Shown here: positions 1 through 34,958 of the stretch, piece after piece
Layout: every line of letters begins with the position of its first letter
Numbering within the stretch: the stretch's first letter is position 1
DNA from: Sedimenticola thiotaurini
Lineage (GTDB): Bacteria; Pseudomonadota; Gammaproteobacteria; Chromatiales; Chromatiaceae
Length of the DNA: 34,958 bases
Assembly: GCA_011051715.1 (NCBI GenBank)
Contig: DRKP01000024.1
Span: forward strand, 1-34,958
Reading direction: 5' to 3'
Made by a program: the position numbers and the translations under genes
The notes under the pieces: model-generated
The model's database searches: none
Told to the model about the DNA's origin: nothing
Seen by the model: the letters and a program-made list of their open reading frames with translations, nothing else

Positions 1-1542
<1,542 letters not shown>

Positions 1543-1549
1543 CAGCGGG

Positions 1550-2158
1550 ATGCCGAGGGACTACAAGAGCCGGGCCAATCCCCGGGCGAAGCGCAAGCGC
1601 GGGCAGGCACCGGGCTGGGTCTGGTTCATCGCCGGTCTGCTGGTGGGGCTGCTGTTCAGCGGCCTGGCCTGGCTCAAGCTGCTGCCGCCGCCACGGGTGG
1701 CGCTGCCGGTGGTGCCGGCGCAGCGGCCGCCCGCCAAGCCCGCGGCGAAGCCGGAGAAGGAGCCCGCCCCCCCCAAACCCCGTTTCGATTTCTATACCAT
1801 CCTGCCGGAGATGGAGGTGGTGGTGCCGGAGCCGGAGGAGGAGCCGCCCCGGGTGGTGAGCAGCCGGCCCGAGACACCGAAGAGCCCGGCCCCGGTCCGG
1901 GACCGCAGCCCCTCCGCCGGTGGTGGCGAGCGCTACATGCTGCAGATGGGATCCTTCCGGCGCTACGCTGACGCCGACCGGCTGAAGGCGAGCCTGGCCC
2001 TGGTGGGGATCCGGGCGGAGATCCAGAAGGTTCGTATCGGCAGCGGCGAGACCTTCCACCGGGTGCGCTCCGGCCCCTACAGCCGGGACAAGGTGAACCG
2101 GCTGCGGGCGAAACTGAAGCAGAACCGCATCAGCAGCCTGGTGATCAAGCTGAAGTAG
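1550..2158 (+). CDS. SPOR-domain inner-membrane protein, FtsN-like
   Basis: A 202-residue bitopic protein likely to act at the division septum, where SPOR domains bind denuded peptidoglycan glycan strands. It has a short basic cytoplasmic start (MPRDYKSRANPRAKRKRG), one membrane helix at about residues 21-44 (WVWFIAGLLVGLLFSG), then a long Pro/Lys/Glu-rich periplasmic linker. The linker carries the conserved box RFDFYTILPEMEVVVP seen in FtsN-like proteins next to argS. The SPOR domain covers about residues 125-202 (YMLQMGSF...FHRVRSGPY). The start is the ATG at 1550, 7 bases after argS, preceded by a purine-rich stretch; this suggests co-transcription. The TAG stop is part of a REP-like element. 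Exact equivalence to FtsN is inferred. Confidence 0.9.
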   Translation: MPRDYKSRANPRAKRKRGQAPGWVWFIAGLLVGLLFSGLAWLKLLPPPRVALPVVPAQRPPAKPAAKPEKEPAPPKPRFDFYTILPEMEVVVPEPEEEPPRVVSSRPETPKSPAPVRDRSPSAGGGERYMLQMGSFRRYADADRLKASLALVGIRAEIQKVRIGSGETFHRVRSGPYSRDKVNRLRAKLKQNRISSLVIKLK

Positions 2159-2178
2159 GAGCGGCGCCCCGCCGCGAA
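2155..2178 (+). repeat. REP-like palindrome, copy 1, overlapping a stop codon
   Basis: The head GTAGGAGC is followed by an imperfect palindrome (GGCG-CCCC-GCCGCGAA). The layout matches the GTAG-headed REP elements known from Pseudomonas and Stenotrophomonas. Bases 2156-2158 (TAG of the head) are the stop codon of the SPOR gene. Similar elements are at 19602-19625 and 23956-24020. Confidence 0.65.
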
Positions 2179-2393
2179 TGGTCCGCCCAGGGCATTCGCC
2201 CGGGGCTGCGGCCGCCGCAACGCCCCGGTCCTTCGGTGTCGGCCCTGGTGGCCGGGGTGATTCGAATGCCGGATGTGGAGGGCCTACACAGGCGGCCCGG
2301 TGCGTCACGGCGGCCGCGGTGAAAGGCCGCTCCGGTGGACCCATGGCGTACAATGACCGCCATCAGGCACAGATGAGACAAAGGAACCCGAAC

Positions 2394-3206
2394 ATGAACC
2401 GATGGAAACTTCCCGGAGCAGCAGTGATGGTGCTGTTGCTGTCGATGGTCACCGTGGCAGCGGCGGCCCCCGCCACCCGGCTGGACCGCATCGTCGGGCG
2501 CGGGCAGCTGGTGCTCGGTACCTCCGGCAACATGCCGCCGATGACCATGTCCGGAGAGGGGGGGCGGCTGTCCGGTTTCGACATCGACATGGGACGGCTG
2601 ATGGCGAGCATGCTCGGCGTGCGCCTGGAGGTGCGCAGGATCCCGTTCGGCGAGCTGCTGCCGGCGCTGGAGCGGGGCGACGTGGACGTGGTGATCTCCA
2701 ACATGACCATCACCCCGCGGCGCAACCTGCGGGTGGCCTTCGTCGGACCCTACCTGGAATCGGGGAAGTGCATGCTGACCCGGGACGAGGCGCTGGCGAA
2801 GGCGGAGGGAAAGGATATCAACGTGCCGGCGACCCGCATCGCGGTGATGGAGGGCTCCACCAGCCAGCGCTTCGCCCACATCCTGCTGCCCCAGGCGACC
2901 CTGGTGCCGGTATCCGGTCCGCTGGAGGGGGTGGCGAAGGTGAAGAGCGGTGCCGCCGGCGGCCTGCTCACCGACTATCCCATCTGCCTGTTCCTGCTGA
3001 AGAGCAACCCGGACGCCGGGTTCGTATCAGTGTTGTCGCTGCTCACCTACGAACCGATCGGCATCGCCCTGCCGCGTGGCGATACCCAGTACATCAACTG
3101 GACCCGCAACTTTCTCGACCGGCTGCGCGGGACCGGTACCCTGAAGGAGCTGGGAGTGCGCTGGTTCGGTCGCGAGGCCAGGCCGCAGGAGCCGCCGGCG
3201 GAATGA
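2394..3206 (+). CDS. Periplasmic family-3 solute-binding protein (amino-acid type), orphan
   Basis: A 270-residue extracytoplasmic binding protein of the SBP_bac_3 (amino-acid ABC transporter) family. The start is the ATG at 2394, because AAGGAA lies 8 bases upstream and the product then opens with a clean signal peptide (MNRWKLPGAAVMVLLLSM...AAAAP). Earlier in-frame starts would bury that signal. Family blocks are LVLGTSGNMPPMT, GFDIDMGRLMA, DVVISNMTITPRRNLRVAFVGPY and a C-terminal LKELGVRWFG. No permease or ATPase gene is adjacent, so it may serve a remote transporter or act as a sensor subunit. The ligand cannot be read from the sequence. A plausible -10 box (TACAAT, 2349-2354) precedes it, but no good -35 is visible. 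Confidence 0.85.
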   Translation: MNRWKLPGAAVMVLLLSMVTVAAAAPATRLDRIVGRGQLVLGTSGNMPPMTMSGEGGRLSGFDIDMGRLMASMLGVRLEVRRIPFGELLPALERGDVDVVISNMTITPRRNLRVAFVGPYLESGKCMLTRDEALAKAEGKDINVPATRIAVMEGSTSQRFAHILLPQATLVPVSGPLEGVAKVKSGAAGGLLTDYPICLFLLKSNPDAGFVSVLSLLTYEPIGIALPRGDTQYINWTRNFLDRLRGTGTLKELGVRWFGREARPQEPPAE

Positions 3207-3213
3207 CCGCGGA

Positions 3214-3229
3214 CCGGCCTTCCGGCCGG
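3214..3229. terminator. Hairpin between convergent genes
   Basis: A perfect 6-bp stem CCGGCC/GGCCGG with a TTCC loop sits in the 31-base gap between the solute-binding protein gene and feoC, which converge. No T-tract follows on either strand, so it is at best a weak bidirectional terminator. Confidence 0.4.
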
Positions 3230-3237
3230 CACCGGCG

Positions 3238-3513
3238 TCACTTGCAACGGCCCGGCAGCGGCAGCGGCCGCGCCACCGGGTCCGCTCCCCCCTCTGCCAC
3301 CCAGGTGTAGATCTCCGTCGCCGCCGGGTCGCACTGGCTGCAGCTGCTGCCGCAGGCGGCGCTGGCCAGTCGGCGTTGCACCCGTCCCTTGCGGATCCAG
3401 GTCTCCAGCATGCCGCGCATCGCCTCCGGTGTGGTGTCGAAGCGGGTCGCCAGATCGGCCAGGGAGGCCTCTCCCCGCTGCTGCAGGTACTGCTTGATCC
3501 GGGACAGGATCAT
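3238..3513 (-). CDS. feoC: FeoC-like winged-helix protein of the ferrous-iron transporter
   Basis: A 91-residue small cytoplasmic protein. The N-terminal half is a winged-helix fold typical of FeoC (MILSRIKQYLQQRGEASLADLATRF, then an MRGMLETWIRKGRVQRR recognition region). It is followed by a Cys cluster, ACGSSCSQC, matching the loop that in FeoC proteins can hold an Fe-S cluster. The start at 3513 is chosen because its ATG overlaps the feoB stop as ATGA, which is the usual feoB-feoC coupling. FeoC stabilises FeoB or tunes its activity in other species; which applies here is not visible. Last gene of feoABC. Confidence 0.85.
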   Translation of the reverse strand: MILSRIKQYLQQRGEASLADLATRFDTTPEAMRGMLETWIRKGRVQRRLASAACGSSCSQCDPAATEIYTWVAEGGADPVARPLPLPGRCK

Positions 3514-5822
3514 GTCCCGGCACGGCTGGCCCGCAGCGCCTCCGCCCGGCCCCGGCGGCTCCACGCCCGCAGCCCCGTCACCACGGCGCCTATGAACAAC
3601 AGCAGTCCCAGGATCCAGGCAGCGGAGCTGGCCGGGTGCTGGCCGAAGGTGGCCGCCTGGTAGAAGATGGTGGAGGTGGTATAGGCGACGCCGGTGGTCC
3701 AGCTGGCCACGAACGCGGCCCAGGGCCCGCCGGCCTCGCGCACGATGGCGCCGATGGTGGCGACGCAGGGGAAGTAGAGCAGGATGAACAGGAGGTAGGC
3801 GAAGGCCCCCACCCGGCCGTCGAAGCGGCTCGCCATGGTTCCGAAGATGCCGCTGCTCACCCCCTGTTCCCGGGCCGTGGCCTCGCGGTCACCGATCCCG
3901 GCCGTACCCAGTCCCAGCGGGTCGAGCAGGCTGTCGCGCACCGCCGCCAGGTTGGCGGGGATGGTGGCCAATGCCTCCCGCAGCCGGTCGGCCAGGCGGA
4001 AGGACTCCTTCTGCGGGGGGGCACCCGACTCCTCCTCCGCCAGCTGGGCATAGATGGCGTCCAGGGTGCCGACCAGCACCTCCTTGGCCAGTACACCGGT
4101 GAAGATGCCGACGGTGGCGGGCCAGTTGTCCTCGTGGATGCCGAGGGGGGCGAACAGGGGGGTGACCGCCTGGCCGACGGCGCCGAGCACCGAGTCTGCC
4201 GTCTTCTGCTCGCCGAAGGAGCCGTCACTGCCCACCGAGCCGAGCAGGTTCAGCGCCAGCACCATCACGATGATCACCTTGCCGGCATCGCGGATGAACA
4301 GTTTCACCCGGTCCCAGGTACGCAGCAGCACCCCCTTCAGGGTGGGCAGGTGGTAGGGCGGCAGCTCCATCATGAAGCCTGTGCTGGTGCCGGAGAGCAG
4401 GGTGCGGCGCATGATGGTGCCGGTGAGGATGGCGGCGCCGATGCCGATCAGGTAGAGCAGGAAGATCAGGTTCTGGCCGTTGTCGGGAAAGAAGGCGGCG
4501 GCGAACAGGACGTAGACCGGAAGCCGTGCGCCGCACGACATGAACGGGTTCATCAGGATGGTCAGCTTGCGCTCGCGCTGGTTCTCCAGGGTGCGGGTGG
4601 CCATCACCGCCGGCACGTTGCAGCCGAAGCCGACGATCATGGGGACGAAGGCCTTGCCCGGCAGGCCGATGGCGCGCATGGCCCGGTCCATGACGAAGGC
4701 GGCGCGGGCCATGTAGCCGGTATCCTCCAGCACCGACAGGAACAGATACAGGCAGGCGATGATCGGGATGAAGGTGGAGACGATCTGGATGCCGCCACCG
4801 ATGCCGTCGGCCAGCACCACCCGCAGCCAGACCGGCAGTCCCAGTTGATCCATCCAGCCCCCCAGCCCCTCCACCAGGAGGCCGCCGACGGCGATGTCGA
4901 AGAAGTCGATGAAGGCGCCGCCGATGTTGATGGTGAAGGTGAACATCAGGTACATGACGACCAGGAACACCGGAATACCGGCGACGCGGTTGAGCACCAC
5001 CTTGTCGATCCGGTCCGACAGGGTCCGCCCCAGCCGGCCCTGTTCCCGGATCACCCGCTGGGCCAGGGTATGGGCATGGCCGAACCGGGCATCGGCGATG
5101 TGCAGATCGGCCTCCTCGCCGGCGCGGTCCTCGATGGTGTGCCGCCACTGCTCCACCAGCGGGCGGATCCCTTCACCGGCCAGGCGGAAGGCGTGTTCGT
5201 CCCCCTCCAGCAGCTTCAGCGCCAGCCAGCGCAGGTTGGCCTTGTCCGATACCCCCTCGAGCCGGGGAACCAGGTCGGCGATGGCCTGCTCCACGGTCTC
5301 CTCGTGGGTGACCTGGAAACTGCCGGGGTCGCCGTCGACCAGAAGTCGCCCGATCTCCCGCTTGAGCCGGTCCAGCCCCTCGCCGCTGACCGCCACCACC
5401 GGCACCACCGGGCACTGCAGTTCCTCGCTCAGCCGGTCGACGTCGATCTCGATGCCGCGTTTGCGCGCCACGTCCATCATGTTCAGGGCCACCACCATGG
5501 GGATGCCCATCTCCCGCAGCTGCACGGTGAAGTAGAGGTTGCGCTCCAGGTTGGTGGCGTCGATGACGTTGACCACCAGGCTGGCGTCCCGGGAGAGCAG
5601 GTAGTCGCGGGTGATCTTCTCGTCGAGGGAGGCGGCGTCCAGGGAGTAGATGCCGGGCAGGTCGATGACGCTGATCTCCTCACCGTCGAGGCTGAAATGC
5701 CCCTCCTTGCGGTCCACAGTCACCCCCGGCCAGTTGCCGGTCTTCTGGCGGATGCCGGTGAAGGCGTTGAACAGGGCCGACTTGCCGCAATTGGGGTTAC
5801 CGCCGAGCGCGATGGTGGGCAT
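3510..5822 (-). CDS. feoB: Ferrous iron transport protein B
   Basis: A 770-residue inner-membrane Fe(II) transporter with a cytoplasmic G domain. GTPase motifs are in order: G1 GGNPNCGKS (residues 7-15), G2 Thr in WPGVTVDRKEG, G3 DLPGIYSLD and G4 NMMD. The helical GDI-like domain follows to about residue 260. The membrane part then contains the two Gate repeats, recognised by GFGCNVPAVMATRTLE with MSCGARLPVY in the first and GVLAKEVLVGTL in the second. Length and motif order are standard for the family. The ATG start gives the normal immediate G-domain N-terminus. feoA lies 19 bases upstream and feoC overlaps downstream by 4 bases. Confidence 0.98.
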   Translation of the reverse strand: MPTIALGGNPNCGKSALFNAFTGIRQKTGNWPGVTVDRKEGHFSLDGEEISVIDLPGIYSLDAASLDEKITRDYLLSRDASLVVNVIDATNLERNLYFTVQLREMGIPMVVALNMMDVARKRGIEIDVDRLSEELQCPVVPVVAVSGEGLDRLKREIGRLLVDGDPGSFQVTHEETVEQAIADLVPRLEGVSDKANLRWLALKLLEGDEHAFRLAGEGIRPLVEQWRHTIEDRAGEEADLHIADARFGHAHTLAQRVIREQGRLGRTLSDRIDKVVLNRVAGIPVFLVVMYLMFTFTINIGGAFIDFFDIAVGGLLVEGLGGWMDQLGLPVWLRVVLADGIGGGIQIVSTFIPIIACLYLFLSVLEDTGYMARAAFVMDRAMRAIGLPGKAFVPMIVGFGCNVPAVMATRTLENQRERKLTILMNPFMSCGARLPVYVLFAAAFFPDNGQNLIFLLYLIGIGAAILTGTIMRRTLLSGTSTGFMMELPPYHLPTLKGVLLRTWDRVKLFIRDAGKVIIVMVLALNLLGSVGSDGSFGEQKTADSVLGAVGQAVTPLFAPLGIHEDNWPATVGIFTGVLAKEVLVGTLDAIYAQLAEEESGAPPQKESFRLADRLREALATIPANLAAVRDSLLDPLGLGTAGIGDREATAREQGVSSGIFGTMASRFDGRVGAFAYLLFILLYFPCVATIGAIVREAGGPWAAFVASWTTGVAYTTSTIFYQAATFGQHPASSAAWILGLLLFIGAVVTGLRAWSRRGRAEALRASRAGT

Positions 5823-5841
5823 GGGGGAGCGACGCCCTCGT

Positions 5842-6096
5842 TCAGTCGTCCAGGGGTTGCATCAGCAGCAGGCTGGCGACGCTGCTGCCCAGCGCCACCC
5901 GGTTGCCGGCCCGGGCGACGACGACACCGCGCCGGCGCTGCTGCACCACGGTGATTTCGGAGCCCACGCGCAGTCCCAGTCCGAGCAGGCGGCGGGCCAT
6001 GTCCCGGTCGCCGAGGATCCGCACGATGCGGGCGCGCTGCCCGTTCGGCAGCTCGGGCAACGGAACCACGTCTCGATGAACGGCGGCCATGCTCAT
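5842..6096 (-). CDS. feoA: Ferrous iron transport protein A
   Basis: An 84-residue SH3-like cytoplasmic protein that works with FeoB. The conserved core is visible: LPNGQRARIVRILGDRDMARRLLGLGLRVGSEITV, then NRVALGSSVASLLLMQPL. An upstream in-frame ATG (6165) exists but would add 23 unconserved residues and overlap the Fur-like site. The start at 6096 has GGGAGAA about 9 bases upstream and gives the usual FeoA length. A second Met two codons later (6090) is possible. First gene of feoABC. Confidence 0.92.
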   Translation of the reverse strand: MSMAAVHRDVVPLPELPNGQRARIVRILGDRDMARRLLGLGLRVGSEITVVQQRRRGVVVARAGNRVALGSSVASLLLMQPLDD

Positions 6097-6146
6097 GGCG
6101 GTGTGTTCTCCCGGCCGGGTGGGGCGCACAGGGACAAGTGACAAGT

Positions 6147-6170
6147 AAGAATGATTAGCATTCAAATGCT
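6147..6170 (-). promoter_or_regulatory. Fur-box-like operator of feoABC
   Basis: AAGAATGATTAGCATTCAA (6147-6165) matches 12 of 19 positions of the classical Fur box and contains the inverted arms GAATG/CATTC. It overlaps a second inverted repeat, AGCATT-CA-AATGCT (6157-6170). Overlapping hexamer arrays of this kind are typical of Fur-bound DNA. The site covers the predicted -10 of the feo promoter, which fits repression by iron-loaded Fur. Confidence 0.7.
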
Positions 6171-6194
6171 ATCAGAGGGAGATATTAGAATCAA
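6166..6194 (-). promoter_or_regulatory. Predicted sigma-70 promoter of feoABC
   Basis: On the minus strand: -35 TTGATT (6189-6194), a 17-base spacer and -10 TAGCAT (6166-6171). Each hexamer matches the consensus at 4 of 6 positions. It lies in a locally AT-rich stretch about 70 bases before the feoA start and overlaps the Fur-like site. Confidence 0.5.
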
Positions 6195-6380
6195 TTAATA
6201 TTTGTCGGGAAATTGGAGAAGCGCCGGCCGTCCGGGCGCCGGATCGCCCGGCAGAGGGCCGGCAGCCGCGGGCGGGCAGCGCTTCGTTTCCAGGTGGATT
6301 CCGCTGGTCCCCGGGGTCCGGCAGCCAGCGTAACGGACGATTGTGGCGCCAACCGGGGCGGAGCCTGGCCGGTCTGCGGC
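6195..6380. other. GC-rich spacer with no recognised gene
   Basis: This stretch lies between the feo promoter and the terminator of the predicted small RNA. It has several short GC-rich inverted repeats (for example GCGCCGG/CCGG near 6221-6247) and short open frames on both strands without convincing ribosome sites. Nothing in it can be supported as a gene. Confidence 0.6.
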
Positions 6381-6410
6381 GCAAAAAAAAGCCGCCCGGG
6401 GAGGGCGGCT
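6381..6410 (-). terminator. Intrinsic terminator of the predicted small RNA
   Basis: On the minus strand, GCCGCCC (6403-6409) pairs perfectly with GGGCGGC (6391-6397) across a 5-base loop; the flanking A-T pair (6410/6390) extends the stem to 8 bp. Eight T residues follow directly (6390-6383). In the plus direction no T-tract follows, so the orientation is clear. There is no protein gene ending here on the minus strand, which is what exposes the small RNA. Confidence 0.88.
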
Positions 6411-6522
6411 CAAGTTGGAGGAGATGCGATATGAAAACCGCACTGTCGCGGAGCAGCTGCTGCGGACTCCACGACGAAACGGCGGTCTGCCGTTTCACCA
6501 CCCGGCGGATGACCAAGTGGTG
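6383..6522 (-). ncRNA. Predicted sigma-54-dependent small RNA, about 140 nt
   Basis: Inferred from four features in the correct order on one strand. (1) A sigma-54 promoter at 6533-6548 places the 5' end near 6521-6524. (2) Three consecutive hairpins follow: stem 1 CACCA/UGGUG (near 6518-6522 with 6497-6500), stem 2 GAAACGGC/GCCGUUUC, a perfect 8 bp with loop AGACC (6476-6496), and stem 3 GUCGUGGAG/CUCCGCGAC, 9 bp with one G-U pair (6445-6475). (3) A roughly 34-base unpaired region (6411-6444) contains UUUUCAU and CUCCUCC, complementary to a Shine-Dalgarno plus AUG. (4) An intrinsic terminator with U8 ends it. No minus-strand reading frame with a ribosome site is seen. The arrangement is that of an Hfq-type trans-acting regulatory RNA. 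I recognise no known RNA family. Confidence 0.65.
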
Positions 6523-6532
6523 TTAAACTATA

Positions 6533-6548
6533 TGCATTGATCGTGCCA
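6533..6548 (-). promoter_or_regulatory. Sigma-54 (RpoN) -24/-12 promoter
   Basis: The minus strand reads TGGCACG-ATCA-ATGCA against the consensus TGGCACG-N4-TTGCA. All positions match except the first T of the -12 box, and the invariant GG and GC are exactly 10 bases apart. A transcript would start about 12 bases past the GC, near 6522, and run toward the terminator at 6391-6409. The divergent neighbour on the other side encodes a sigma-54 activator, as expected for a sigma-54 promoter with a local regulator. Confidence 0.78.
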
Positions 6549-6574
6549 GTTCGCTTGTCAATGGATTGGTGAAC

Positions 6575-6589
6575 TTAGACATAGTCTAA
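6575..6589. promoter_or_regulatory. Perfect palindrome, candidate activator-binding site
   Basis: TTAGAC-ATA-GTCTAA is a perfect inverted repeat with 6-base arms. It is centred about 60 bases upstream of the predicted sigma-54 transcription start and about 150 bases before the EBP gene. It could be the upstream activating site of the neighbouring EBP. It does not match a regulator motif I can name with confidence. Confidence 0.5.
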
Positions 6590-6602
6590 CTCCTTGATTT
6601 AT

Positions 6603-6618
6603 TGTGATGGAGTTCACA
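6603..6618. promoter_or_regulatory. Consensus CRP-binding site
   Basis: TGTGATGGAGTTCACA is a perfect TGTGA-N6-TCACA core, and 16 of 22 positions of the extended CRP consensus agree. The centre (6610.5) would be near -61.5 for a start at about 6672, where a weak -10-like TTTTAT (6661-6666) occurs in the direction of the EBP gene. It would be near -88 for the divergent sigma-54 start. A CRP/Vfr gene is present at 32544-33197. Confidence 0.65.
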
Positions 6619-6732
6619 TTATCGTGGCTTTTTCTCTCTTTCATGCCTCGAAGAGTCCGATTTTATCCCTGATTACCGCCAGAAATGACATAAGATCGAG
6701 CCAATGAGCGCCAATAATGGCAGGTGGTTGCC

Positions 6733-8082
6733 ATGGTTCCTGTGAACGACACTGTCAAAACAACGGCACCCGGATCCGTTTCGGCCCAGGTGACCGGCAT
6801 ACTCGAGGGGATCGCAGATCCCGCACTGCTGCTGGCCCCCGACTACCGCATCCTTGCGGCCAACCAGGCCTATCAGGAGCGCTACGGCGGTGGCGAACCG
6901 GTCGACGGGCGCTTCTGTTTCGAGGTCTCCCACCACATCCGCCATCCCTGTTATCGCGAGGGCGAGCCCTGTCCGATGCGGCTCGCCCGGGACAGTGGCG
7001 AGCCGCAGCGGGTGTTGCACATCCATCACACGCCACGGGGAGAGGAGCATGTGGAGGTGGAAGGTCGCCCGATCTTCGACCAGGGCGGAGAGCTGTTGTA
7101 CCTGGTCGAGATCGTGCGCCAGACCCGCACCGCGGCGCTGCAGCCGGAGGCCACCGGGCTGGTGGGACGGGCGCCGGCGTTTCTGCGCATGCTGTCGCTG
7201 GTGCAGCGGGCGGCGCCGAGCGAGACCCCGGTGCTGCTGCAGGGGGAGTCGGGCACCGGCAAGGAGCTGGTGGCCCGGGCGATCCATGATCAGAGCCTGC
7301 GGGCGCGGGCGGCATTCGTTCCCGTGGAGTGTTCGGGTCTGACCGAGTCCCTGTTCGAGAGCGAGCTGTTCGGCCATCAGCGGGGTGCGTTCACCGGTGC
7401 CCACGCCTCCAAGGAGGGGCTGGTGGAGGCGGCCAGCGGCGGCACCCTGTTCCTGGATGAGATCGGTGACGTGCCCCTGGGGCTGCAGGTGAAACTGCTG
7501 CGCCTGCTGGAGACCGGTACCTACCGCCGGGTCGGCAGCGTGGAGTCGCGCCAGGCCGACTTCCGGCTGGTATCGGCCACCCACCGGGACCTGAAGGCGA
7601 TGGTCGAGGAGGGAAGCTTCCGCCGCGACCTCTACTACCGCATCAGCGTCTTCCCCATCCAGCTGCCGGCGCTGAGGGAGCGGCTGGAGGATCTGCCTCT
7701 GCTGGCCGAGACCCTGCTGCAGCGCATCCGCGGCGCACGCGGCAAGCGGTTGTCGCCCGAGGCGCTGGCGCGACTGCAGGAGCACCCCTTTCCGGGTAAT
7801 GTACGGGAGCTGCGCAACATCCTGGAACGGGCGGCGCTGCTGGCAGATGGTCGGTGGATCCAGCCGCAACACCTGCCCGAGGAGCTGGGGGGCGAACCGG
7901 CAGCCACCGCCCGGTTGCCACTGGATGGAGACCGGATCCTGCCCCTCGACGAGCTGGAGCGGATCTACCTGGCCCGGGTGGTGGCCCGTTTCCCGGGGGA
8001 TCGCAGGGAACTGGCCCGGCGGCTCGGCATCAGCGAGCGGACCCTGTTCCGCAAGCTGCAACGGTTGCAGGGTGAGGAGTGA
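6733..8082 (+). CDS. Sigma-54 enhancer-binding regulator with Cys/His-rich PAS domain
   Basis: A 449-residue transcription activator. The N-terminal PAS-like domain (about 16-130) carries a striking run of Cys and His: C62, H67, H68, H71, C73, C80 within [18 protein letters not shown] and following residues. This suggests a metal, haem or redox sensor rather than a phosphorylation receiver. The AAA+ domain (about 142-375) has Walker A GESGTGKE (171-178), an intact sigma-54 contact loop GAFTGA (218-223), Walker [12 protein letters not shown] and the [13 protein letters not shown] arginine region. A Fis-type helix-turn-helix ends the protein ([20 protein letters not shown]). The ATG at 6733 is preferred because AGGTGG precedes it by 5 bases; a GTG three codons earlier (6724) is the alternative. 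The predicted sigma-54 small RNA is divergent and is its most likely local target. Confidence 0.92.
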
Positions 8083-8158
8083 GGGGTATGCAGGACCGAT
8101 GCGAATCGGCTCGGAAAACCCCAGTGTACCCGGTGGTCTCTGTGGCTGATTGGTTTTG

Positions 8159-8187
8159 CCGGCAGCCGCTTCGTTCGGCGCTGCCGG
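8159..8187. terminator. Hairpin between convergent genes
   Basis: Perfect arms CCGGCAGC (8159-8166) and GCTGCCGG (8180-8187), with an inner GCCG/CGGC that can extend pairing. It lies between the convergent EBP and methyltransferase genes. No T-run follows the stem in either direction (minus continues CAAAACC), so it is moderate evidence for a shared terminator. Confidence 0.45.
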
Positions 8188-8201
8188 ACGATGGCCGGGG
8201 T

Positions 8202-8912
8202 TTACGCGGGTTTGCGCAGCAGGTCGACCCGGGACGGCTTCAGAAAATGGGCGCCGTCGTCGGTCATGTGGCGTTCGAATGCGGCCCGGATGCGCTGGTA
8301 CAGTTCCGGATCGATGCGGTGCTCGGTGTGGGTCACCTGCAGCATGCGCCGGTCGAACTCGTCGAAATCACGGAACTGGCCGGGGGCGTTGAAGAAGATC
8401 TCGTCGACCAGCTCGAAGGTGCCGTCGGCCACCGCCCGCTGCAGCGCGGCGAAGGCCAGTTCCCGCACCTCCTTCTCGTCGTGGAACAGGCGCATGATGT
8501 CGTTGAACGGGCCGTGGTAGACCGGCTCCGAGATATAGGCCAGGCCGCCGGGCCGGAGTACCCGGGCGATCTCGCGCAGGGCATCGTCCATCCGTTCGCG
8601 CGGCACATGGTGCAGGGACTTGAGCATCAACACCACGTCGACGCTGGCATCCTCCAGATCGATCGCCTCGGCGCCGCCGTAGACGAAGCGCACGTTGGGC
8701 AGGTCGTCCAGCTGCAGGTTCTTCTCGTGCTGGATCCGGTCCACCTCGGTGGCGATGATCTCCCGCGGCTGGAACAGCTCCGACATGCGCCGGGTCATCC
8801 AGGCGCGTCCGCAGCCCAGTTCCAGCACCCGCCTGTCCCGCAGCGGCAGCACCTCGGCCATGATCTCCAGCTCTTCGGCGTCGCGGTAGGCGTCGGGGTC
8901 GTGCAGTCTCAT
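8202..8912 (-). CDS. Class I SAM-dependent methyltransferase (Methyltransf_11 type)
   Basis: A 236-residue cytoplasmic enzyme. The SAM-binding glycine motif is VLELGCGRAWMTRR (about 29-42). An acidic residue follows at the end of strand 2 (ATEVDR), then motif II VDVVLMLKSLHHVPRERM and post-motif VLRPGGLAYISEPVY. The first-shell residues are intact, but the C-terminal half (HDEKEVRELAF...FERHMTDDGAHFLKPSRVDLLRKP) does not reveal a substrate. The ATG has GAGGAGAT 8 bases upstream, a strong ribosome site that is also an 8-base perfect complement to the seed of the predicted small RNA. Convergent with the EBP gene; ClC lies upstream on the same strand after about 80 bases. Confidence 0.82.
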   Translation of the reverse strand: MRLHDPDAYRDAEELEIMAEVLPLRDRRVLELGCGRAWMTRRMSELFQPREIIATEVDRIQHEKNLQLDDLPNVRFVYGGAEAIDLEDASVDVVLMLKSLHHVPRERMDDALREIARVLRPGGLAYISEPVYHGPFNDIMRLFHDEKEVRELAFAALQRAVADGTFELVDEIFFNAPGQFRDFDEFDRRMLQVTHTEHRIDPELYQRIRAAFERHMTDDGAHFLKPSRVDLLRKPA

Positions 8913-8992
8913 CGTCGTGGATCTCCTCAGTTCCGGGGGGGCTGGTGCCGGCCGGGCAAACCCCGAGTGAACAACCTACCGGAAAATCACGG

Positions 8993-10717
8993 CTAGCGCA
9001 GCTGGCTGGCGGTATGAGCAATCACCCGGATCAGGGAGCGGGTGGTGACCGCCCCCAGGATGGAGGACTTCCGGGCGTGGCCGTCGGAGGTGACCAGGGC
9101 GACGCCGGTATGGGCCTCCTTCAGATGGTGGATGGCGTCGGCGATGGTGATCCCCGCCGGTATCACCACGAACTCCTTGGCCTCGATCTCGCTCGCCGGC
9201 AGCTCCTCGCGCAGGTAGCTGTTGTCCAGGTCGAGGACGTTGATTACCTCGTCGCCCTTCAGCACACAGACGATGCCGCCCTTTGCCGTGACCTTGTCGT
9301 GCTCCTGGCAGAAGCCGCACGCCTCCACCACCTTGTCGATCAGGATGTGGGACTTGATATCGGTGGTCAGTCCCTCCGGGATCAGCTGTCCGCGCCGCCG
9401 CAGCTTCAGGGTATAGATGTCGTCCACCAGGAAGTGGCGCCGGACCGCATAGGCGACCCCGACCGCCGCCATGATCGGCAGCACCGCGCCGTAGTCCAGG
9501 GTCATCTCGTAGACGATGATGGCCGCCGTCAGCGGTGCGCTGGTGGTGGCCGAGACCATCGCCGCCATGCCGGCGACGACGAAGACGATGGGTTCCACCG
9601 CCAGGCCCGGGAGCAGCAGGGCGATGATCTTGCTGAACAGGGCGCCGGACAGGGCGCCGAGAAACAGGGAGGGGGAGAAGACGCCGCCGGAGCCGCCCGA
9701 ACCGATGGTGAGGCAGGTGGCGAGCAGCTTCAGCACGATCAGCGCCAGCAGCAGCCAGGGGCTGGAGATCGCGTCCCACAATACATCCTGGATCGCCGCG
9801 TAGCCCACGCCCTGCACATAGTAGTGCCCGCTGTAGACCAGCAGCAGGTAGAACAGGATGCCCAGCAGCAGGGTCCCGACCACGTGTCTCAGGTAGGGGT
9901 TGGCGAAGCGCTCGTCGAACAGGTCCTCGGCGAAATAGATGCCCTTGATGAACAGCAGCGAGAACAGCCCGATCAGGGCGCCCATGGGAATCGCCAGCAG
10001 GGTGATCAGCATGCTGCTGGTTTCACTCAGGGGAGCCTGTACCGCGGGGATTACGAAGGCGGGCTCGTTGCCGATCAGGATGCGCCCGGTACTGGCGCCG
10101 ATCACGGTGGAGATCGCCACCGGCAGGATGGTGCGGCTGTTGACCGTTACCATCAGCAGTTCGATCGAGAACAGGATTCCCCCCAGCGGGGCGTTGAAGG
10201 TGGCCGCGATACCGGCGCTGGCACCGCAGGCAATGAACAGGTTGCGCTGCTTGGGCGGCACCTTCAGCCACTGGCCCAGCACCGAGCTGAATGCCGATGA
10301 GATCTGCACGATCGGCCCCTCCCGTCCCAGGGATCCGCCGGTGCCGATGGTGATCGCCGACGCCAGCGCCTTGACGATGCTGACGTTGCCCGGGATGACG
10401 CCGCCCTTGTGGTAGATCGCGTTCATCACCTCCGGGACGCCGTGTCCCTTCGCTTCGGGGGCGTAGTTCCGGATCAGGTAGACCACCACCAGGCCGCCCA
10501 ACACCGGTACCAGGATGATGAGCCAGCCGAGGTAGGAGGCCGGGGTATGCAGATTGGCGTCGTAGTGGAGCGACCATTCACCCTGGAACGCCAGGTTGTG
10601 GATGGCGCCGATCAGGAGGCGGAACAGCCACGAGAACAGCCCGCCGAGCAGGCCGATGAGGATCGAGACAAGGAACAGTCCGCCCAGTTTCTTCGGTTTG
10701 TATTCTGCGATGTCCAC
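8993..10717 (-). CDS. ClC-family chloride channel/transporter with C-terminal CBS pair
   Basis: A 574-residue integral membrane protein. ClC selectivity signatures are present: GHGVPEVMNAIYHKGG, GSLGREGPIVQISS (with the gating Glu of GREGP) and GGVFSPSLFLGALSGA. The membrane domain covers about residues 10-440. The rest forms two CBS motifs (TDIKSHILIDKVVEACGFC..., VIPAGITIADAIHHLKEAHTG), which in this family bind adenine nucleotides and gate transport. Whether it is a channel or a Cl-/H+ exchanger cannot be told by eye. The start is a GTG at 10717 giving MDIAEYKPKK; the ribosome site is weak. It is transcribed away from ppk2. Confidence 0.93.
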   Translation of the reverse strand: MDIAEYKPKKLGGLFLVSILIGLLGGLFSWLFRLLIGAIHNLAFQGEWSLHYDANLHTPASYLGWLIILVPVLGGLVVVYLIRNYAPEAKGHGVPEVMNAIYHKGGVIPGNVSIVKALASAITIGTGGSLGREGPIVQISSAFSSVLGQWLKVPPKQRNLFIACGASAGIAATFNAPLGGILFSIELLMVTVNSRTILPVAISTVIGASTGRILIGNEPAFVIPAVQAPLSETSSMLITLLAIPMGALIGLFSLLFIKGIYFAEDLFDERFANPYLRHVVGTLLLGILFYLLLVYSGHYYVQGVGYAAIQDVLWDAISSPWLLLALIVLKLLATCLTIGSGGSGGVFSPSLFLGALSGALFSKIIALLLPGLAVEPIVFVVAGMAAMVSATTSAPLTAAIIVYEMTLDYGAVLPIMAAVGVAYAVRRHFLVDDIYTLKLRRRGQLIPEGLTTDIKSHILIDKVVEACGFCQEHDKVTAKGGIVCVLKGDEVINVLDLDNSYLREELPASEIEAKEFVVIPAGITIADAIHHLKEAHTGVALVTSDGHARKSSILGAVTTRSLIRVIAHTASQLR

Positions 10718-11070
10718 GATAGTCGAATGCTTCGGGGGTGGATCCCCGGCCGGTCCTCCGGGTGTGCGTCCGGGCCGCGACAGGCGGCCCTGGAACAGAG
10801 TGCGGATTGTAAGCCCCCCGATACGGGCATGTCACTTACCGTTGCCAGGGCGGGCCGGCCCGCCCGGCGGTGGACCCCGGGCCCGGAGCGGGGCGGCCGT
10901 GGCCGGCTGCCTCCGGGCCCTTGATATGGCTCAACTCGGCGCCGTTTTTCAGCCGCGGGAAGATGCAGTGGAGGAAGGGCTGGCGTACTATTCAATACTG
11001 ATTCCATATACCGGTATCCGCCGCCCAAACGGCGCTATTCCCCACTATTTTCTCGAAGGATATACACGAC
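10718..11070. other. Divergent intergenic region, clc/ppk2
   Basis: No gene is supported here. It contains a perfect 18-base GC palindrome at 10848-10865 (GGGCGGGC-CG-GCCCGCCC), which may form a strong hairpin. The last 80 bases before ppk2 are AT-richer (for example TACTATTCAATACTGATTCC near 10986-11005) and probably hold the ppk2 promoter, but no hexamer pair is convincing. Confidence 0.5.
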
Positions 11071-12078
11071 ATGACAGAACAACAGAGCCCTGTGACCGGT
11101 GAAGCGGTGGATCTGCCGCAGGAGAGCGACCAGGAGATGGGGACACCGCCGGTCATGGAAGCGGAAGAGCCCGCCGGCGAGGCGGTGGCCGGCGCCGAGA
11201 GCGGTGATGAGGAGATCGATCCGCGCGAGCTGCTGGAGCGCAACCGGGCGCTGGAGGCGGAACTGAAGGCGCTGCGCAAGAACAACCGCAAGGCGATCCG
11301 CCGCTATCGCCAGGAGCAGCAGCTGAAGCCCTACCAGGCCGAGCTGATCCGGATGCAGCAGTACCTGGAGGACAGCGGCACCCGCATGATCATCCTGTTC
11401 GAGGGGCGGGACGCGGCCGGCAAGGGCGGGACCATCCGCCGCGTCACCCGGTACATGAACGAGAAGCACTACCGGGTGGTGGCCCTGGGCAAACCGACCG
11501 AGCACGAGAAGACGCAGTGGTTCTTCCAGCGTTACGTGCGCCAGTTCCCCCGCGGCGGCGAGGTGGTGCTGTTCGACCGCAGCTGGTACAACCGCGCCAT
11601 GGTGGAACCGGTGTTCGGCTTCTGCACCGAGAAGGAGTACAAGAATTTCATGCGTGGCGTCGGTGGTTTCGAGAAGGACCTGGTGCGTCAGGGCACTGTC
11701 CTGATCAAGCTCTATTTCAGCGTCACCAAGGAGGAGCAGGCGCGCCGGTTCGAGCGGCGCAAGACCGACCCGTTGCGGCAGTGGAAACTGAGCGAGGTGG
11801 ACGTGCAGGCGCAGGAGCGCTGGGACGACTTCACCCGGGTCAAGTACGAGATGATGAAGAAGACCCACACCACCCATGCCCCCTGGACCATCATCCGCTC
11901 CAACAACAAGCACCTGGCACGCCTCAACGTGATGAAGGTGATCCTCAACTCGGTGCCCTATGAGCGACTGGACCCGCAGCTGGACTTCGTGCCCGATCCC
12001 AAGATCGTGGTCTCCGGTTCGCGCGAGCTGGAGATGATGGAGGCCCAGCGGCTGCGCAGCGGCAAGTTCCAGGACTGA
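11071..12078 (+). CDS. ppk2: Polyphosphate kinase 2 family enzyme
   Basis: A 335-residue cytoplasmic kinase that transfers phosphate between inorganic polyphosphate and nucleotides. The first 75 residues are an acidic, low-complexity extension (PQESDQEM...GDEEIDPREL), followed by a helical segment and the P-loop core. Walker A is GRDAAGKGG (112-120). The lid and second motif contain FDRSWYNRAMVEPVFGF (from 168). The conserved tail KYEMMKKTHTTHAPWTIIRSNNKHLARLNVMKVIL is complete. A single PPK2 domain of this kind usually phosphorylates nucleoside diphosphates (class I), but the class is inferred. AAGGA lies about 10 bases before the ATG. First of four plus-strand genes with tight spacing. Confidence 0.95.
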   Translation: MTEQQSPVTGEAVDLPQESDQEMGTPPVMEAEEPAGEAVAGAESGDEEIDPRELLERNRALEAELKALRKNNRKAIRRYRQEQQLKPYQAELIRMQQYLEDSGTRMIILFEGRDAAGKGGTIRRVTRYMNEKHYRVVALGKPTEHEKTQWFFQRYVRQFPRGGEVVLFDRSWYNRAMVEPVFGFCTEKEYKNFMRGVGGFEKDLVRQGTVLIKLYFSVTKEEQARRFERRKTDPLRQWKLSEVDVQAQERWDDFTRVKYEMMKKTHTTHAPWTIIRSNNKHLARLNVMKVILNSVPYERLDPQLDFVPDPKIVVSGSRELEMMEAQRLRSGKFQD

Positions 12079-12085
12079 GCCGCCA

Positions 12086-12739
12086 TTGCACGCCCTGCTG
12101 CCCGACAGCCAGGCCCTGATGGTGATCGGGGCCTGGCTGTCCTACTTTCTGCTCCACTCCCTGCTCGCCTCGCTCGCCGCCAAGCGCCTGGTGGCGCGGC
12201 GCTGGCCCGGCCTGATGCCGGCCTACCGGCTGTTCTTCAATATCCTGGCGATGCTGCTGCTGATCCCGCCGCTGTGGTTGACCTACCGCTGGGACGGCCC
12301 CTGGCTGTGGCGCTGGGAGGGGCCATGGTGGTGGCTGGCCAACGGCCTGGCGCTGCTGGCGCTGGCCCTGTTCTGGTGGTCCCTGCGCTGGTACGACAGC
12401 GGCGAGTTCATCGGCCTGCGCCAGTGGCGCCGGCAGGAGCGCCGGGTCGAGGACCAGGAACGGTTCCACGTCTCCCCGCTGCACCGCTGGGTGCGCCACC
12501 CCTGGTACAGCCTCGGCCTGGTACTGGTCTGGACCCGGGACATGAACCTGGCGTTGCTCTGGACCGCCATCCTGATCACCCTCTACTTCGTGGTCGGCTC
12601 CCGGCTGGAGGAACGCAAGCTGATGACCTACCATGGGCGCGCCTACGCCCGCTACCGGGAACGGGTGCCGGGACTGATCCCGCGTCCCTGGCGACACCTG
12701 AGCAGAGAGGAGGCCGAGGCCCTTGAACGGGAGGCGTGA
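12086..12739 (+). CDS. Membrane methyltransferase-like protein (ICMT/NnrU-like fold)
   Basis: A 217-residue polytopic membrane protein with about five hydrophobic helices. The C-terminal part has the isoprenylcysteine carboxyl methyltransferase/PEMT signature: RHPWYSLGLVLVW, then EERKLMTYHGRAYARYRERVPGLIP, where the acidic pair and RYRERVP close the SAM pocket. Bacterial members include methanethiol S-methyltransferase and NnrU-like proteins; the substrate here is unknown. The start is a TTG 7 bases after the ppk2 stop, with no clear Shine-Dalgarno, so translational coupling is likely. It overlaps the next gene by 17 bases. Confidence 0.75.
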   Translation: MHALLPDSQALMVIGAWLSYFLLHSLLASLAAKRLVARRWPGLMPAYRLFFNILAMLLLIPPLWLTYRWDGPWLWRWEGPWWWLANGLALLALALFWWSLRWYDSGEFIGLRQWRRQERRVEDQERFHVSPLHRWVRHPWYSLGLVLVWTRDMNLALLWTAILITLYFVVGSRLEERKLMTYHGRAYARYRERVPGLIPRPWRHLSREEAEALEREA

Positions 12740-14270
12740 AACGGAGTCGATCCGGATCGACCGGCTGATGCAGCAGAGCGGTGTCGCCTTCGGCACCAGC
12801 GGCGCGCGCGGACTGGTAGAGGCCATGACCGACCGGGTCTGCCAGGCCTATACCCTCGGCTTCCTGCAATATCTCCAGCAGAGTGGCGGCCTGGCGCCGG
12901 GCGCCGCCGTGGCCATCGCCGGCGATTACCGGCCCAGCACCCCGCGCATCATGGCAGCGGTGGCGGCGGCGGTGCGGCGCCTGGGGCTGACGCCGGTGAA
13001 CTGCGGCCTCGTGCCGACGCCGGCGCTGGCCCTGTACGGCATGCGCCGGGGCATCCCCTCGATCATGGTGACCGGCAGCCACATCCCCGACGACCGCAAC
13101 GGCATCAAGTTCTACCGGGCGGAAGGGGAGATCCTGAAGCCGGACGAGGAGGGGATCCGGCGCCAGGAGGTGGAGCTGCCCGCCGCCGACTTCGACAGCG
13201 CCGGCGCCAGCCGCCCGCCACCGCAGCTGCCACCGCCGGAGGAGGATGCCGCGCGGGAGTATGTACGGCGCTATCTCCGCTTCTTCCCGGCGGACGCCCT
13301 GGCCGGACTTCGGGTGGGGCTGTACCAGCACTCCTCGGTGGCACGGGAACTGCTGGGGGAGATCCTGGCCGGGCTGGGCGCCGAGGTGGTGCCGCTGGGC
13401 CGTTCCGACCGCTTCGTGCCGGTGGATACCGAGGCGGTGCGGCCGGAGGACCGGCGGCTGGCGCGGGAGTGGGCCACCGGCCACCGCCTGGATGCCCTCG
13501 CCTCCACCGACGGTGACGCCGACCGGCCGCTGCTGGGGGACGAGCGGGGGGAGTGGCTGCGTGGTGACGTCGCCGGCATCCTCTGCGCCCGCTACCTCGG
13601 CGTCGAGCGGGTGGTGACGCCGGTTAGCAGCAACAGCGCGGTGGAGAAGTGCGGCTGGTTCCGGCGCGTCGACCGCACCCGCATCGGCTCGCCCTACGTC
13701 ATCGCCGCCATGCAGGCGGCCCTGGCGGAGGGGGCGGGGTCGGTGGCCGGTTACGAGGCCAACGGCGGCTTCCTCACCGCCACCGGACTGCGGCTCGACG
13801 GCCGTGTCCTGGCACCCCTGCCGACCCGGGACGCGGTGCTGGTGATCCTGGCCCTGCTGGCCATGGCGCGGCAGCAGGGGATGCCCCTCTCCGGGCTGGC
13901 GGGGCTGCTGCCGCCGCGCTTCACCAGCAGCGGCCGGCTGCGGGACTTTCCCACCGCGATCAGCCGCCGGCGCATCGCGGAGCTGCAGGGAGAGGGGGAC
14001 GGGGCGGACCGCCGGGCGATCGAGGCCATGTTCGGCGCCGCCTTCGGGCCGGTCGAATCGGTGGATGCCACCGATGGCCTGCGCATCGTCTTCCGCAGCC
14101 AGGAGGTGGTGCACCTGCGCCCCTCCGGCAACGCACCCGAGCTGCGCTGCTACAATGAGGCCGGTTCCCAGGAGCGGGCCGACCGGATGAACCGCATCTG
14201 CCTGGCATTGCTGGAGGGCTGGCGCGAACCGGCCGCCGTCGACCCGTCGCAGACCAGTGGAGGGGGGTAG
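12723..14270 (+). CDS. Phosphohexomutase (phosphomannomutase/phosphoglucomutase family)
   Basis: A 515-residue alpha-D-phosphohexomutase that should interconvert 1- and 6-phosphosugars. Domain 1 holds FGTSGARG and the phosphoserine loop TGSHIP (S119, normally TASHNP). Domain 2 has the metal-binding loop DGDADR (263-268). Domain 3 has the sugar loop GYEANGG, and domain 4 the phosphate-binding RPSGNAPELRCYNEA. The active-site loops are complete but depart slightly from the classical ones, so the sugar specificity is not assignable. The start is probably TTG at 12723 with AGAGAGGAGG about 10 bases before; an internal ATG (12768) just before GVAFGTSG is the alternative. Coupled to its neighbours; a PilZ gene follows 6 bases later. 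Confidence 0.85.
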   Translation: MNGRRETESIRIDRLMQQSGVAFGTSGARGLVEAMTDRVCQAYTLGFLQYLQQSGGLAPGAAVAIAGDYRPSTPRIMAAVAAAVRRLGLTPVNCGLVPTPALALYGMRRGIPSIMVTGSHIPDDRNGIKFYRAEGEILKPDEEGIRRQEVELPAADFDSAGASRPPPQLPPPEEDAAREYVRRYLRFFPADALAGLRVGLYQHSSVARELLGEILAGLGAEVVPLGRSDRFVPVDTEAVRPEDRRLAREWATGHRLDALASTDGDADRPLLGDERGEWLRGDVAGILCARYLGVERVVTPVSSNSAVEKCGWFRRVDRTRIGSPYVIAAMQAALAEGAGSVAGYEANGGFLTATGLRLDGRVLAPLPTRDAVLVILALLAMARQQGMPLSGLAGLLPPRFTSSGRLRDFPTAISRRRIAELQGEGDGADRRAIEAMFGAAFGPVESVDATDGLRIVFRSQEVVHLRPSGNAPELRCYNEAGSQERADRMNRICLALLEGWREPAAVDPSQTSGGG

Positions 14271-14276
14271 AGAGGA

Positions 14277-14603
14277 ATGCAGGAATACTCGGAGAAACGG
14301 CGCTTCCCGCGCATGCGGGTCGAGTGCGAGGCGCGCTACCGGGCCGAGGCCGATGGTCCGCCGCAGCCGGCCGTCGCCCGGGACCTGAGCGGCGGTGGCC
14401 TGCTGCTGAAGATCAGGGCCCACGACATCCCGGACCTGGGCAGCCGCCTGCTGGTCGAGGTGCGCCCCGGCCACGAGATCACCCCGCCCCTCTATGTCCG
14501 CGCCCGGGTGGTGCGCTGTGATTCCCTCGACGACGGCGGCTACGGCATCGCCTGCGCCATCGAACAGACCCTGCCCGCCGGCGAGGTGCCGGACGGCTTC
14601 TGA
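14277..14603 (+). CDS. PilZ-domain protein, likely c-di-GMP receptor
   Basis: A 108-residue single-domain PilZ protein. Both parts of the c-di-GMP binding signature are visible: the N-terminal RxxxR as KRRFPRMRV (about residues 7-15) and the DLSGGGLLL segment equivalent to (D/N)xSxxG (about 37-45). The rest is beta-rich, as expected for a PilZ barrel. GGAGGGGGG about 10 bases before the ATG serves as ribosome site. It ends the ppk2-mutase gene string, so the cluster may couple c-di-GMP to a sugar-phosphate or surface process; that role is inferred. Confidence 0.88.
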   Translation: MQEYSEKRRFPRMRVECEARYRAEADGPPQPAVARDLSGGGLLLKIRAHDIPDLGSRLLVEVRPGHEITPPLYVRARVVRCDSLDDGGYGIACAIEQTLPAGEVPDGF

Positions 14604-14621
14604 GCCCGGGACGGGATGGCG

Positions 14622-15587
14622 TCAGACCACCCGGTTCCTCTGCTCCCCGGCCAGATGCGCGTCGATGTTGGCGGCCACCTGGTCCAGCAGCCGCTGGCGT
14701 GATTCGCGGCTGGCCCAGGCGATGTGGGGGGTGACGATCAGGTTGGGGATGCCCGGCTGCAGCAGCGGACTGTCATCCAGTGGTGGTTCCTGTGCCAGCA
14801 CGTCGATGCCGGCGCCGCCCAGTCTCCCCCTGCGCAGGGCCGTGGCCAGCGCCTCCTCGTCGACGATGCCGCCGCGGGCGGTATTGATCAGCAGGGCGTC
14901 GGGCCGCATCCGCTCCAGCTCGGCGGCGCCGATCAGTCCGCGGGTCGTCTCCGTCAACGGGCAGTGCAGGCTCAGCACATCGACCCGGGGCAGCAGCTGC
15001 GCCAGCGGCAGCCGGCCCTCGCGGGGCGGTCCGCCGGGGCGCCGGGCCAGCAGCACCTCCATGCCGAACGCCTGCGCCAGTCGTGCCACCCCCCGGCCCA
15101 GCTCCCCGTAGCCGACGATCCCCAGCCGCCTGCCCGCCAGCTCCCGGATCGGGTGATCCAGCAGGCAGAACAGGTCGCTGCGCTGCCAGGCGCCGGCGTC
15201 GACGTCACGCCGGTACTCGGCCAGGCGGGTGGTCAGGGCCAGGATCAGGGCGAAGACGTGCTGTACCACCGATGCGGTGGCGTAGCCGGTGACGTTGGTG
15301 ACGGCGATGCCCCGTTCCCGGGCCGCCTCCAGCTCCACGTTGTTGGTGCCGGTGGCGGCGATGCAGATCAGTTCCAGTGCCGGCGCACGCTCCAGCACCC
15401 GGCGGTCCAGGAGCACCTTGTTGCTGACCACGATACGGGCGTCGCCGATGCGCTCCGACACCCGCTCCGGCGCGGTGCGGGCGTGAAACGACCAGTCGAG
15501 GGGCAGCCGTTGCAGCGAAGCGGTATCCAGGTCGCCCCGGTCGACGGTGGCGAGATCGAGGAACACGGCGCGGTGGGGCTGGGGCAT
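14622..15587 (-). CDS. NAD-dependent D-2-hydroxyacid dehydrogenase (glycerate dehydrogenase-like)
   Basis: A 321-residue cytoplasmic oxidoreductase that reduces 2-keto acids to D-2-hydroxyacids or the reverse. The NAD-binding Rossmann motif is GIVGYGELGRGVARLA. The catalytic triad is present: Arg in LLINTARGGIVDEEAL, Glu in DVLAQEPPL and His in VTPHIAWASRESR. CIAATGTNNVELEAARERGI is the typical substrate-side segment of the hydroxypyruvate reductase/glycerate dehydrogenase branch, so HprA-like activity is likely but not proven. The ATG at 15587 has a TTGGAGA ribosome site. A strong hairpin sits just upstream of that site. Divergent from the large FAD protein gene. Confidence 0.9.
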   Translation of the reverse strand: MPQPHRAVFLDLATVDRGDLDTASLQRLPLDWSFHARTAPERVSERIGDARIVVSNKVLLDRRVLERAPALELICIAATGTNNVELEAARERGIAVTNVTGYATASVVQHVFALILALTTRLAEYRRDVDAGAWQRSDLFCLLDHPIRELAGRRLGIVGYGELGRGVARLAQAFGMEVLLARRPGGPPREGRLPLAQLLPRVDVLSLHCPLTETTRGLIGAAELERMRPDALLINTARGGIVDEEALATALRRGRLGGAGIDVLAQEPPLDDSPLLQPGIPNLIVTPHIAWASRESRQRLLDQVAANIDAHLAGEQRNRVV

Positions 15588-15600
15588 GCAGGGTCTCCAA

Positions 15601-15646
15601 TGGCGGGAAAACGGGGTTATCCTAACCCAGCCACCGTTTCCCGCCA
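15601..15646. repeat. Nested inverted repeat in a divergent intergenic region
   Basis: The outer arms TGGCGGGAAA(A)CGG (15601-15614) and CCGTTTCCCGCCA (15634-15646) pair over 13 bp with one bulged A. Inside lies a second perfect hairpin, GGGTTA-TCC-TAACCC (15614-15628). The element begins 13 bases upstream of the dehydrogenase start codon on the minus strand and lies upstream of the promoter proposed for the opposite gene. Confidence 0.6.
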
Positions 15647-15654
15647 GAGCCCGC

Positions 15655-15684
15655 CTGACGCCGGGGCCCCAACTGGGATAAAAT
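15655..15684 (+). promoter_or_regulatory. Predicted sigma-70 promoter of the FAD/Fe-S oxidoreductase gene
   Basis: -35 CTGACG (15655-15660), an 18-base spacer and -10 TAAAAT (15679-15684, 5 of 6 matches). This would give a leader of about 55 bases before the ATG at 15748. Confidence 0.45.
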
Positions 15685-15747
15685 GCCCCGCCTCCAGGCC
15701 CGGCCAGTCCGACCGGGCATTTTCATTGCTCGGAACGCCATCCTGAC

Positions 15748-18700
15748 ATGAGCACCGCCGATCCCCACCGCATCCGCGAGATCCCCTACAACTACACCTC
15801 TTTCTCCGACCGCGAGATCGTGATCCGCTTCCTCGGCGAGGAGATGTGGCGCCTCATCGAGGAGCTGCGCGGCAGCCGCCGCACCGGCCGCTCCGCCCAT
15901 CTGCTGTTCGAGGTGCTGGGGGACATGTGGGTGGTGGCGCGCAATCCCTATCTGCAGGACGATCTGCAGGCCGATCCCCAGCGCCGGGCCGGCCTGGTGC
16001 AGGGAATGCGCCGGCGGCTGGACCAGTTCGAGGCCCGCGCCAACGGCAACGACCGGGCCCTGCGGCTGCTGGCGGCGGCGCGCCAGGCGGTGGAGCGGTT
16101 CGCCCTCTGCTTCGAGGAGAACAACCGCCTGCGCCAGCGCATCCGCCGCGCCCTGGCCGGCATCACCCGGCGTGACAACCTGGATTTTGGCGGCCTGGCC
16201 CGGGTCTCCCACGCCACCGACGCCACCGACTGGCGGGTGGAGGTCCCCTTTGTGGTGATCAGCCCGGACCGGGAGGAGGAGGTGGCCGCCATCGTACGCG
16301 CCTGCATCGACTGCGGTCTCACCCTGATCCCGCGCGGCGGTGGCACCGGCTATACCGGTTCGGCGGTGCCGCTGGATCCGCGCTGCGCGGTGATCAACAC
16401 CGAGAAGCTGGAGGAGCTGGGGCCGGTCGAGTGGATCGAGCTGCCCGGCGTCGAAGGGCGGGTGCCGACGGTGCGGACCGGCGCCGGAGTGGTGACCAAG
16501 CGGGTATCCGACCTGGCCGAGGCGGAGGGGCTCGCCTTCGCCGTCGACCCCACCTCCCAGAACGCCTCCACCATCGGTGGCAACATTGCCATGAACGCCG
16601 GCGGCAAGAAGGCGGTGCTGTGGGGCACCACCCTGGACAATCTGGCCTCCTGGCGCATGGTGACCCCGGATGGCGGCTGGCTCGAGGTGGAGCGGCTGGA
16701 GCACAACCTGGGCCGGATCCACGACCAGCCCCTGGTGCGCTTTCGCATCTCCCGCTTCGGGGCCGACGGCCGCACCCCGGCCGGCGAGCCGGAGTTGCTG
16801 GAGCTGCCGGGCAGCGCCTTCCGCAAGGCCGGCCTGGGCAAGGACGTCACCGACAAGTTCCTCTCCGGCCTGCCGGGGGTGCAGAAGGAGGGGTGCGACG
16901 GCCTGATCACCTCGGCCCGGTTCGTCCTGCACCGGATGCCACGCCATGTGCGCACCGTCTGCCTCGAGTTCTTCGGCTCCGATCTGTCCACGGCGGTGCC
17001 GGCCATCGTCGAGATCAAGGAGTACATCGAGGGCAGCGATCAGGTGCGGATGGCCGGCCTGGAGCACCTGGACGAACGCTATATCCGGGCGGTCAAGTAC
17101 AGTACCAAGGCACCGCGCCGGGAGCGGCCGAAGATGGTGCTGATCGCCGACCTGGTCGCCGACGACGAGGCGGCGGTGGCCCGCGCCGCCTCCGAGGTGG
17201 TGCGGCTGGCCAACGCCCGCGAGGCCGAGGGGTTCATCGCCGTCAGCCCGGAGGCGCGTCGCAGCTTCTGGCTCGACCGGGCCCGCACCGCCGCCATCTC
17301 CGCTCACACCAACGCCTTCAAGATCAACGAGGACGTGGTGATCCCGCTGCCCCGGCTGGCCGACTACAACCGCGGTATCGAGCGCATCAACATCGAGCAG
17401 TCCATCGGCAACAAGCTGAAGATCATGCAGGCGGTGCTGGAGTATCTCTCCGGCGACCTGTCCGAGGCGCGCCTGAGTGACGATTTCGAGGCATCGGCGG
17501 AGAGCAGTGCCATCCTGGCGGCGAAGCAGGAGGCGGCCTGCGACGCGGTGCGGGCGGCGATCCGGCGCTGGGGCCGCATCCTGGCCGACCTGGACCAGCC
17601 GGCCGCCCTCCACCACGAGCTGCTGGAGCCGGCCGAGATCGCCCGCATCCGTGACGGCGACACCCTGCTCGACCTGATGCTGCGCCGGGACCTGGTCCAC
17701 TCCTACCGTGGGGAGATCGCCGGGCGCCTGCGCGAGATCTTCGCCGGCCGCGACCTCAAGCCGGTGCGCGAGCGGCTGGACGCCATCCACCGGGAGATCC
17801 GCGATTCGCGCCTGTTCGTGGCCCTGCACATGCACGCCGGGGACGGCAACGTGCACACCAACATCCCGGTCCACTCCCACGACTACGGCATGCTGCGCGA
17901 GGCTGACCGGGTGGTGGCCCGGATCATGGATCTGGCGCGCTCCCTCGGTGGGGTGATCTCGGGCGAACACGGCATTGGTCTGACCAAGGTGCAGTTCCTG
18001 GAGGAGGAGAAGCTGCGGGCCTTCGTCGACTACAAGAAACGGGTCGACCCCGAGGCCCATTTCAACCGCGGCAAACTGATGCCCGGTTCCGGCCTGGAGA
18101 CCGCCTATACGCCCTCCCTGCGGCTGGTACAGCAGGAGGCGATCATCCTGGAGGAGAGCGAGCTGGGTGAGCTCAACGACGACGTCAAGCACTGCCTGCG
18201 CTGCGGCAAGTGCAAGCCGGTGTGCCAGACCCACATCCCCCGGGCCAACCTGCTCTACTCACCGCGCAACAAGATTCTCGGCACCGGCCTGGTGATCGAG
18301 GCCTTCCTGTACGAGGAGCAGACCCGGCGCGGCCTCTCCCTGCGCCACTTCGAGGAGATGAACGACGTGGCCGACCACTGCACCGTCTGCCACAAGTGCC
18401 TCAACCCCTGCCCGGTGAACATCGACTTCGGCGACGTCACCGTGCGCATGCGCAAGATCCTCACCCAGCGCGGGCAGAAGCGGCGCAATCCAGGTACCTG
18501 GGCGGCGATGGCCTTTCTCAACGCCACCGATCCGCGCACCATCCGTCTGCTGCGCAAGGGGCTGCTGGAGTGGGGGTTCAGGGGGATGGCCCTGGGCCAC
18601 GCCCTGTTCCGGCGCCTGGGGCTGCTGCGGCGCAACGCGGCGCTGCCGGCGGCCACCACCGGCGCGCCGGAGGTGCGGGTGGCGGTCACCGAGTTGGTGC

Positions 18701-19605
18701 GCAGGCCGGTCCGGGTGGAACTGCCGAAGCAGACCACCCGCGCCCTGCTGGGCCTGGAGGACAGCTCGGTGATCCCCATCCTGCGCGACCCGGAGCGGTC
18801 CGGTGACGACAACGAGGCGCTGTTCTATTTTCCCGGCTGCGGTTCCGAGCGGCTGTTCAGCGACATCGGCCTGGCCACCCTGGCCATGCTCTACCATCTG
18901 GGGGAGCAGGTGGTGCTGCCGCCGGGCTATCTCTGTTGCGGCTATCCCCAGACCGCCGCCGGCCAGGCGGAGCGGGGGCAGCAGATCACCACCGAGAACC
19001 GGGTGCTGTTCCATCGCGTCGCCAATACCCTGGGTTATCTGGACATCCGCACCGTCATCGTCTCCTGCGGCACCTGCATGGACCAGCTGCTGAAATACCA
19101 GTTCGAGCAGATCTTCCCCGGCTGCCGGCTGCTGGACATCCACGAGTACCTGATGGAGAGGGGGGTGGTGCTGGGGAGTGGGACAGCCGCCGGCTATCTC
19201 TACCACGATCCCTGTCACTCGCCCATGAAACAGTACGATCCGATGGCGGTGACCCGGGCGCTGACCGGCACCGAGGTGCGGCTGGCCGACCGCTGCTGCG
19301 GTGAGGCCGGCACCCTCGGCGTATCACGGCCGGACATCTCCAGCCAGCTGCGTTTCCTCAAGCAGGACCTGCTGCAGGAGGGGATCCGGGAGCTGACCGG
19401 GAAGGAGCGGGCGACGGCCGGCGAGGTGAGGCTGCTGACCTCCTGCCCCGCCTGCCAGCAGGGCCTCGAGCGCTACCGCGATGCCACCGGCCTGGAGGTG
19501 AAGTATATCGTCGAGGAACTGGCCCGGGACCGGCTGGGGGAGGGGTGGCAACAGGCCTTCGTGGAGCGGTTGCAGCGCGGCGGTATCGAGCGGGTACTGT
19601 TGTAG
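15748..19605 (+). CDS. Large FAD/[4Fe-4S] oxidoreductase, DUF3683 type
   Basis: A 1285-residue fusion resembling a glycolate/D-lactate oxidase joined to its iron-sulfur partner. Residues 1-150 match the DUF3683 leader ([19 protein letters not shown]). A PCMH FAD-binding domain follows (about 165-415, with [18 protein letters not shown] and [15 protein letters not shown]), then an FAD-oxidase C-terminal domain with [15 protein letters not shown] and GEHGIGLTK. Two CxxCxxCxxxC ferredoxin motifs follow: C816-C826 ([11 protein letters not shown]) and C878-C888 ([11 protein letters not shown]). The C-terminal part has two CCG-type blocks: PGCGSE, CCGYPQ and CGTC; then [15 protein letters not shown] and SCPAC. 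The electron donor is unknown; the acceptor is probably quinone or another membrane carrier. No signal peptide, so it is cytoplasmic or peripheral. The TAG stop belongs to a REP-like repeat. Confidence 0.9.
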
Positions 19606-19625
19606 GAGCACCGCCCCGGCGCGAA
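19602..19625 (+). repeat. REP-like palindrome, copy 2, overlapping a stop codon
   Basis: The head GTAGGAGC is followed by ACCGCCCCGGCGCGAA. Bases 19603-19605 are the TAG stop of the FAD/Fe-S gene. Same head, length and GCGAA end as copy 1 (2155-2178). Confidence 0.6.
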
Positions 19626-19637
19626 GAACGCGGGGGA

Positions 19638-20327
19638 TCAGCCGCCATTAGCGGCGGAGATTGCCTCCAGGTGCCGGTGGATCTGATCGAGACGCTGCCG
19701 GGCCGACTCCGGTGCCTCCGGTGTCCGGGCCAGCAGTCTCCCCGCATCCTCGTACAGCAGGGCGAGCTGGGCCCGGTCGAAGATGCCCAGCACCGCCTCC
19801 AGCTCCTCTTCACCGGCGGAGAGCAGGGTGGCGGCCAGCTCGTCCGGGCGGATCGGGGAATCCGGGTCCAGCAGGTCCGCCACCAGGGGGTACTCCAGCA
19901 GCCGGAAATGGGCGGCACGGGCGATCTCCTCCTGGCGCAGCTCCTCCAGCGCCACGGCATCGTTGCCGGCCCCCCTGCGCACCGCCGCCATGATCACGTC
20001 GATCAGTTTGCGCAGGGCCTGCCTGGTCTCGTCCTGCTCGTCGGCCAGGCCGCTGGCCTGTTCGTAGGCCTTGTCCAGGCGCTCCTTCAGCGCCAGGATC
20101 ACCTCGCTCTCCTCGCTCGGCTTCAGATTGATCGCCTGGTGCACCAGGTGGTGGAACCCGGTGATGAATGCCTCCAGTTCCTCGTGGTCCAGGCGCTGGG
20201 CCTCGAGCAGCCGGTCGGCGTCGAGGCTGCGCTCCGCCTCCGGGAACAGGGGATTGTTGCGCTTGCGCAGCAGGTGCCGCTCCTGGCGGCCGGGGAAGTC
20301 ACTGATGATCAGGGGCCTGTCGTTCAT
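19638..20327 (-). CDS. Conserved-looking helical protein of unknown function
   Basis: A 229-residue protein that I do not recognise. It is soluble, acidic and almost wholly helical by composition, without signal peptide or membrane segment. The N-terminus has MNDRPLIISDFPGRQERHLLRKRNNPLFPE. A region with HHLVHQAINLKPSEESEVILALKERLDKAYEQ follows. The C-terminal half is rich in Leu/Glu/Ala heptads. The ATG overlaps the stop of the upstream AI-2E-type permease gene as ATGA, so it is translated from the same message. Function may relate to that permease, but nothing visible shows how. Confidence 0.75.
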   Translation of the reverse strand: MNDRPLIISDFPGRQERHLLRKRNNPLFPEAERSLDADRLLEAQRLDHEELEAFITGFHHLVHQAINLKPSEESEVILALKERLDKAYEQASGLADEQDETRQALRKLIDVIMAAVRRGAGNDAVALEELRQEEIARAAHFRLLEYPLVADLLDPDSPIRPDELAATLLSAGEEELEAVLGIFDRAQLALLYEDAGRLLARTPEAPESARQRLDQIHRHLEAISAANGG

Positions 20328-21409
20328 GTCCGGTCGGCGGGCAGTCTGGGGGCGGGGGCGGGCTCTTCGTCGTCGCCGATCTCGGGACCCAGCAGGATGG
20401 CGATCCAGCGGGTGTCCTCACGGCTGTCCAGGGCGATCTTGAGGGTCATGGTCAGCGGAACCGACAGGAACATGCCGATCAGCCCCAGTACCCAGCCCCA
20501 GAACACCAGGGAGACGAACACGACCAGGGTGGAGAGGCCCAGTCCGCGGCCCATGAAGCGCGGCTCGATGACGTTGCCCACCAGGTTGTTGACCAGCAGG
20601 TAGATGGCGGTGGTCCACAGCGCCGCGCCGGTGCCGAGCTGCACCAGCGCCAGCAGGATCGGCGGAATGGCGGCGATCAGGGAACCGATGTTGGGGACGT
20701 AGTTGAGGAAGAAGGCGATCATCCCCCAGAGCAGGGGGAAGTCCACCCCAAGGGCCAGCAGCGCCAGGTAGATGAGGATCCCGGTGAGCAGGCTGGTGAG
20801 GGTCTTGATCGCCATGTAGCGCTTGATGTCGTTCAGCATGCGCTCGATGTGGCGCAGGTCGCTGGCGGGGTCGGGCAGGATGCGGCGCAGTTTGGCCGGA
20901 AAGCCGGAGGCCTCGAACAGGATGAACAGGACCGTCAGCAGGATCAGGAAGGCGTTGGTCAGCAGGCCGCTGAGGCTGCTCAACCCCTGGGCCGCCATGG
21001 CCATCGCCCGGCCCGGGTCGAGCAGGCGGGAGACGGTCTCGTCGGTCAGCATCAGGCCGTTGTCGCTGAGCCAGACCTGCAGCCCGTGGATCATTGCGGC
21101 GAACTTCTGCTGGTAGAGCGGCAGCTGGGCGGAGAAGTCGTCGGCCGATCGCCCCACCAGCCCTCCCAGCAGCAGCCCGGCACCGAGGATCAGCAGGATG
21201 ACCAGGAAGATGGCGACGGAGGTGGGGATGCGGTGGTTCACCATGAACTGTACCGCCGGCATCACGATGACGGCGATGAAGGCGGCGAGCAGGAACGGAA
21301 CCAGCAGCGCCTGGGCCTCGCGCATGCCGGCGATCACGATCACCAGGGCGGCGGCGGTGACCAGGATGCTGCTGACGGGACTGCGTCCGGCGGGGGCGAC
21401 GAGACTCAT
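20324..21409 (-). CDS. AI-2E/PerM-family membrane protein
   Basis: A 361-residue inner-membrane protein of the AI-2E transporter (PerM/YdiK) superfamily. Three helices open the protein (SSILVTAAALVIVIAG, LLVPFLLAAFIAVIV, VAIFLVILLILGAGLLLGG). A soluble helical segment follows (SADDFSAQLPLYQQKF...), then five further helices. Family landmarks are FFLNYVPNIGSLIAAIPPILLALVQ and NNLVGNVIEPRFMGRGLGLSTLVVFVSLVFWGWVLG. Members export small molecules or act as Na+/H+ antiporters; the substrate is not assignable. The start at 21409 overlaps the lipoprotein gene stop as ATGA, and its own stop overlaps the next gene the same way. Middle gene of a three-gene operon. Confidence 0.9.
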   Translation of the reverse strand: MSLVAPAGRSPVSSILVTAAALVIVIAGMREAQALLVPFLLAAFIAVIVMPAVQFMVNHRIPTSVAIFLVILLILGAGLLLGGLVGRSADDFSAQLPLYQQKFAAMIHGLQVWLSDNGLMLTDETVSRLLDPGRAMAMAAQGLSSLSGLLTNAFLILLTVLFILFEASGFPAKLRRILPDPASDLRHIERMLNDIKRYMAIKTLTSLLTGILIYLALLALGVDFPLLWGMIAFFLNYVPNIGSLIAAIPPILLALVQLGTGAALWTTAIYLLVNNLVGNVIEPRFMGRGLGLSTLVVFVSLVFWGWVLGLIGMFLSVPLTMTLKIALDSREDTRWIAILLGPEIGDDEEPAPAPRLPADRT

Positions 21410-21816
21410 TCGAAGAGGGGAATGGGATTGCTGCGGTACCAGAGCTTCTTCTCCGGGTCCATGACCCACTCCTGCCTGTCGAGGAGACTGTGCTGCACCT
21501 GTCGGTCGCGCAGGATATAGGAGATGGAGACCGTCTGGACGGCGTGGGTCTCGTCGATCTTGACCGGTGCTTTGAGCACCTCGTAACCGGTGACCCGGAC
21601 GTTGTCGAGCCCCTCGGGCAGAGTGGTACTGCTGGCCAGTTCGGGACTGAGAAACTCGTAGAGCTGGGCGATCTGCCCCCAGCGCGCCACCTTGCCATAG
21701 GCGTCGAGGGTGTTCTCCAGGCTGATCACCGACTTCCTTTCCTGGATTGTCTGGCAGCCGCCGAGAAGGAGGATCAACAGCAGGAGCAGGAGGATGCGTA
21801 TTGGTCGGCTCTGCAT
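21406..21816 (-). CDS. Small lipoprotein of unknown function
   Basis: A 136-residue lipoprotein. It has a signal peptide with a long Leu-rich core (MQSRPIRILLLLLLILLLGG) and a lipobox ending LLGGC, so the mature protein starts at Cys21 and should be exported and acylated. The mature part has a single alpha+beta-looking domain (ENTLDAYGKVARWGQIAQLYEFLSPE...VTGYEVLKAPVKIDE...WVMDPEKKLWYRSNPIPLF), reminiscent of small NTF2-like folds. The start at 21816 is preferred over an ATG at 21849 because GGGAGAA lies upstream and the signal peptide is then normal. First gene of the operon with the AI-2E-type permease. Confidence 0.8.
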   Translation of the reverse strand: MQSRPIRILLLLLLILLLGGCQTIQERKSVISLENTLDAYGKVARWGQIAQLYEFLSPELASSTTLPEGLDNVRVTGYEVLKAPVKIDETHAVQTVSISYILRDRQVQHSLLDRQEWVMDPEKKLWYRSNPIPLFE

Positions 21817-21890
21817 GGGTGGCGGTTCTCCCGGAGATGATCGGCCCATGGTAAGCGATGGCGGGGGTCAGGGCCAAGGGGCTGATGCCA

Positions 21891-21932
21891 GGTTCCAGGT
21901 CCTAGGTCCTAGGCTCTAGGCTCTAGGTTCTG
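21891..21932 (+). repeat. Heptamer tandem array, left
   Basis: Six tandem 7-base units: GGTTCCA, GGTCCTA twice, GGCTCTA twice, GGTTCTG. It is in inverted orientation relative to the end of the right array at 22066-22114. Outside coding sequence. Confidence 0.85.
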
Positions 21933-21980
21933 GGATCCGGGTATCGGGGAGCGGGGGAATTCTGATGTGAGCCTCTTTGG

Positions 21981-22046
21981 GTCGTACCAGCGAAGGCCGG
22001 AAGCCAGGGATTGAATTCACCGGATTCCGGCCATCGCCGGAATGAC
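21981..22046. repeat. Imperfect inverted repeat between the heptamer arrays
   Basis: Arms 21981-22005 and 22022-22046 are complementary at 20 of 25 positions and share the cores GCCGGAA/TTCCGGC, with a 16-base loop containing GATTGAATTCACC. It resembles the dispersed CCGGAAT-type intergenic palindromes of many proteobacteria. No open reading frame is supported, so a non-coding repeat or very small MITE is likely. Confidence 0.65.
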
Positions 22047-22065
22047 CGGTTGTCTACCAAGTCAT

Positions 22066-22114
22066 CCAGTCCCTAGTCCCTGGTCCCTAGTCCCTAGGAC
22101 CTAGGACCTAGGAC
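22066..22114 (+). repeat. Heptamer tandem array, right
   Basis: Seven tandem 7-base units: CCAGTCC, CTAGTCC, CTGGTCC, CTAGTCC, then CTAGGAC three times. The last three units are the reverse complement of the GGTCCTA type in the left array. The array ends 13 bases before an extended -10 promoter element. Confidence 0.85.
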
Positions 22115-22127
22115 CTTATCAACGACC

Positions 22128-22136
22128 TGCTATCAT
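22128..22136 (+). promoter_or_regulatory. Extended -10 promoter element before the TraB-like gene
   Basis: TGC-TATCAT fits an extended -10 (TGn plus 5 of 6 matches to TATAAT). The -35 position would fall in the end of the heptamer array, and no -35 hexamer is recognisable there. The leader to the ATG at 22173 would be about 30 bases. Confidence 0.45.
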
Positions 22137-22172
22137 GCGCGCCTTGACAACGTACCTTTCGAGTGGGGATGA

Positions 22173-23372
22173 ATGACCGAGAATTCCGACCGGGAACCCC
22201 GTGCCGATCTGCTGATCGGTGACAGCCGTATCACCCTGCTGGGGACGGCGCACGTCTCCCGTGCCAGCGCCGAGCAGGTGAGGGAGCTGCTGGAGAGCGG
22301 TGTCTACGATGCGGTGGCGGTGGAGCTCTGTCCCAGCCGCTACAGCGCCCTGATCGATCCGGATGCGCTGGCGCGGATGGATCTGTTCCGGGTGATCCGC
22401 GAGGGCAAGACGGGGATGGTGGCGGCGAGCCTGGCCCTGGGTGCCTACCAGCAGCGCCTTGCGGAACAGTTCGACATCGAACCCGGTGCCGAGCAGAAGG
22501 CGGCGGTGGAGTACGCCCGCGCCAACCACCGGCCGGTGCTGCTGATCGACCGGGAGATCGGCGTCACCCTGAAGCGGGTGATCCGCAACGTGCCCTGGTG
22601 GCGCCGTTTCGGCATCTTCGCCGGGCTGCTGGCCAGCGTGCTGAGCAAGGAGGAGGTGAGCGAGGCGGAGATCGAGGGACTGAAGGAGGGGGACATGCTG
22701 GAGACCACCTTCGCCGAGTTCGCCGAGGAGCGGCAGGATCTGTACCGGCCCCTGATCGACGAGCGCGACCGCTACATGGCGGCGCGATTGCTGCAGGAGA
22801 TCCGCCAGGCCGGCCACGAGAACATCCTGGTGGTGATCGGGGCCGGTCACCTGAAGGGCATCGAGGGCTATCTGCGGCAGGGCATGGACGACCCGGATGC
22901 GGCCATCCGCGAGCTGGAGGCGCTGCCGCCGCCCAGCCGCTGGCCGAAGCTGATTCCCTGGCTGATCGTTGCCCTGGTGCTGGTCGGGTTCGGCATCGGC
23001 TTCGCCCGCAGCCCGGCGCTGGGGTGGCAGCTGGTGTGGGACTGGGTGCTGATCAACGGTGTCCTGTCGGCGGCCGGGGCCCTGCTCGCCGCGGCTCACC
23101 CCCTGACCATCGTCACCGCCTTCGTGGCGGCGCCGATCACCTCCCTCAACCCGACCATCGGCGCCGGCATGGTGACGGCGGCGGTGGAGATCTGGCTGCG
23201 CCGGCCGCGGGTTGGGGACTTCTCCCGTCTGCGCCACGACACCACCACCCTGCGCGGCTGGTGGCGCAACCGGGTGTCGCGAACCCTGCTGGTGTTCCTG
23301 TTCAGCACCCTCGGCTCCGCCGCCGGCACCTACCTGGCCGGCTTCCGCATCTTCGACCGGCTGACCGGATGA
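22173..23372 (+). CDS. TraB/PrgY-family protein with C-terminal membrane domain
   Basis: A 399-residue protein. The N-terminal 240 residues form a TraB/GumN-type domain with the conserved blocks ITLLGTAHVSRASAEQV, VAVELCPSRY, DREIGVTLKR and VVIGAGHLKGIEGYL. The two His-containing GxxH sites resemble the metal/peptidase motifs of the Tiki/TraB superfamily. Four or so hydrophobic helices follow from about residue 268 (LIPWLIVALVLVGFGIG, VLINGVLSAAGALLAA, LTIVTAFVAAPITS, TLLVFLFSTLGSAAGTYLAG). In Enterococcus the relative PrgY limits pheromone signalling; the role in Gram-negatives is unknown. The stop overlaps the next start as ATGA. Confidence 0.88.
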   Translation: MTENSDREPRADLLIGDSRITLLGTAHVSRASAEQVRELLESGVYDAVAVELCPSRYSALIDPDALARMDLFRVIREGKTGMVAASLALGAYQQRLAEQFDIEPGAEQKAAVEYARANHRPVLLIDREIGVTLKRVIRNVPWWRRFGIFAGLLASVLSKEEVSEAEIEGLKEGDMLETTFAEFAEERQDLYRPLIDERDRYMAARLLQEIRQAGHENILVVIGAGHLKGIEGYLRQGMDDPDAAIRELEALPPPSRWPKLIPWLIVALVLVGFGIGFARSPALGWQLVWDWVLINGVLSAAGALLAAAHPLTIVTAFVAAPITSLNPTIGAGMVTAAVEIWLRRPRVGDFSRLRHDTTTLRGWWRNRVSRTLLVFLFSTLGSAAGTYLAGFRIFDRLTG

Positions 23373-23959
23373 GCGGGGAGGCGGCAATCGTCGCGGCGAC
23401 CCGCCGCTGGATCCGGGAGGTGGTGATCGGGCTCAATCTGTGCCCCTTCGCCGCCGCACCGATGGAGCGGGAGACGATCCGCTACCTGGTGTGCCCGGAG
23501 CGGCGGCCGGAGGCCATCTACCGGGCGCTGCTGGCCGAGATGGAGGTGTTCGTGCAGCTTCCGGAGGAGCAGGTGGAGACCGGCCTGTTCATCGTTCCCG
23601 CCGGGCTGGAGTCGTTCGACGACTACCTGGATCTGCTCTACAGCGCCGAGCAGGCGATCCCGGAGGCGGGTCTGGAGGGGGTGCTCCAGCTCGCCAGTTT
23701 TCACCCCGACTACCTGTTCGAGGGGGCGCCGGAGGACGACCCGGCCAACTACACCAACCGCTCCCCCTATCCCATGTTCCACCTGATCCGCAGCGAGGGC
23801 CTGGCCCGGGCGGTGGCCCGATATCCGGATCCGGAGCAGATACCGGAACGCAACATCCGCACCCTGCGCGAACTGGGTCTGGCCGAGATGCGGCGCCGAC
23901 TGGAGCGGGTCCTGGGGGAGGCCCCGGAGTCAGGGACCCGCGGCCCTTCCCACACGTAG
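23369..23959 (+). CDS. DUF1415 family protein
   Basis: A 196-residue cytoplasmic protein of unknown function. The family pattern is recognisable: TRRWIREVVIGLNLCPFAA near the N-terminus with one conserved Cys, GLFIVPAGLESFDDYLDLL in the middle, and VLQLASFHPDYLFEGAPEDDPANYTNRSPYPMFHLIR toward the end. The ATG overlaps the TraB-like gene stop (ATGA), so the two are translationally coupled. The TAG stop is supplied by a REP-like repeat. No catalytic role can be read, though the conserved Cys, His and Asp/Asn residues suggest an enzyme or ligand binder. Confidence 0.88.
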   Translation: MSGEAAIVAATRRWIREVVIGLNLCPFAAAPMERETIRYLVCPERRPEAIYRALLAEMEVFVQLPEEQVETGLFIVPAGLESFDDYLDLLYSAEQAIPEAGLEGVLQLASFHPDYLFEGAPEDDPANYTNRSPYPMFHLIRSEGLARAVARYPDPEQIPERNIRTLRELGLAEMRRRLERVLGEAPESGTRGPSHT

Positions 23960-24020
23960 GAGCCGCCCCCCGCGCGAAGGACGTGGGACATTCTGCCATT
24001 CGCGGCGTGGGCGCCGCTAC
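23956..24020. repeat. Paired inverted REP elements (REPIN-like), copy 3
   Basis: A plus-oriented copy with head GTAGGAGC ends in GCGCGAA (23956-23978). After about 20 bases a minus-oriented copy follows: GTAG head at 24020-24017 on the minus strand, body to 23999, ending GCCGCGAA. The first TAG (23957-23959) is the stop codon of the DUF1415 gene. The unit lies between that gene and the convergent RND gene. Confidence 0.65.
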
Positions 24021-24036
24021 CGGTTGGGAGGTGGCA

Positions 24037-27000
24037 TCACCCCATCTTCCGGTGCATGGCGGCGTAGTAGACCACCGGGATCACCAGCAGCGTCAGCACC
24101 GTCGAGACCAGCAGGCCGAAGATCAGCGACACCGCCAGCCCGCTGAAGATGGGGTCGTCGAGGATGAAGAAGGCACCGGCCATGGCTGCCAGGGCGGTGA
24201 GCACGATCGGCTTGGAGCGCACCACCGCCGAGTTGATCACCGCCTGCTCGAAGCCGCTGCCCTCGCGCACCTGCTGGTTGATGAAGTCGACCAGCAGGAT
24301 CGAGTTGCGCACGATGATGCCGGCCAGGGCGATCATGCCGATCATGGAGGTGGCGGTGAACTGCCGCTCCAGCAGGGCGTGGCCGGGCAGGATGCCGATG
24401 ATGGTCAGCGGGATCGGCGCCATGATCACCAGCGGAACCAGGTAGGAGCGGAACTGGGCCACCACCAGCAGGTAGATCAGGATCAGACCCACCGAGTAGG
24501 CGATGCCCATGTCACGGAAGGTCTCGTAGGTGACCTGCCACTCGCCGTCCCATTTCAGGCTGTACTCGTAGGGGTTCTCTGGCTGGCTCAGGAACCACTG
24601 GTCGATGCCCCCCTCCCGCTCCAGCCGGTCGGAGATCCCGAACAGGCCGTACAGGGGGCTGTCCAGACGGCCGGCCATGTCGCCGGTGACATAGACTACC
24701 GGCAGCAGATCCTTGTGCTGGATCGAGTGCTCGCGGGTGCTCTTCACCAGCTCGACGATCTCCGTCAGCGGGATCAGTTCGCCGTTCCTGCTCTTCACCT
24801 TCAGCGCCAGCACCTGCTCCAGATCCGCCTTGTCCGCCTCCGAGTACTCCACTCGGATCGGTACCGCGTATTTCAGATTGGCGCCGTGCAGGTAGCTGAT
24901 GTCGCGGCCGTCGAGCACCGTGGCCAGGGCGCGGGTCACCTCGTCCTGGGCGATGCCGAGACGGGCCGCCTTGGCCCGGTCCACCCGCACCACGATCTTG
25001 GGGGACGGATACTCCACCGAGTCGTCCACGTCGACGATGTCCGGGGTCTGTTCGAATACCCTCCGGACCCGCTGTGCCACCTCGATCTGGCCGTCGTAGT
25101 CGAGGCCGTAGATCTCCGCCACCAGTGGTGACAGCACCGGTGGTCCGGGCGGTACCTCGACGATCTTTGCGTTGCCGCCGAAACGGCGGGCGATGGCCTG
25201 CACCGGTTCGCGCACCGACAGGGCGATCTGGTGGCTCTTGCGGTCACGGTCGTGCTTGTCCACCAGGTTGACCTGGATGTCGCCCAGGTTGGCGCCGCGG
25301 CGCAGGTAGTACTGCCGCACCAGACCGTTGAAGCTGATCGGTGCCGAGGTGCCGGCGTAGACCTGGTAGTCGGTCACCTCGGGCACCGTGGCCAGGTAGC
25401 CGCCGATCTCGTCCAGCACCCGGGTGGTCTGTTCCAGGCTGGTCCCCTCCGGCATGTCCAGCACCACCTGGAACTCGGACTTGTTGTCGAACGGCAGCAT
25501 CTTCAGCACCACGTGCTGGCTCACCACCAGATACAGGGAGCCGGCGATCAGCAGCAGGATCGAGCCGAGCAGCAGCCAGCGCATGGCGCGCCCGCGGCCA
25601 CCGGCCAGGAACGGGGTCATCAGCCACTGAAAGAAGCGGTGCAGCCGCTGCTGCGGCGGCGCGTCTCCGGCATGGCCGGCGCTGTGCAGCTGATGGGCGG
25701 TGGTGGCCAGCGCCTTGTTGGTGAGCCAGGGCGTGAGCACGAAGGCCACCACCAGCGAGATCAGCATGCCCATGCTGGCGTTGATCGGGATCGGGCTCAT
25801 GTAGGGGCCCATCAGGCCGGTGACGAAGGCCATCGGCAGCAGCGCGGCGATGACGGTGAAGGTGGCCAGGATGGTGGGGCCACCCACCTCGTCCACCGCC
25901 TTGGGGATCGCCTCCAGCAGGTTCTTCGCCCCCATCGCCAGGTGGCGGTGGATGTTCTCCACCACCACGATGGCATCGTCCACCAGGATGCCGATGGAGA
26001 AGATCAGGGCGAACAGGGAGACCCGGTTGAGGGTGAAGCCCCAGGCCCAGGAGGCGAACAGGGTGATGGTGAGGGTCACCACCACGGCGGCGCCCACGAT
26101 CAGGGCCTCGCGCCAGCCCAGGGCGATCAGCACCAGCAGCACCACCGAGGCGGTGGCGAAGATCAGCTTGCTGATCAGCTTCTGCGCCTTGGCGTCGGCG
26201 GTCTCGCCATAGTTGCGGGTGATGGTCGCCTTCACCCCGTCCGGGATGAAGATTCCGCGCAGCTGTTCGAAACGTTCGATCACGGCATCGGCGATGTCCA
26301 CCGCGTTGGTGCCCGGCTTCTTGGCCACGGCGATGGTGACCGCCGGGGTGGGGCCGTTCAGGGTCAGGCCCTTCTTCTCCGCCTGTGGGCCGCTGCCCAT
26401 CCAGACATACTGTTCCGGCTGGTCCGGTCCCTCCTTCACCACTGCCACGTCGCGCAGATAGACCGGCTTGCCCTGATGCACGCCCACCACCAGTCCACCC
26501 ACCTCGTCGGCGCTGCCGAGGAAGCTGCCGGCCTGCACCAGGATCTCCTGGTTGCGGGCGGTGACGTTGATGTTGTCCTGCACCGTGTTGCCGGCCTGCA
26601 GGGCGCGCTGCAGGTCGTCCAGGCCGATGCCGTAGCCGGACAGGGCCTGGGGATCGAGCAGCACGCTCACCACCCGCTCGGGGGCGCCGATGGTGTAGAT
26701 GTCACGGGTGCCCGGGACCCGCTTCAGCTCCGCCTCGATGGCGTGGGCCACCTGGCCCAGCTGGTAGGCGCCCACCGCCGGGTCCTCCGACCACAGGGTG
26801 GCAGTGACGATGGGGACGTCGTCGATGCCCTTCGGCTTGATGATCGGCTGGCCCACGCCCAGGTTGGCCGGCAGCCAGTCCTGGTTGGAGTAGATCTTGC
26901 TGTAGAGGCGCACGATGGCGTCGGTACGGTCCTCGCCCACCTGGTACTGCACCGTCAGCACCGCCATGCCGGGCATGGAGCTGGAGTAGACGTGCTTGAT

Positions 27001-27249
27001 GCCCTCGATCTCCGACAGCACCTGCTCCGCCGGGGTGGCGACCAGGTGCTCGATCTCCGACGCCGTGGCCCCGGGGAAGGGAATGAAGACGTTGGCGAAG
27101 GTGACATTGATCTGCGGTTCCTCCTCGCGCGGGGTGATGAGGATGGCGAACACCCCCAGCAACAGGCCGACCAGGGCCAGCAGTGGCGTGATCTCGGTGT
27201 CGACGAAACGCCGGGCGATGCGCCCGGAGATGCCCAGCCCGCTCTTCAT
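24037..27249 (-). CDS. RND-family efflux permease
   Basis: A 1070-residue inner-membrane proton-driven pump of the AcrB/HAE superfamily. It starts MKSGLGISGRIARRFVDTEITPLLALVGLLLGVFA, has the first large periplasmic loop (FPGATASEIEHLVATPAEQVLSEIEG), and the TM4 proton-relay motif with two Asp (FSIGILVDDAIVVVENIHRH). The second periplasmic loop and a C-terminal helical bundle follow (GMIALAGIIVRNSILLVDFINQQVREG). This sequence type belongs to the branch pairing with short adaptors rather than to AcrB proper. Substrate is unknown. Its ATG overlaps the adaptor gene stop (ATGA). No outer-membrane TolC-type gene is adjacent. Confidence 0.95.
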   Translation of the reverse strand: MKSGLGISGRIARRFVDTEITPLLALVGLLLGVFAILITPREEEPQINVTFANVFIPFPGATASEIEHLVATPAEQVLSEIEGIKHVYSSSMPGMAVLTVQYQVGEDRTDAIVRLYSKIYSNQDWLPANLGVGQPIIKPKGIDDVPIVTATLWSEDPAVGAYQLGQVAHAIEAELKRVPGTRDIYTIGAPERVVSVLLDPQALSGYGIGLDDLQRALQAGNTVQDNINVTARNQEILVQAGSFLGSADEVGGLVVGVHQGKPVYLRDVAVVKEGPDQPEQYVWMGSGPQAEKKGLTLNGPTPAVTIAVAKKPGTNAVDIADAVIERFEQLRGIFIPDGVKATITRNYGETADAKAQKLISKLIFATASVVLLVLIALGWREALIVGAAVVVTLTITLFASWAWGFTLNRVSLFALIFSIGILVDDAIVVVENIHRHLAMGAKNLLEAIPKAVDEVGGPTILATFTVIAALLPMAFVTGLMGPYMSPIPINASMGMLISLVVAFVLTPWLTNKALATTAHQLHSAGHAGDAPPQQRLHRFFQWLMTPFLAGGRGRAMRWLLLGSILLLIAGSLYLVVSQHVVLKMLPFDNKSEFQVVLDMPEGTSLEQTTRVLDEIGGYLATVPEVTDYQVYAGTSAPISFNGLVRQYYLRRGANLGDIQVNLVDKHDRDRKSHQIALSVREPVQAIARRFGGNAKIVEVPPGPPVLSPLVAEIYGLDYDGQIEVAQRVRRVFEQTPDIVDVDDSVEYPSPKIVVRVDRAKAARLGIAQDEVTRALATVLDGRDISYLHGANLKYAVPIRVEYSEADKADLEQVLALKVKSRNGELIPLTEIVELVKSTREHSIQHKDLLPVVYVTGDMAGRLDSPLYGLFGISDRLEREGGIDQWFLSQPENPYEYSLKWDGEWQVTYETFRDMGIAYSVGLILIYLLVVAQFRSYLVPLVIMAPIPLTIIGILPGHALLERQFTATSMIGMIALAGIIVRNSILLVDFINQQVREGSGFEQAVINSAVVRSKPIVLTALAAMAGAFFILDDPIFSGLAVSLIFGLLVSTVLTLLVIPVVYYAAMHRKMG

Positions 27250-28298
27250 GACCGCACCTTCTTCGCCTGTTCGTCCTGCTGCCGTTTCAGCAGCACGCCC
27301 GCCTTGATCGGGTCCAGCGCCACCCGCTCGCCCTCCTCCAGACCGGCCAGGATCACCACCATGCCGTCATCGGTCCTGCGTCCCAGGCGCACGTGGCGCA
27401 GGGAGATGCGGCCGTCCGGCGCCACCACGTAGACCCCCGTGACCTCGCTGCGGTAGACCACCGCCTGTTGCGGCACCAGCAGCTGGCGGTGCTCGCCCAC
27501 GGTGAAGGAGGTCTTGACGAACATGCCCGGGAACAGGCCCTTGATGCCCTCCGGCAGATCGAGCCGCACGCGGAAGGTGTTGCTGCCGTGCTGGGCATAG
27601 GGAAAGATGGTCAGCCGGGTGGCCGGAATGAAGCCGTCACCCGGTTTCTGCACGCTGGCCTTGCCGATCCTGCGGATGGTTGGGATCAGGCTCTGGGGTA
27701 CATCGACGATCACCCGCAGCTGGTCCAGGGAGATACCGCTCATCAGTTTCTGGCCCGGCTTGGCGATCTCTCCCACCTCGATGTAGCGGTCGGTGACGAT
27801 GCCGGAGTAGGGGGCCCGTACCCGGGTGTACTCGAACTGCTCCCGCGCCTGCTCCAGCTGGGCCTGGGCGGCCTCGCGCTTGGCCCGTGCCGCGGCCAGG
27901 GCGGTGGTCGCGCGGTCCATCTCGGACTGGGAGATGAGACCGCGGTCGAATACCCCCTTGATGCGGGTGTAGTCGTCCTTCGCCTTCTGGTAGTTGGCGT
28001 CCGCCTCTCTCAGGCTGGCCTCCGCCTTGGCCAGCTGGGCGCGCTGTTCGGTGTCCTTGAGCAGGACGATCACCTGCCCCTTCTCGACGTAGTCGTCCAC
28101 GTCGAACAGGATCTTCTCCACCTGGCCGCCGGTCTGGGCCGAGACGGTGGAGCGGTTGACGGCCTCCACCACGCCATCGAGCCGGTATTCCCGCGGGACG
28201 ACACGGTACCCGGCCACGGCGGTCGCCAGCTCGGGAGCGGCACCGGCGACGGTGGAGAGGCCCAGCAGGGCGAGAAAAACGGCGATCATGGCTTTCAT
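27246..28298 (-). CDS. RND efflux periplasmic adaptor (membrane fusion protein)
   Basis: A 350-residue exported adaptor that would link the RND pump to an outer-membrane channel. It has a signal peptide (MKAMIAVFLALLGLSTVAGAAPE), the first half of a lipoyl-like domain (TVSAQTGGQVEKILFDVDDYVEKGQVIVLL), a Lys/Ala/Glu-rich coiled-coil hairpin (about 75-150), and the second lipoyl half (TRVRAPYSGIVTDRYIEVGE). Beta-barrel and membrane-proximal domains follow (LFPGMFVKTSFTVGEHRQLLVPQQAVVYR). There is no lipobox, so it is periplasmic rather than acylated. First gene of a two-gene operon behind a good promoter at 28340-28368. Confidence 0.94.
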   Translation of the reverse strand: MKAMIAVFLALLGLSTVAGAAPELATAVAGYRVVPREYRLDGVVEAVNRSTVSAQTGGQVEKILFDVDDYVEKGQVIVLLKDTEQRAQLAKAEASLREADANYQKAKDDYTRIKGVFDRGLISQSEMDRATTALAAARAKREAAQAQLEQAREQFEYTRVRAPYSGIVTDRYIEVGEIAKPGQKLMSGISLDQLRVIVDVPQSLIPTIRRIGKASVQKPGDGFIPATRLTIFPYAQHGSNTFRVRLDLPEGIKGLFPGMFVKTSFTVGEHRQLLVPQQAVVYRSEVTGVYVVAPDGRISLRHVRLGRRTDDGMVVILAGLEEGERVALDPIKAGVLLKRQQDEQAKKVRS

Positions 28299-28339
28299 CC
28301 GGATGCTCCAGCAAGGGAATCAGAATATAATGCAACGCT

Positions 28340-28368
28340 AATATACGGATTGCTTATCCATAAATCAA
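28340..28368 (-). promoter_or_regulatory. Predicted sigma-70 promoter of the RND operon with a spacer palindrome
   Basis: On the minus strand: -35 TTGATT (28363-28368), a 17-base spacer and -10 TATATT (28340-28345, 5 of 6 matches). Inside the spacer, GGAT-TGCTT-ATCC (28347-28359) is an inverted repeat placed where a repressor would block polymerase. No regulator gene lies next to it. The rest of 28369-28597, up to the TtcA-like gene, shows only GC-rich inverted and direct repeats (for example GAACCGGT twice) and no gene. Confidence 0.6.
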
Positions 28369-28597
28369 TAGCATGTATAGCACGGAAAACCCGAACCGGT
28401 ATGGGGATCCCGGGACCGAACCGGTGCCCCGGCACGGGCGGGGATCCACAGCATGGTTCCCCGCGGACCCCCGCTCCATGCCCCTGCAGGGAACGGCGGG
28501 TCCGGTTTTCCATGGTGGTGGCGGCCGCTGCGGATTCAACCGGGTCACTGTCGTGACGGCGACGGCCGGTGGTGGCGGGAGTCCCCGGGTGCGGTGG

Positions 28598-29335
28598 CTA
28601 TTCCAGTGGCGCTTCGTCCATCAGTGGCCGCATGGCGTGCAGCAGGTTGGCGAACAGGTGCGGGTTCTGCTGCTCCTCCCGCCTCAGAAGTTGCTTCATG
28701 TGTTCGCGCTGGGTGGGGGCGCTGAAGCAGGCCGGGCAGCTGTCCGGGACCACCGGCAGCCGCGCCTCGGCGGCGAAGGCGGCGGTCTGGCTCTCCCGGC
28801 AGTAGACCAGGGGACGGATGACGCGCAGGTCGCCGGCGTCGTTTACATAGTGCGCCTTCATGGTGCGCAGCTGGCCGCCGTGGAACAGGGACATCAGCAG
28901 GCTCTCGGCCAGGTCGTCCAGGTGCTGGGCCAGGGCCAGCACGTTGTAGCCCTCGTTGCGGCAGGTGGTGTACATGATGCCCCGCTTCATGCGCGCGCAG
29001 TAGGCGCAGAAAGAGTCCCCGTCCATGTTCTCCCGCGCCTCCTCCATGATCGGCTGTTCACGGTAGTGGTAGGGTACGCCGAGGGCCTCGTAGTAGGGCA
29101 CCAGGGAGGCGGGATCGAACCCCTCCACCTCCGGATCCACCGTGATCACACCCAGTCCGAACCGCACCGGCGCATAGCGGCGCAGGTGGCGCAGGACGTG
29201 CAGCAGGGTCAGGGAATCCTTGCCCCCGGAGACGCCGAGCAGGATGCGGTCTCCGTCCCGGATCATGCGGTAGTCGGCGATGGCGCGCCCCACCTTGCGC
29301 AGCAGGGACTTGGGTGGCTTCACCGGTGTGTTCAT
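28598..29335 (-). CDS. TtcA-like PP-loop ATPase, probable tRNA thiolation enzyme
   Basis: A 245-residue cytoplasmic adenylating enzyme. The PP-loop SGGKDS is at residues 36-41. A Cys pair (CAYC, C110 and C113) is followed by RMKRG, as in TtcA where these residues ligate a [4Fe-4S] cluster, and a second pair CPAC is at C200/C203. TtcA makes 2-thiocytidine at tRNA position 32. This protein is shorter than classical TtcA (about 300 residues) and its last domain differs, so it may be a paralogue with another thiolation target. The start at 29335 is chosen for CAGGAAA about 9 bases upstream and because the further upstream ATG lacks one. Confidence 0.82.
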   Translation of the reverse strand: MNTPVKPPKSLLRKVGRAIADYRMIRDGDRILLGVSGGKDSLTLLHVLRHLRRYAPVRFGLGVITVDPEVEGFDPASLVPYYEALGVPYHYREQPIMEEARENMDGDSFCAYCARMKRGIMYTTCRNEGYNVLALAQHLDDLAESLLMSLFHGGQLRTMKAHYVNDAGDLRVIRPLVYCRESQTAAFAAEARLPVVPDSCPACFSAPTQREHMKQLLRREEQQNPHLFANLLHAMRPLMDEAPLE

Positions 29336-29378
29336 GGTTTCTGTTTTCCTGCAGACACGGTTTTTCTTTTGCCTAGGC

Positions 29379-29466
29379 ACGAAGGGCGTGGAGAGCGCGA
29401 ACAGCGGTCGTTGAAAAAACCACCGGCGATTTGCCCCGCTCTTGGCGTCCTTCGCGTCTCCGCGAG
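29379..29466. repeat. Imperfect inverted repeat with CGAAGG/CCTTCG arms
   Basis: The arm near 29379-29399 (GCACGAAGGGCGTGGAGAGCG) is close to the reverse complement of the segment near 29439-29458 (CGCTCTTGGCGTCCTTCGCG). The second arm continues with CGTCTCCGCGAGC. It resembles a dispersed intergenic repeat of gammaproteobacteria, but I cannot name the family. The rest of the 298-base gap to qmcA shows no gene. Confidence 0.4.
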
Positions 29467-29633
29467 CAACGGTTCCCAGTCGGCCGCAAACCGCACAAGG
29501 CTAAATGTTCCCATCCGCCTGCCGATTTTTCATCAGAAGAAGAGGAGTTTACCCCGAAGCGTGCGGATTGCGCTTTGGAAACGGCCCGTATACGGTGCAG
29601 GAACGGGATTCGCAACCGCAACAGGAGGGAGCA

Positions 29634-30560
29634 ATGGGTGAGTTTGCACTGATCGTCGTGGCCCTGGCCGTGGTGCTGGTGGTACTGGGTGCCAAGCGGG
29701 TGCCCCAGGGGTCCGAGTACACGGTGGAACGGTTCGGACGCTATACCCGCACGCTGCGGCCGGGGTTGAACATCATCGTGCCGGTGATCGATACCATCGG
29801 CGCCAAATTGAACATGATGGAACAGGTGCTCGATGTCCCTTCCCAGGAGGTGATCACCCGCGACAACGCCATGGTGACGGTGGACGGTGTGGTCTTCTTC
29901 CAGGTGCTGGACGCGCCCAAGGCGGCCTACGAGGTGAACAATCTGCAGCATGCCATCCTCAACCTGACCATGACCAACATCCGCACCGTGATGGGATCGA
30001 TGGATCTGGACGAGCTGCTGTCGAAGCGTGACCAGATCAACGCCCAGCTGCTCGACGTGGTGGACGACGCCACCACCCCCTGGGGGGTGAAGGTGACCCG
30101 CATCGAGATCAAGGATATCTCGCCGCCGCGGGACCTGGTCGATGCCATGGCGCGGCAGATGAAGGCGGAGCGGGAGAAGCGCGCCACCATCCTCGAGTCC
30201 GAGGGTCAGCGGCAGTCGGAGATCCTGGAAGCGGAGGGACGCAAGCAGGCGGCGATCCTCGAGGCGGAGGGCGAGAAGGAGGCGGCATTTCGCGAGGCGG
30301 AGGCACGGGAGAGACTGGCCGAGGCCGAGGCCAAGGCGACCATGATGGTATCCCAGGCGATCGCCCGTGGCGACGTCAACGCAATCAACTATTTCGTCGC
30401 CCAGCGCTATACCGAGGCGCTTCAGAGTATCGCCTCGGCCGACAACCAGAAGGTGATCATGATGCCGCTGGAGGCGTCCAGTCTGATCGGATCGATCGGC
30501 GGTATCGCCGAGATCGCCCGGGAGGCCATGGCGGGCAGGGGCAAGGGGAGCGGCGACTGA
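29634..30560 (+). CDS. qmcA: SPFH/stomatin-family membrane protein, QmcA-like
   Basis: A 308-residue protein anchored by one N-terminal membrane helix ([17 protein letters not shown]). The SPFH/band-7 domain covers about 20-185, with [33 protein letters not shown] and [27 protein letters not shown] coiled coil of Glu/Ala-rich repeats ([23 protein letters not shown]) and a short oligomerisation tail follow. SPFH proteins form large ring or cage assemblies that organise membrane proteins and proteases. A strong AGGAGGGAG ribosome site fixes the ATG. The NfeD gene starts on the last base of the stop codon, giving the standard stomatin-NfeD pair. Confidence 0.95.
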
Positions 30561-31009
30561 TGGAGTGGCTCGACAACGCCCTCTACTGGCACTGGTGGGT
30601 GCTTGCGGTGGCCTTCGTCATCCTCGAGGTCTTTTCCCCCGGCGTGTTCTTCATCTGGATGGGGGTGGGCGCCGCGGTCACGGGGTTGGTTTTGCTGCTG
30701 GCGCCGGGGCTGGACTGGTCCTGGCAACTGCTGCTGTTTGCCGCCGTCAGCGTCGCCAGTGTGCTGCTGTCGCGACAGATTCTGGAGCGGCGGCCGATAA
30801 AGACGGACCAGCCGCGGCTGAACCGCCGTGGTGAACAGTATGTGGGACGGCTCTTCACCCTGGAGGAGCCGATCGTCAACGGCCAGGGGAAGATCCGGGT
30901 GGACGACAGCAGCTGGAAGATCGAAGGGCCGGATTGCGCCGCAGGTACCCGGGTGCGGGTGACCGGCGTGGACGGCGTGGTATTGAAAGTGGAGGTGACC
31001 GACGGATGA
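30560..31009 (+). CDS. Short NfeD-like membrane protein (YbbJ type)
   Basis: A 149-residue partner of the stomatin-like protein. Three hydrophobic segments (WWVLAVAFVILEVFSPGVFFIWMGVGAAVTGLVLLLAPG, then WQLLLFAAVSVASVLLS) are followed by a cytoplasmic OB-fold domain (YVGRLFTLEEPIVNGQGKIRVDDSSWKIEG...GTRVRVTGVDGVVLKVEV). This is the short form without the ClpP-like protease domain, as in E. coli YbbJ next to QmcA. The start overlaps the qmcA stop by one base (TGATG) and the stop overlaps the next gene (ATGA). Confidence 0.93.
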   Translation: MEWLDNALYWHWWVLAVAFVILEVFSPGVFFIWMGVGAAVTGLVLLLAPGLDWSWQLLLFAAVSVASVLLSRQILERRPIKTDQPRLNRRGEQYVGRLFTLEEPIVNGQGKIRVDDSSWKIEGPDCAAGTRVRVTGVDGVVLKVEVTDG

Positions 31010-32511
31010 GCGGCTTGGATGTTGCGGGCCTCTCCGGGCAGGCGGGCAGTGGAGCGGGAGAGGAGTTTCACGGCGAGTCCGGAAAATACTACCTGAAGCT
31101 GACCGGAGAAGTGATCGACGGCCAGGACCCGGACCGGGTGGCGGAGCGACTGGCGCGCCTGTTGCGGATGGAGCCCCTGCAGGCCCGGCGGCTGCTCCTG
31201 GGGCGGCCCTACCGCATCCGCCGGCTGTTGGACCGGGCGAAGGCGGAGCATCTGATGGCGAAGGTGACCGCCCGTGGTGCCGGGGCCGTCGTCGAGCCGG
31301 CCCGGACGCCGGACCCGGTGACGGAGAAGGAGGAGGCGGCGGCCTCCCCGGCCGCTGCCGGCACCCGCCCGCTGCATGTGGTGCCGGAAAGACCGGTGCC
31401 GCCCGCGGAAGCCGAACCGCCGCCGGAAAACGGGACAACGGAAGCGGTAGAAGAGGAGCCGGTCTACGAGCTGGATATCGAGATCGAGGCGCCGGGGCTG
31501 TTCCCCGTGGCCACCGGCACGGTGGACGAAGTGGAGATCGAGGCAGTCGTCCCGTCGCCGGACGGGGAGCCGGCCGGGCTGGAGTTGACCCTGGTGGAAC
31601 CGCCGGCCGAAGAGACGGTGGAGGCAGACGGCGCGGAGGAACCGCTGCTGGAGATCGAGATCGACGCCCCCCCTGCGTCGCCCGTGGCCACTGCCGGGGC
31701 GGAGAACGATGGGGAGGCGAAGATGCCATCCCAGGCGCCGGCGGACGGGGAACTGGAACTGACGCTGGTCGAACCACCACCGCAGGCAGAGGGCACGCCG
31801 GAGACCGGGGGCGAAGCGGCCGGTGGGCCGTCCGCGGCAGCTGCGGCGGAAGCAGAGCTGGAACTGGTACTGCCCGCAGTGGAACCGGACGACGAGGCGA
31901 CCCGGCCGATGGAAGTGGTTTCACCACCGGAGACGGAGGTGGAAGAGCGGGTGGTGCTGGAGACGCCATCGCCGCTGCTGACGGCGGCCGTTTCGGATGA
32001 GGGTGCCGGCACCACCGGGCCGGAACCGGCAGCCGGTGACGGAAGTGAAGGGCAGCCCGCCGCTCCCGCGGGCAGCGGTGCCGGTGACAGGAGGCGTGTC
32101 GGGATGCCGGACAAGCGCCTGTTGATCACAGCGGCGGCGGTGCTGCTGGCCGGCGGCGGCTGGGCCGGCCTGCAACTGCTGAATGGTGGCACCCGCCCCG
32201 CCCCGCCACCGCCCTTGGTGCAGGCGGCACCGGTGGATCCGGCACTGGCCGCCACCCGTCGCCGCCAGACCGTGCTGGTCCGCTCGGTGAAGGTGTGGAT
32301 GATCGAGTACGGTTTCGGTTTCGACCCTTCCCAGGTGACCCTGAAGCGGGTGCAGCAGGATCTGGGGCTCGACCAGGACGGGATGCAGGATGGCTGGGGC
32401 ACGACCTTCCGCTACCGGCCTGGCGATGGTCGTTACACCGTGGTCTCCGCCGGCCCGGACCGGCGGTTCGGCAGCGACGACGATCTGGAGCGGGTGGAAG
32501 TCCTGGAATGA
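31006..32511 (+). CDS. Unusual bitopic protein with acidic repeats and a GspG-like C-terminal domain
   Basis: A 501-residue protein that I do not recognise as a whole. The N-terminal segment (about 25-90, YYLKLTGEVIDGQDPDRVAERLARLL...RAKAEHLMAKVTARGAGAVVE) looks like a small alpha/beta domain that precedes membrane segments in other proteobacterial proteins. Then come about 270 residues of acidic, Pro/Ala-rich sequence with recurring short motifs (YELDIEIEAP, LELTLVEPP, LLEIEIDAPP, ELELTLVEPP, ELELVLP). One membrane helix follows (LLITAAAVLLAGGGWAGLQLL, near residue 370). The last 75 residues resemble the C-terminus of a type II secretion major pseudopilin (GspG): VKVWMIEYGF, DGWGTTFRYRPGDGRYTVVSAGPD, FGSDDDLE, with a likely Ca2+-binding Asp cluster. 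No prepilin leader is present. Coupled to nfeD by ATGA. Confidence 0.8.
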   Translation: MSGLDVAGLSGQAGSGAGEEFHGESGKYYLKLTGEVIDGQDPDRVAERLARLLRMEPLQARRLLLGRPYRIRRLLDRAKAEHLMAKVTARGAGAVVEPARTPDPVTEKEEAAASPAAAGTRPLHVVPERPVPPAEAEPPPENGTTEAVEEEPVYELDIEIEAPGLFPVATGTVDEVEIEAVVPSPDGEPAGLELTLVEPPAEETVEADGAEEPLLEIEIDAPPASPVATAGAENDGEAKMPSQAPADGELELTLVEPPPQAEGTPETGGEAAGGPSAAAAAEAELELVLPAVEPDDEATRPMEVVSPPETEVEERVVLETPSPLLTAAVSDEGAGTTGPEPAAGDGSEGQPAAPAGSGAGDRRRVGMPDKRLLITAAAVLLAGGGWAGLQLLNGGTRPAPPPPLVQAAPVDPALAATRRRQTVLVRSVKVWMIEYGFGFDPSQVTLKRVQQDLGLDQDGMQDGWGTTFRYRPGDGRYTVVSAGPDRRFGSDDDLERVEVLE

Positions 32512-32543
32512 GATGATCCGGGGGCGGCTCGCTGCCTGCCGGA

Positions 32544-33197
32544 TCAGCGGGTGCCGTACACCACGATGGTCTTGCCCTTGACGTGGATCAGCCCCTGCTC
32601 CTCCAGGTTCTTCAGTACCCGGCCGGCCATCTCCCGGGAGCAGCCGACGATGCGGCCGATTTCCTGGCGGGTGATGCGGATCTGCATGCCGTCGGGGTGG
32701 GTCATGGCATCCGGCTGTTTGCACAGCTCCAGCAGGGTGCCTGCGACGCGGCCGGTGACATCGAGGAAGGCCAGGTGGCCGACCTTGCGGCTGGTGTGCA
32801 GCAGGCGCTGGGTGAGCTGGGCACCGAGGGCGAACAGGATGTCCTTGGTATAGGGTTTCAGCTCGTTCTCGAACAGCTGCTCCAGGCGCGCGTAGCTGAT
32901 CTCCGCCAGCATGCACTCGGTCCGGGTGCGGACCAGCACGCTGCGGCTCGGCTGCTGGGTGAACAGGCCCATCTCGCCGATGAACTCCCCCTTGTTCAGA
33001 TAGGTGAGGATGATCTCCTTGCCTTCATCGTCCTCGATGATGATGGTGACCGAACCCTCGACCAGATAGAACAGGATGTCGGCCGGGTCACCGGGATGGA
33101 CGATGTCGGTCTTGGGCGGATAGCGCCGGCGGTGGCAGAACGAGAGGAAGGGCTGCAGGTAGGCAGGCTCCTGTTCCGGCGGCTTCACGATACTCAT
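32544..33197 (-). CDS. crp: cAMP receptor protein (CRP/Vfr)
   Basis: A 217-residue global regulator. The cyclic-nucleotide domain has [10 protein letters not shown] and the phosphate-binding RSVLV pair (Arg-Ser). The dimer helix contains [39 protein letters not shown]. The winged helix-turn-helix is nearly identical to E. coli CRP ([43 protein letters not shown]). These features make a true CRP/Vfr orthologue much more likely than FNR, since no N-terminal Cys cluster is present. The start at 33197 has GGGAAG upstream. It is divergent from the OsmC gene, as in E. coli (crp-yhfA) and Pseudomonas (vfr). Confidence 0.95.
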
Positions 33198-33466
33198 AGG
33201 GCTTCCCGTTCTGGTTTCCACGATTCCCATTGCCACCTTCCGCGCGCCACCGGACCGTCGGATCGTCTCCAGCGGGGGGCGCGGCGCGGGAGGGACTGCC
33301 GGGCATTGTTACCGGGACCGGATCTGCGGCCTCCCCCTTCCCGGTGGAGAACGCTGTTCATGTGTTGTCGCTCGAATCGTCCGTATCCCCCTGAGATTCT
33401 AGGCAAGCTCCAGCGCCTTGTCGATCTGTGATAGTCTGCGCCGATCGAAAAACTTGCGAGGATGTG

Positions 33467-33883
33467 ATGAAAGCACGGGTAAAATGGGTGGAGGGCACCC
33501 TGATGGTGGGGGAATCGGGCAGTGGCCACGCCGTGGTCATGGACGGACCGCCGGAATCGGGTGGCCGCAACCTCGGCGTCCGCCCCATGGAGATGCTGCT
33601 GCTGGGTCTCGGTGGCTGTACCCAGTTCGACGTGGTGCACATCCTGCGCAAGGGGCGTCACCAGGTGACCCGCTGCGAGGTGGAACTGGAGGCGCAGCGG
33701 GCCGACAGCGATCCCAAGGTGTTCACCCGCATCCATGTCCACTTCATCGTCGCCGGTCCAGGGCTGACCGCGAAGGCGGTGGAGCGGGCGGTGGCGCTCA
33801 GCGCCGAGAAGTACTGCTCAGCCTCGCTGATGCTGGGCGAAGTGGCCGAGATCAGCCACGATTTCGAGCTGGTGGATGCCTGA
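33467..33883 (+). CDS. OsmC/YhfA-family protein
   Basis: A 138-residue small cytoplasmic protein of the OsmC/Ohr fold. Two conserved Cys sit at the expected positions: C51 in LLLGLGGCTQFDVV and C117 in SAEKYCSASLML. In this superfamily they reduce hydroperoxides; in the YhfA branch the physiological substrate is unclear. The Arg that activates peroxides is probably in NLGVRPMEML. GAGGA precedes the ATG at 33467 by about 6 bases; an earlier in-frame ATG at 33428 has no ribosome site. Divergent from crp and followed by speD after 72 bases. Confidence 0.9.
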   Translation: MKARVKWVEGTLMVGESGSGHAVVMDGPPESGGRNLGVRPMEMLLLGLGGCTQFDVVHILRKGRHQVTRCEVELEAQRADSDPKVFTRIHVHFIVAGPGLTAKAVERAVALSAEKYCSASLMLGEVAEISHDFELVDA

Positions 33884-33892
33884 CCGATCCCG

Positions 33893-33920
33893 CCCCCGGT
33901 GGTCGCATGCGCGCCGGGGG
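33893..33920. terminator. GC hairpin between osmC and speD
   Basis: A perfect 7-bp stem CCCCCGG/CCGGGGG (33893-33899, 33914-33920) has a 14-base loop containing GCATGC. Only TT follows, so it is a weak terminator or an mRNA processing/attenuation hairpin before speD. Confidence 0.4.
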
Positions 33921-33955
33921 TTCCAGACCCTGCATCCGTCGCGAAGTGAGCCGTC

Positions 33956-34774
33956 ATGATGCCAAGGCAACTCAAAAGGTTGAAGCTGCACGGCTTCAAC
34001 AACCTCACCAAGACCCTCAGCTTCAATATCTATGACATCTGCTACAGCGGCAGCCGGGAGCAGGAACGGGCCTATATCGAGTACATCGACGAGGCCTACA
34101 ACTCCGCGCGGCTGACCCAGATCCTCACCGATGTCGCCGAGATCATCGGTGCCAATATCCTCAATATCGCCCACCAGGATTACGATCCCCAGGGGGCCAG
34201 CGTCACCATCCTGATCTCGGAAGAGGAGGTCGCGGCCGGGAAGATCCCCAACACCCAGTCCCCGGGACCACTGCCGGACGCGGTGGTGGCCCACCTGGAC
34301 AAGAGCCACCTCACCGTGCATACCTACCCCGAGAGCCACCCGGAGAACGGGATCAGCACCTTCCGGGTCGACATCGATGTCTCCACCTGTGGCCGGGTGT
34401 CTCCGCTGAAGGCGCTCAACTACCTGATCCACTCGTTCGAATCGGACATCGTAACCCTGGACTACCGGGTGCGCGGCTTCACCCGCGACGTGCGCGGGCG
34501 CAAGCACTTCATCGATCATCACATCAGTTCGATCCAGAACTACCTGTCGGCCGATACCAAGCGGCGCTACCAGATGATCGACGCAAACATCTATCAGGAG
34601 AACATCTTCCACACCAAGATGATGAACCGCAGCTTCCGGCTGGACGATCATCTGTTCTGTGTCGACGAGAAGGATCTGCCGGCAAAGGAGGCGCGGCGCA
34701 TCCAGCGCCTGCTGCGGCGGGAGATGGCGGAGATCTTCTACGGCAGGAACCTGGCGCGAAACCTGGAGTTCTGA
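33956..34774 (+). CDS. speD: S-adenosylmethionine decarboxylase proenzyme, E. coli type
   Basis: A 272-residue pyruvoyl enzyme of polyamine synthesis. It decarboxylates SAM to supply aminopropyl groups for spermidine. This is the long SpeD form of enteric bacteria and Pseudomonas, not the short SpeH form. Self-cleavage should occur at Lys116-Ser117 within [14 protein letters not shown], turning Ser117 into the pyruvoyl group. Other conserved blocks are [61 protein letters not shown] and [22 protein letters not shown]. Two adjacent ATG codons (33956, 33959) are possible starts. The vfr-osmC-speD order also exists in Pseudomonas. A hairpin GGGTGC/GCACCC follows the stop at about 34786-34803. 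Confidence 0.97.
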
Positions 34775-34830
34775 AGAGTGCGGGTGCGGCCTTCGGCACC
34801 CCCGCCGTCCGCGTCCCCCTGTAGGAGATT

Positions 34831-34956
34831 CTATGTCTCTACGCAAGCGGATTTTGTAATTCTTGGCTGATAATTGCTTCCGTTACGGAGAATGGCAAAA
34901 GCCACTCGGGCGAGCTTTCTGGCGAGGATGACCAGCGCCTGGACAGGGGCCAACCC
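34831..34956 (-). CDS. C-terminal end of an IS110-like transposase, cut by the window edge
   Basis: The minus-strand frame is open from the right edge to a TAG at 34831-34833, giving 41 residues: LAPVQALVILARKLARVAFAILRNG, then SNYQPRITKSACVET. The ARKLARVAFAILRNG segment is characteristic of the C-terminus of IS110/IS1111-family transposases (the helix after the Tnp_20 domain). The body of the element is outside the window. A GTAGGAG sequence like the head of the REP elements lies directly beyond the stop (34821-34827), so the insertion may be in such a repeat. The identification rests on a short fragment. Confidence 0.55.
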   Translation of the reverse strand, partial: GLAPVQALVILARKLARVAFAILRNGSNYQPRITKSACVET

Positions 34957-34958
34957 CC

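Follow-up and report, generated by a model that had tools for sequence, protein, structure and literature searches.

Introduction

Within the 34,958-nt stretch of Sedimenticola thiotaurini DNA analysed here (the window), a sigma-54-type promoter points away from the gene of an enhancer-binding protein (EBP), and no convincing protein gene was found on the strand that it faces. The locus therefore raises the question of which transcript this promoter serves, which signal would govern it and on what its product might act. A preliminary description had proposed an unannotated small RNA (sRNA) with the adjoining EBP as its probable activator, and had already noted the missing protein gene; we followed this proposal through promoter, fold, conservation and genomic neighbourhood.

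Architecture of the sRNA gene

The features of the locus are collected in Table 1. The pattern TGGCACG-N4-WTGCW has a single match in the window, namely TGGCACGATCAATGCA, and 4 of 100 shuffled sequences contained one, so that the -24/-12 promoter first proposed for the minus strand could be confirmed; the predicted start and the strong intrinsic terminator likewise agree with the proposal. Folded from the predicted +1 (6522), the RNA reaches -72.4 kcal/mol compared to a mean of -46.3 kcal/mol for dinucleotide shuffles (z = -8.0), which supports the folded RNA of about 140 bases in the initial proposal. Its inner arrangement had to be revised: the hairpins put at 5, 8 and 9 bp are predicted to comprise 10, 8 and 10+2 bp, and a fourth hairpin takes up much of a tract of roughly 34 bases that had been regarded as unpaired, leaving about 12 nt (CUCCUCCAACUU, 6423–6412) free between hairpin 4 and the terminator in the predicted fold. 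This unpaired stretch contains the 3' end of the conserved core UAUCGCAUCUCCUCC, an anti-Shine-Dalgarno (anti-SD) tract CUCCUCC at 6423–6417, so that the predicted RNA displays an unpaired CU-rich seed together with a terminator and U tail, as expected of an sRNA that base-pairs with Shine-Dalgarno sequences.

Table 1. Features of the sRNA locus, with positions in the window
Feature	Position	Strand	Remarks
sRNA gene	6383..6522	minus	about 140 nt, predicted +1 to end of U8 tail; fold, covariance-model homologues, covariation
Intrinsic terminator	6383..6411	minus	9-bp stem and U8; helix retained in 9 of 9 genomes
Conserved core UAUCGCAUCUCCUCC	6417..6431	minus	identical or near-identical in most homologues
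Hairpin 4	6424..6443	minus	7 bp, predicted; 3' strand belongs to the conserved core
Hairpin 3	6445..6475	minus	10+2 bp, predicted; GCAGCAGC loop at 6463–6456; covariation in stem
Hairpin 2	6476..6496	minus	8 bp, predicted fold
Hairpin 1	6497..6521	minus	10 bp, predicted fold
Sigma-54 promoter TGGCACGATCAATGCA	6533..6548	minus	GG-N10-GC
Proximal putative FisR site CGCCAGAAATGACA	6677..6690		8 of 10 positions of TGCCA-N4-TGGCA
Distal putative FisR site CGCCAATAATGGCA	6709..6722		9 of 10 positions of TGCCA-N4-TGGCA; 32 bp from the proximal site
fisR-type gene	6724..8082	plus	PAS_4, sigma-54 activation and Fis-type HTH domains; invariant C65, C76, C83
Fur-box-like site	6147..6165	minus	promoter region of feoAB itself, between sRNA terminator and feoA; a neighbour, outside the sRNA

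Overlapping the sigma-54 promoter is a 19-codon open reading frame (MSKFTNPLTSELARSMHIV, minus strand, 6582–6523), preceded by AAGGAG, a good ribosome-binding site. Visual inspection of the sequences upstream in two related genomes (G010 and G057) revealed no counterpart, so that it probably arose by chance.

Conservation in related genomes

With a covariance model built from four sequences, strong or synteny-backed homologues of the sRNA were found in 9 of 210 genomes of the family, spread over seven genera. A class-wide scan of 274 genomes added one further match (G342), which we rejected because it represents the terminator that follows a prepilin-like gene. In six other genomes the RNA lies beside the same activator gene, equipped with promoter and terminator, and most loci share the gene order argS-SPOR-feoC-feoB-feoA / sRNA / fisR (EBP) / methyltransferase-CLC-PPK2, in which the position of feoA was established separately. 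The RNA is divergent from fisR in the six loci where both share one contig; in the seventh genome (G084) RNA and EBP are on two contigs and their adjacency is deduced from shared neighbours. Sites of the sigma-54 type, whose background frequency is 3e-4 per position at a score of at least 9 of 12, stand at this position in all seven FisR/sRNA loci, the one in G084 being the weakest. The expectation that promoter, stems and terminator would persist in relatives that keep the EBP gene was thus borne out in seven of seven genomes, taking EBPs of at least 60% identity over the whole match.

Compensatory changes, which the preliminary description had suggested looking for by covariance search, exceed the controls: two-sided changes occur in 6 of 15 pairs, with 12 two-sided cells compared to 3.6 in shuffles, counted on a model-fitted alignment that is biased towards its own structure, and structures slid along the alignment score far worse than the predicted one. 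The strongest conservation resides in the core, outside the variable stems. The loop of hairpin 3 is retained in four genomes and partly elsewhere, and the RNA of one genome (G061) is divergent and weakly folded (z = -1.8).

The predicted control by sigma-54 applies to the seven FisR/sRNA loci but does not extend to genus g74, where two genomes (G073 and G110) keep the RNA and have neither the neighbouring FisR nor the sigma-54 promoter nor the tandem sites described below. The role of the RNA is therefore not tied to FisR alone. The upstream regions of the g74 loci (L184 and L185) share AAATATCAATGC and GTGAAATCAGTA, which perhaps form a different promoter.

The neighbouring activator

The activator is, by its sequence, a FisR-type EBP. 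It contains the Pfam domains PAS_4, Sigma54_activat and HTH_8, a receiver domain is not among its Pfam domains, and its translation may in fact begin at 6733, where the first in-frame ATG lies. Its three regulatory-domain cysteines are invariant in the alignment and recur as the same motif in Cupriavidus metallidurans. The corresponding residues of FisR from C. pinatubonensis are reportedly C53, C64 and C71, from a paper of 2017, with the same spacing as found here, 11 and 7. Orthologues of the gene have neighbours that fit sulfide oxidation: one (L035) is divergent from a metallo-beta-lactamase-fold gene (a putative persulfide dioxygenase), an SQR-like fusion and TauE, two (L040 and L041) are divergent from sulfide:quinone oxidoreductase (SQR), which for L041 was confirmed against solved SQR structures, and others adjoin cydA (cytochrome bd). 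Domains, invariant cysteines and this sulfide-oxidation gene set of the orthologues together match FisR, which is why we read the activator as such; in the window itself, fisR neighbours the sRNA and not sulfide-oxidation genes.

FisR, an established sigma-54 activator, received its name in Cupriavidus; in Acinetobacter baumannii, where the protein is without the PAS-domain cysteines, it is the sulfide-responsive driver of a divergent pdo-sqr operon (PMC7315123); FisR of C. pinatubonensis forms a tetrasulfide cross-link (PMC8469610). By analogy, sulfane sulfur would be the signal for FisR here. SQR is present in all five sRNA genomes searched, suggesting that the host is a sulfur oxidiser. No clear sigma-54 promoter was found at the sqr genes of these five genomes, and we rejected sqr as a sigma-54 target there.

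Tandem sites upstream of the promoter

Upstream of the sigma-54 promoter, all seven FisR/sRNA loci carry two copies of TGCCA-N4-TGGCA (at least 8 of 10 positions each), 31–32 bp apart, which begin 113–189 bp upstream of the -24 element in the six loci where promoter and sites share one contig. What is new here is this tandem pair at every FisR/sRNA locus. Since these seven loci also served to discover the motif, they do not constitute an independent test of it. Informative are the control DNA, in which 764 kb contained one such pair, and the two g74 loci (G073 and G110) without FisR, in which none was found. The same pair also occurs at two FisR loci (G059 and G089) upstream of a sigma-54 promoter that faces a gene for a cytochrome-like membrane protein. 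The conserved pair thus supplies putative EBP sites of the kind a sigma-54-dependent sRNA should have upstream, ties the sRNA to the neighbouring FisR and strengthens the earlier suggestion that the adjoining EBP is the activator.

Alternative explanations

The position of the RNA next to feoA invites the reading that it is the 5' leader of feoAB with a conditional terminator (an attenuator) rather than a free sRNA. It lies on the same strand as feoA and adjoins it in most genomes, about 90–140 nt away in some, and the feo synteny persists even where FisR was lost. However, all genomes that have feo genes carry a Fur-box-like site between the terminator and feoA, which gives feoAB its own Fur-like promoter and argues that the sRNA is not its leader; in G110 a 3.6-kb insertion separates sRNA and feoA, with both retained, in G061 the RNA is present while feoB was not found in the locus, and the best-conserved part is the anti-SD core and not alternative stems. 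We consider a feoAB leader quite unlikely. It is unlikely, too, that the sigma-54-driven RNA works through protein binding instead of pairing, as a decoy that captures Hfq or a CsrA-type regulator: this would account for several stable hairpins and for the recurring GCAGCA loop, but by eye we saw no conserved GGA-loop or A-rich repeat, and conservation peaks in the anti-SD core.

In reverse complement, the core looks like a Shine-Dalgarno sequence with an ATG behind it, and the plus strand could hence carry a small peptide gene (GGAGGAGATGCGATATG) of which these are the ribosome-binding site and start. The encoded peptide is conserved in neither length nor sequence, ranging from 6 to more than 50 codons, and promoter, terminator and activator sites all suit the minus strand, which renders this reading highly improbable. 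It is also very unlikely that the sRNA is activated by another EBP, with FisR as a mere neighbour: the genome does encode other activators, given 13 matches to the EBP of the window at E <= 1e-40, yet the tandem sites go along with a FisR gene next door and are also found upstream of other sigma-54 promoters linked to FisR.

Proposed mode of action

We consider it likely that the element encodes a trans-acting sRNA which, under the control of sigma-54 and a FisR activated by sulfane sulfur, blocks translation starts, probably together with Hfq. From the computed gene and its conservation, promoter, tandem sites, FisR-type activator and the hfq gene encoded in the genome, we infer transcription, signal, mode of action and targets as follows. 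Sulfide oxidation would raise the level of persulfides and polysulfides, which would modify FisR at the three cysteines of its PAS domain. From the two upstream sites, FisR would then drive sigma-54 RNA polymerase to produce an RNA of about 140 nt ending at the intrinsic terminator. The exposed CUCCUCC of this RNA and its conserved flank may pair with target mRNAs at their ribosome-binding site and start codon, probably with the help of Hfq, and thereby repress their translation.

With somewhat less assurance, we think it probable that this represents the first sRNA under direct control of a sulfane-sulfur sensor, that in one bacterial group the RNA replaces the divergent protein targets of FisR and adds post-transcriptional repression, and that the TGCCA-N4-TGGCA tandem is the FisR binding sequence, a prediction which is directly testable. 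If true, an RNA arm would be added to bacterial sulfide and persulfide sensing: with an RNA as the divergent sigma-54 target of FisR, the persulfide response would include repression at the post-transcriptional level. Conserved sRNA gene, sensor-like neighbour and paired sites together suggest that these sulfide-oxidising bacteria probably adjust protein production by RNA as by-products of sulfide accumulate.

Complement searches yielded no conserved target. Apart from the sRNA itself, the 20-nt complement of the core matched three unrelated sites with three mismatches each, among them the start of a protein-repair-methyltransferase-like gene; a full-length target complement was accordingly rejected. 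Sites matching the seed GGAGGAGATGC in nine genomes, most of which were read in eight, fall nearly all within genes. The one clear gene start belongs to an Fe-S subunit gene (G000, C13), dismissed as a conserved target because five of the nine genomes with the sRNA have no homologue at the cut-off applied.

Relation to known systems

No Rfam family matched the RNA at gathering threshold, which sets it apart from CrcZ, GlmY/GlmZ and NrsZ, likewise driven by sigma-54; the preliminary description, too, could name no sRNA that it resembles. Qrr (RF00662) had no gathering-level match in the window and none in permissive scans of six loci. The family mmgR/suhB (RF00519) scores 21–27 bits against a gathering score of 41, and these permissive matches are owed to a generic 3' module, a UCCUCC tract followed by a terminator. 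We rejected membership in mmgR, SorY, JA04 and the betaproteobacterial toxic sRNA, all of which remain under their gathering scores, and kinship with NcS25 of Burkholderia, whose paper reports no upstream sigma-54 motif.

The Qrr sRNAs of Vibrionales fold into several hairpins, and qrr1 lies beside luxO. They are sigma-54-dependent and activated by an enhancer-binding protein, LuxO (PMC10162802), and they share with the present RNA this predicted mode of control and the multiple hairpins. They differ in that the Pfam domains of the activator here include a cysteine-bearing PAS domain but not a receiver domain, that the signal would be sulfur and that the RNA has no Rfam match to Qrr. The unpaired anti-SD seed is shared with AbcR1/AbcR2 (alpha-r15) and NfeR1 of Sinorhizobium; the CUCCUCCC motif with which AbcR1/2 repress translation is nearly the same sequence (PMC8844928), although AbcR1/2 are under LsrB and RpoH1 rather than sigma-54. 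Among the papers searched, mostly open-access ones, a sulfide-responsive sRNA was not found.

A close parallel is the FisR regulon of Cupriavidus and A. baumannii, with a divergent sigma-54 promoter beside a FisR-type activator gene and, for Cupriavidus, invariant PAS-domain cysteines. Its known targets are protein operons (pdo, sqr, tauE), whereas the divergent target here is an RNA. The divergent target of one activator thus varies between relatives, with cytochrome or sulfide-oxidation genes in some and the sRNA in others. FisR exceeds the cut-off in 13 genomes of the family, of which seven have the sRNA, four the cytochrome-like gene and one an octahaem-cytochrome-like region, with none seen in the last. 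In the FisR tree, the proteins encoded at sRNA loci are not resolved as either one clade or several.

At four loci (L011, L012, L013 and L321) a cytochrome-type membrane protein (MEFIGLYPTW..., CSNCH haem motif), which matched no Pfam or NCBIfam family, is divergent from FisR behind a sigma-54 promoter. In L012 and L013, this promoter and the cytochrome-like start codon are separated by a long leader, possibly a regulatory leader RNA, in which a G+C-rich hairpin (GUGGGCGCCCC...) is very stable. At a further locus (L320, genome G226), the FisR orthologue faces a sigma-54-like promoter followed, further away, by a multihaem-cytochrome-like reading frame, which may be another FisR target.
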